From positions 1-47,488 of the forward strand of contig BEIA01000005.1 of assembly GCA_002898715.1 (NCBI GenBank): DNA of 47,488 nt, written 5' to 3'. The position numbers and the translations under genes are program-made. Below are positions 1 through 47,488 of the stretch, piece after piece; the first letter of the stretch is position 1, and each line of letters begins with the position of its first letter. Origin of the DNA: a bacterium HR24. GTDB taxonomy: Bacteria > Chloroflexota > Dehalococcoidia > SM23-28-2 > HRBIN24. The notes below the pieces were generated by a model. That model had not been told where the DNA came from, did not search any database, and worked only from the letters and a program-made list of their open reading frames with translations.

Positions 1-1
1 C

Positions 2-157
2 GAACTGCGGGAGGCCCTTTCGCGTCATGCCGACTACATCTGCCAGGAGACGCTGTCCCTGGAGCTGGTGGAGGGGCCTCCCCCGGCCGATGCCTACGCC
101 CAGGAGCAGACGGTGGACGGCCATCGCGTCCTCCTGGCTGTCAGGCGGGCGGGCTAG
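2..157 (+). CDS. ileS: isoleucyl-tRNA synthetase, C-terminal end (partial)
   Basis: An open frame enters from the left edge and ends with TAG at 155-157, giving 51 residues. The visible part (starting ELREALSRHADYICQETLS and ending with a hydrophobic-basic tail) resembles the last part of the anticodon-binding/C-terminal region of long bacterial and archaeal-type IleRS, where an 'AEETLA.EL' segment followed by a short DG turn closes the protein. The enzyme would charge tRNA-Ile in the cytoplasm. Only the tail is present, so the name rests on a weak match; another class I synthetase of the same type cannot be excluded. The stop lies inside the 3' end of the convergent gene that follows, with a 17-base overlap. 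Confidence 0.5.
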   Translation, partial: ELREALSRHADYICQETLSLELVEGPPPADAYAQEQTVDGHRVLLAVRRAG

Positions 158-1061
158 CCTCGCGCTGCCGCCCTTCCTCCCCTCCGGCGAGGGCGGCCGA
201 CACCTCGGCGCCGAAGAGGGCGATAGAGGCGCTGACGTAGACCCAGAACAGGAAGGCGGCCACCGCGCCCAGGGAGCCGAACACCACGTCGAAGTTGGCG
301 AAGTTGCGCACGTACAGACCGAACAGGTTCTTGGCCACCTCGAACATCAGGGCGGCCACCAGCGCCCCGGGCAGGGCCACTCGCAGCGAGGGCTGGCGGG
401 CCGGCACCAGCCGGTACAGCAGCAGAAAGGCGCCAAGGGACACGACGAACGGCAACAGGTAGGTGGGCACCAGCCAGAGGGCCGTCACCAGCGGGCGCAC
501 GCCTTCGGGTCCCTGTGCCCGCCCGCTGGCCAGGGCAAGGATCGCGGTGGCCCCTACCGAGCCCACCAGCAGGAGCCCGAGCAGACCCATGGTGACGAAA
601 TCGGTCAGCTTGGCCCGGAGCAGCGGCCTGTCCCCGGCCTCGAAGACCACGTTCAGGCTGCGGCGCAGAGCACCGAACATGTTGCTGGCACTCCAGGCCG
701 AGCCCAGCAGGCCCACCAGGCCGATGCCGCCGCTGGCCGGGCCGCTGATGGTCCGGAAGAGGTCTTCCAGGTCCTGGCGGCCCTCGGTGGGGCTCAGGGG
801 CAGGGCGTCCATGACAGCGTCGATAGCGCGCTGTTGCAGGTCGGAATCGCGCAGGAGCAGGCCGGCCACACCGGCGGCGAAGACCAGCAGCGGGAAGATA
901 GAAAACATGACATAATAGGACACGGCCGCCGCCAGCAGCGAGCACTGGTGGGCGGAGAAGCGGCGGGCGGCGGTGAGGAGGAGGCGGCCGAGGGTGCGTG
1001 CGGCGGCCAGGCGGGGATGGTCGGCAGCCCTGACCGCCAGGGCGCGCAGACGGAAGACCAT
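141..1061 (-). CDS. YihY/BrkB-family inner membrane protein
   Basis: A 306-residue protein with about six hydrophobic segments. The segment around residues 44-70 (AAAVSYYVMFSIFPLLVFAAG) is the hallmark of the YihY/virulence factor BrkB family: a conserved Y-x-x-x-S-x-F-P-L helix following a soluble basic N-terminus. The length matches the family (about 280-320 residues). The family was once labelled ribonuclease BN, but that is not supported; its function is unknown, with a transport or envelope role usually assumed. The ATG at 1059-1061 is preceded on its strand by GAGGGCAGG. The gene is divergent from the RodZ-like gene and convergent with the ileS end. Confidence 0.85.
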   Translation of the reverse strand: MVFRLRALAVRAADHPRLAAARTLGRLLLTAARRFSAHQCSLLAAAVSYYVMFSIFPLLVFAAGVAGLLLRDSDLQQRAIDAVMDALPLSPTEGRQDLEDLFRTISGPASGGIGLVGLLGSAWSASNMFGALRRSLNVVFEAGDRPLLRAKLTDFVTMGLLGLLLVGSVGATAILALASGRAQGPEGVRPLVTALWLVPTYLLPFVVSLGAFLLLYRLVPARQPSLRVALPGALVAALMFEVAKNLFGLYVRNFANFDVVFGSLGAVAAFLFWVYVSASIALFGAEVSAALAGGEEGRQREASPPA

Positions 1062-1092
1062 CGCCTGCCCTCATGATATCACGGCCACGGGG

Positions 1093-1123
1093 TTGACCCG
1101 CGGCCCGCATGTGAAGCTATACT
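1093..1123 (+). promoter_or_regulatory. putative sigma70-type promoter of the RodZ-like gene
   Basis: TTGACC (1093-1098) and TATACT (1118-1123) are separated by 19 bases, slightly longer than optimal. The ATG at 1141 follows about 11 bases after the likely start of transcription, with AGGGGAG as ribosome binding site between them. The spacing is the weak point. Confidence 0.45.
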
Positions 1124-1140
1124 CAGGGGAGACTGCAGGC

Positions 1141-1743
1141 ATGCCGCGGCTGGGAGAGCTACTGGAGCAGACAAGGCTCGAGCGGGGCCTCTCCCTCGAA
1201 GACGTCGAGCGCGACACGCGCATACCCCGCAAGTACATCCTCGCCCTGGAGCAGGAAGACTTCTCCCAGCTGCCACCCCTCGTCTATGCCCGCGGGTTCG
1301 CCCGCGCCTACGCCTCCTACCTGGGCCTCAACCCGCGCGATGTGCTCGCCCTCCTGCCCGTGCAGGAGGAGGAAGAGGTCAAGCTGCGCCCGCTGACCAG
1401 GGTCGAGAGGCCGCGGACCTTCAGCGGCAGCGCCCTCGGCCTGGTGGCCGTGCTCTCGGCCATCGCCCTGGCGCTGGCGGCGGTGGTGGGCCTGGGCCGG
1501 GAGCGCTCTTCCCGCCTCGAGCTGGGCCCCTCGGCGGCGCAGGTGCGCCCAGACGCCGTGCCGCAACTGGTGGGCAGGGACATGGCCGAGGTCGCTGCCG
1601 AACTGGAGTCCCGGGGCCTGGACTACGTGCTCATCGCCGTGCCGGACGGCCAGGACTCCCAGGGCAGGGTGGTGGCCCAGTTGCCGGGCGCCGGCCAGCG
1701 ACCCGACTCCGGCCAGCCGGTGCTGGTGGTGGTGGGCCGCTGA
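1141..1743 (+). CDS. RodZ-like helix-turn-helix / PASTA membrane protein
   Basis: A 200-residue protein. Residues 1-70 form a RodZ-type HTH_25 domain (LGELLEQTRLERGLSLEDVE, then the characteristic Y-x-R-G-F-x-R-x-Y-x-x-x-L-x-L run near residues 49-63). A transmembrane helix spans about 98-119, and one PASTA-like domain occupies about 138-200 on the outside. RodZ links MreB to the elongation machinery in rods, while PASTA domains bind peptidoglycan fragments. Fusing the cytoplasmic HTH to an external PASTA suggests a cell-shape or wall-sensing role, but this is inference. The ATG at 1141 was chosen because AGGGGAG precedes it and a promoter lies just upstream; earlier in-frame ATGs would run through the divergent promoter region. 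Confidence 0.75.
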   Translation: MPRLGELLEQTRLERGLSLEDVERDTRIPRKYILALEQEDFSQLPPLVYARGFARAYASYLGLNPRDVLALLPVQEEEEVKLRPLTRVERPRTFSGSALGLVAVLSAIALALAAVVGLGRERSSRLELGPSAAQVRPDAVPQLVGRDMAEVAAELESRGLDYVLIAVPDGQDSQGRVVAQLPGAGQRPDSGQPVLVVVGR

Positions 1744-1758
1744 GGCTGACCCGGCGGT

Positions 1759-2652
1759 ATGCGGCCGCTCCCCCGTCCGTTCCTCCAGGCACCGTCCCTG
1801 CCCTCTCTGGCCGGGCTGGCCCTCGGCACGGCCGCGGGGTTGGCCGGCTTCGTGGGCTGGCGTTGGGTGCGCCCCTGGCGCTGGCCCGACCCCCCGGACC
1901 TCGCCGGGGAGGAATTCTTTTTCCCCAGCCTCGACAGCACCCCTCTGCGTGGGCTATGGCTCCCGGGCGCGTCGGGCCGCCCTGTCCTCGTGCTCTGTCA
2001 TGGCTACTTCCGTAGCCTGGGCGAGCCCTACCACCTGGGCCGCCACCTTAACGATATGGGCTACCATGTCCTGCTGTTCGACTTCAGGGCCTGCGGCAAG
2101 AGCGGCGGCCGTTATACCACCCTCGGCGCGCGGGAGGTGCTGGATGTGCTGGCGGCGGTGCGCCGGGCCAGGGAGAGGGCGGGGACGGCCGTGGCCGTGC
2201 TGGGCATCTCCATGGGGGCGGCGGCGGGCATCATGGCTGCAGCCAGGGAGCCCAGTATCGGGGCGGTTGTCGCCGATTCGCCCTACGCCGACCTGCAGGG
2301 CGTGCTCGCCCACCGGCTCTCTCGTCTCGCGCCCTGGCCGCCCCTGGGGCTGCTGGGCCGGGCCAGCATGCGCATGGGTGAGCTGCTGGCGGGCTTCCGG
2401 GCCCGAGAGGTGCGGCCTGCCGACTTCGTGGGCGGCATCGCCCCGCGACCCCTGCTGCTAGTCTACGGCGAGAACGATTCCTTTGTGCCGCCCGAGCAGC
2501 GGGAAGAGATGTGGCGGCGGGCCGGCCAGCCCAAGCAGATGTGGACGGCCCCCGGCAGCGATCACGCCATGGCGCGCCTCGACTATCCGCAGCAGTACCT
2601 TGAGCTGGTGAGGGACTTCCTCGCCCGCTACCTCGACGGGGAAGCCAGCTAG
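1759..2652 (+). CDS. alpha/beta hydrolase of the serine aminopeptidase/dienelactone-hydrolase type
   Basis: A 297-residue protein with an N-terminal hydrophobic segment (about 13-35) that probably anchors it in the membrane, followed by an alpha/beta-hydrolase core. The oxyanion strand LVLCHGY (about 77-83), nucleophile elbow G-I-S151-M-G, acid D240 (GENDSFVP) and histidine H269 (SDHA) give a complete catalytic triad. Substrate cannot be read from the sequence; the layout resembles YqkD/BAAT-type membrane-linked esterases. The ATG is 15 bases after the RodZ-like stop and has only a weak purine-rich upstream sequence, so it is probably co-transcribed. Its stop overlaps the stop of the convergent DUF503 gene by four bases. 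Confidence 0.8.
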   Translation: MRPLPRPFLQAPSLPSLAGLALGTAAGLAGFVGWRWVRPWRWPDPPDLAGEEFFFPSLDSTPLRGLWLPGASGRPVLVLCHGYFRSLGEPYHLGRHLNDMGYHVLLFDFRACGKSGGRYTTLGAREVLDVLAAVRRARERAGTAVAVLGISMGAAAGIMAAAREPSIGAVVADSPYADLQGVLAHRLSRLAPWPPLGLLGRASMRMGELLAGFRAREVRPADFVGGIAPRPLLLVYGENDSFVPPEQREEMWRRAGQPKQMWTAPGSDHAMARLDYPQQYLELVRDFLARYLDGEAS

Positions 2653-2957
2653 AAGCGCTCTTTGTTCAGGGGGTGGATGACCTCGGTACGATAGTCCACC
2701 AGCTCCATGTCCACGCGCTGAGAGCGGACGTAGTCCACCACTGCCGCCAGCACCTCGTGGGCGTGGCGCTCCGAGTTGGTGACGCAGGAGATGCCGATGG
2801 AGACCATCTGCCACAAGTCGTGGTCATCGACTTCCGCCACAGAGACATTGAACCGGTTCTGTAGGCGTGAGGTGAGGGAACGCACCGCCTGGCGCTTGCC
2901 CTTCAGGGAGTGGTTCTCGGGCAGGCGGAGCCAGATGCGGCAGAGGCCGACGGTCAT
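2649..2957 (-). CDS. DUF503 family protein (YlxP-like)
   Basis: A 102-residue protein starting MTVGLCRIWLRLPENHSLKG, with the family's 'NHSLKGKRQ' motif and the core 'FNVSVAEVDDHDLWQ' followed by a ferredoxin-like pattern. DUF503 proteins are small and often lie in translation-related operons; some are proposed to act in 30S subunit maturation, but the role is not settled. The ATG at 2955-2957 shares its A with the TGA of scpB (TGATG), so translation is almost certainly coupled to scpB. Length is normal for the family. Confidence 0.85.
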   Translation of the reverse strand: MTVGLCRIWLRLPENHSLKGKRQAVRSLTSRLQNRFNVSVAEVDDHDLWQMVSIGISCVTNSERHAHEVLAAVVDYVRSQRVDMELVDYRTEVIHPLNKERF

Positions 2958-3526
2958 CACGGTTCTGCACCCTGCCCCTGGCGAGGATACCAGTCTTGGC
3001 CCGGAGAGGCCAGCTCCGCCAGCGGTGGCAGGTCCTCGGGCCGCTCCAGGCCGAAGTGCTCCAGGAAGCGGAAGGTGGTGCCGTACAGGTACGGGCGGCC
3101 AGGCCTCTGGGCCCTGCCCACTTCGGTCACCAGTCCACGCTCCTTGAGCGAGGCCAGCGCCCGCTCGCAGCCCACTCCACGGATGGCCTCGATCTCGGCA
3201 CGGGTCACGGGCTGCTTGTAGGCAATGATGGCCAGGGTCTCCAGGGCAGCGCGGGAGAGGCGGTCGGGGTGGGAGAGGCCCATGAAGCGTTCGATGTAGG
3301 CGGAGGTCTCGGGCGCGGTGGCCATCTGGGCTGCCTGACCGTGGCGCAGAAGGCGGACGCCGCGGCCGCGGCACTCGGCTGCCAGCTCTTGCAGGGCAGC
3401 CTCTACGGCCTCCTGGCCCGCCCCGGCGATCTCGGCCAGGACGGCCACGGGCACGGGGCCATCGGCTACGAAGAGGATGGCCTCCAGGACAGCCTTGAGG
3501 GGCGGCTGCTGCTCCTGTTCCTGCAT
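2957..3526 (-). CDS. scpB: segregation and condensation protein ScpB
   Basis: A 189-residue protein made of two winged-helix domains. It begins with the ScpB-typical 'LKAVLEAILFVADGPV' helix, and the central 'LSRAALETLAIIAYKQPVTRAEIEAIRGV' segment is the strongest family signature. ScpB binds ScpA and, with SMC, forms the bacterial condensin that organises and segregates the chromosome. scpA, its usual upstream neighbour, is not in the window; in its place is a 46-codon zinc-ribbon gene in the same direction 96 bases upstream. No clear ribosome binding site precedes the ATG. The stop is fused to the start of the DUF503 gene. Confidence 0.9.
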   Translation of the reverse strand: MQEQEQQPPLKAVLEAILFVADGPVPVAVLAEIAGAGQEAVEAALQELAAECRGRGVRLLRHGQAAQMATAPETSAYIERFMGLSHPDRLSRAALETLAIIAYKQPVTRAEIEAIRGVGCERALASLKERGLVTEVGRAQRPGRPYLYGTTFRFLEHFGLERPEDLPPLAELASPGQDWYPRQGQGAEP

Positions 3527-3622
3527 GGACCCGAGGGCTGGCGCTCTCCCCAGGCCATGATAGCGATGACTGGCCCGCCTTCCAAGGGGCGACCCCCGGC
3601 CCTGCCCCCCGTCAGCCCAGCC

Positions 3623-3763
3623 CTAGGCGTACGGCCGGCGGTAGCCACAGACAGCGCAGACCAGGTAACGCTCCCCGTGGGCAGCGGGCCCACCGCAGCA
3701 GGGACAGCGGGGATGCGAGAGCAGGGGGAGCTTCATCTGCACGCCGATGTAGGTGGCCGCCAT
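3623..3763 (-). CDS. 46-residue zinc-ribbon protein behind a SOS-like promoter
   Basis: A short gene: ATG at 3761-3763, TAG at 3623-3625, 46 residues. Two cysteine pairs (C-P-C-C-G-G and, 12 residues on, C-A-V-C-G-Y) form a treble-clef or zinc-ribbon-like site, and the chain ends five residues later. The N-terminal 18 residues are hydrophobic-basic (starts MAATYIGVQMKLPLL). GGGAGGG lies five bases before the ATG, and a consensus promoter with two LexA-like boxes lies directly upstream, which argues strongly that this is a real gene despite its size. I do not recognise a family. Zinc-ribbon microproteins may bind nucleic acid or a partner protein; a DNA-damage role is inferred only from the operator. 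Confidence 0.8.
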   Translation of the reverse strand: MAATYIGVQMKLPLLSHPRCPCCGGPAAHGERYLVCAVCGYRRPYA

Positions 3764-3780
3764 GACACCCTCCCGCACCA

Positions 3781-3792
3781 GAACGTCTGTTC
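3781..3792. promoter_or_regulatory. LexA-like operator (GAAC-N4-GTTC), promoter-distal box
   Basis: GAACGTCTGTTC has the GAAC-N4-GTTC structure of Gram-positive-type SOS boxes. It covers the predicted transcription start of the zinc-ribbon gene. It is the exact reverse complement of the box at 3805-3816, so the two boxes form a perfect 12-base inverted repeat with a 12-base centre. Confidence 0.7.
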
Positions 3793-3798
3793 GCTAGC

Positions 3799-3827
3799 AT
3801 AGTAGAACAGACGTTCCAGAAAGTCAA
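3799..3827 (-). promoter_or_regulatory. consensus sigma70 promoter of the zinc-ribbon gene (possibly also scpB)
   Basis: Read on the minus strand, TTGACT (complement of 3822-3827) and TACTAT (complement of 3799-3804) are separated by exactly 17 bases. Transcription would start near 3792, about 28 bases before the ATG. The next gene, scpB, lies in the same direction without an obvious terminator between, so it may be read from here too. Confidence 0.8.
3805..3816. promoter_or_regulatory. LexA-like operator (GAAC-N4-GTTC), in the promoter spacer
   Basis: GAACAGACGTTC lies wholly inside the 17-base spacer between the -35 and -10 elements of the zinc-ribbon promoter, a classic position for repression by occlusion. 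With the box at 3781-3792 it would allow two dimers to bind 24 bases (about two helical turns) apart, on the same face of the DNA. Confidence 0.7.
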
Positions 3828-3975
3828 GAGGGGCGGAGGCGTCTCAGTGGGGCAGCCCGAAGGTGTGGGTGGTGGGCAAGGGCTGCGCGTCGAGGCTGGC
3901 AGCATGGACGGGCCGGCTCGCCGCTGGCCGCGTCGGGCCGGGGCCGCTTCTGCTCCGCCAAGCGGCCCGAACCTA
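3828..3975. other. intergenic stretch between the SOS-like promoter and the rpoB promoter
   Basis: The gene-free region from 3764 to 4112 holds the divergent promoters listed separately. In this middle part I see no supported gene, RNA or terminator; open frames crossing it lack a ribosome binding site and run through the operator. Confidence 0.6.
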
Positions 3976-4005
3976 TTGACAACGCCGCGGCCGGCTTGCT
4001 ATGGT
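3976..4005 (+). promoter_or_regulatory. promoter of rpoBC
   Basis: A perfect TTGACA (3976-3981), an 18-base spacer and TATGGT (4000-4005). Transcription would start near 4012, giving a leader of about 100 bases before the rpoB ATG. No ribosomal-protein-type leader structure is evident. Confidence 0.7.
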
Positions 4006-4112
4006 AGGGGTTGATGGTCGGGCCAAGGTCCCCGTCCGTTCCCCGATCTATGTCCCTGCCTTTTTGCTAGCCCAGTCCCTTAATCATCCAGCCTTGGGAG
4101 GAGTGTCCGCTC

Positions 4113-8076
<3,964 letters not shown>

Positions 8077-8087
<11 letters not shown>

Positions 8088-11000
8088 GAACCAGGAATTC
8101 AACGCCGTCCGCATCTCCCTGGCCTCGCCGGAGCAGATCCGCTCCTGGTCCTACGGTGAGGTCACCAAGCCGGAGACCATCAACTACCGTACCCTGCGGC
8201 CGGAGAAGGACGGCCTGTTCGACGAGAAGATCTTCGGCCCCACCAAGGACTTCGAGTGCTACTGCGGCAAGTACAAGCGGGTCCGCTATCGGGGCGTCAT
8301 CTGCGACAAGTGCGGCGTGGAGGTGACCCGCGCCCGCGTCCGTCGCGAGCGCATGGGTCACATCGAGCTGGCCGCGCCGGTGGCCCACATCTGGTTCGTG
8401 CGCGGCACCCCCAGCCGCATCGGCCTGCTGCTGCACATATCCCCACGCAACCTGGAGCGGGTGCTCTACTTCGCCCAGTACATCGTCACCAGGGTCGACG
8501 CCCAGGCCAAGGAGCGGGCCATCTCCGAGCTGCGCCGGCGCATGGACGAACGGCTGGCCGAACTGGAAGGGGCCTACCAGGAGCGGCTCGCCGAGCTGGA
8601 GCGGGCCCGCGAAGAGACGCAAGAAGAGATGGAGGCCATGCGCCAGCAGGAGGCCGACGAGGAGGCTTTGGCTGGCCTCGCCTCTCGACTGCAGCAGATT
8701 CAGCGAGAGCTGGAGGAGCTGCAGGCCCGCCACCAGGAGGAGCGAGAGAAGGCGCGCCACCAGTTCGAGGAGCAGATCGACGAACTGGAAGACCTCACCG
8801 ACCCGGTGAGCGATGACCAGTGCACCTTCCTCACCGACCAGAAGTACCGGGAGCTGGCGGACCGCTACGGCCAGCTGTTCGAGGCCGGCATGGGGGCCGA
8901 GGCCATCCTCGACATCCTGCGGCGCCTGGACCTGGACCGCCTCGCTCAGAAGCTGCGCCGCGAGATCGCCAGCACCACCGGCCAGCGGCGCAAGGTAGCC
9001 ATCAAGCGGCTGAAGCTGGTGGAGAGCTTCCGCAAGAGCGGCAACAAGCCCGAGTGGATGATCGTCACCGTGCTGCCCGTCCTCCCGCCCGACCTGAGGC
9101 CCATGGTCCAGCTCGACGGCGGCCGCTTCGCCACCAGCGACCTCAACGACCTCTACCGGCGCGTAATCAACCGCAACAACCGGCTCAAGCGGCTGCTGGA
9201 GCTGGGGGCCCCCGAGATCATCGTCCGCAACGAGAAGCGAATGCTTCAGGAGGCGGTGGACTCGCTCATCGACAACGGGCGGCGGGGCCGCCCCGTGCAG
9301 ACGGCGGGCAACCACCGCCTCAAGAGCCTGTCCGACCTTCTGCGGGGCAAGCAGGGGAGGTTCCGTCAGAACCTGCTGGGCAAGCGGGTGGACTATTCCG
9401 GCCGCTCCGTCATCGTGGTGGGGCCGGAGCTGAAGCTGCACCAGTGCGGCCTCCCCAAGCGCATGGCCCTGGAGCTGTTCAAGCCCTTCGTCATGCGCGG
9501 CCTGGTGGAGAAGGGGCTCGCCCATAACATCAAGTCGGCCAAGCGCATGGTAGAGCGGGCCCGGCCCGAGGTGTGGGACGTGCTGGAGGAAGTGGTCAAG
9601 GAGCGGCCAGTGCTGCTCAACCGCGCCCCCACCCTGCACCGGCTGGGCATCCAGGCCTTCGAGCCTATCCTCATCGATGGCTCGGCCATCCAGCTCCACC
9701 CCCTGGTGTGCTCGGCCTTCAATGCCGACTTCGATGGCGACCAGATGGCGGTGCACGTGCCCCTGTCCCGCCGGGCGGTGGCCGAGGCGCGCCAGGTGAT
9801 GCTCTCCAGCCATAACCTGCTCCTGCCCGCCAACGGCGAGCCGGTGGTCATCCCCACCCTGGAGATGGTGCTGGGCATCTACTACCTGACGCTGGTGAAG
9901 CCGGGCGCCCGCGGCGAGTACAGGGAGGGGGTATTCCCGCCCCAGGGCGTCTACGCCAGCTTCGCCGAGGCCAAGCTGGCCTACGAGATGGGCCATGTGG
10001 ACCTGCAGGCCCGCATCCTGGTTCGGGACGAGCGCACCGGCGGCCAGGTCGTGGAGACCACTATGGGCCGCATCCTCTTCAACGAGGTGGTACCGGCGGA
10101 ACTGGGCTTCCGCAACCAGGTGATGGACAAGAAGGCCATCAAAGACCTGGTGGCCGAGTGCTACCGACGCCTCGGCGAGGCGGCCACAGCCGAGATGGTG
10201 GACCGCATGAAGGACTTGGGCTTCCGCTTCGCCACCCGCTCGGGCATCACCATCGCCATGAACGACCTGAAGGTGCCCGAGGAGAAGGAGCGGCTGCTGC
10301 AGGAGGCCGACCAGCGCATCGCCGAGATCCAAGAGCAGTACGCGCTGGGCCTCATCACCGAGGAGGAGCGCTATCAGCAGGCGGTGCAGGTCTGGCGGGA
10401 GACCACCGACCGCATGCAGGACCTCATCGAGCAGAACCTCTCGCGTTACGGTGGCATCTATCTGATGGCCGTGTCGGGGGCCAAGGGTAACATCAGCCAG
10501 ATCGCCCAGATGGCGGGCATGCGAGGCCTCATGTCCGACCCCTCAGGCCGCATCATCGACCTGCCCATCCGTTCCAGCTTCCGCGAGGGGCTGACGGTGC
10601 TGGAATACTTCATCTCCACCCACGGCGCCCGCAAGGGGATGGCCGACACGGCCCTGCGCACGGCCGACTCTGGCTACCTGACGCGGCGGCTGGTGGACGT
10701 GGCCCAGGACGTCATCGTCCTGGAGGACGACTGCGGCACCACCCAGGGCATCTGGCTGGGCACGCCCTCCCCCGAGCGCATGGCCATCCAGGGCATGCGC
10801 GACCGCATCATCGGTCGGCTGGCCGCCGCCGACGTGGTGGACGCCAACACCGGCGAGGTGCTGGCTGCCCGCGGCCAGGAGATCGACGAGGAGACGGCCC
10901 AGCGCATCGACGAGGCCGAGGCCATAGAAGTCATGGGCAGGCGCATGGCAGGCCAGGACAAGCAGGTCTACGTGCGCTCGCCCCTCTCCTGCCAGGCGAA

Positions 11001-12189
11001 GCGCGGCATCTGCGCCAAGTGCTACGGCCGCGACCTGGCCCGTGGCCGCCTGGTGGCCCCGGGCGAGGCCGTGGGCATCATCGCCGCCCAGAGCATCGGC
11101 GAGCCCGGCACCCAGCTGACCATGCGCACCTTCCACACCGGTGGCGTGGCCGGCGAGGACATCACCACCGGCCTGCCCAGGGTGGAGGAGCTGTTCGAGG
11201 CGCGGGTGCCCAAGGGCGCCGCCGCCATGGCCGAGATCGACGGCTTCCTGGAGGTAGAGGACCGAGCCGACCATCGCGTTTTGCGGGTGGTCAGCACCGA
11301 GCACTACCAGGAAGACTACCCCCTGGCCGAAGGCGCCCAGGTGCTGGTGAGCGAGGGGCAGCAGGTAGAGGCCGGCCAGGTGCTGGCCCGCCTGCCCGAG
11401 CCCGGCGATGGCCAGGCGCTGCCAGTCCCCGTGCAGTCGGAGGTGGTGGCCCGCACCGCCGGCGAAGTAGCCCTGGTGGCCCCGGACCGCATCAGCATCA
11501 TCTACGAGGAGCGGGAGCAACGGGACTACGTCGTTCCCCGGACCGCCCGCCTCAAGGTGCAGCCGGGCGACTACGTGCGCGCAGGGCAGGCACTGACCGA
11601 GGGCCCCCTCAACCCGCAGGACATCCTGCGCATCCAGGGGCCGGAGGCCGTCCAGGCCTACCTCGTGGAGGAGATCCAGAAGGTCTACAGCTCCCAGGGC
11701 GTGAACATCAACGACAAGCACATCGAGGTCATCATCCGCCAGATGCTGCGGCGGGTGCGAGTGGACCATCCTGGCGACACTGACTTCCTGCCCGGCGACC
11801 TGGTGGACCGCTTCAGGTTCGAGGAGGAGAACGCCAAAGTGCTGGCCGAGGGTGGCGAGCCGGCCACGGCCCAGCCGGTGCTGCTGGGCATCACCAAGGC
11901 CGCCCTCCACACCGACAGCTTCCTGGCAGCCGCCTCCTTCCAGGAGACCACCCGCGTCCTTACCGATGCCGCCATCGAGGGCAAAGTGGACCACCTCCTG
12001 GGGCTGAAGGAGAACGTCATCATCGGCCGGCTGATTCCCGCCCGGGCGCCCATCGTGGTCGAGGAGCCGCCCGAGGAGCGGCCCGCGCCGCGCCCGTCCC
12101 TGTGGGCCGCGGGCGCCGAGGAGGACGTGGCCGCCTTCTTCGGGCCCGAGGAGGAAGAAGAGGAGGAGGAAGAAGAAGAGGAGGAGTAG
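8077..12189 (+). CDS. rpoC: DNA-directed RNA polymerase subunit beta'
   Basis: A 1370-residue catalytic subunit starting at a TTG codon (8077), with AAGGGGGAGG six bases upstream inside rpoB. The N-terminal zinc site (C-Y-C-G-K ... C-D-K-C-G) is near residues 60-80. A long charged coiled coil follows at about 145-240 (Glu/Arg/Gln-rich heptads). The catalytic magnesium loop [15 protein letters not shown], the second zinc site (C-G-T-T ... [11 protein letters not shown]) and the trigger-loop motif [11 protein letters not shown] are intact. The chain ends in an unusual run of 13 consecutive glutamates coded by mixed GAG/GAA. A strong hairpin lies 21 bases after the stop, so the operon probably ends here. 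Confidence 0.98.
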
Positions 12190-12210
12190 GGGGTCCCGCT
12201 GCCACCGGGA

Positions 12211-12237
12211 GGGGGCTGGATGAACAGTCCAGCCCCC
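12211..12237 (+). terminator. hairpin terminator after rpoC
   Basis: GGGGGCTGGA (12211-12220) pairs perfectly with TCCAGCCCCC (12228-12237) across a seven-base loop. The run of T is short (TTC), so efficiency is uncertain, but the position just after the rpoC stop and before the gdhA ribosome binding site fits a terminator. Confidence 0.7.
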
Positions 12238-12299
12238 TTCGCTCCCCTAACCTAGCGCCGGGCGGCCGCCTGGCGCGCCGCCCCAGGAGGTTACCGGCC

Positions 12300-13574
12300 G
12301 TGGCCACCACCGACAGCGCCGCTCCCGCCCCCGACGCCGGCCCGCTGGAGTCGGCCCTGGCCCAGTTCCACGCAGCCGCCGAGCGCCTGGGGCTGGAAGC
12401 GGGGCTGCGGGAAGTCCTCTCCCACTGCAAGCGGGAGCTGGTAGTCAACTTCCCCGTCCGCATGGACGATGGCTCCCTGCGCGTCTTCACCGGTTACCGC
12501 GTCCAGCACAACGTGGCCCGCGGGCCGGGCAAGGGCGGCATCCGCTACCACCCGAAGGTAGACCTGGACGAGGTCCGCGCCCTGGCCATGTGGATGACCT
12601 GGAAGGCGGCGGTGGTAGACCTGCCCTATGGCGGCGCCAAGGGAGGCGTGGCCGTGGACCCCAAGGCGCTCTCGCCGCGGGAGCTGGAGAACCTGACCCG
12701 CCGCTACGCCACTGAGCTGTCCGTCATCATCGGCCCCAATGAGGACATACCCGCCCCTGATATGGGCACCACACCCCAGGTGATGGCCTGGATCATGGAC
12801 ACCCTCAGCATGCACCGGGGACACACCGTCCTGGGCGTGGTCACCGGCAAGCCTACCAGCGTGGGCGGCAGCCGCGGGCGGGTGGAGGCCACAGGCCTGG
12901 GCATCCTGCACATGGTGGAGCAGGCTGTAGCCCTGCGCGGACTGCAGAAGGACGGCCTGACGGTGGCCGTCCAGGGCTTCGGCAACGTCGGCTCCGTGGC
13001 TGCCTGGCACCTGCACCGCGCCGGCTACCGGGTGGTGGCCGTCAGCGACTCGGGCGGCGGCATCTACAACCCCCGCGGCCTCGACCCCGACGCCCTGTGG
13101 CACCACAAGCAGGCCGAGGGCACCTTCCGCCACTGCCCCTTCGGCGACGCCATCACCAACCAGGAGCTCCTGGCGCTGCCCGTGGGCATCCTGGTGCCCG
13201 CGGCGGTAGAGGGACAGATCACGGCCGCCAATGCCGACCAGGTCAAGGCCAGGATCATCGTCGAAGGGGCCAACGGGCCCACCACCCCTGCCGCCGATGC
13301 CATCCTCAAGGCAAAGGGCGTGCTGGTGGTGCCCGACATCCTGGCCAACTCGGGGGGAATCATCGTCTCCTACTTCGAGTGGGTCCAGGACTTGCAATAC
13401 TACTTCTGGGACGAGAACGAGATCCGCGAGCGCCAGCGCCGCATCATGGTACGGGCCTTCCGGGAGGTGGCCGCCCTGGCCGAGGCGGAAGGCGTGACCC
13501 TGCGGGAGGCAGCCATGCTGCTGGCCGTCAAGAGGGTGGCCGAGGCCACCGTCACCCGCGGCATCTACCCCTGA
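12300..13574 (+). CDS. gdhA: glutamate dehydrogenase (Glu/Leu/Phe/Val dehydrogenase family)
   Basis: A 424-residue hexameric-type glutamate dehydrogenase, which reversibly converts glutamate to 2-oxoglutarate and ammonia with NAD(P). The N-terminal domain carries GPGKGGIRYH (about 75-84), the substrate lysine K102 and the catalytic-loop lysine K114 in DLPYGGAKGGV. The NEDIPAPDMGT motif follows, and then a Rossmann domain with VQGFGNVGS. The C-terminal PDILANSGGIIVSYFEW segment is typical. The GTG start at 12300 is chosen because AGGAGG lies nine bases before it; upstream in-frame codons would read through the rpoC terminator. Cofactor preference cannot be decided. The 3' end overlaps the convergent gene by 10 bases. 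Confidence 0.92.
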   Translation: MATTDSAAPAPDAGPLESALAQFHAAAERLGLEAGLREVLSHCKRELVVNFPVRMDDGSLRVFTGYRVQHNVARGPGKGGIRYHPKVDLDEVRALAMWMTWKAAVVDLPYGGAKGGVAVDPKALSPRELENLTRRYATELSVIIGPNEDIPAPDMGTTPQVMAWIMDTLSMHRGHTVLGVVTGKPTSVGGSRGRVEATGLGILHMVEQAVALRGLQKDGLTVAVQGFGNVGSVAAWHLHRAGYRVVAVSDSGGGIYNPRGLDPDALWHHKQAEGTFRHCPFGDAITNQELLALPVGILVPAAVEGQITAANADQVKARIIVEGANGPTTPAADAILKAKGVLVVPDILANSGGIIVSYFEWVQDLQYYFWDENEIRERQRRIMVRAFREVAALAEAEGVTLREAAMLLAVKRVAEATVTRGIYP

Positions 13575-15244
13575 GGCAGGCCCACAGCGGCACGGTAGGA
13601 CTGCCAGGCCCGCCACAACGCCTGCCGGTCAGCTCCCACGTCTGCCACCTCCCAGGGCAGGGGCTCGTCGCGGCCCCGCTCGCGGCTGGCGTACTCGGCG
13701 GCGGAAAGCCCCATCTCGGCCAGGGCCTGCTCCCAGGGCGCCCAGGCGAAGGACTCGCGGTGCGTGTCCAGTCGCGCCCCCAGCTCCCGGGCGCGACGCG
13801 CCACGGCACCCAGCCGCTGGTCGCCCCGGGCCAGCATGGCAGCGAGCACGGCCCGTTCCGCCCTCTCGCCGATGACCTCGACCCCGGCGCGCTTGCATTC
13901 CGACCGGAGGCTGGCCGTGGCCCGTTCCAGTTCCTCCGGCGGCGGCTGGGCCGCCCACTGGAACGGTGTCCATGGCCTGGGGACGAACAGAGAGACCTCC
14001 ACGCGGACGTGGGCGCGCGCCCCGTGGCGCGCCTTGCCGGCCCTGCGCACCTCACGCACCAGGTCCACCAGAGCGCGGACGTCATCGGCCTCCTCACCGG
14101 GGAGGCCGAGCTCCACCTGGACGCGCAGGGACGTCCAGCCGCGGGCGAAGGCCGATTCGGCCGCCTCGGCTACGGTGGCATCGCTGTGGCCGAGCCCTTG
14201 GGCCGACCGCAGCCGCTCCGACGCTGCGCCCAACCAGAACGTGAGTCCTCCAGCCGGCCTGCCGCCCGACAGCACCGAGGCCGCTTCCACCCATGCCGTC
14301 TCGGGAGGCAAGCGCGACAGACGCACCGTGACCTCGGGCGGCAGCGCCTGGCGCAGGCCCAGGGCCAGCTCGTGCCCCTGCGAATAGGGGCTGCCGGTCA
14401 GAAACACATCGCGATAGCCGGTGGCCCGCAGGGCGTCCAGAACGCCCTCAACGACCTGGGCGGCGGGACGCTCGCGGCGTGGGCCCCAATAGGGGCCTGG
14501 GCGGGGGGCACAGGGCGCCTGGCCGCCGCCGCGTACGAGCTCCACCTCCAGCCCCTCGCGCACCGTCTCCACGAAAGGCACCACTGGCCGGGTGGGTAGG
14601 GGAGGCAGAGGCTCCGCCCACCGGGCGGTCGGCCGCCCTCCCAGGGCCGGCACCCAGACTCCGGGCGCCCGCGCCAGAGACTCGAGGCGCGACTGCCGGC
14701 CACGCGCCCCTGCCAATGCCCGGGCGATCTCCGGCAGCAGTGGTTCCGGGTCGCCGTAGACGAAGGCGTCCACGGCCTCGGCTAGCGGCCAGGGGTTCAG
14801 CACGCCGGGGCCGGCAGCCATGACCAGGGGGCCGTCTGACCGCTCGCCTGCTTCGGCGGGCAGGCCCGACAGGTGCAACAGGTCGAGGACGGCTGCGCAG
14901 CACAGCTCCGAGGGCACCCACACCAGAATGGCGTCATAGTCGGTGGGCTGGCGCCGCCCCTCCAGCGACCACAGCGTGTAGCCCTCCTCCCGCAGGAGCA
15001 GCTCCAGGTCGGGCCAGGGCGAAAACAGGCGGTGGCAGAGCGTGTCCGGCACGGCATTGAGGACCTGGTAGAGCCCCTGGAAGACGGGGCAGGCCATGCC
15101 CACCTCGTAGACATCGGGGTAGGCCAGCAGCAGGTGCAGCGCTGCCTCGCCCCAGGGCCGGCGGTCGGCGTTCCACTCGGCGTCGGTGTAGCGGGCGGGG
15201 CGCGTTGTCCTGGGCAGGATGGCGTCGAGGTCTGGCGGAAGCAC
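13565..15244 (-). CDS. radical-SAM-family protein (TIGR03960-like) lacking the cluster cysteines
   Basis: A 559-residue protein. Residues about 35-180 match the B12-binding-like N-terminal part of the TIGR03960 family (YPDVYEVGM, PSELCCAAVLDLLHLSGLP, LVMAAGPGVLNPWPLAEAVD). Residues about 230-450 occupy the radical SAM barrel position. Members carry RGCTRGCRFCQAG followed by YRPVRER. Here residues 238-259 align without gaps (R-G-G-G-Q-A-P-C-A-P ... P-R-R-E-R), and all three ligand positions are replaced (G240, P244, P247); one cysteine remains, displaced by one residue (C245). The frame is otherwise intact. The GTG start has GGAGG five bases upstream. Such members are often fused to or followed by a DUF2344 protein; none is here. 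It may be a non-catalytic or B12-only protein. Confidence 0.75.
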   Translation of the reverse strand: MLPPDLDAILPRTTRPARYTDAEWNADRRPWGEAALHLLLAYPDVYEVGMACPVFQGLYQVLNAVPDTLCHRLFSPWPDLELLLREEGYTLWSLEGRRQPTDYDAILVWVPSELCCAAVLDLLHLSGLPAEAGERSDGPLVMAAGPGVLNPWPLAEAVDAFVYGDPEPLLPEIARALAGARGRQSRLESLARAPGVWVPALGGRPTARWAEPLPPLPTRPVVPFVETVREGLEVELVRGGGQAPCAPRPGPYWGPRRERPAAQVVEGVLDALRATGYRDVFLTGSPYSQGHELALGLRQALPPEVTVRLSRLPPETAWVEAASVLSGGRPAGGLTFWLGAASERLRSAQGLGHSDATVAEAAESAFARGWTSLRVQVELGLPGEEADDVRALVDLVREVRRAGKARHGARAHVRVEVSLFVPRPWTPFQWAAQPPPEELERATASLRSECKRAGVEVIGERAERAVLAAMLARGDQRLGAVARRARELGARLDTHRESFAWAPWEQALAEMGLSAAEYASRERGRDEPLPWEVADVGADRQALWRAWQSYRAAVGLPQG

Positions 15245-15353
15245 GGGGACCTCCTGCGTGGGGGTCGCGAATAGCCATGTTACGGAAGGCGGGCGCCAGG
15301 CACAAGCGCGCCCGTTGCGCGTGGGCCGTCCTCAACTGCCATCAGGGCGCTGG

Positions 15354-15382
15354 TTGAAGCTGGCGCCCGCCGAGGACATAAT
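15354..15382 (+). promoter_or_regulatory. putative promoter of the 61-residue membrane protein
   Basis: TTGAAG (15354-15359), a 17-base spacer and CATAAT (15377-15382). Transcription would begin near 15389, only about seven bases before the ATG at 15396, leaving no room for a ribosome binding site. Confidence 0.5.
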
Positions 15383-15395
15383 CGGCCTTGGTGCC

Positions 15396-15581
15396 ATGGG
15401 ACAGGGACCGGTGCCAGTGCCCCTGGTCATCGCCCGAATCGTGGCGGTGACGGGGGTGGGCTTTTGCTCGGCCATCGGCGTCTTCCTGCTGATCGGCGGC
15501 ATCTGGCATTTGGGACTGGGCTTTCTGGCCGCCACCGTCCTGTTCATCGCCCTCATGTTCCTCATCGAACGGGGCCGCTAG
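15396..15581 (+). CDS. small two-helix membrane protein, unknown
   Basis: A 61-residue protein with two predicted membrane helices: about 10-30 (a small-residue-rich segment) and about 33-54 (GIWHLGLGFLAATVLFIALM), ending in a short charged tail. No family is recognised. It is followed after six bases by the tatA promoter, so it is transcribed separately or only partly with tatA. The ATG at 15396 has no Shine-Dalgarno sequence and sits a few bases downstream of a plausible -10 element, which suggests near-leaderless translation. Whether it is a real gene rests on the hydrophobic pattern and promoter. Confidence 0.5.
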   Translation: MGQGPVPVPLVIARIVAVTGVGFCSAIGVFLLIGGIWHLGLGFLAATVLFIALMFLIERGR

Positions 15582-15587
15582 GCTTCG

Positions 15588-15616
15588 TTGCCAGGGCACC
15601 CTGGCCGTGCTATGCT
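15588..15616 (+). promoter_or_regulatory. promoter of tatA
   Basis: TTGCCA (15588-15593), a 17-base spacer and TATGCT (15611-15616). The likely start of transcription is about 20 bases before the tatA ATG, with AAGGGAGGAAGG between. Confidence 0.65.
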
Positions 15617-15641
15617 GAGCGCAAGGGAGGAAGGGGCAGAG

Positions 15642-15887
15642 ATGCCGTTCTTGCTGTTCCAGGGGCTGGGGCCCACTGAGCTCCTCATCATCTTCGCCAT
15701 CATCGTGGTGCTGTTCGGGGCGTCGCGCATCGCCGATATCGGCGGGGCCATAGGCCGGGCCATCCGCGAGTTTCGGCGCGAGGTCCGCGACCCCGACGAA
15801 GCGCGTCCGCGAGTGGAGGAGAGGGAGCGGCGCCGCGTGCGGGGCCCCGAGTCCTACCGCGAGGACCGGCCCGACTACCGCCACTAG
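15642..15887 (+). CDS. tatA: Sec-independent protein translocase TatA/TatE subunit
   Basis: An 81-residue protein. After a short N-terminus comes the Tat signature GPTELLIIFAIIVVLFGASRI, the single membrane helix with its F-G hinge. It continues into an amphipathic helix (ADIGGAIGRAIREFRREV) and a highly charged tail rich in R, E and D. TatA oligomerises to form the pore-like element that lets folded twin-arginine substrates cross the membrane. tatC is not adjacent, which is common outside proteobacteria. The ATG at 15642 is chosen because of the strong ribosome binding site and the exact family start; an in-frame upstream ATG would lie across the promoter. Confidence 0.92.
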   Translation: MPFLLFQGLGPTELLIIFAIIVVLFGASRIADIGGAIGRAIREFRREVRDPDEARPRVEERERRRVRGPESYREDRPDYRH

Positions 15888-15891
15888 GGCC

Positions 15892-16692
15892 TCAGCCTTC
15901 CTCGATGGTGATGCTCAGGATGGCATCGCCAGGAGGAGGCTCCGCCTGGCAGGGGTTGTTGCTGCTGGGACGCTGGAAGCACGGGTTGCGCTCGGTGAGC
16001 GACTCGACCACCTCCAACCCCGCCACCACTTCCCCGAACACCGTGTCCCGCCCGTCGAGCCGCGGCTGGTCGCCCAGCAGAATGTAGAACTGGCTGCCGC
16101 TCAGGTCCATGCCGCCCGCTATGGGCGCAAGGGCGACGGCCCCCCGCCGGTGGGAGAGGTCGTTCTGCTCCACGGGCAATGTGTAGCCAGGCCCGCCGGC
16201 GCCGGTGCAGGTGAGGGAGCCATCGGCCCGGCAGGTGGGGTCGCCTGTCTGGGCGAAGGCGTAGGCCGGGTCCTTGCGGACGATGTGGAAGACGAGGCCG
16301 TTGTAGAATCCTTCCCGCGCCAGGAAGACGAAGCTGTTGACAGCCAGCGGAGCTTTGTCGGCCCGCAGCCTTATGCGGATGTCGCCCTTGCTGGTGCGGA
16401 TGACGGCTGTGTAGCTCTTGGACGGGTCGATGACCTGTTGCGGGCCGGGATAGGTCTTCACCCCGGGGGCCTGGGCCGTGGGGGTAGGTGTGGCGCCGGG
16501 CGTGGGCTCCACCCGGGGCGTGGTAGTGCCGCCGGTAAGGCCGCCGAAGCCCACCGCCGCCATGCTGGCGATGATGAGCACGATGAAGGCGATGTAGAAG
16601 GCGCGGACGCTAAAGATGAGGTTGAGGGGGAAGGGTGGCCCCGCCCGGCGGGGCCTGGGCCGAGGGCGAGGTCGACGTTCTCGGCGGGCCAG
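15892..16692 (-). CDS. membrane-anchored cyclophilin-type peptidyl-prolyl isomerase (probable CTG start)
   Basis: Residues about 90-260 form a cyclophilin domain: the TSKGDIRIRL strand, NSFVFLAREGFYNGLVFHIV, a Q-T-G-D-P turn, and GSQFYILLGDQPRLDGRDTV followed by FGEVVAGLEVV. These enzymes isomerise prolyl bonds and assist folding outside the membrane. There is no ATG in frame before the hydrophobic segment. The first strong signal is CTG at 16690-16692 with GAGGAG eight bases upstream. It gives an N-terminus M-A-R-R-E-R-R-P-R-P, then a membrane helix (about 28-50) and a Pro/Thr linker. The only conventional start, GTG at 16581, would cut into the helix and has no ribosome binding site. A frameshift joining the ATG at 16751 is the alternative. 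Confidence 0.8.
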   Translation of the reverse strand: MARRERRPRPRPRPRRAGPPFPLNLIFSVRAFYIAFIVLIIASMAAVGFGGLTGGTTTPRVEPTPGATPTPTAQAPGVKTYPGPQQVIDPSKSYTAVIRTSKGDIRIRLRADKAPLAVNSFVFLAREGFYNGLVFHIVRKDPAYAFAQTGDPTCRADGSLTCTGAGGPGYTLPVEQNDLSHRRGAVALAPIAGGMDLSGSQFYILLGDQPRLDGRDTVFGEVVAGLEVVESLTERNPCFQRPSSNNPCQAEPPPGDAILSITIEEG

Positions 16693-16779
16693 GGCTCCGA
16701 CTCCTCGGTATGCTCCACAGGGGCGTGCGCCCGCGCTCCAGTATAGCGCAAGGCCAGAATAGGCGCTCCCGTGCCCCCG

Positions 16780-17550
16780 CTACTGGACCGTGAGGCCGCC
16801 GTCCACCACCAGGCAGTGGCCCGTGACGAAGGAGGACGCGTCCGAGAGCAGCCAGGCCGCCGCTGCCGCCACTTCTTCCGGCTCGGCGAAGCGGCCCAGG
16901 GGCTCGAGCCGCGAGAAGCGGGCCGCCAGCTCGGGGTCGCCGCCCAGCACCCGCTCCACCATGGGCGTGCGCACCACGCCGGGGCAGACGGCGTTGACGC
17001 GGATGCCGGCGCGGGCGTACTCCAGGGCAGCGGTGCGCGTCAGGGCCGCCACGCCCTGCTTGGCAGCGGTGTAGGCAGGTGCTCCACGCCAGCCCACCAT
17101 GCCCGCCACCGAGCCCGTGTTGACGATGGCCCCGCCGCCCTGGGCCAGCATCTGCCGCAGCTCATACTTCATGCACAGCCACACGCCCTTCAGATTGATG
17201 GCGATGACCCTGTCCCAGTCCTCTTCCTCGTAGTCGGCGGTGCGAGCGGTAGCGCCCTCGATGCCAGCGTTGTTGAAGGCCCCGTCCAGCCGGCCGAACC
17301 GGGCCGCGACCTCGCCCACCATGGCCTCCACTTCCCGGGCGCGGGAGACGTCGCAGCGCAGGAAGAGGGCGGCCGCGCCCGCTTCCTCCACCTGGCCGGC
17401 CACGTCTTTCCCTCGCTCGTCCACGTCGGCTATGGCCACCGCCCTGGCGCCCTCGCGAGCGAAGAGGACAGCGGCGGCGCGCCCGATGCCGGAGGCGCCG
17501 CCGGTGACCAGCACCACCTTATCGCGCAGAAGACCGTGCCCGTCCTTCAT
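16780..17550 (-). CDS. short-chain dehydrogenase/reductase (FabG-like SDR)
   Basis: A classical SDR of 256 residues: the TGGASGIG nucleotide-binding motif (about 16-23), NNAG near residue 91, and the catalytic Ser (TGSVAG), Tyr and Lys (YTAAK) in order. The C-terminal PGVVRTPM and VDGG motifs are also present. An aspartate follows the second strand (IADVDE), which favours NAD over NADP. It would oxidise or reduce a hydroxy/keto group, in this setting perhaps a 3-hydroxyacyl-CoA or alicyclic CoA intermediate; that is inference from the neighbouring CoA-ligase and transporter genes. AGAGGA precedes the ATG. It follows the PaaK-like gene after 12 bases and is probably co-transcribed. Confidence 0.88.
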   Translation of the reverse strand: MKDGHGLLRDKVVLVTGGASGIGRAAAVLFAREGARAVAIADVDERGKDVAGQVEEAGAAALFLRCDVSRAREVEAMVGEVAARFGRLDGAFNNAGIEGATARTADYEEEDWDRVIAINLKGVWLCMKYELRQMLAQGGGAIVNTGSVAGMVGWRGAPAYTAAKQGVAALTRTAALEYARAGIRVNAVCPGVVRTPMVERVLGGDPELAARFSRLEPLGRFAEPEEVAAAAAWLLSDASSFVTGHCLVVDGGLTVQ

Positions 17551-17562
17551 GACCCCATCCTC

Positions 17563-18798
17563 TTACTCCCAGGAGCGCTCGTCCACCAGCACCCTGGCAT
17601 CTTCGGGCAGCGAGCCGGGCGCGAGCACCTCCACCCTGTCCACCCGCACCCGCCACAGGGACTGCAGGCGCGCCTGCAGGGACTCCAGGTCGGGTGGAGG
17701 GGCGCCGGGGGCCAGCTCCAGCCGCAGCACCAGCTCGTCGCGGTGCTCCTTCCGCCCCACGGCCGCCTGGTAGCGGGCCAACCCCGCCACCCCCTCCAGC
17801 GCCTCCCGCACCTGGTGAGGATGCAGGAACATCCCCCGTACCTTTACCGCCTCCCCCACACGCCCCAGAATTCGCGGTATGCGGGGCGAGGCCCTGCCGC
17901 AGGGGCACGGCTCGTCTATCAGGTAGGAAGCGTCGCCAGTGCCGAAGCGCACCAGCGGGTACACGCGGTTGAAGGTGGTGGCCACCACCTCCCCCGTCTG
18001 GCCGGGCGGTAGCTGCCGCCCGCTGCCGGGCTCCACGACCTCGATGACCATATCGCCGCTGAGGTGGAGGCCCTGGTGGGCCGGGCACTCGACGGCCATC
18101 AGGCCCAGGTCGGCGGTGCCATAGGTCTCGATGGGGACGATGCCGTAGCCCTCCAGCTCCCGACGCAGGGAGGCGGGCAGCATCTCCGCTCCCAGAAAAG
18201 CAGCTCGCAGGCGCAGGTCGCGGCGGGGGTCTAGGCCCATTTCCTCAGCCCGCCGCAGGAGGGTCATCAGGAAGCTGGGGGTGCCGCAGTAGAGGCCGAT
18301 GCCCAGGTCCCTGAGGACCTGTACCTGCACGTCGGTGTTGCCCACGCCCCCCGGCACGACCGTCAGCCCGATGGAGCAGAGGAACTCGTCCAGCCCCATG
18401 CCGGCGGGCACCAAATGGTAGGAGTAGGTGTTGAGGGCCAGGTCGCCGGGCCCGAGGCCGAAGGAGCGCAGCAGCTCCCGCGCCCAGTCGCCGGTGTAAA
18501 AGCTCTCCTCGCCGGCGGGGTCGTAGATGGGGCCGGGGGAGACGAACACATGACGCAGTCCCCCGGGCGCCACCCCCAGGAAGCCACCGAAGGGCGGCTC
18601 CTCCCGCTGCAGGCTCGCCAGCTCGTCCTTCCTGGTGATGGGGATGCGCTCCAGGTCGGCCACCGACTGGACTTGCTCGGGGTGCACGCCGGCGGCGTCC
18701 ATCTTGCGGCGGACGGCCGGCGCCCGCTCGTAGGCGTAGGCGATGTGCTCCCGCAGCCGGGGGGCGAGCCCCTCGTACCAGGACTGGACAACTCCCAT
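17563..18798 (-). CDS. PaaK-like adenylate-forming CoA ligase, divergent nucleotide loop
   Basis: A 411-residue member of the phenylacetate-CoA ligase family. Supporting motifs are RIPITRKDEL near residue 50, GNTDVQVQVLRDLG with GTPSFLMTLL (about 175-205), ETYGTADLG (adenylate/ribose contact) and a PaaK-type C-terminal domain with LGRVGEAVKVRGMFLHP. The usual SSGTTGKP phosphate-binding loop is missing: the aligned position reads VSPGPIYDPAGEE, followed by the normal W/GD/NTYSYH pattern. I believe a subgroup of the family shares an SPGPIY variant and tends to lie near liv-type transporters, but I cannot verify it. The family activates aromatic acids to CoA esters in the cytoplasm. GGAGG precedes the ATG; a hairpin separates it from livF. 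Confidence 0.78.
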   Translation of the reverse strand: MGVVQSWYEGLAPRLREHIAYAYERAPAVRRKMDAAGVHPEQVQSVADLERIPITRKDELASLQREEPPFGGFLGVAPGGLRHVFVSPGPIYDPAGEESFYTGDWARELLRSFGLGPGDLALNTYSYHLVPAGMGLDEFLCSIGLTVVPGGVGNTDVQVQVLRDLGIGLYCGTPSFLMTLLRRAEEMGLDPRRDLRLRAAFLGAEMLPASLRRELEGYGIVPIETYGTADLGLMAVECPAHQGLHLSGDMVIEVVEPGSGRQLPPGQTGEVVATTFNRVYPLVRFGTGDASYLIDEPCPCGRASPRIPRILGRVGEAVKVRGMFLHPHQVREALEGVAGLARYQAAVGRKEHRDELVLRLELAPGAPPPDLESLQARLQSLWRVRVDRVEVLAPGSLPEDARVLVDERSWE

Positions 18799-18823
18799 GG
18801 CTACCTCCGCCGGAGAAGATGAC

Positions 18824-18845
18824 GAGGAGGCCTGGCGGCCTCCTC
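18824..18845 (-). terminator. hairpin between livF and the PaaK-like gene
   Basis: GAGGAGGCC (18824-18832) and GGCCTCCTC (18837-18845) are perfectly complementary with a four-base loop, 23 bases after the livF stop. On the minus strand the following bases are only moderately T-rich, so it may be a partial terminator or an mRNA-stabilising hairpin that lowers expression of the two downstream genes. Confidence 0.5.
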
Positions 18846-18868
18846 CCGCTTCGGCGCCCGCCCGGCCA

Positions 18869-19684
<816 letters not shown>

Positions 19685-19697
19685 CGCCTCAACTCTC

Positions 19698-20975
19698 CTA
19701 ACGGTACACGAAGGACTCGATAACGTCGCGATAGCCCTGGAACCAGTCGCGGGCCAGCTGCCAGCGGCCGCCCCGCACTTGGTAGATGCGGACCGAGCCG
19801 CCGCCTTCGTGGTCGCGGGCGCTCAGGTTCAGGTTCACCACCCCGGCCACCTCGCCGCGGATGGCCTCGATGCCGGCCTTCAGGTCAGCGCCGGTGATGG
19901 GGTAGCCCTTCTGCCGCAGGGCGTTGCGGATGCCCTCCACCATCACGGCGGCGTTAGCCACCCCGCGCATGTAGTAGACGTTGTTCTTGGTCATCAGGTC
20001 GGGAGGCTGCTTGCCCTGGCTGCGGTACATCTCGGTGATCTCGCGCAGCACCGGCAGGTCGGTGCCGATAGCCGTGAACTGCAGGCCGTAGTAGCCCTCG
20101 GCAAAGGCCCAGCCGCCCGCCGCCTCCACGTCGGCATCGCCCGAGCCCCACACGAGTGCCACCACCCGGTTGAGCGGGAAGCCCGCCTCCTTCAAGGCCT
20201 TGATGGAAACGGAGGGGCTACTCCCGAACAGGTGAGTTATCACCCAGTCAGGACGAATGCTCTGGGTGATGCGCGTCACCTGGGACGACATCTCTGTGCC
20301 CGGAGCGGGCACCGCCACCTCCTCCAGTTGTAGCCCTTCCCGCTGGGCTATGGTCCGCAACACCTCACGGGGCTCGTTGCCGGCGGGGTTGTCATAGAAC
20401 AGGTAGGCGATCTTGGGCTTGCCCGACTTGCCCTCGCGCTGCCACTCGTCCAGCACGAACCGGACAGCCGCCCCCGCCTGCGACCAGTAGCTGGCGGCGA
20501 TGGGGAAGCCATAGGGAAAACGCTCCCCGTTGGCCGCTGCCGCCGACCCGTAGCCCGGGAAGGTGCACACGATCTGGTCCTGGTTGCAGCGGCCGATGAC
20601 GGCAGCGGTGATGGGCGTTCCGTAGGTGACCGTGCCGATGGCGCCGCCCCGTTTCTGGTTCTCGTAGCACTCGACGCCCCTGTCGGCATTGTAGCCGTGC
20701 TCGCAGAAGATGACGTTGATGGGGTGCCCATCGATCCCGCCCTTGCTGTTGATGAGGTTGATGTAGTCCTCGAAGCCCGCCTTGTAGGCTACGCCGATGA
20801 GCTGGGTGGCGCCCGTACCGTCGTACATCATGCCGATGGTGATGGGCGCTCCGGTAGGCTGCTGGGCCCTGGGAGTGCCTGTGGCTGGCTGCTCTTCGCC
20901 TCCCTCACAGGCAGCCAGGAACAGGGCCACGGCAGCCACCAACGCCAGCGGCCAGAACCTGCGGGCTCTCAGCAT
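19698..20975 (-). CDS. ABC transporter substrate-binding lipoprotein (LivK-like)
   Basis: A 425-residue extracytoplasmic binding protein. Residues 1-22 are a lipoprotein signal peptide with lipobox F-L-A-A-C23, so it is tethered to the outer face of the membrane. The mature part has the type I periplasmic-binding fold of Leu/Ile/Val-binding proteins: GMMYDGTGATQLIGVAYKAG, INSKGGIDGHPINV, then CTFPGYGSAAAANGE and WSQAGAAVRF. A Cys in IFCEHGYNADRGVECYENQ and another at GRCNQDQIVC could form disulfides. The binding-site pattern is unlike true amino-acid binders and resembles members co-encoded with acyl-CoA synthetases, which hints at carboxylic acid ligands (inference). GGAGG precedes the ATG at 20975. 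Confidence 0.9.
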   Translation of the reverse strand: MLRARRFWPLALVAAVALFLAACEGGEEQPATGTPRAQQPTGAPITIGMMYDGTGATQLIGVAYKAGFEDYINLINSKGGIDGHPINVIFCEHGYNADRGVECYENQKRGGAIGTVTYGTPITAAVIGRCNQDQIVCTFPGYGSAAAANGERFPYGFPIAASYWSQAGAAVRFVLDEWQREGKSGKPKIAYLFYDNPAGNEPREVLRTIAQREGLQLEEVAVPAPGTEMSSQVTRITQSIRPDWVITHLFGSSPSVSIKALKEAGFPLNRVVALVWGSGDADVEAAGGWAFAEGYYGLQFTAIGTDLPVLREITEMYRSQGKQPPDLMTKNNVYYMRGVANAAVMVEGIRNALRQKGYPITGADLKAGIEAIRGEVAGVVNLNLSARDHEGGGSVRIYQVRGGRWQLARDWFQGYRDVIESFVYR

Positions 20976-21010
20976 GACCTGACCCCCTCCTTTCTTGTGC
21001 TTCCTGCCTA

Positions 21011-22075
21011 CTAATACGAGAAGGGCCACACCCGGAAGTAGTCCTTTACGTTGCGCCAGAGACGGTTCAGCCCCTCCGGCTCCACCATCAGGAACAGCAT
21101 GATCAGCCCGCCGAACACCATTAGCTTCAGCTGGGACACGAACGTGTCTATGTCCGTCACCGGTAGTACGCCCCGGAAAAATTCCAGGATGTCCTCCAGC
21201 GCCAGGGGCAGCACTACCACGAACACTGCCCCGAAGATGGAGCCGAGGATGCTGCCCAGCCCCCCGATGATGATCATGGCCAGAATCTCTATGGAGCGGC
21301 TGATCTGGAACGCCTCGATAGTGGCCGTGCCCACATAGTACACGTAAAGGGCGCCGGCCACCCCGGCGAAGAAACTGCTGATCATGAACGACAGCAGCTT
21401 GTAGCGGAAAATGTCCACGCCGATGATCTCGGCAGCCACATCGCGGTCGCGGATGGCCACGAAGGCCCGCCCCAACCGGCTGCGGGCGATGTTGAGCCCT
21501 GCTACCACCGCCAGCACTACCAGGGCCAGAACCAGATAGTACTTCTCCAGCTCGGTGTCGAACCGCACCGGGCCGAGGCTGGCGGGCGGCACGATGATGC
21601 TGGCCTGGAACCCTCCCCCGATCCACTCCACGTGGTTAATGATCCACTCGGTGATGAACTGGGCCGCCAGGGTGGCGATGGCCAGGTAGAACCCCTTCAC
21701 CCGCACCGAGGGCAGCCCCACGATGAGGCCGTAGGCGGAGGCGAATACCCCGCCAGCGATGAGGCCCACCCAGAAGGGCACGTCGGCCCGGGTGGTCATG
21801 ATGGCGGCCGTATAGCCCCCGGTGGCCATGAAGGCGGCATGGCCGATGGATATCTGCCCCGTGTAGCCGGTGAGTAGATTGAGCCCGATGGCAGCGACGA
21901 TGGAGATGCCGGCGAAGTTGGCCCAGACGAGGTGCTTGTGGTCCACCACGAACGGAAAGACCAGCGCGAAGAACAGGGCAAATGCCGCCACGGTGATCCG
22001 CGCCAGCGGCACCCCGTACAGGGACATGTCGGCCTGGTAGGTGGTCCGGAAGATGCCGCACTCGCGGTTGATCAT
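21011..22075 (-). CDS. livM: branched-chain-type ABC transporter permease (LivM-like)
   Basis: A 354-residue permease with about nine to ten membrane helices. The LivM core LNLLTGYTGQISIGHAAFM is at about 65-85, and the coupling segment ARSRLGRAFVAIRDRDVAAE at about 205-225, followed by KLLSFMISSFFAGVAGALY. It would pair with LivH to form the membrane channel of the importer. The ATG at 22075 has only a weak AGGG upstream and lies five bases after the livH stop, so translation is probably coupled. An internal ATG at residue 17 is an alternative start, since the first helix begins about residue 25. Confidence 0.92.
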   Translation of the reverse strand: MINRECGIFRTTYQADMSLYGVPLARITVAAFALFFALVFPFVVDHKHLVWANFAGISIVAAIGLNLLTGYTGQISIGHAAFMATGGYTAAIMTTRADVPFWVGLIAGGVFASAYGLIVGLPSVRVKGFYLAIATLAAQFITEWIINHVEWIGGGFQASIIVPPASLGPVRFDTELEKYYLVLALVVLAVVAGLNIARSRLGRAFVAIRDRDVAAEIIGVDIFRYKLLSFMISSFFAGVAGALYVYYVGTATIEAFQISRSIEILAMIIIGGLGSILGSIFGAVFVVVLPLALEDILEFFRGVLPVTDIDTFVSQLKLMVFGGLIMLFLMVEPEGLNRLWRNVKDYFRVWPFSY

Positions 22076-22079
22076 GGCC

Positions 22080-22964
22080 CTACACCCGCTCGATGACCTC
22101 GCGGCCGAACAGTCCGTACGGCCGCACCATTAGCACCAGGAGCATCAGCACGTAAGGCACGAAGTCCTTGAGCCCGCCGCCCACGTACTTGTCAAAATAG
22201 CCTCCGAAGATGTTCTCGCTGGCCCCCACCACCAGCCCGCCGATGATGGTGCCGGCGATGGAGTCCAGACCGCCTAGGATGACCACCGGGAAGACCCTCA
22301 GCCCCAGCAGCGAAAGGTACTGGTCAACGCCTATCTTGTTGCCCCAGACGACACCCCCGGCCACGGCGGTGATGCCCGCCAGGGCCCAGGAAAGGGCGAA
22401 GACGGTGCTGACGCGGATGCCCATGGCCATCGCTGCCTGCTGGTCGTCGGCAACGGCCCGCACGGCGATGCCGCTGCGGGTGCGCTGGAAGAAATAGGCG
22501 AAGCAGGCGAGGAGGAAAAGGGTGATGCCCACCCCGGCCAGGTCGACCGGTGGCACAACGATGCTTTCCAGACGCAGAGGTTGTGCCGGGAGCATCAGGT
22601 CCAGGTTCTTCTTGTCGACCCCCCACATGACCGGCGCGAAGCCCCGCAGGAAGATGCCCAGCCCCAGCGTAGCCATGATCATGCCGATGACGGGCCGGCC
22701 GATCATGGGCCGCAGGACGCCTCGCTCCAGGACGAAACCGAACAGCACCATCAGCAGCAGCGATAAGCCGATGGCTGCTGCCAGAGGGAGGCCATAAAGT
22801 CCGACAAAAGCCGTAATCAGGAAGCCCGCCAGCATCATCATCTCGCCCACAGCGAAATTGATGACGCTAGTGGCCTTGTAGATGAGGACGAAGCCCAGGG
22901 CCACCAGGGCATAGATGCAGCCCAGGGTCAGGCCCTTCACCAGCAGCGACAGGAAGAAGTCCAC
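22080..22964 (-). CDS. livH: branched-chain-type ABC transporter permease (LivH-like)
   Basis: A 294-residue permease with about eight helices. LTLGCIYALVALGFVLIYKATSV at the N-terminus and the coupling segment TRSGIAVRAVADDQQAAMAMGI (about 165-185) are diagnostic of LivH, as is the PVVILGGLDSIAGTIIGGL stretch. It starts at GTG (22964) with AGGGAGG about nine bases upstream. The gene sits two bases after the acyl-CoA synthetase stop and four before livM, a tight translationally coupled block. Confidence 0.92.
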   Translation of the reverse strand: MDFFLSLLVKGLTLGCIYALVALGFVLIYKATSVINFAVGEMMMLAGFLITAFVGLYGLPLAAAIGLSLLLMVLFGFVLERGVLRPMIGRPVIGMIMATLGLGIFLRGFAPVMWGVDKKNLDLMLPAQPLRLESIVVPPVDLAGVGITLFLLACFAYFFQRTRSGIAVRAVADDQQAAMAMGIRVSTVFALSWALAGITAVAGGVVWGNKIGVDQYLSLLGLRVFPVVILGGLDSIAGTIIGGLVVGASENIFGGYFDKYVGGGLKDFVPYVLMLLVLMVRPYGLFGREVIERV

Positions 22965-22966
22965 GG

Positions 22967-24892
22967 CTACCTACCTCCCTGGACGCCGGCCGCCGCTTCC
23001 GCCGGCTCCCGCACGTCGAAGATGGGCACGATGCCCCGGACCTCCGCCCTGCGACCGTCCTCGTAGGTGATGGTGGCAGTGACCTCCACCTGGGGGGCAT
23101 CGCTGTACAGGGCGTCGATGAGGCTGGCGTACTTCTGAGCGATGAGCCGCCGGCGCACCTTGCGCGTGCGCGTGATCTCCTCGTCGTCGGGGTCCAGCTC
23201 CTTGTGGAGGATGAGGAACCGGCGGATCCGCGTCTCCGGCGGGAGGTCGCGGTTGACCCTCTCCACCTCCCGATAGATGAGCTGGCCGACCTGCGGCTTC
23301 TGGGAGAGGTCCATATAGCTGGTGTAGGCGACGCCATTCTTCTCGGCCCACTTGCCCACCGTCTGGGCGTCAATGTTGACCAGCGCGGCCACATAAGGGC
23401 GGTCCGGGCCCAGGGCCACCGCCTCCTTGATGTAGGGGCTGAACTTGAGCTTGTTCTCGATCCACTGGGGTGCGAAGGTGGTGCCGTCGGCAAGGCGGGT
23501 CACGTCCTTCAGCCGGTCGATGATCACCAGCTGTCCGTCGGGGGTGAAGAAGCCGGCGTCGCCGGTGCGCAGCCAGCCGTCCTCCAGGGCCTCGGCGGTA
23601 GCCTCCGGGTTCTTGAAGTAGCCCTGGAAGACGCCCGGGCTCTTGATGAGCACCTCCCCCTCCTCGGAGATGCGCACCTCCACCCCGGGCAGGGGGCGGC
23701 CCACCGTGTCCGGGCGCACCTCGCCGTCGCGCTGGACCGTGGCCAGGGCGGAGCATTCGGTGCAGCCGTAGACCTGCTTCAGGTTGATGCCCAGCGAACG
23801 GAAGTAGCTCAACACCTCGGGGCCGATGGCCGCCCCGCCCGTGTAGGCGAAGCGGATGCGGCGCAGGCCGATGTGGTCGCGGATGGGGCCGTACACCAGG
23901 AAGTCGCCCAACTGGTAGAGGAGGCGCAGCCAGACCGGCACGCCCTTGCCCTGGCTGCGGCGGGCCTCCACCGCCTGGGCCACCCGCATGCACAGGTGGT
24001 AGATGCGCCGCTTGACCCAGTCAGCGTCCTCGACGCGTACCTGCAGCGAGGCCAGCAGGTTCTCCCAGATACGGGGCGGCGCCACGATAAAGTGGGGCCC
24101 GATCTCGCGCAGGTCGCGCTGCACCGTCTCCGGCTCCTCGGGGATGTTGATGGCGAAGCCCACCTTGTGGGAAAGGGACAGGGACCAGAAGGTGTCGCCG
24201 ATCCAGGCCATGGGCAGGTAGGCCATCAGCTCGTCGTCGGGCCGGTAGCGGTCCACCTGCAGCAAAGCCTCGCCCACGGAGAGGAGGTTGCGGTGGCTGA
24301 GCATGGCCCCCTTGGGGAAGCCAGTCGTGCCCGAGGTGTAGGAGATGACGGCGATGTCCTCGGCCCGCGTCTGTTCCACCTGCTCTTCGAAGTAGCTCGG
24401 GTTCTTGCGCTCGAACTCCCGGCCCAGTTCCTGCACCTCGGCCAGGGCCATCAGCCAGGGATCGCGGTAGTGGCGCATGCCCTTGGGGTCGTCGTAGATC
24501 ACCCTCTCCACATAGGGCAGCTCCTCCCGCAAAGACAGCAGCTTGTCTACCTGCTCCTGGTCTTCGGCCAGGACGAACTTGGCCTCGGAGTGGTGGATAA
24601 CGTACTGCACCTCGCGAGCGATGGCGTCCTGGTAGATGGGTACGGCCACCCCGCCCAGCGACTGGGCCGCCACGAAGGCCCAGTAGAGCTGGGGCCGGTT
24701 GTCGCCGATGATGGCCAGCTTATCGCCGCGCTGGAAGCCCAGCACCGCCAGCCCCAGCGCCAGGGCCTTGACGTTCTCGTAGGACTGGGCCCAGGTATAG
24801 GTCTGCCAGATGCCGTACTCCTTCTCCCGCACGGCAGGCTTGCTGGCCAGGTGGCGGGCGTTGTGGACCAGGAGCTTGGGGATGGTGTCCAC
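22967..24892 (-). CDS. long-chain-type acyl-CoA synthetase (AMP-binding) embedded in the liv operon
   Basis: A 641-residue adenylate-forming enzyme of the long-chain acyl-CoA synthetase (FadD/ACSL-like) group. It has ISYTSGTTGFPKGAM (phosphate loop, about 180), the aryl/acyl specificity segment YGCTECSALATVQ near residue 375, GDAGFFTPDGQLVIIDRLKD (hinge and A8) and a C-terminal domain with TRTRKVRRR in place of the usual catalytic-lysine A10 region. It would convert a free acid, ATP and CoA to an acyl-CoA as it enters the cell. The GTG start has AGGGAGG upstream. It lies between livG and livH with gaps of six and two bases, so it is part of the transporter operon. Confidence 0.9.
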   Translation of the reverse strand: MDTIPKLLVHNARHLASKPAVREKEYGIWQTYTWAQSYENVKALALGLAVLGFQRGDKLAIIGDNRPQLYWAFVAAQSLGGVAVPIYQDAIAREVQYVIHHSEAKFVLAEDQEQVDKLLSLREELPYVERVIYDDPKGMRHYRDPWLMALAEVQELGREFERKNPSYFEEQVEQTRAEDIAVISYTSGTTGFPKGAMLSHRNLLSVGEALLQVDRYRPDDELMAYLPMAWIGDTFWSLSLSHKVGFAINIPEEPETVQRDLREIGPHFIVAPPRIWENLLASLQVRVEDADWVKRRIYHLCMRVAQAVEARRSQGKGVPVWLRLLYQLGDFLVYGPIRDHIGLRRIRFAYTGGAAIGPEVLSYFRSLGINLKQVYGCTECSALATVQRDGEVRPDTVGRPLPGVEVRISEEGEVLIKSPGVFQGYFKNPEATAEALEDGWLRTGDAGFFTPDGQLVIIDRLKDVTRLADGTTFAPQWIENKLKFSPYIKEAVALGPDRPYVAALVNIDAQTVGKWAEKNGVAYTSYMDLSQKPQVGQLIYREVERVNRDLPPETRIRRFLILHKELDPDDEEITRTRKVRRRLIAQKYASLIDALYSDAPQVEVTATITYEDGRRAEVRGIVPIFDVREPAEAAAGVQGGR

Positions 24893-24898
24893 GCCTGT

Positions 24899-25687
24899 CT
24901 ACCTCCCTTTCTGGGCCACGGCCTCCCCGAGGTAGGCCTTGATGGCCCGGGGGTCGTTGGCCACCTCCTCCGGCTTGCCCTCGCAGATCTTCTCCCCCAG
25001 GTCGAGGACGATGACCCGGTCGGAGATGTCCATGACTACGCCCATGTCGTGCTCGATGAGGATGATGCCGATGCCCATCTCCTCCTGGACGTCGAGGATG
25101 AAGCGGGCCATGTCCTCCTTCTCGTCCAGGTTCATGCCCGCCATGGGCTCGTCCAGAAGCAGCAGTTCGGGCTCCAGGGCCAGGGCGCGGCCCAGCTCCA
25201 CCCGCTTCTGCAGGCCGTAGGCCAGGGCGCCCGCCGGCACCTTGCGTATGTGCTCGATCTCCAAGAAATCGATGATGCGCTCCACCACCTCGCGGTGGCG
25301 CACCTCCTCCATCTGCGCAGGGCCCCAGTAGAGGGCGCAGGCGAAGACGCCCGAGCGCATCTTCACGTGCCGCCCCAGCATGATGTTGTCCAGCACGCTC
25401 ATGCCCCGGAACAGGGCCAGGTTCTGGAAGGTGCGGGCGATCCCCAGGGCGGCGATGCGGTGCGGCCGCAGGCGGGTGATATCCTTCCCCTTGAAGAGGA
25501 TGCGGCCGCGCTGGGGATGGTAGTGGCCGCAGATGGCGTTGATGAGGGTGGTCTTGCCAGCCCCGTTGGGGCCGATGATAGCCAGGATCTCGCCCTTGAG
25601 GGCCTGGAAACTCACTCCGCGCAGGGCGTGCACACCGCCGAACGATACGTGCACATCCTGCACGTCCAGCAGGGGCGGCTCGTCCAT
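24899..25687 (-). CDS. livG: branched-chain-type ABC transporter ATP-binding protein (LivG-like), first gene of the operon
   Basis: A 262-residue ATPase: Walker A GPNGAGKTT, the LivG-type 'GIARTFQNLALFRGMSVLDNIMLG' segment, signature ALAYGLQKRVELGRAL, Walker B LLLLDEPMAGMN, and a C-terminal KAYLGE motif normal for LivG. It partners LivF. The ATG at 25685-25687 has GGAGGC upstream and a consensus promoter 30-58 bases upstream, so this is the first gene of livG-ACS-livH-livM-livK-livF. Confidence 0.92.
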   Translation of the reverse strand: MDEPPLLDVQDVHVSFGGVHALRGVSFQALKGEILAIIGPNGAGKTTLINAICGHYHPQRGRILFKGKDITRLRPHRIAALGIARTFQNLALFRGMSVLDNIMLGRHVKMRSGVFACALYWGPAQMEEVRHREVVERIIDFLEIEHIRKVPAGALAYGLQKRVELGRALALEPELLLLDEPMAGMNLDEKEDMARFILDVQEEMGIGIILIEHDMGVVMDISDRVIVLDLGEKICEGKPEEVANDPRAIKAYLGEAVAQKGR

Positions 25688-25716
25688 ACAAGCCTCCGCT
25701 TCTGGGTTGCACCAAT

Positions 25717-25745
25717 TCTATAGGAAGCTCTAAGGGTGTTGTCAA
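25717..25745 (-). promoter_or_regulatory. promoter of the liv/acyl-CoA synthetase operon
   Basis: On the minus strand TTGACA (complement of 25740-25745), 17 bases, TATAGA (complement of 25717-25722): close to consensus. The leader to the livG ATG is about 23 bases. Confidence 0.8.
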
Positions 25746-25802
25746 GGGGTCCCCAAAATAATTGAACGGCAGCAAACAGTTGCCTTTTCGGACGGCATAC
25801 AC

Positions 25803-25831
25803 TTGCGTCCCCGGCGCTAAACCGACAGGAT
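25803..25831 (+). promoter_or_regulatory. weak candidate promoter for the FAH-family gene
   Basis: TTGCGT (25803-25808), 17 bases, CAGGAT (25826-25831). The -10 element is poor, but spacing is ideal and a palindrome follows directly. Confidence 0.3.
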
Positions 25832-25842
25832 GTTGAATTAGG

Positions 25843-25860
25843 CAACCTGCCGGCAAGTTG
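25843..25860. promoter_or_regulatory. near-perfect 18-base palindrome, candidate operator
   Basis: CAACCTGCCGGCAAGTTG is symmetric at 16 of 18 positions (8 of 9 base pairs). It lies 22 bases before the FAH-family ATG and between that gene and the divergent liv operon. The size and symmetry suit a TetR- or GntR-type dimer. A related half-site (GGCAGCAAACAGTTGCC) lies in the same intergenic region. The regulator is not encoded nearby. Confidence 0.4.
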
Positions 25861-25881
25861 TCGCCCTTGAAGGAGGAGGAG

Positions 25882-26793
25882 ATGCGTTTGGTCACCTTTC
25901 AAGCAGGGGATGGCCGGCCCCGGCCCGGCGTCCTGACCGACGACGGCATCGTGGACCTGGCGCCTGAATTCGCCTCGGTGCTGGAGGTCGTGGTGGGCGG
26001 CCAGGAGGCGCTGGAGCGGGCGCGTCAGGTGGTGTCCCGCCGGCGCCCGGCCCACGACCTCGCCTCGGTGCGGCTCATGGCGCCCATACCTCAGCCCCGC
26101 CGCTGCCTCTTCGCCGTGGGCTGGAACTACCTGGCCCACTTCGAGGAGTCCCGCTCCCAGGGCAAGGCCCAGGAGCTGCCCGAGCACCCAACCTTCTTCA
26201 CCAAGCCGACCACGGTGGTCACTGGCCCGTACGACGATATCCCGGTGGACGAGGAGCTATCGCAGCAGTGGGACTACGAGGGGGAGCTGGCGGTGGTCAT
26301 AGGCCCGGGCGGGCGGAGCATCCCGCCCGAGCGGGCCATGGAGCATGTCTTCGGCTATATGCTGGGCAACGACGTCAGCACCCGTGACCTGCAGCGACGG
26401 CACGGCGGCCAGTGGCTCAAGGGCAAGGCCATGGACGGCTCCTGCCCGCTGGGGCCCTGGCTGGTCACCGCCGACGAGGTGCCCGACCCGCATGACCTAT
26501 GGCTGCGCTGCTGGGTCAACGGCGAGCTGAGGCAGGAGGCCAGCACCCGCCAGATGGTGTTCAGAGTGCCGCGGATCATCGCCGAGCTGTCGTGGGGCAT
26601 GACCCTGCTGCCGGGGGACATCGTCCTCACTGGGACGCCGGAAGGCGTCGGCTATGCACGCACCCCGCCGGCCTTCCTCCGCCCCGGCGACGAAGTCGTG
26701 GTCAGGATCGAGGGCATCGGCGAGCTGCGCAACCGCGTGGTGGCGGCCTCCCTCGCCCGTTACCAGCCATGCCGGACCGAGGGCAGCCCTTGA
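25882..26793 (+). CDS. fumarylacetoacetate hydrolase (FAH) family protein
   Basis: A 303-residue protein with an N-terminal lid (about 1-65) and the FAH catalytic domain. The metal ligands are E133 and E135 in W-D-Y-E-G-E-L and D164 in GYMLGNDVSTRDLQ, with the lysine in WLKGKAMDG and the TGTPEGVGYA loop completing the site. Family members hydrolyse C-C bonds of acylpyruvates or isomerise or decarboxylate 2-oxo-enoic acids during aromatic breakdown. The exact reaction is not readable. The ATG at 25882 is preferred over an upstream in-frame TTG (25858) because GGAGGAGG lies immediately upstream of it. It is divergent from the liv operon and followed by an enoyl-CoA hydratase. Confidence 0.9.
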   Translation: MRLVTFQAGDGRPRPGVLTDDGIVDLAPEFASVLEVVVGGQEALERARQVVSRRRPAHDLASVRLMAPIPQPRRCLFAVGWNYLAHFEESRSQGKAQELPEHPTFFTKPTTVVTGPYDDIPVDEELSQQWDYEGELAVVIGPGGRSIPPERAMEHVFGYMLGNDVSTRDLQRRHGGQWLKGKAMDGSCPLGPWLVTADEVPDPHDLWLRCWVNGELRQEASTRQMVFRVPRIIAELSWGMTLLPGDIVLTGTPEGVGYARTPPAFLRPGDEVVVRIEGIGELRNRVVAASLARYQPCRTEGSP

Positions 26794-26859
26794 CACCCTC
26801 AGTGGAGGTAGCGATGCTTTCGTTTACCCGGGCCTCGAGCCCACAGGGAGGTGGTTCCC

Positions 26860-27627
26860 GTGTCCGAGCTGGTGAGGGTAGCCCACGACGGCCCCGTGTG
26901 CGAGATCGTCCTCAACCGGCCCGACCGTCTGAACGCCATCAACGCCGAGATGGTGTCCCAGTTGCACGCGGCCCTGGACTCTCTGGGGCCGGCGCGGGCC
27001 CTGCTCCTGTGGGGCGAGGGCCGGGCCTTCTCGGCGGGGCGAGACCTGGCCGAGATAGAGCTCGGCAAGGAGGACGCCGCTCGCGTCCTGCGCGAGGGGT
27101 TGCATCCGCTCTTCCTGCGGCTCTACAACCTGTCCGTGCCGACCATCGCAGCGGTGCAGGGGGCATGCCTTGGGGCCGGGCTCGGCCTGGCCCTGGCCTG
27201 CGACGTGGTGCTGGCGGCGGAGGACGCCGTATTCGCCTCGCCATTCGGGCGCATCGGCGCCGTACTGGACTCGGGCGGCCACTTCCACTTCGTTCGCCTG
27301 CTGGGCCGGCAGCGGGCCATGGACCTGATCTATACTGGCCGGCGGCTGACCGGCAGGGAGGCGGAGGCCCTGGGCCTGGTCAGCAGGGCCTTGCCGGCCG
27401 ACCAGTTACTGACGGCAGCGCGCGAGCTGGCCCAGGCGGTGGCCCGCGGGCCTACCCTGGCCTTCCGCCTCTCCAAGCGCATCGCCCAGGCGGCCATGAC
27501 CTCCGACTACGCCTCGGTGCTGGACATGGAGGCGGAAGCACAGGGGGCAGCCTCCCGCAGCTACGATTTCCAGGAAGGGGTGCGCTCCTTTCTGGAGAAG
27601 CGTGAGCCGGCCTTCCGGGGCGAGTGA
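26860..27627 (+). CDS. enoyl-CoA hydratase/isomerase, PaaG-like
   Basis: A 255-residue crotonase-fold protein: IVLNRPDRLNAIN at the N-terminus, the oxyanion-hole segments GRAFSAGRDLAEI and GACLGAGLGLALACDVV, and the C-terminal trimerisation helix. The segment after the second acid position reads F-G-R-I-G-A-V-L-D-S-G-G. It lacks the Glu pair of hydratases and resembles the IGLVPDSGG motif of PaaG-type ring isomerases, where an aspartate serves. An isomerase role on an unsaturated or aromatic CoA ester is therefore more likely than hydration. The GTG at 26860 was chosen (GGGAGG eight bases before it) over the GTG at 26851, which overlaps that ribosome binding site. Confidence 0.85.
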   Translation: MSELVRVAHDGPVCEIVLNRPDRLNAINAEMVSQLHAALDSLGPARALLLWGEGRAFSAGRDLAEIELGKEDAARVLREGLHPLFLRLYNLSVPTIAAVQGACLGAGLGLALACDVVLAAEDAVFASPFGRIGAVLDSGGHFHFVRLLGRQRAMDLIYTGRRLTGREAEALGLVSRALPADQLLTAARELAQAVARGPTLAFRLSKRIAQAAMTSDYASVLDMEAEAQGAASRSYDFQEGVRSFLEKREPAFRGE

Positions 27628-27631
27628 CGCC

Positions 27632-28066
27632 CTACTGCTGCTGGGAGCGTAGCCGGCGCTCCAGCTCGTCGGGCGGCACGTCCTCGATGTGGGTGGCGAT
27701 CCACCAGCGGTTCCCGCAGGGGTCCTCCACCGCGCCGGCCCGGTCGCCGTAGAAGTGGTCCATGGGCTCGGCCAGCGAAGTCGCCCCGGCCTGCAGGGCA
27801 CGTCGGTAGACAGCGTCGGCGTCCTCCACGTACAGGTAGAGCATGGCCGGCGTGGGCGGGTTCTGGTCCGAGGCGTCGGAGAACATGATGATGGAGTCCC
27901 CCACCCTCACTTCGGCATGCATGACATTGCCCTCTGGCCCGGGCATGCGGAGCACCTCCTCCGCCCCGAAGGCGTCCTTCAGGAAGTCGTTGAAACGGGC
28001 CGCCCCCCTGACCATCAGATACGGGGTGACGCTGTGGAAGCCTTCGGGGATGGGCCTCACTGCCAT
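27632..28066 (-). CDS. VOC/PhnB-type glyoxalase-fold protein
   Basis: A 144-residue protein of the vicinal-oxygen-chelate superfamily, PhnB/YdaE-like: SVTPYLMVRGAARFNDFLKDAFGAEE opens the first beta-alpha-beta module, and DPCGNRWWIATH closes the second. Such proteins are glyoxalase-like, resistance or unknown; the residues seen (H near 36, E/D near the end) do not identify a substrate. The ATG at 28066 follows GGAGGA; a longer in-frame extension to 28126 lacks a ribosome binding site and is not used. It is convergent with the PaaG-like gene, with a four-base gap. Confidence 0.85.
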   Translation of the reverse strand: MAVRPIPEGFHSVTPYLMVRGAARFNDFLKDAFGAEEVLRMPGPEGNVMHAEVRVGDSIIMFSDASDQNPPTPAMLYLYVEDADAVYRRALQAGATSLAEPMDHFYGDRAGAVEDPCGNRWWIATHIEDVPPDELERRLRSQQQ

Positions 28067-28192
28067 AGCGCAAGTCCTCCTTCCCGGCCGACGGCCGTGC
28101 GTTGCCGACGCGGGGAATTGTACCACGGGGGAGACGGCGTTCCGTTAGGGCCTTTTGGGGGAAGTGGCACCCTGTTTCGGGATGGTGGGCCC

Positions 28193-28269
28193 TGGCACCC
28201 CCGGTGGGACTCGAACCCACGGTCTCCGGCTCCGGAGGCCGGCGCTCTCTCCTACTGAGCTACGGGGGC
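28193..28269 (-). tRNA. tRNA-Arg (CCG)
   Basis: On the minus strand a complete cloverleaf: acceptor GCCCCCG/CGGGGGT, D-arm GCTC...GAGC, anticodon stem CCGGC/GCCGG with loop CTCCGGA (anticodon CCG, complement of 28233-28235), T-arm GTGGG-TTCGAGT-CCCAC, and encoded CCA (28193-28195). Confidence 0.95.
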
Positions 28270-28286
28270 ACCCTGCACCAGACTAA

Positions 28287-28316
28287 ATGATACGTGGGGC
28301 AGGAGGGGCCTTTCAA
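28287..28316 (-). promoter_or_regulatory. promoter of tRNA-Arg
   Basis: TTGAAA (complement of 28311-28316), 18 bases, TATCAT (complement of 28287-28292) on the minus strand; the tRNA begins about 11 bases after the likely start. The -35 lies in a small palindrome GGCCTT-TC-AAGGCC. Confidence 0.6.
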
Positions 28317-28430
28317 GGCCACGACCTGCGCAGCGGCCGTAGGTCGACTGAACCGGCTGGCAGCAGGGGCGCCAGGTCGATAATATAAGGGATGGCGGCC
28401 CGCTCTCCAGCAGGGGCCTGCCAGCCGTGG

Positions 28431-28505
28431 GCCACCGTAGCTCAGCGGCAGAGCAGCGGTTTCGTAAACCGCGTGTCGTGGGTTCGAGTCCCACCGGTGG
28501 CTCCA
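28431..28505 (+). tRNA. tRNA-Thr (CGT)
   Basis: A complete cloverleaf: acceptor GCCACCG/CGGTGGC, D-arm GCTC...GAGC, anticodon stem GCGGT/ACCGC with loop TTCGTAA (anticodon CGT at 28463-28465), T-arm GTGGG/CCCAC and encoded CCA. AT-rich bases at 28379-28389 (GATAATATAAG) may be its -10 region. Confidence 0.95.
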
Positions 28506-28564
28506 GACCCAACACCCGCACGGCCCGCCCTCCGGTGCCCATCGACGCCAACGTGGACCCGGAT

Positions 28565-29062
28565 GGCTCCTCATCAATCAGTGTGGATTTGGCTAAGGAT
28601 TCTTAGCAGGAAGCTGCCTTCCTTCCTGTAGCCGTAACCCCTCCGCTTGAGGGCCTTGATGCGGTTGTGCTTGCCCTCCACCAGGGCATTGGTGATGGAA
28701 TAGCGCCAGTAATTGAGCACCTCCCGCTGCCAGCGCTTGAGGGTGCGGGCTGTCCGCTGAAAGGGCGCCAGGCCACTAGCCCCCGCCTCCTGGGGCCAGC
28801 GGCCCAGGGCCGCCTCTGCCTGCTCGAGCCTGGGCAGCCGGTAGAGGGAGCGCAGGGACTCCTTCAGGCCCCAGGCCTGGGCGAGCCTGCCGTCGGCGAG
28901 GAGGGCAGCGGCAAGCCTCCTACCCTCGGCGGGCCCGAGCCTTTCCCCTCCCCGCTGGAGGAGCCAGCAAAAGCCCCAGGGCCTGTGCCGCCGCTCGTAA
29001 CCGGCGCATCTGGCAGAGGGGACTAGGGCGCTGGCCTCAGTCATCGGCCCGGGCCTCCTCAC
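28565..29062 (-). pseudogene. ISL3-family transposase remnant (C-terminal part)
   Basis: The open frame from 29062 to 28574 codes 162 residues. From about residue 30 onward it matches the C-terminal third of ISL3-family transposases: a leucine-rich helical region, then LKRWQREVLNYWRYSITNAL and VEGKHNRIKALKRRGYGYR, which holds the last acid of the DDE triad. The N-terminal zinc-binding/HTH part and the first two catalytic aspartates are absent, so it cannot transpose. GGCTCCTCATCAATCAGTG at 28565 resembles an ISL3 terminal inverted repeat next to the transposase 3' end; the other end is gone. It is a relic lying between tRNA-Thr and tRNA-Ala. No ribosome binding site or promoter of its own is seen. 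Confidence 0.75.
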
Positions 29063-29082
29063 GAGGCGAGCCCTCCCCGCCG

Positions 29083-29112
29083 TTGACCCCCCGGCTGTCG
29101 GCAGCCTAAAAT
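29083..29112 (+). promoter_or_regulatory. promoter of tRNA-Ala
   Basis: TTGACC (29083-29088), 18 bases, TAAAAT (29107-29112); the tRNA starts 12 bases after the -10 element. Confidence 0.65.
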
Positions 29113-29123
29113 CGCTAGCGGGT

Positions 29124-29198
29124 GGGGATATAGCTCAGCGGGAGAGCGCCGCGTTCGCAACGCGGAGGCCGCGGGTTCGAATCCCGCTATCTCCACCA
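29124..29198 (+). tRNA. tRNA-Ala (CGC)
   Basis: A complete cloverleaf: acceptor GGGGATA/TATCTCC (one G-U pair), D-arm GCTC...GAGC, anticodon stem CCGCG/CGCGG with loop TTCGCAA (anticodon CGC at 29156-29158), T-arm GCGGG/CCCGC, discriminator A and encoded CCA. Confidence 0.95.
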
Positions 29199-29215
29199 CG
29201 AGCCTCGAACCTGCC

Positions 29216-29243
29216 GGGCCGCGGGGGCGACCCTCCGCGGCCC
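29216..29243 (+). terminator. hairpin after tRNA-Ala
   Basis: GGGCCGCGG (29216-29224) pairs perfectly with CCGCGGCCC (29235-29243) across a ten-base loop, 17 bases after the tRNA. There is no long T-run, so it is a probable but not certain terminator. Confidence 0.55.
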
Positions 29244-29279
29244 GTTCCCGTCCCACCCCTGCTCCCTCCCGGGCGGCTC

Positions 29280-29288
29280 TGATACAAT
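29280..29288 (+). promoter_or_regulatory. extended -10 promoter of dnaJ
   Basis: TG-A-TACAAT (29280-29288) is an extended -10 element; no clear -35 is present. Transcription would start near 29295, about 25 bases before the dnaJ ATG. No CIRCE element is seen. Confidence 0.5.
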
Positions 29289-29319
29289 AACCCTTGCTGC
29301 GAGCCCACACAGCCGCGCC

Positions 29320-30447
29320 ATGGACATGGAGAACGGACGCCGCGACTACTACGAGGTGCTGGGGGTGCCCCGCGACGCCAGCGCCGAGGAGATAAAGCGC
29401 GCCTTCCGGCGCCTGGCCATGAAGTACCATCCCGACCGCAACAAATCCCCCGATGCCGAGGCCCGATTCAAGGAGATCAACGAGGCCTACGAGGTGCTCT
29501 CGGACCCGGAAAAGCGGGCCGCCTACGACCGCTACGGCCACGCCGGCGTCCGCGGCGGCGACTTCGGGCGGCCCTTCGAGGGGTTCCGCTTCGGCGGCTT
29601 CGGCGACATCTTCGACGCCTTCTTCGGGGCCGCATCGGCCATGCGCCGCGAGGCGCAGCGGGGCGCCGACCGCCGCCTGGAGCTGGAACTGGACCTCGAG
29701 GAGGCCGCCTTCGGCTGCGAAAAGGAAGTGGAGCTGACGCGGGTGGAGCGCTGCTCCCGCTGCGGCGGCTCGGGCAGCGAGCCCGGCACGCGGCCCGCCG
29801 TCTGCCCCTCCTGCAACGGCAGCGGCCAGGTGCGCCGCGTCCACCGTAGCTTCTTCGGCCAGTTCATCAACGTCGCCACCTGCCCCCAGTGCCAGGGCGA
29901 GGGGCAGGTCATCGCCCACCCCTGCCGCGACTGCCGGGGCTCCGGCCGTCAGCGGCGCCCCCGCAGGCTGCGCATACAGGTCCCTGCCGGCGTGGACGAC
30001 GGCACCCAGATGCGCATCAGCGGCGAAGGCGATGCCGGCCACAACGGCGGGCCCACCGGCAACCTCTACGTGGTGGTGCGCTTGCGCCCGCACCCCTTCT
30101 TCCGCCGCGACGGCTATGACCTCCTGTACGAAGCGGAGCTGAACATCGCCCAGGCGGCCCTGGGCTGCGAGGTGGAGGTGCCCACCCTGGAGGGCGAGTC
30201 GTATACCCTGCGCATTCCCCCCGGCACCCAGAGCGGGCAGGAGTTCACCATCAGGGGCCGGGGCGTGCCCCACCTGCACGGCGGCGGGCGAGGCGACCTG
30301 CGCGTGCGCGTGCACGTGGGCGTGCCCAAGGAGCTCACGCCGGAGCAGCGCAAACTGCTGGAAGCCCTGGCTGCCTCCTTCGGCACGCCGGTGTCGGGCG
30401 ACGGCGACCGGGGCATCCTGGCCCGTATACTGGACGCCCTCACCTAG
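29320..30447 (+). CDS. dnaJ: chaperone DnaJ
   Basis: A 375-residue class A J-protein. The J domain (about 8-72) carries H37-P38-D39, which stimulates DnaK ATPase. A Gly/Phe-rich linker spans about 75-105. Four CxxCxGxG-type zinc repeats begin at C145, C162, C188 and C202 (the third is C-x-x-C-x-G-E-G), followed by the two beta-barrel substrate domains. It recruits unfolded proteins to DnaK. dnaK and grpE are not in the window, so this may be a second, free-standing dnaJ. The ATG at 29320 has no clear Shine-Dalgarno sequence; Met3 at 29326 is an equally possible start. Confidence 0.96.
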
Positions 30448-30470
30448 GCAGTGGCCGATCCGCCACGCCC

Positions 30471-31391
30471 ATGTGGGTGGAGCTGTCCCTGGAGGTAGAC
30501 CCCCGCGATGCCGAGCTGGTGGCCGATATCGTGCGGCAGTGCTGCCCGAATGTAGCCGTGGAGTACCGCGGGCCCTTCGCCCTCCCCGAGCCCTGGCCCG
30601 CCCCGGCCGAAGCCTCCCCCGCCCTTCGCGCCACCTCCGCCCTGGTGCGCATCTACCTGCCCGCCGACGAGGCCGATGCCCGCCTGCGGCGCTCCCTGCG
30701 CCTGGCCCTGCGCTTCGCGCCCCTGGCTCGCCCGGCTCGCTGGCGGCGGGCGCGGCGGCTGCGGGACGAGGACTGGCAGCGGGCCTGGCAGCGGCGGCTG
30801 CGGGCGCGGCGCATCGGCCGCCTGCTGGTGCGACCGTCCTGGGACACGGCCACGGCCAAAGCGGGCGAGGTGGCCATCGAAATAGAGCCGGGAATGGCCT
30901 TCGGCACCGGCGAGCACCCCACTACCGCCCTCTGCCTGCGGGCCCTCGCCGAGCTGGTGCGCGGCGGCGAGAGCGTGCTCGACCTGGGCACCGGTAGCGG
31001 TATCCTGGCCATCGCCGCCGCCAAGCTGGGCGCGGCCCGGGTCCTGGCCCTGGACATAGACCCCCAGGCGGTCAGAGCTGCCCGGGAGAACGCGCGACGC
31101 AATGGGGTCGAGGGCGTCATAGACGTGCACCAGGGTACGCTCACGCCTGGTATGACGGCGCGGGCGCGATACGACCTCATCTGCGCCAATATCGACGGGC
31201 TGACCCTGGAGAGGCTCGCCCCGCTGCTGGCCCGGGCCCTCGGACCGGGCGGGCGCCTGGTGCTGAGCGGCTTCCTCAGCGAGTCCGCCCGGGCGCTGGC
31301 CGAGGCCTTCAGCGCCCTCGGTCTGCGCCCGTTAGCCGAACTGCACGAGGCCCCCTGGGCGGCCCTGGTGCTGGAGAAAGCCGATGCGTAG
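30471..31391 (+). CDS. prmA: ribosomal protein L11 methyltransferase
   Basis: A 306-residue SAM-dependent methyltransferase that trimethylates ribosomal protein L11. The N-terminal substrate domain (about 1-95) is followed by GMAFGTGEHPTT (about 141-152), the PrmA hallmark, the SAM-binding motif VLDLGTGSGILAIAAAKLGA, ALDIDPQAV and the ICANI motif near the catalytic site. The N-terminal domain has a long Arg/Ala-rich stretch unusual in its richness but typical of this GC-rich genome. It lies 23 bases after dnaJ and overlaps rsmE by eight bases, forming dnaJ-prmA-rsmE, a common bacterial arrangement. Confidence 0.92.
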   Translation: MWVELSLEVDPRDAELVADIVRQCCPNVAVEYRGPFALPEPWPAPAEASPALRATSALVRIYLPADEADARLRRSLRLALRFAPLARPARWRRARRLRDEDWQRAWQRRLRARRIGRLLVRPSWDTATAKAGEVAIEIEPGMAFGTGEHPTTALCLRALAELVRGGESVLDLGTGSGILAIAAAKLGAARVLALDIDPQAVRAARENARRNGVEGVIDVHQGTLTPGMTARARYDLICANIDGLTLERLAPLLARALGPGGRLVLSGFLSESARALAEAFSALGLRPLAELHEAPWAALVLEKADA

Positions 31392-32118
31392 GTTTTACGT
31401 CGAGCCGGGCACGGTGCGTGGCCGCCAGGTAACCCTGGGGCCGGAGGCGGCGCACCGCCTCGCGCGTGTGCTCCGGCTTCGCCCAGGCGAGCACGTGGTG
31501 CTGTTCGACGGCTCCGGCCAGGAGTGGGAGGTGGAGCTGAAGTCCATCGGGCCCAGGGGCGTGGCGGCGACGGTGGTCCAGGACTTGCCCTCCCCGCCGG
31601 AGCCGAGGGTACGATTGTCCCTGCTGGCCTGCCTGCTCAAGGAGCCGCGCTTCGAGCTGGTGCTGGAGAAGGCCGCGGAGCTGGGCGTGGCCGAGGTTGT
31701 GCCGGTGGTGGGCCGCCGCTCCGTCGTCAGACCCTGGAAGGAGGGGGCCAAGCAGGAGCGCTGGCGGCGCATCGTCATCGAAGCGGCGGAGCAGTGCGGC
31801 CGTGCCCGGCCGCCGGAGCTGCACACCCCCTTGCCCATGGCGCAGGCCCTGCGTCGCGCCCAGGGCCTGCGCATCGTGCCCTGGGAAGAGGAACGCAGCC
31901 AGGGCATGCGCCAGCTCCTCCGCTCCCTCGCCGCCCCGCCCGACCAGGTCTCCCTGCTGGTGGGGCCCGAGGGCGGCCTCGACCCACAAGAGGTCGAGGC
32001 CGCCCGTGAGGCCGGTTTCCAGGTCGTCAGCCTGGGCGAGCGCATATTGCGGGCCGAGACGGCAGCGCTGGTCGCCTGCGCCCTGGTGATGTACGAGCTG
32101 GGCGAGCTAGGGCCCTGA
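31384..32118 (+). CDS. rsmE: 16S rRNA (uracil1498-N3)-methyltransferase RsmE
   Basis: A 244-residue SPOUT-class methyltransferase that modifies U1498 of 16S rRNA. The N-terminal PUA-like domain starts MRRFYVEPG, and the knot motifs are RFELVLEKAAELGVAEVVPV, RWRRIVIEAAEQCGR, LLVGPEGGLDPQEVEAA and LGERILRAETAALVA. All are intact and the length is normal. Its ATG lies inside the last codons of prmA. The 3' end overlaps the convergent M23 peptidase gene by 12 bases. Confidence 0.95.
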   Translation: MRRFYVEPGTVRGRQVTLGPEAAHRLARVLRLRPGEHVVLFDGSGQEWEVELKSIGPRGVAATVVQDLPSPPEPRVRLSLLACLLKEPRFELVLEKAAELGVAEVVPVVGRRSVVRPWKEGAKQERWRRIVIEAAEQCGRARPPELHTPLPMAQALRRAQGLRIVPWEEERSQGMRQLLRSLAAPPDQVSLLVGPEGGLDPQEVEAAREAGFQVVSLGERILRAETAALVACALVMYELGELGP

Positions 32119-33027
32119 TATGGACTGCAGCCAGGCCATAGGGTCCACCCGTACGCCGCTCACCACCACTTCCCAGTGGAGGTGCGGCCCGCCAGCGAGG
32201 CCGGTGCTGCCCACCTTCCCCAACTCCTGGCCTGCCTGCACCGTCTGACCCTCCTGCACGGACACCTCCGAGAGGTGATGGTAGCCGCTGATGACCCCAG
32301 CCCCGTGGTCCACCACCACCGACAGCCCCCGCAGGTGCAGCTCCCGGGCCAGCACCACCCTGCCCCCCGCCGGTGCCAGCACCGGCGTGCCCTCGGCCAC
32401 GGCCAGGTCGGTGCCCGTGTGGGGCGTGTAGGGGCCGCCGTTGATGGAACGGCGGACGCCGAAGGGGTCGGAAATGGGGCCGTCCACGGGCATGTGCCAC
32501 GCTCCCTGCCAGAGCCGCTGTGCCGTGAAGGAACCGTAGGCCACCGCCAGCAGGCGCTGCTCCTCCTGGACGGCGGCGACATCGGCGAGGAGGCTGGCGG
32601 TGGCCGGGGGCAGGAATAGCTGCTCTCGCGGGTAGCCTCCGTCCACCACCTCCAGTGGGCGCTGGTCCACAGCGCGGCCGTTCTCCAGCAGCGTCACCTG
32701 GTAGGTACCAAGGTGCTGGTCCAGGGGTACGGGCAGATAGGCCAGCACCGCGTTTCCCTCCCGCACGGTGAGATAGCGACGGCCGCCCAGCTCCACCGCC
32801 ACCAGCCCCTCGGGCGCCGGGACTGCCACCGCCAGCACGACGGTGCCCTGTCGCGCCTGCGATGCCGAGAGCTCCAGGCGCGGCGGCGGGGGAGTGGGCG
32901 TGGGGAGCAGGCTTGCGGCGGGCGCAGGGCTCGAGGTCGAGGCAGGCCCCAGCGAGGACGCCTGCTCGCCGGCGGCGCATCCGCACGCCGCCAGGAGCAG
33001 GGCGAAGGCCAGAGTGAGCCGGAGCAT
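32107..33027 (-). CDS. M23-family metallopeptidase lipoprotein
   Basis: A 306-residue secreted protein. A short signal peptide ends in a lipobox-like L-A-A-C15 (a second Cys at 17 is also possible). A Ser/Pro/Thr-rich linker (about 20-48) is followed by a beta-rich middle domain, then the LytM/M23 peptidase domain at about 200-300. The zinc ligands are present: H-T-G-T-D-L-A (H and D) and G-P-H-L-H-W (second His of HxH), with GYHHLSEV between. Active M23 enzymes cut peptidoglycan cross-bridges outside the membrane, so this should be a wall hydrolase. The ATG at 33027 has no strong Shine-Dalgarno sequence; TATAAG lies close upstream. It is divergent from moxR. Confidence 0.9.
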   Translation of the reverse strand: MLRLTLAFALLLAACGCAAGEQASSLGPASTSSPAPAASLLPTPTPPPPRLELSASQARQGTVVLAVAVPAPEGLVAVELGGRRYLTVREGNAVLAYLPVPLDQHLGTYQVTLLENGRAVDQRPLEVVDGGYPREQLFLPPATASLLADVAAVQEEQRLLAVAYGSFTAQRLWQGAWHMPVDGPISDPFGVRRSINGGPYTPHTGTDLAVAEGTPVLAPAGGRVVLARELHLRGLSVVVDHGAGVISGYHHLSEVSVQEGQTVQAGQELGKVGSTGLAGGPHLHWEVVVSGVRVDPMAWLQSISGP

Positions 33028-33119
33028 ACCCCTGGACGTATCTTATAAGGCGCAATCAGCGGCTGCCCAGGGCCGCCGTCTGGGGCCCGGCAAAGATGGC
33101 AAACGGCGGACAGGATGTG

Positions 33120-33125
33120 TATAAT
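33120..33125 (+). promoter_or_regulatory. -10 element of the moxR operon promoter
   Basis: A perfect TATAAT at 33120-33125; the best -35 at the right distance (TGGCAA, 33097-33102) is weak, suggesting an activator or alternative initiation. The leader to the GTG at 33205 is about 73 bases. Confidence 0.55.
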
Positions 33126-33204
33126 CAAGGGCTACAGCGGTACTATTGGGGAGTCCTATTCTTAAGAGGCGGTTAACAATAACGGCCGATAGCGAGGAGG
33201 TACC

Positions 33205-34158
33205 GTGGACGAGGTGAGGGGACTTGCGCTCCGCATCATCGAGAACATCGAGCGGGTCATGGTGGGCAAGCGGCACGAGGTGGAGCTGGCCGTCATCGCC
33301 CTCATGTGCGGCGGCCACCTGCTCATCGAGGACGTTCCCGGCGTGGGCAAGACGATGCTGGCCCGCAGCCTGGCCCGCTCCACCGGCTGCAGCTTCCGGC
33401 GCATCCAGTTCACGCCCGACCTGCTACCCTCGGACGTCACCGGCGCGGCCATCTATAACCAGAAGAGCGGCGATTTCGAGTTTCGGCCGGGGCCCATCAT
33501 GGCCCAGATCGTCCTGGCCGACGAGATCAACCGGGCCACGCCCAAGACCCAGTCGGCGCTCCTGGAGGCGATGGAAGAGAGGCAGGTCACGGTGGACGGC
33601 GTCAGCCGTCCCCTGCCCCGGCCCTTCATGGTGCTGGCCACCCAGAACCCCATCGAGTACGAGGGCACTTTTCCCCTGCCGGAGGCACAGCTCGACCGCT
33701 TCTTCATGCGGGTGCACCTGGGCTACCCCTCTCCTCACGACGAAGTCACCATCATGGAGCGGCAGATGCTCTCCCACCCCATCGAGGAGCTGGAGCCTGT
33801 TTGCGGCCCGGACGACATCCTGCGCCTGCAGGAGGCGGTGCGGCAGGTGAAGGTAGACTCGCTGGTGAAGCAGTACATCGCCGCCGTCGTTGACGCTACC
33901 CGACATCATGAGGCCGTCTACCTGGGGGCCTCGCCGCGGGGTTCGCTCTCGCTGCAGCGCGGCTCGCAGGCCCGTGCCCTCCTGGACGGACGCGACTACG
34001 TGCTGCCCGACGATGTCAAGGCCCTGGCCTACCCTGTGCTGGGGCACCGCATAATGCTCAGCGCTGCCAGCCGGGTCAAGGGGACTACGGCGCAACAGGT
34101 GGTGGAGGATTGTCTAAGCCGGCTGCACGTCCCCGGCGTGCGCGCCCGCGGCTCCTAG
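33205..34158 (+). CDS. MoxR-type AAA+ ATPase
   Basis: A 317-residue AAA+ protein of the MoxR family. It has Walker A (DVPGVGKTM), the [15 protein letters not shown] insert strand, Walker B ([22 protein letters not shown]), sensor 1 (ATQNP), the [11 protein letters not shown] arginine-finger region and the C-terminal lid with [14 protein letters not shown]. MoxR ATPases act as chaperones that assemble or activate partner proteins, often those with vWA/DUF58 domains such as the next gene. It starts at GTG (33205) with GGAGG five bases upstream. It overlaps the DUF58 gene by 49 bases. Confidence 0.93.
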
Positions 34159-35417
34159 CCCGCGTCTTCGGCAGGCTGAGGGAGTCCCCCAACCTGGCCA
34201 TCGTCCTGGGGCTGGGCCTGGCGCTGTTGTTCCTGGGCTGGGCCTCTGGGTTCTGGGTTCTCATTCGCGCCGCCTACCTGCTCCTGGCCCTGGTGCCCAT
34301 CGGCTGGCTATGGGCGCGGGCCAACGTCAAGGGGCTGCGCCTGGAGGTGCGCAGGGGCCCCGACCGGCTCCACGCCGGCGAGACCACCTACTCCAGCTTT
34401 CGGCTGCAGAACCTGGACGGTTACCCCAAGCTGTGGCTGGAGGTGGAGGAGCCCACCAATATGCCCGGGGTGGCACCGAAGTCCGTTACCTTCCTCACTG
34501 CCAACGGTACGCGCACCTGGCGGCACGAGGTGCTGTGTCGGCGGCGCGGCCGTTACACCTTCGGGCCGGTGGCCGTGGCTAGCGGGGACCCCTTCGGCCT
34601 GTTCCGCCGCCGTCACGTCTTCGGCGACATGTGGGAGGTCTTGGTCTTCCCGGCCCCGGTGGAGCTGCCCTACGTCTGGCTGCCCTCAGCCCAGCTCTCG
34701 GGCGAGGGCGACCGCAGCCGTCCCACCCCTTACATCACCCCGACCGCCTCGGGGGTGCGCGAGTACCACCCGGGCGACGCCTTCAGCCGCATCCACTGGC
34801 TGACCACCGCCCGGCTGCGGCGGCTGATGGTGAAGACCTTCGACTTCACACCCACCAGCGATGTCTGGCTGGTGCTGGACCTAGAGCGGGGCGTCCACGC
34901 CGGCGAGGGCGACGAGAGCACCGAGGAGTATATGGTGACGGCGGCCTGCTCCCTAGCCCACCGGCTGCTGGGCCACGACCTGCGCGTCGGATACCTGGCC
35001 CAGGGCGAGGAGCTGTACCTGTTCCCGCCGGCCCGCGGCCCCCAGCAGTACGAGCGCATCATGGAAGCGTTGGCGGTGCTGGAGGCCAACGGCCAGGTGC
35101 CCCTGGGGCAGGTGTTGCTGGCCAACGAGCGCTCCTTCGGCCGCCACACGACCCTCATCGTCATCACGCCGTCGGTGGAGGAGGACTGGGTCACGGCGGT
35201 GCAGGCCCTGGTCCAACGAGGGGTGCAGGCGGCCGTGGTGCTTCTGGACGCGGGCACCTTCGGCGGACAGGAGGCATCCCTGCTCTCCTTCAGCGCTCTG
35301 GCTGCTCACGACATCTTGACCTACCTGGTGCGGCGGGGCGACGACCTGTCCCTGGCCCTGGGGCCCTCGGGGGCCAGCTCCGCTTACTGGCTGCACCGGT
35401 CCTGGAAGGAGAGGTGA
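34110..35417 (+). CDS. DUF58 domain membrane protein
   Basis: A 435-residue protein with two adjacent N-terminal membrane helices (about 29-65), then a beta domain with paired basic residues, and the DUF58 signature [20 protein letters not shown] (about 210-229) leading into a vWA-like segment ([11 protein letters not shown]). It is the standard partner of MoxR ATPases. The earliest available start is TTG at 34110; GGAGGA abuts it with no spacer, so initiation is unusual and probably depends on translation of moxR, whose end it overlaps. There is no other good start before the first helix. It is followed after four bases by the transglutaminase-like gene. Confidence 0.85.
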
Positions 35418-35421
35418 GACG

Positions 35422-37956
35422 ATGACGGCTGCCTCCCCTGCCTTGGTAACGGCCCCGGCTCGCTGGCTCTGGCGCAGGCTTCCCGGCTGGGAGGAGTGGC
35501 TCACCTTCGGCCTCGCCTTCCTCACCTTTGCCAGTGTGGCCTGGAGCATCCAGCATGCTCGCTGGGCCGACATCATGCCCAACCTGATGTTGCTGGGGCT
35601 GGGCGGCCTTCTCGCGGGCCAGCTGCTGGCCCGCCTGCCGCTCCCCAGCGCGGCCGCCCTGGCGGGTGGGCTGGTCCTCTGCCTCCTGTCCACCTTCCTG
35701 CAGGCGCTCTTCCTGGTGCGAGGCGAGGGCTTGATGGAGAAGGTGGACGTGCTCTACCTGCGGTTCCAGACCTTCTTCGAGATCGCCTTCGGCCAGGGCA
35801 TAAGCAACGATGTGCTGCCCTTCGCGGTGCTGGTGGCCGGGCTCACGTGGGCCGGCGCTTTCCTTTTCGCCTACTGCCTGTTCCGCTGGAGCCTGGCCTG
35901 GCCCGGCCTGTTCATGGGCGGCCTGACGCTATTCGTGAACTTCGTGGTGCTGAACCGGGGCGTGCTGGCCGCGTTCCTGCTCTACGCTGTGGCCGGGCTG
36001 CTGCTGCTGGCTCGGGCCAACCTCGCCCGACACCAGGCGCTGTGGAGACAGGAAGGCGTGCCTTACCCGTCGCTGATGGGGCTGAGTGTACTGCACGTGA
36101 CCTTCTGGGCGATTCTGGTGGTGCTGATGGTAGCCTGGGTGGTGCCCACCAATTACGGCCGACCGCTGGGCGCCGTGTGGGGAGTTGTGGCAGCCCCCTT
36201 CCAGGACTTGGCCCAGGACTGGTCGCGACTGGTGGGGCCGTTGCGGGGCGGACGGCTCCTGCCCAGCGCCGAGCTGGGCGACTTCCTGCCCCTACGCGGC
36301 CGCTTCCCGCTGCCCCTGCAAGGGGAGCTGGCCACGGTTCGCCCCATGCCCGGCCAGGACCCGGGCATCATCATCCTCCGCGGCGCCATATATGACCAGT
36401 ACACCACCGGCGGCTGGCGTTCGGACGAGTCGGTGCAGATGGACTGGCCCTTCGACGCGCCCTCCAGCCCGCAGGGGCTGCGGCAACAGGCGCGGGGGAA
36501 CCTGCGCGTGAACCCCGTCATCGTCCAGGTGCAGATGGAGTCGGGCAGCCCCCTGAGCTCCCTGATGCTGGTGCCGGGATGGCCCTTGCCCCTGGGCATC
36601 ATCACCTCCGGCTTCGACGTGCAGGTGCAGGTCCCCAAGCGAGCAGTGGTGAGGGTAGACCTGGGGTCATTGCCCTCCAGCGGCGATGCCGACACGCAGC
36701 AGGCGCGGGTAGCGGTGGACGCGGCGCTGCGCGAGCTGGGCACCCAGGCCCCCAGCGACGAGGCGCTGTCCCATGCCCTCCAGGGCCAGGGGTACGTGCT
36801 GGTAAAGACGGAGCGGGCCTCCGGAAACCGTCTGCGAAGGGTGGAGGTGGCGTCCGTGCGTTCGGTAATGGACAGCGCCACGTTCGTGCCCTCGCACCGG
36901 CTAGAGCCCGGCCAGAGCTACTGGGTGGCCGGGCTGCTGCCCGCTGCCAGCGCCGAAAGCCTGCGCGCAGCCTCGGCCAACTACCCCGAGTGGATACGGG
37001 ACACCTACCTGTCCCTCCCGCAGGACGTGCCGCGCAGGGTGCGACAGCTGGCGGCCCAGATCACCGCCAGCGCCGCTACGCCGTATGACAAGGTCGCGGC
37101 CGTCGAGGAGTTCATCAAGAACTTCCCCGTGGACAGCACCGTGGGCCCGCCTCCCCCTGGCCGCGACCCGGTGGACTATTTCCTCTTCGATGCTCGCCGG
37201 GGCTCGCCCGAGTTCCATGCCTCGGCCATGGTGGTGCTGCTACGGGCGGTAGGCGTACCGGCGCGCCTGGTGGTGGGAGTGGCCCTGACCCAGAACGATT
37301 TCGACCCGGAGCAGGGCGTCTACCACATATCGGCCCGCAACGCCTATCTGTGGCCGGAGGTGTACTTCCCCAACTCGGGCTGGCTGCCCTTCAGCCCGGT
37401 GCCCAGGGGCCACCTGCCTTTCAACTTCCCTTACCAGCAGTCGTTCCAGCCGCCCGTGTTCGGCGGGATCCCCACCGAGCCCGGGCCCGACCCCTTCGGC
37501 ATCGAGGGGGTCTTACCCTTCGAGGAGATGCCAGTCCTGGAGCCCCCGCCTCCGGTGGAGATGCCCTCCAGCACCGACTGGTCGTGGGTCTGGATGCTCC
37601 TGGCCGCTGTGGGTGGGGCAGCGCTGGTGACAGGGGCGGCGCGCCTGGCCTGGGAGCTGCCCCTGGGCCGGCTGCCCTACGCCATGCGCGTGTGGGAGAA
37701 GACGGTGCGGCTGGCCAACCTGGCCGCCTTGGGCCCGAGGCCCGGCGAGACGCCGCGGGAGTTCGTAGGGCGCCTGCACCGCCGCCTCTATCTGCGCGAC
37801 CTGGCCCTCGTAGCCGAGGTCTATGGCCGCGCCCGATACGGTGGCATGTCGCCCTCTAAAGACGAGGAGGAGCGCCTGAAGCAGCTCTGGCCACGGCTGC
37901 GCTCGGCCCTGGCCCGCGAGATACTCCGCCGGCCCTGGCGAAGGGCCGCCGAGTGA
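35422..37956 (+). CDS. TgpA-like transglutaminase-fold membrane protein without a catalytic triad
   Basis: An 844-residue protein laid out like TgpA: about six membrane helices in residues 25-245, a large external region, a transglutaminase-core segment (about 540-665), one more helix near 715-740 and a DUF4129-like cytoplasmic tail. The core is recognisable (EFHASAMVVLLRAVGVPARLV, PEVYFPNSGWLPF), but every catalytic position differs. The Cys position (RG-x-C-E-x-F-A) is P596, the His of HAW is Y642 and the Asp of FDPTP is S658. It is therefore probably a binding or scaffolding protein, not a protease or cross-linker. GGAG lies just before the ATG, inside the DUF58 end; the moxR-DUF58-TgpA order is conserved widely. 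Confidence 0.85.
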   Translation: MTAASPALVTAPARWLWRRLPGWEEWLTFGLAFLTFASVAWSIQHARWADIMPNLMLLGLGGLLAGQLLARLPLPSAAALAGGLVLCLLSTFLQALFLVRGEGLMEKVDVLYLRFQTFFEIAFGQGISNDVLPFAVLVAGLTWAGAFLFAYCLFRWSLAWPGLFMGGLTLFVNFVVLNRGVLAAFLLYAVAGLLLLARANLARHQALWRQEGVPYPSLMGLSVLHVTFWAILVVLMVAWVVPTNYGRPLGAVWGVVAAPFQDLAQDWSRLVGPLRGGRLLPSAELGDFLPLRGRFPLPLQGELATVRPMPGQDPGIIILRGAIYDQYTTGGWRSDESVQMDWPFDAPSSPQGLRQQARGNLRVNPVIVQVQMESGSPLSSLMLVPGWPLPLGIITSGFDVQVQVPKRAVVRVDLGSLPSSGDADTQQARVAVDAALRELGTQAPSDEALSHALQGQGYVLVKTERASGNRLRRVEVASVRSVMDSATFVPSHRLEPGQSYWVAGLLPAASAESLRAASANYPEWIRDTYLSLPQDVPRRVRQLAAQITASAATPYDKVAAVEEFIKNFPVDSTVGPPPPGRDPVDYFLFDARRGSPEFHASAMVVLLRAVGVPARLVVGVALTQNDFDPEQGVYHISARNAYLWPEVYFPNSGWLPFSPVPRGHLPFNFPYQQSFQPPVFGGIPTEPGPDPFGIEGVLPFEEMPVLEPPPPVEMPSSTDWSWVWMLLAAVGGAALVTGAARLAWELPLGRLPYAMRVWEKTVRLANLAALGPRPGETPREFVGRLHRRLYLRDLALVAEVYGRARYGGMSPSKDEEERLKQLWPRLRSALAREILRRPWRRAAE

Positions 37957-37978
37957 GCTATTCGGTGCAGGAGGCGTC

Positions 37979-38566
37979 ATGCTCGGCGACGTAGAGCTCT
38001 CGTATCTCGTGGTGGAGACCGCCCTGGGCTGGTTCGGCCTAGTTCTCTCGCCCAGAGGCCTCAGGGCGACAACGCTGCCCCGACCTTCCCGGCAGGAGGC
38101 CGAGCGCGAGGCGATAGCTATGGGGGCGTCGCGGCCGGCAACGGCAGACCAGGGGCGGGAGGTGGCCCGCCGCCTGCAGGAATACGCCCTGGGCCGACCC
38201 GTGTCCTTCGCCGACCTGCCCCTGGACTGGGCCGGTTTGGGCACCTTCCAGCGCCGTGTACTGGAGGCGTTGCTGCGGCTGCCCTGGGGCCAGATCACCA
38301 CCTACAGCGAACTGGCGCGGCTGGTGGGGCGGCCAGGGGCAGCGAGGGCAGTGGGGCGGGTCATGGCCACCAACCCGCTGCCCGTGGTGGTGCCCTGTCA
38401 CCGCGTGGTGGGCGCGAACGGCTCTCTGACCGGGTACGGCGGCGGCCTGGAAATGAAAGCTCGGCTGCTCGCCCTGGAAGGGGTACCGTCCCCGGCAGGG
38501 CCGCCGGGCAGGAGCGCCGGCCGGGGACGCCGGCGGAGCCGCCCGCTGGCACCGTCGCTGCTATAG
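37979..38566 (+). CDS. ogt: methylated-DNA-protein-cysteine methyltransferase
   Basis: A 195-residue suicide DNA-repair protein that takes the alkyl group from O6-alkylguanine (or O4-alkylthymine). The C-terminal domain has TFQRRVLEALLRLPWGQITTYSELA and the active-site motif P-C140-H-R-V followed by GANGSLTGYGGG, with both catalytic cysteine and histidine intact. The N-terminal domain is ribonuclease-H-like and degenerate, as usual. A basic tail of about 30 residues (GRSAGRGRRRSRP) extends beyond the normal end. GGAGG lies five bases before the ATG; it follows the transglutaminase-like gene after 22 bases, so it may be read with that operon. Confidence 0.93.
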   Translation: MLGDVELSYLVVETALGWFGLVLSPRGLRATTLPRPSRQEAEREAIAMGASRPATADQGREVARRLQEYALGRPVSFADLPLDWAGLGTFQRRVLEALLRLPWGQITTYSELARLVGRPGAARAVGRVMATNPLPVVVPCHRVVGANGSLTGYGGGLEMKARLLALEGVPSPAGPPGRSAGRGRRRSRPLAPSLL

Positions 38567-38669
38567 GGCCGCCTGAGAGGCCGGCGGCTCTAGCCGACGA
38601 GCGCGCAGGCCCGCTGCCTGCAGCCGGGAATGGCCCTACCGCCTCGGGAGCCGGCCCAGGCAACCCCTC

Positions 38670-39563
38670 TCAGTTCAGCAGGGGACGCACCTCGGCCATG
38701 AACTGCTCCATGAGGCCCGCCATACCGGCCGGTGTGGGCCGGCTGAAGACGTCGAAGCAGATGTAGTCCACACCCAGCCTCTCCATCTCCTTGATGTCGG
38801 CCGCAATCTGCTCGGGCGAACCCTCGAACAGGCCGCGGTCCCCGTCCTTGGGGCGCTCGGTGATGTTGAGCAGGTTACGCGGGGCCAGGGCAGGCGGCTT
38901 GTCCCGGCCGACCTTCGCCGCGTACTCGCGCAGGAGCTGGGCGCCGCGTCTGATCTCGTCCATGCTGCAGAACACGGGGTGCCAGGCGTCGCCCAGCTCG
39001 GCGGTGCGGCGCAGGCCCACGCCGGTAGCGGTCATGGGCGAGCACCCCACCCAGATGGGCGGGTGGGGCGTCTGCACCGGCTTGGGTTCGCACTTGAAGC
39101 CGGCCAGGTTGAAGTAAGCGCCTTCGTAACGGGGCTCCTCCTGGGCCCACGCCGCCTTCATGATGCGCAGGTACTCGTCGGTCATGGCGCCGCGCTCGCG
39201 GAAGGGGATGCGCAGAAGCTGGAACTCCTCTTCGTCCCAGCCCACGCCGATGCCGAATATGAAGCGGCCACGGGAGACCTGATCCACGGTGGCCACGCAC
39301 TTGGCCACCACCAGAGGATTCCGGTACGGCATCACTACCACGCTGCTGCCGAGCTGGATGCGGTTGGTGCGAGCGGCCAGATATCCGAGCAGGGTGAAGA
39401 TGTCGGGCCAGATGGGCCCGTAGTGTTCCATGGTGGCCGGCGGTGCCACGATGTGGTCGGGGATGAGGACGGCATCGAAGCCCAGCTTCTCGGCAGCGGT
39501 GGTCAGGAAGTCAGCATCGTCGGTGCTGAGCTGCCAGATAGGCAGTACCACAGCGAACTTCAT
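38670..39563 (-). CDS. LLM-class (probably F420-dependent) oxidoreductase
   Basis: A 297-residue luciferase-like TIM-barrel protein: FAVVLPIWQ at strand 1, DAVLIPDHIVAPP, RIQLGSSVVVMPYRNP, QVSRGRFIFGIGVGWDEEEF and VQTPHPPIWVGC. The pattern (GR-x-x-x-G-x-G-x-G-W plus an EL-G-DAW segment) is that of actinobacterial/Chloroflexota F420-dependent enzymes; F420 rather than FMN is inferred. Substrate unknown. GGAGG lies six bases before the ATG and its own promoter is upstream. About 240 gene-free bases separate it from the cupin gene. Confidence 0.88.
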   Translation of the reverse strand: MKFAVVLPIWQLSTDDADFLTTAAEKLGFDAVLIPDHIVAPPATMEHYGPIWPDIFTLLGYLAARTNRIQLGSSVVVMPYRNPLVVAKCVATVDQVSRGRFIFGIGVGWDEEEFQLLRIPFRERGAMTDEYLRIMKAAWAQEEPRYEGAYFNLAGFKCEPKPVQTPHPPIWVGCSPMTATGVGLRRTAELGDAWHPVFCSMDEIRRGAQLLREYAAKVGRDKPPALAPRNLLNITERPKDGDRGLFEGSPEQIAADIKEMERLGVDYICFDVFSRPTPAGMAGLMEQFMAEVRPLLN

Positions 39564-39595
39564 AGCTTACCTCCATGGAAGAGAAAGTCACATAG

Positions 39596-39623
39596 AGTGT
39601 ACCTTACGGCCGGCAAGAGTCAA
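39596..39623 (-). promoter_or_regulatory. promoter of the LLM oxidoreductase gene (38670-39563)
   Basis: TTGACT (complement of 39618-39623), 16 bases, TACACT (complement of 39596-39601) on the minus strand. The leader is about 26 bases. Further upstream a 7-base-pair GC hairpin (39676-39692) may mark the end of the cupin transcript. Confidence 0.65.
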
Positions 39624-39803
39624 CGGGTATCGGGAGGGCCTCGCTGGAGACGGGTGCGGCCCCGCGACGCCTTCGGGCCGGCACCGCCGGCCACAATGGC
39701 GGCAGGAGGGGCGACAAGGGCAACCCGTGCGACGGGGTCTCGACCCGCGTGCGGGCCGCCGAGCGGGACGGGCGGGGTAGGCTGCTACTTCACCGGGCGT
39801 GGC

Positions 39804-40115
39804 CTAGCCCACCACGTGGTGGTCGTCGCGCTGCAGGGGAGGGATGGAGAGGCTGAGGACGAGGGCGTCGCGCTCGGTGGCCCGGAGGGCATGGACGACG
39901 CCCTTTTCTATGCGCACGGTCTCGTAGGGGAGCAGTCGGTACGACCGCTCCCCCACCTGCACTTCCACCTCCGACTCCAGCACCGTGTAGATCTGCACAC
40001 ACTCGCGGTGGTAGTGGGGGGAGACGTGCTCGCCCTGCCGCAGGCGCAGGATGCGCAGGCTGCACTCGGCCATCTCCACGTGCGAGAGCACTTCGTAGTT
40101 GCCTATGGACTGCAT
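39804..40115 (-). CDS. small cupin-domain protein
   Basis: A 103-residue single-domain cupin. The first motif reads G-E-H-V-S-P-H34-Y-H36 with Q41 at the usual glutamate position, and the second motif V-H75 follows PYETVRIEKG. The metal site His-His-Gln-His is plausible. Such cupins may be dioxygenases, isomerases or sensors; the reaction is unknown. The ATG is nine bases after the molybdopterin subunit stop, so it is the last gene of the molybdenum hydroxylase operon and probably acts on its substrate or product (inference). Confidence 0.85.
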   Translation of the reverse strand: MQSIGNYEVLSHVEMAECSLRILRLRQGEHVSPHYHRECVQIYTVLESEVEVQVGERSYRLLPYETVRIEKGVVHALRATERDALVLSLSIPPLQRDDHHVVG

Positions 40116-40124
40116 GGCGCTGCC

Positions 40125-42425
40125 CTAATCCTGCAGCTTGCCCAGGGCGCGCAGTACGCGCTCCGGCGTGATGGGCACCTCGAAGATCCGCGCGCCCACG
40201 GCGTCCGCTACAGCGTTGGCTACCGCTGCCGGCCCGGGGACGATAGACGGCTCCCCCACGATGCGTGCCCCGTAAGGCCCCTCCTCCGAGGGCACCTCGA
40301 CGATGATAGCTTCGATGGGTGGCACGTCGCGCGTGGTAGGCAGACGGTAGTCGAGCAGGTTGGGGTTCAGCAGGCGCCCCCTCTCGTCGTAGACCATCTC
40401 TTCGCTGAGGGCGATGCCCAGTCCCTGGGCCGCGCCACCCTGCATCTGCCCCTCCACCGACTTGGGGTTGATGGCGAAGCCCACGTCCTGGGCCACGGCG
40501 TAGCGCAGCACTGTCACTTCGCCCGTGTCCGGGTCCACCTCCACCTCGGCCACCTGGGCGCTGAAGCCGGGGGCCTGCCTGCGGGCGGTGATAGCGCCCC
40601 GGCCGACGATGGGAGCGTAGCGGGCACCGAAGCCGGTAGTGAGCCGCCCCAGCTCGGCGAAGGTGACCTGCTTTTCGGGCTGGCCTTTGGCCCGCACCAC
40701 ACCGTCCTCCATCTCCAGCTCCTCGGCCGGGACCTCCAGCCGCTGGGAGGCGATGGCCAGTATCTGCTGGCGGGCGTCCTCGGCGGCCAGCTTCACCGCC
40801 CGCCCCACGGTGTAGGTCGTCTTGGAGCCAGCGGTCATGCCGGCGTAGGGTGCCGTCTTGGTATCGCCGGTGACGACCGAGACCATGGACAGTGGCAGGT
40901 TCAGCTCCTCGGCGGCGATCTGAGCAAAGGTAGTGTTGGTGCCGGTGATATCGGCCGCGCCCACGGTCACGTTGACGGTGCCGTCGGCGTTCAGGCCCAC
41001 CGTGGCCGAGGCCGGTTGCAGGCCGCCTAGCCAGCCGCCAACAGCCACCCCCACGCCCCGGTTGGGTCGCTGGCGCGTCTGGTGGCGCTGCTGCCAGATC
41101 TCCGTCCGGGCGATGGCCTCCAGGCACTCCTTCAGGCCGATGGCCGGGTAGGGCTGGCCGCTGGGCAGGGGATCGCCCTTCTCGACGGCATTCTTCAGTC
41201 GCACTTCCAGGGGGTCAAGCTCCAGGCGCTGGGCCAGCATGTCCATGGCGCTCTCCAGGGCGAAGGCTACATGGGGAGCGCCGGGCGCCCGCAGCGCGCC
41301 CACGCTCACCTTGTTGGTCAGCACCTCGAAGCCCTCGATATCCAGGTTGGGGCACTTGTAAGAGCCGCCGATGAGGAGGCAGCCCGGCAGCACCGGCGCG
41401 CCGGGAAAAGCGCCCGAGTCATAGATGACTCGCGCCTGCAGGGCCACGAGCGTACCATCGGCCTTCATGCCTGCCTTGAGCTGGACCACGGCCTGGGGGG
41501 CAGGGGTGGCGGCCAGCATGTCCTCCTTGCGGCTCATGGCAAGCTTGACCGGCCGCCGGGCGTGGATGGCCAGCGCGCCCACCAGCGCTTCGTAGAGGTA
41601 GATCTTGCCGCCGAAGCCGCCGCCCACCTCGGTGGCCACCACCCGCACGCGGGCGTCGGGGAGGCCCAGGGTGCGGGCCACCTCGTGCCTCACGTGGAAG
41701 GGGGCCTGGGTGCTGGACCAGATGGTCAGCTCGCCGTTGGCGTCGTAGTCGGCGATGGTCACGTGGGGCTCGATATACGACTGGTGCACCATGGCCGAGC
41801 GCCAGGTGCCTTCCACCACGGCGTCGGCCTCAGCGAACCCCGCCTCGATGTCCCCCCGCTTGAAGGTGATGGTGGAGGAGACGTTGCTGGGGCGGGACTG
41901 AGCTTGCTCCTGCTCCGCTTCGATGGTGATGTGGCCCTGCTCCTCCGAGCGGTCGGCTTCCTGGATGGCGGAGGTGCGGGCCAGGGGCGAGTCCTCGCGC
42001 ATGGCCTCCAGGGGGTCCACCACCGCCGGCAGCTCTTCGTACTCCACTTCCACCAAGTCGCGGGCGTGGGCAGCAGCGTAGGGGTCGCGCGCCAGCACCG
42101 CTGCCACCGGCTGGCCGTAGAAGAGCACCTCGTCCCGGGCCAGGAGCGTCTGCTGGCGGACATCGGGGTTGATACGGTGGGAAGGCAGGTCGGCAGCGGT
42201 AACCACCGCCTCCACGCCGGGCACAGCCAGGGCCTTGCTGACGTCGATGCGGCGGATGCGGGCGTGGGCCACAGGGGCGTGCACCAGCTTCGCGTGCAGG
42301 AGGCGGGGAAAGCGCAGGTCATCGCCATAGGGTGTCTCGCCGGTCACCTTGCCGGTGGCGTCGATGCGGTCCACGGGCCTGCCCACGTGCCGGAAGCCGG
42401 TGCGCTCGAGGGTCTCGCGGGCCAT
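40125..42425 (-). CDS. xanthine dehydrogenase-family molybdopterin-binding subunit
   Basis: A 766-residue large subunit of a molybdenum hydroxylase. Features in order are the N-terminal a/b hammerhead (PYGDDLRFPRLLHAKL), TEVGGGFGGK (molybdopterin contact, about 290), the segment ALRAPGAPHVAFALE (about 380), and the C-terminal base E725 in GARIVGEPSIVPGPAAVANA. The glutamate that drives hydroxylation is therefore present. The CO-dehydrogenase loop (AYxCSFR) is absent, which excludes form I CO dehydrogenase; the substrate (N-heterocycle, aldehyde or aromatic) is not identified. The ATG at 42425 has GGAGG upstream. It forms a complex with the 2Fe-2S and FAD subunits encoded just before it. Confidence 0.93.
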   Translation of the reverse strand: MARETLERTGFRHVGRPVDRIDATGKVTGETPYGDDLRFPRLLHAKLVHAPVAHARIRRIDVSKALAVPGVEAVVTAADLPSHRINPDVRQQTLLARDEVLFYGQPVAAVLARDPYAAAHARDLVEVEYEELPAVVDPLEAMREDSPLARTSAIQEADRSEEQGHITIEAEQEQAQSRPSNVSSTITFKRGDIEAGFAEADAVVEGTWRSAMVHQSYIEPHVTIADYDANGELTIWSSTQAPFHVRHEVARTLGLPDARVRVVATEVGGGFGGKIYLYEALVGALAIHARRPVKLAMSRKEDMLAATPAPQAVVQLKAGMKADGTLVALQARVIYDSGAFPGAPVLPGCLLIGGSYKCPNLDIEGFEVLTNKVSVGALRAPGAPHVAFALESAMDMLAQRLELDPLEVRLKNAVEKGDPLPSGQPYPAIGLKECLEAIARTEIWQQRHQTRQRPNRGVGVAVGGWLGGLQPASATVGLNADGTVNVTVGAADITGTNTTFAQIAAEELNLPLSMVSVVTGDTKTAPYAGMTAGSKTTYTVGRAVKLAAEDARQQILAIASQRLEVPAEELEMEDGVVRAKGQPEKQVTFAELGRLTTGFGARYAPIVGRGAITARRQAPGFSAQVAEVEVDPDTGEVTVLRYAVAQDVGFAINPKSVEGQMQGGAAQGLGIALSEEMVYDERGRLLNPNLLDYRLPTTRDVPPIEAIIVEVPSEEGPYGARIVGEPSIVPGPAAVANAVADAVGARIFEVPITPERVLRALGKLQD

Positions 42426-42441
42426 TGCTCTCCCTCCTCGC

Positions 42442-42918
42442 TCAATCGCCCCGCATCCGCTCGGCGGCGGCCAGGACGGCCTCGTAGATCTTGGCGTAGC
42501 CGGTGCAGCGACACAGATTGCCCGCCAGCCCCAGCCGCACCTCTTCCAGGGTGGGATTGGGGTTGCGGCGCAGCAGGTCATAGGCAGCCATCACCATGCC
42601 GGGGATGCAATAGCCACACTGGACGGCCCCCTTCTCCACGAAGGCCTGCTGGACGGGGTGCAGGTTGCCGTCTGTGGCCAGGCCCTCGATGGTGGTCACC
42701 TGGCAGCCGTCGGCCTCCACCGCCAGCATGATGCAGGAGGTGACCAGGCGACCGTCCACCAGCATGGAGCAGGCTCCGCAGTCCCCGGTGCCGCAGCCCT
42801 CCTTGCTGCCGGTGAGGCCCAGCTCCTCGCGCACGGTGTACAGGAGGCTCCACCAGGGCTCCACCGCTACCTCGTAGGCCTCGCCATTGACGGTCAGGTT
42901 GATGAGGCGTTTGGGCAT
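42442..42918 (-). CDS. molybdenum hydroxylase 2Fe-2S subunit
   Basis: A 158-residue two-cluster ferredoxin-like subunit. The N-terminal plant-type 2Fe-2S site is C42-G-T-G-D-C47-G-A-C50 plus C62. The C-terminal four-helix site is C101-G-Y-C104 and C136-R-C138-T-G-Y. It passes electrons from the molybdenum centre to FAD. The ATG follows the FAD subunit stop by three bases. All ligands are intact and length is normal. Confidence 0.95.
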   Translation of the reverse strand: MPKRLINLTVNGEAYEVAVEPWWSLLYTVREELGLTGSKEGCGTGDCGACSMLVDGRLVTSCIMLAVEADGCQVTTIEGLATDGNLHPVQQAFVEKGAVQCGYCIPGMVMAAYDLLRRNPNPTLEEVRLGLAGNLCRCTGYAKIYEAVLAAAERMRGD

Positions 42919-42921
42919 GGC

Positions 42922-43806
42922 CTAGCCCCTCCTGGCCCTCTCGATGGCCTCGTGCAGCAGCCTCTCGGTCACGACCTCCACCAGGTGGCGGCGGAAGGCG
43001 GCCGAGCCACGCACATCGGAGATGGGAGTCGCCTCCTCCCGGGCCAGGGCCGCCGCCCGCGCGATGGCCTCGGGAGTAGGGGCCTGGCCTTCCAGGGCCG
43101 CCTCGGCTCGTCGCGCCCGTATGGGCGTGGGGGCCACCGCCCCCAGGGCGATGCGCGCCCTTTTCAGCGTCCGACCATCCCCGTCCAGCTCGACGGCCAC
43201 GGCCACCCCCACCACGGCGATATCCATCTGCTTGCGGGGGGTGTGGCGTCGGTAGACGGCGGCGGACCGGGGCGCGGGCGGCGGCAACAGGAACTCCACC
43301 AGCAACTCGCCAGGGCGCAGGACGGTCCGCCCCGGCCCCAGCCAGAACTGCTCTACCGGCAGGACCCTCTCGCCCTCGGGGCCCACGACGCGTGCCCTTG
43401 CCTCCAGCGCCAGCAGGGGCGGCGCCGTGTCGGCCGAAGGGGCGGCGTTGCAGGCATTGCCGCCGATGGTGGCCATGTTCATGGTCTGGAGCGAACCGAC
43501 GATCCCGGCCCCGTCCACGAGGGCCGGGTACCGCTCCCGCACCAGAGCGCTCTCCACCACCTCGGACATGGTGAGGCCAGCGCCGAGCCGGAGCCCCTCG
43601 CCCTCGCGCCACTCCAGCACCTTCAGCTCGGGCAGGCGACGGAGGGAGACGAGATAGCGCGGATACGGGAACTTGTGGCCGCCCTCCTTGAGCTGGACCA
43701 CCAGGTCGGTGCCGCCGGCGATGGGACGGCCGCCCTCGCCTTCGCGGCGGAACGTGTCCAGGGCCTCGTCCAGACTCTTGGGGGAGAAGTGGGCGAAGGG
43801 CCTCAT
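42922..43806 (-). CDS. molybdenum hydroxylase FAD-binding subunit
   Basis: A 294-residue CoxM/XdhB-type flavoprotein: IAGGTDLVVQLKEG (first FAD loop), the TMNMATIGGNACNAAPSADT loop (second FAD site) and the C-terminal CO-dehydrogenase flavoprotein domain. It hands electrons to the terminal acceptor. It is the first gene of the operon FAD - 2Fe-2S - molybdopterin - cupin. The ATG has no Shine-Dalgarno sequence. Instead, its first bases form ATGA with the stop of a 10-codon reading frame that begins at the predicted transcription start, so initiation is probably by translational coupling. Confidence 0.92.
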   Translation of the reverse strand: MRPFAHFSPKSLDEALDTFRREGEGGRPIAGGTDLVVQLKEGGHKFPYPRYLVSLRRLPELKVLEWREGEGLRLGAGLTMSEVVESALVRERYPALVDGAGIVGSLQTMNMATIGGNACNAAPSADTAPPLLALEARARVVGPEGERVLPVEQFWLGPGRTVLRPGELLVEFLLPPPAPRSAAVYRRHTPRKQMDIAVVGVAVAVELDGDGRTLKRARIALGAVAPTPIRARRAEAALEGQAPTPEAIARAAALAREEATPISDVRGSAAFRRHLVEVVTERLLHEAIERARRG

Positions 43807-43835
43807 GGGGGAAAAGGCCAGGCTGTGGTCTCCAT
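43803..43835 (-). CDS. putative 10-residue leader peptide, leaderless
   Basis: ATG at 43833-43835 to TGA at 43803-43805 codes METTAWPFPP. The ATG lies seven to eight bases after the -10 element (complement of 43843-43848), where transcription should start, and the TGA overlaps the start of the FAD subunit gene. It contains one Trp and three Pro in its last half. The position, not the peptide sequence, is the evidence; it may simply deliver ribosomes to the FAD gene. Confidence 0.45.
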   Translation of the reverse strand: METTAWPFPP

Positions 43836-43842
43836 CGACAGA

Positions 43843-43872
43843 ATTCTAGCCCAGAACGCGGCGGCGCGGCAA
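43843..43872 (-). promoter_or_regulatory. promoter of the molybdenum hydroxylase operon
   Basis: On the minus strand TTGCCG (complement of 43867-43872), 18 bases, TAGAAT (complement of 43843-43848). It is divergent from the promoter of the DsbA-like gene. Confidence 0.6.
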
Positions 43873-43899
43873 CGCCGGCGGGGGGGCCAGGAAGGGCTG

Positions 43900-43908
43900 T
43901 GCTATAAT
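43900..43908 (+). promoter_or_regulatory. extended -10 promoter of the DsbA/FrnE-like gene
   Basis: TG-C-TATAAT (43900-43908) is a perfect extended -10 element; no good -35 is visible. Transcription should start near 43915, only about four bases before the ATG at 43919. Confidence 0.65.
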
Positions 43909-43918
43909 TCGCGTAGCA

Positions 43919-44668
43919 ATGGACTCCTGGTCGCTGGGGTTCGACGAAAAGGACGTGGAGTCCTACGCCGGCCTGGGCGCGGAGCGGCCCTGGACGCCCG
44001 CCCCGGCATCCCGCGGCCAGCGCTCACGCCAGGAACTCCCGGCCGGAGGACATGCCCTGAGAGTGCGCATCATCGCCGACTACATCTGCCCCTGGTGTTA
44101 CATCGGGCAGGAGCGAGTGGAGCGGCTGGCCAGAGAGCTACCCATCGCCCTGGAGCCGTGGCCTTATGAGCTGATGCCCCAGCTGCCGCCGGGCGGCCTG
44201 CCGCGGGAGCTGGTCCTCGGCCGCCGCTATCCCCGCCAGTACTACGAGCGGCTGCGCGAGCAGGCGCGCCAGGAGGGCATCCCCATGGAGGTGCCCGAGC
44301 GGCTGTACAACACGCACCTGGCCCACGAGGCCGCCCTGTTCGCCGAGGCCGAGGGCAAGGGCTGGGAGCTACACCGCGCCCTCTACCGTGCCTACTGGGC
44401 GGAAGCCCGGGACATCGGCGACCGCGACGTGCTCTGCCGCCTGGCGGAGGAGTGCGGGCTGGACGCCCATTCCCTCGACCGCGCCCTGGCCGAGGGCCGC
44501 TATCGAGAGGAAGTGGACAGGCGGCAGGCCTGGGCGCGAGGGCAGGGCATCGCCGGGGTGCCTACATTCATCTTCGGCGATGGCCTGTTCGCGCTGGTGG
44601 GTGCCCAGGAGTACGGGGTCTTCCAGGACGTGGCCCGCCGCCTGCTGGCCAGGCTGGCCAGGGAGTGA
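43919..44668 (+). CDS. DsbA/FrnE-family thioredoxin-fold oxidoreductase with N-terminal extension
   Basis: A 249-residue protein; the FrnE-type DsbA domain begins about residue 49 (RIIADYI) and has the active site C57-P-W-C60. The all-helical insert includes HLAHEAALFAEAEGKG and the cis-proline loop is IAGVPTFIFGDG. Cytoplasmic FrnE-like proteins act as thiol oxidoreductases or isomerases in stress. There are two possible starts. The ATG at 43919 lies right behind an extended -10 and adds 46 residues with codon use like the rest. CTG at 44057 (or GTG at 44063) has GGAGG seven (or 13) bases upstream and gives the usual family N-terminus. Both may be used. The extension has no recognised domain. 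Confidence 0.85.
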   Translation: MDSWSLGFDEKDVESYAGLGAERPWTPAPASRGQRSRQELPAGGHALRVRIIADYICPWCYIGQERVERLARELPIALEPWPYELMPQLPPGGLPRELVLGRRYPRQYYERLREQARQEGIPMEVPERLYNTHLAHEAALFAEAEGKGWELHRALYRAYWAEARDIGDRDVLCRLAEECGLDAHSLDRALAEGRYREEVDRRQAWARGQGIAGVPTFIFGDGLFALVGAQEYGVFQDVARRLLARLARE

Positions 44669-44707
44669 AGCGGCCCCGAGGCGCAATACAGGCATCGCCA
44701 TCGGCCC

Positions 44708-44736
44708 TGGACGGACGTGGACGTTAAAGTTAGACT
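44708..44736 (+). promoter_or_regulatory. putative promoter of the acyl-CoA dehydrogenase gene
   Basis: TGGACG (44708-44713), 17 bases, TAGACT (44731-44736). The spacer holds GTTA-AA-GTTA, the only AT-rich part of this intergenic region, a possible regulator site. The leader would be about 135 bases, GC-rich, with no recognisable riboswitch. Confidence 0.35.
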
Positions 44737-44877
44737 CGGAAGGGAACGGCCCCCAGGGCCTCCAGGCGAGGGCAGCCCGTCATCGGGGGGCAGGCCAGGG
44801 GCCGGGAGCGAACAGCTGCGGGAGGCAACCGGCACCAGCGCGGGGGCCGGCCGGGACTGAGAAAGAAGGAGGCGGCC

Positions 44878-46053
44878 ATGGACTTCAGGTTCACTCCCGA
44901 AGAGGAGGCCTTCCGACAGGAAGTGCGGGAATTTCTGGACAGGGAACTGCCGCCCAACTGGGAAGAGAGGTTCGATACCGAGACCGAAGAGGGCTTCGGC
45001 GGCTTCTCCGAGTTCTCCCGCGCCTTCCAGCGCAAGCTGGCCGAGCGCCGGTGGCTGGCCCTGCCCTGGCCACCCGAGTACGGCGGCCTGGGCGCCACCA
45101 TCATGCAGCAGGTCATCTACAACGAGGAGATGGCCTACCGCCGCGCCCCCACCGGCTTCAACATGGGCGTCGCCTGGGTGGGCCCGGCCCTGATGCTCTA
45201 CGGCACCGAGGAGCAGAAGCACCGCTTCCTGCCCAAGATCGCCTCGGGCGAGGAGATCTGGTGCACCCTCTACTCCGAGCCCGGCGCCGGCTCCGACCTG
45301 GCCGCCCTGCAGACCAGAGCCGTCCTGGAAGGCGACTACTGGGTCATCAACGGCCAGAAGATCTGGACATCGCAGGCCCATCAGGCGCACTGGGGCTGGC
45401 TGGCCGCCCGCACCGACCCCGATGCCCCCAAGCACAAGGGCATCAGCACCTTCGTCGTGCCCATGGACGCCCCGGGCATCACCATCCAGCCCCTCATCAA
45501 CATGGCGGGCCAGCACGGCTTCAACCAGGTGTTCTTCGACAACGTGCGCATCCCCCGCGACTATCTGGTGGGAGAAGTGAACCGCGGCTGGTACCAGGTG
45601 GCGGTGGCCCTGGACTTCGAGCGGTCGTCCATATCGGGCGTGGCCAGGGCGCAGCGCTTCTTCGACGACCTCGTCCAGTTCGCCCGTGAAGAGAAGGTGG
45701 CCGCTGACCGGCCCCAGGTCCGGGCCAGGCTGGCGGAGATGGGCATCGAGGTGGAGGTAGGCCGCTATCTTTCCTATCGGGTGGCCTCCCTGCAGCAGGC
45801 AGGCAAGATTCCGAACTACGAGGCATCGGTGGCCAAGCTTTACGCCTCGGAGCTGGACCAGCGTCTGGCCCGGACGGGCATGGACCTCATGGGACTGTAC
45901 GGGCAGCTCCACCCCAAGAGCAAGTGGGCCAGGCTCAAGGGCAGGGTGGAGCGCCATTATCTGGTCACCGTCGCCTCGACCATCGGCGGGGGCACGTCGG
46001 AAATCATGCGCAACGTCATCGCCGGGCGGGGGCTGGGCCTGCCCAGGGCTTAG
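44878..46053 (+). CDS. acyl-CoA dehydrogenase
   Basis: A 391-residue flavoenzyme that introduces a 2,3-double bond into an acyl-CoA. LPWPPEYGG (about 61-69) and CTLYSEPGAGSDLAAL (FAD/substrate contacts, about 131-146) are followed by WVINGQKIWTSQAHQA, DNVRIPRDYLVGE and the C-terminal TIGGGTSEIMRNVIAGRGLGLPR. The late catalytic Glu of MCAD-type enzymes is replaced (G-G-G-T-S-E), so the base is probably E248 in ALDFERSS, as in isovaleryl-CoA and FadE26-like enzymes. That subgroup handles branched, cyclic or sterol side-chain CoA esters; the substrate is not readable. AAGGAGG precedes the ATG. It is convergent with the next gene. Confidence 0.93.
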   Translation: MDFRFTPEEEAFRQEVREFLDRELPPNWEERFDTETEEGFGGFSEFSRAFQRKLAERRWLALPWPPEYGGLGATIMQQVIYNEEMAYRRAPTGFNMGVAWVGPALMLYGTEEQKHRFLPKIASGEEIWCTLYSEPGAGSDLAALQTRAVLEGDYWVINGQKIWTSQAHQAHWGWLAARTDPDAPKHKGISTFVVPMDAPGITIQPLINMAGQHGFNQVFFDNVRIPRDYLVGEVNRGWYQVAVALDFERSSISGVARAQRFFDDLVQFAREEKVAADRPQVRARLAEMGIEVEVGRYLSYRVASLQQAGKIPNYEASVAKLYASELDQRLARTGMDLMGLYGQLHPKSKWARLKGRVERHYLVTVASTIGGGTSEIMRNVIAGRGLGLPRA

Positions 46054-46060
46054 AAGGGCC

Positions 46061-46990
46061 TCAGACCGTCCCCAGGGCCGGAAGGACGGCGCTGGCGAAC
46101 AGCCTCAGCGACCGGGCGTCGGCCGGCAGTTCGGGAAACAGCAAAAAGAACCAGGAGACGCCCACCGCCAGGTAGCGCTCCAGGCGATCGAGACACTCCT
46201 GGGGTGTGCCCACGAGCGCCCAGGGCATACGCTGCCGCACCGCCTCCGGGTGGACGCCGAGCCGGGCCAGGGCGGACGCCACCTCCTGTCTGCTCTCGCC
46301 CAGGACGACCGTGGCGTTGTGGCCCAGGGCCAAGGCCGCAGGGTCGCGGCCCTCCTCTCGGCAGTAGCTGGCCAGCAGCGAGCGCACCTCCTCCCACTCC
46401 TGGGGCGGCAAATCGAAGCCCACGTTGCAGATGTCGGCGGCCCTGGCCACGGTGCGTAACAGGTAGCGGCGGCCGTGCCCTCCGATGAGCACGGGCGGCC
46501 CGGCCGGCCGGGCAGGCGGGGGCCAGCCCGGCCCTCGGATGTTGCCGTAGAAGGGGCCGGATACCTCCCCCTCCCTGCCCGACCAGAGGAAGCGCATCGC
46601 CCGCACCGCCTCCTCCAGGCGAGCCAGGCGCTCGGGCAGAGGCCGCCAGGGCAGGCCGGCCGCCATGTAATCCTCGCGGCTGCCGCCCGCCCCCAGGCCC
46701 AGCACCAGCCGTCCGCCCGACAGGGCGTCCAGGGTGGCGGCCATTTTGGCCAGGACGGCCGGATGACGGTAGTCGTTGGCCAGGACCAGGGGCACCGCTA
46801 TCAGGCGCTGCGTCAGGGTCGTCAGGGCCGTCAGGGTTGTCCAGCATTCGAGGCAGGGGGCAGCTATGAGGTCGAACAGGCTGGCGCCGTCGTAACCCAG
46901 CGCATCGGCTTCCCGCCACACGGCCGCCAGCTCAGGGAACGCCATTCCCGCCTGGTGCAGGCGGACGACGAAACGGGCCGGGCGCGGCAT
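46061..46990 (-). CDS. LLM-class (luciferase-like) oxidoreductase
   Basis: A 309-residue TIM-barrel protein: VRLHQAGMAFPELAAVWREADALGYDGASLFD at strand 1, LIAVPLVLANDYRHPAVLAKMAATLDALSGGR and LVLGLGAGGSREDYMAAGL, followed by PPVLIGGHGRRYLLRTVARAADICNVGF. The last two are typical of F420- or FMN-dependent members. Distinct from the copy at 38670-39563, with low similarity outside shared motifs. The ATG at 46990 lies six bases after a -10 element, so the mRNA may be leaderless; GAGG immediately before the ATG is too close to serve as a normal ribosome binding site. Confidence 0.85.
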   Translation of the reverse strand: MPRPARFVVRLHQAGMAFPELAAVWREADALGYDGASLFDLIAAPCLECWTTLTALTTLTQRLIAVPLVLANDYRHPAVLAKMAATLDALSGGRLVLGLGAGGSREDYMAAGLPWRPLPERLARLEEAVRAMRFLWSGREGEVSGPFYGNIRGPGWPPPARPAGPPVLIGGHGRRYLLRTVARAADICNVGFDLPPQEWEEVRSLLASYCREEGRDPAALALGHNATVVLGESRQEVASALARLGVHPEAVRQRMPWALVGTPQECLDRLERYLAVGVSWFFLLFPELPADARSLRLFASAVLPALGTV

Positions 46991-46995
46991 ACCTC

Positions 46996-47025
46996 ATTCT
47001 TCCCCGTCGGCTTGAAAGGGGTCAA
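46996..47025 (-). promoter_or_regulatory. promoter of the LLM oxidoreductase gene (46061-46990), leaderless arrangement
   Basis: TTGACC (complement of 47020-47025), 18 bases, AAGAAT (complement of 46996-47001) on the minus strand. Transcription should start at about 46989-46990, at the A of the ATG. Confidence 0.5.
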
Positions 47026-47125
47026 GGTTCGGCCCCCGGGCGGCTGGAGCGGCGGCCCTCACCGACTTCTAATGGAAGTGGCGGAAAATGGAGGCTGCCT
47101 TTCGCGCCTGTAGGGGCGGGCAGGG

Positions 47126-47488
47126 ATGAAGGGTATCGGCCCCTGGGGCATGGCCTTGGTGATAGCGCTGGTCGCCGCAGCCTGCGGCAGCGGGGGCGGC
47201 CTCCCCTTCCAGGCGCTGCAAGAGGGCCCAGTAGATGTCCTTACCACGCCCACCCCTTCGCCCGCCTCCGAGCACGCCCCCGCCCCGGTTGGGCCGAGCG
47301 AGGAAAGCATTCAGTCTCTGGCCCAGCGGGCGCAGGACCTAATAGCCTCTTACCGAGGGCATGTGGCCTTCGTCGCTCTGGAGGCCGCTTCGGGCCGCGG
47401 GGTGGCCATCAACTGGGACGAGCCCTTCATCGCCGCCAGCGTCATCAAGGTCTTCACCATGCTGGCGGTGCTGAGGGATGTGGAGCAG
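47126..47488 (+). CDS. serine beta-lactamase-like lipoprotein (partial, 5' part)
   Basis: The frame from ATG at 47126 runs off the right edge after 121 residues. A signal peptide ends at A-A-A-C20 (lipobox), followed by a Thr/Pro/Ser linker and the start of a class A beta-lactamase-like fold: AFVALEAASGRGVAINWDEPF, then the S105-V-I-K108 motif (SxxK nucleophile and base). Chloroflexota and actinobacteria often carry such proteins as DD-peptidase-like wall enzymes or as true beta-lactamases; the SDN and KTG motifs that would decide lie outside the window. AGGGG lies about a dozen bases before the ATG, with CAGGG immediately adjacent. Confidence 0.8.
   Translation, partial: MKGIGPWGMALVIALVAAACGSGGGLPFQALQEGPVDVLTTPTPSPASEHAPAPVGPSEESIQSLAQRAQDLIASYRGHVAFVALEAASGRGVAINWDEPFIAASVIKVFTMLAVLRDVEQ

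Follow-up and report, generated by a model that had tools for sequence, protein, structure and literature searches.

Does a TgpA-like membrane protein that has none of the residues of a transglutaminase active site still act as an enzyme in its MoxR operon, or is it kept there for something else? This question is raised by an open, intact reading frame at positions 35422..37956 on the forward strand of the window, the 47,488-nucleotide stretch of DNA from bacterium HR24 analysed here. A sequence-only reading had described its product as a TgpA-like protein devoid of the whole transglutaminase triad and had proposed a structural or ligand-binding role for its external domain. On the basis of Pfam matches, alignment, an AlphaFold2 model and superposition, we identify the product, of 844 amino acids, as a TgpA-like pseudo-transglutaminase.

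The gene lies in a MoxR-DUF58 operon, the setting of TgpA-like proteins. A MoxR-type AAA+ ATPase of 317 amino acids with the Walker motifs GVGKT and DEINRA (33205..34158, forward strand; PF07726, E 1.7e-65; PF17863, E 1.3e-24) is followed by a membrane-anchored, vWA-like DUF58 protein that was also aligned across the class (34110..35417, forward strand; PF01882, E 1.2e-18); the putative TTG start of the latter at 34110, which makes it overlap moxR, is a gene-calling choice. The ATG of the tgpA-like gene is found 4 nt past the DUF58 stop codon, with the ribosome-binding-site-like GGAGAGGTGAG immediately 5' of it. A candidate sigma-70-like promoter, ATGGCA-18-TATAAT, lies 5' of the moxR-led operon (33096..33125, forward strand) and is identified by motif match, with 10 of 12 positions matching and a mean of 0.1 such sites expected in shuffled sequence. 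The divergent neighbour on the reverse strand is an M23 peptidase gene with a lipoprotein-like signal (32107..33027; PF01551, E 4e-30). At least seven families of the triad-less clade described below have such a gene, with a lipoprotein-like N-terminus, in divergent orientation beside the operon (the window and loci L046, L047, L054, L062, L073, L080, L090, L091, L112 and L119). Elsewhere in the window, a three-gene molybdenum hydroxylase cluster encoding molybdopterin, 2Fe-2S and FAD subunits (40125-43806, reverse strand) is unrelated to the TgpA finding.

The architecture of the protein is that of TgpA. Its model has eight N-terminal membrane helices in residues 23-240 (35488..36141, forward strand, as are all features of the protein; assigned from model secondary structure, with pLDDT mostly above 90), an extracytoplasmic domain in residues 246-722 (36157..37587; from sequence, model and superposition) and a C-terminal membrane helix in residues 721-748 (37582..37665), after which comes DUF4129 in residues 763-823 (37708..37890; PF13559, E 2.4e-10, 40.7 bits against a cut-off of 24.8). 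Within the extracytoplasmic domain, the transglutaminase core of residues 541-659 (37042..37398) is matched by Transglut_core PF01841 with E 9.5e-22 and 77.8 bits against a cut-off of 23. TgpA_N PF11992 gave no match at E 1 or better, a model that is itself weak in Chloroflexota (28-37 bits for intact homologues and none for L016), and a search of NCBIfam assigned no family. The AlphaFold2 model, built from 80 homologues, has a mean pLDDT of 88.2 and a pTM of 0.80, with core blocks at 93-98. Its residues 282-668 superpose on TgpA (PDB 6g4h) with a Z score of 25.8 and an rmsd of 2.8 Å over 264 residues, so that the TgpA ectodomain fold is present. The model, the Pfam matches and the gene order thus agree with the earlier statement that the membrane helices are intact and the moxR-DUF58-TgpA context normal, and the latter extends to relatives: MoxR and DUF58 genes lie directly upstream on the same strand in all 38 loci of the triad-less clade with enough flanking sequence.

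Active transglutaminases use a Cys-His-Asp/Glu triad, and the window protein has Pro, Tyr and Ser in its place. In a pairwise alignment with Pseudomonas aeruginosa TgpA (PDB 6g49, E 1.4e-16), the catalytic Cys, His and Asp fall on P596, Y642 and S658, as had been read from the letters, and the same three columns are returned by two separately made alignments, one by profile and one of full-length proteins. In the model, P596 (codon 37207..37209, forward strand) is the first residue of helix 596-609, Y642 (37345..37347, forward strand) lies within strand 641-649 and S658 (37393..37395, forward strand) comes after strand 653-656; catalytic positions would be expected in this order. The window protein has therefore lost the whole transglutaminase triad while keeping the fold, and from the absent residues we infer that it has lost activity as well.

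To place this protein among its relatives, homologues from the class and the phylum, drawn from 145 genomes, were classified at the three triad positions; relatives were found by an alignment query of genome contigs, single-sequence patterns from a protein query having given none that was confirmed. The usual triad in Chloroflexota proved to be Cys-His-Glu. This corrects the expectation of Asp as third residue, since Glu occupies that position in 51 of the 52 proteins with both Cys and His and Asp in one. Outside the class, nearly all sampled proteins have Cys-His-Glu and a few have Ser-His-Glu or Ala-His-Glu. Within it, Cys-His-Glu, Ser-His-Glu and Ala-His-Asn occur together with a large group lacking both Cys and His, in which the states are Phe-Tyr-Asn, Phe-Phe-Ser/Asn, Phe-Trp-Asn, Tyr-Tyr-Asp, Phe-Tyr-Ser and a few others. 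The typical shifts in this group are from Cys to Phe or Tyr at 596, from Phe or Tyr to His or Gln at 599, from His to Tyr, Phe or Trp at 642 and from Glu to Asn or Ser at 658. The family of the window protein is the most divergent, with Pro-Tyr-Ser in the window protein and its congener and Val-Met-Ala and Val-Leu-Leu in others.

The proteins with Ser for Cys that keep His and Glu form a separate second pattern (L012, L017-L020, L026, L029, L102, L105, L111, L113-L115, L124 and others). Their Ser could be a nucleophile, their pocket could serve binding only, or they could represent a step towards loss.

The triad-less proteins share one origin. In a tree of 140 rows from which the triad columns had been removed, 57 rows from 14 families form one branch with an SH-aLRT support of 100, which comprises every full-length triad-less protein except L023, and no member has Cys or His at the catalytic positions. 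When the whole transglutaminase domain was removed to avoid circularity, the clade persisted (SH-aLRT 100), as it did under a mixture model (bootstrap 100, SH-aLRT 100). The tree of the adjacent DUF58 gene recovers the same clade with a support of 98, which indicates that the operon was inherited together. State changes counted on the 140-row tree number only two for His and eight for Cys. The survey thus bears out the loss itself; what is incomplete is the picture of a single odd protein, as the loss is ancestral to a clade of at least 14 families. By these phylogenies the clade is an ancient pseudoenzyme lineage spread across at least 14 families of the class Dehalococcoidia, and not a case of recent decay. 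The exception, L023 (genome G005 of family f7, 54% complete), has Ala-Leu-Asn, stands alone outside the main clade and possibly marks an independent loss of the triad.

Could the ectodomain nevertheless be a relic on its way out, with only the membrane and DUF4129 parts still of use? Such relaxed decay draws on the family of the window protein, in which the former triad sites vary (Pro/Val, Tyr/Met/Leu, Ser/Ala/Leu), the core shows less similarity to the cores of the rest of the order, and the core dN/dS of the window pair, at 0.33, is higher and indicates weaker constraint in that family. Across the clade, however, conservation of the core falls only slightly short of that in intact proteins at matched membrane-domain identity, and eight of its positions (G594, R608, P613, G619, W644, P650, G653 and W654) are invariant in 57 of 57 members. 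Furthermore, the former active-site segment has the lowest or nearly the lowest dN/dS in most pairs, with NG86 values of 0.03-0.12 in ten close or moderately diverged clade pairs, 0.18 between the window protein and its congener and 0.04-0.15 in intact and Cys-to-Ser pairs, all of them rough because dS is high and near saturation in some pairs. The ectodomain has also persisted over 14 families. We regard decay as improbable, and these sequence comparisons show the clade to be under purifying selection.

In the class-wide alignment the DUF58 proteins are similar in all triad states, and a coordinated decay of DUF58 with triad loss was rejected on this ground. These proteins retain the leading Asp of the vWA metal-site motif and lack the serines that follow in DxSxS, whatever the state of the TgpA-like protein.

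Less probable still is an altered chemistry in the same cleft, with another nucleophile or a metal site, for example on H599 (codon 37216..37218, forward strand). By conservation this position is suggestive, as it lies one helix turn from P596 and is His in 38 of the 57 clade members and Phe or Tyr in nearly all intact relatives. It is, however, Gln in 12 members and another residue in seven, and neither H635 nor any of the nearby Ser residues is conserved. The window protein has only two cysteines, C87 and C152, both in membrane helices, and the ectodomain has none, which excludes a shifted or replacement thiol active site; ectodomain Cys is absent from 52 of the 57 clade members and present exactly once in 47 of the 52 intact proteins. 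Residue conservation over all 57 members revealed no conserved pair of Ser and His, nor a set of Ser, His and an acidic residue. An alternative catalytic set in the cleft, the finding that was to count against the sequence-only reading, was accordingly rejected on residue content and conservation.

A cause in the environment of the enzyme, namely that the triad was lost after the peptidoglycan, its presumed substrate environment, is hardly credible for this clade. Part of the class does lack peptidoglycan genes, by our own MraY searches as well as by published work, in which the cell-wall cluster is absent from Dehalococcoidales and SAR202 and retained by basal lineages, Tepidiformales among them (PMC10608941), and all 21 Cys-to-Ser proteins in the class come from genomes without an MraY match. 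Yet 58 of the 60 genomes from the triad-less clade have MraY, and the other two are drafts at 72% and 79% completeness; MurG-like matches occur in all 20 clade genomes searched for them; triad loss in the clade thus did not come from loss of peptidoglycan. Moreover, 12 of 19 Cys-His genomes lack MraY and still keep Cys-His, and TgpA-like proteins are retained where peptidoglycan genes are missing. Nor is a link between Cys-to-Ser replacement and MraY absence proposed, because the raw count of 21 of 21 was unsupported by phylogenetically independent pairs and reflects shared ancestry. Finally, an assembly or sequencing error or a misalignment of the three positions can be dismissed, draft assembly though the genome is, given that Pro, Tyr and Ser recur in the congener G001, that the whole clade lacks the catalytic residues and that three alignments agree.

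A search for an active paralogue, suggested by the earlier reading, yielded none by PF01841 in the window's genome or in two near-complete relatives. The TgpA-like protein is the single PF01841 match in the window's genome (a draft assembly, 91.8% complete), and the Tepidiforma-like genomes G062 and G152 (single-contig, 98% complete) each have one PF01841 protein, the inactive one. Some clade genomes, of families f21 and f6, hold further PF01841 proteins of other sizes. One of these proteins, L273 in G045, is encoded by a frame of its own of 369 amino acids and shows an intact Cys-His-Asp pattern, so that not every clade genome need be without an active transglutaminase.

The explanation that we consider much the most probable is that the window protein belongs to an ancient clade of TgpA-like pseudo-transglutaminases that lost the triad once and kept the protein as a non-catalytic membrane component of the MoxR-DUF58-TgpA system. 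Loss of the catalytic Cys-His-Glu would date to the ancestor shared by all clade members within the class, with the protein retained ever since as the membrane component of the operon. Its ectodomain would then work without catalysis, as a structural scaffold or as a protein- or ligand-binding surface outside the membrane, and the helices and DUF4129 would link it to the MoxR ATPase in the cytoplasm and to the DUF58 adaptor. In most of the clade, the Phe that stands for Cys and the Tyr, Phe or Trp that stands for His suggest a former active-site pocket that is now filled, presumably packed shut by aromatic side chains. This points somewhat more to a structural role, or to binding at the surface, than to an original substrate that still binds in its original site. 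Even the replacement residues have drifted in the family of the window protein (Pro/Val at the first position, Tyr/Met/Leu at the second). Because evolution has preserved both protein and operon, the protein probably serves as a structural or binding component and not as an enzyme. A non-catalytic role, as first proposed for this protein, is thus the best reading of a true loss in a protein whose fold, helices and operon are preserved and which selection maintains.

Transglutaminase folds without catalytic function are known from erythrocyte protein 4.2 and from XPC/Rad4. Both appear in the list of structural matches to our model, at a distance (Z about 8 or less). They resemble the window protein in using the fold without catalysis and differ from it in being eukaryotic and soluble or peripheral, in belonging to other complexes and in lacking such an operon or membrane helices. 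Closer likenesses are found in P. aeruginosa TgpA (PA2873; PDB 6g49 and 6g4h), which shares the membrane helices and the periplasmic transglutaminase-fold domain and is encoded in a co-transcribed operon, PA2875-PA2873, similar to that in the window (PMC3507681). TgpA, however, has the Cys-His-Asp triad, shows transglutaminase activity in vitro and is critical for viability (PMC3507681), whereas all three residues are missing from the window protein. The intact Chloroflexota TgpA-like proteins are homologous to it over their full length and have the same MoxR and DUF58 neighbours, but keep Cys and His, have Glu as third residue and carry one ectodomain Cys in 47 of 52 cases. In the mostly open-access literature searched, we found nothing on inactive TgpA-like or DUF3488/DUF4129 proteins beyond TgpA, nor any experiment that asks whether it is catalysis that makes TgpA essential. 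Inactive transglutaminase folds as such are therefore not new, and an inactive TgpA lineage, as these sequences suggest, was not found described.

The transglutaminase annotation of these proteins in the class is misleading, even though their Pfam scores still point to a transglutaminase. A tentative extension, which we think rather doubtful at present, is that transglutaminase chemistry is dispensable in MoxR-DUF58-TgpA systems generally: the conserved core function of TgpA-like proteins may be that of a scaffold, or of a receptor for some envelope component, with no catalysis involved. Catalysis would then be optional, lost once in full in the triad-less clade and, in other parts of the phylum, several times through a change of the Cys only. 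Tepidiforma, a genus in which cultivated species have been named, has relatives in the clade (the G062 protein shares 87% identity with its counterpart in Tepidiforma sp. KatS3mg064), which makes the matter testable. Retention of the protein together with its MoxR-DUF58 operon in a lineage devoid of the triad amounts to a natural experiment on whether the enzyme activity of TgpA matters.
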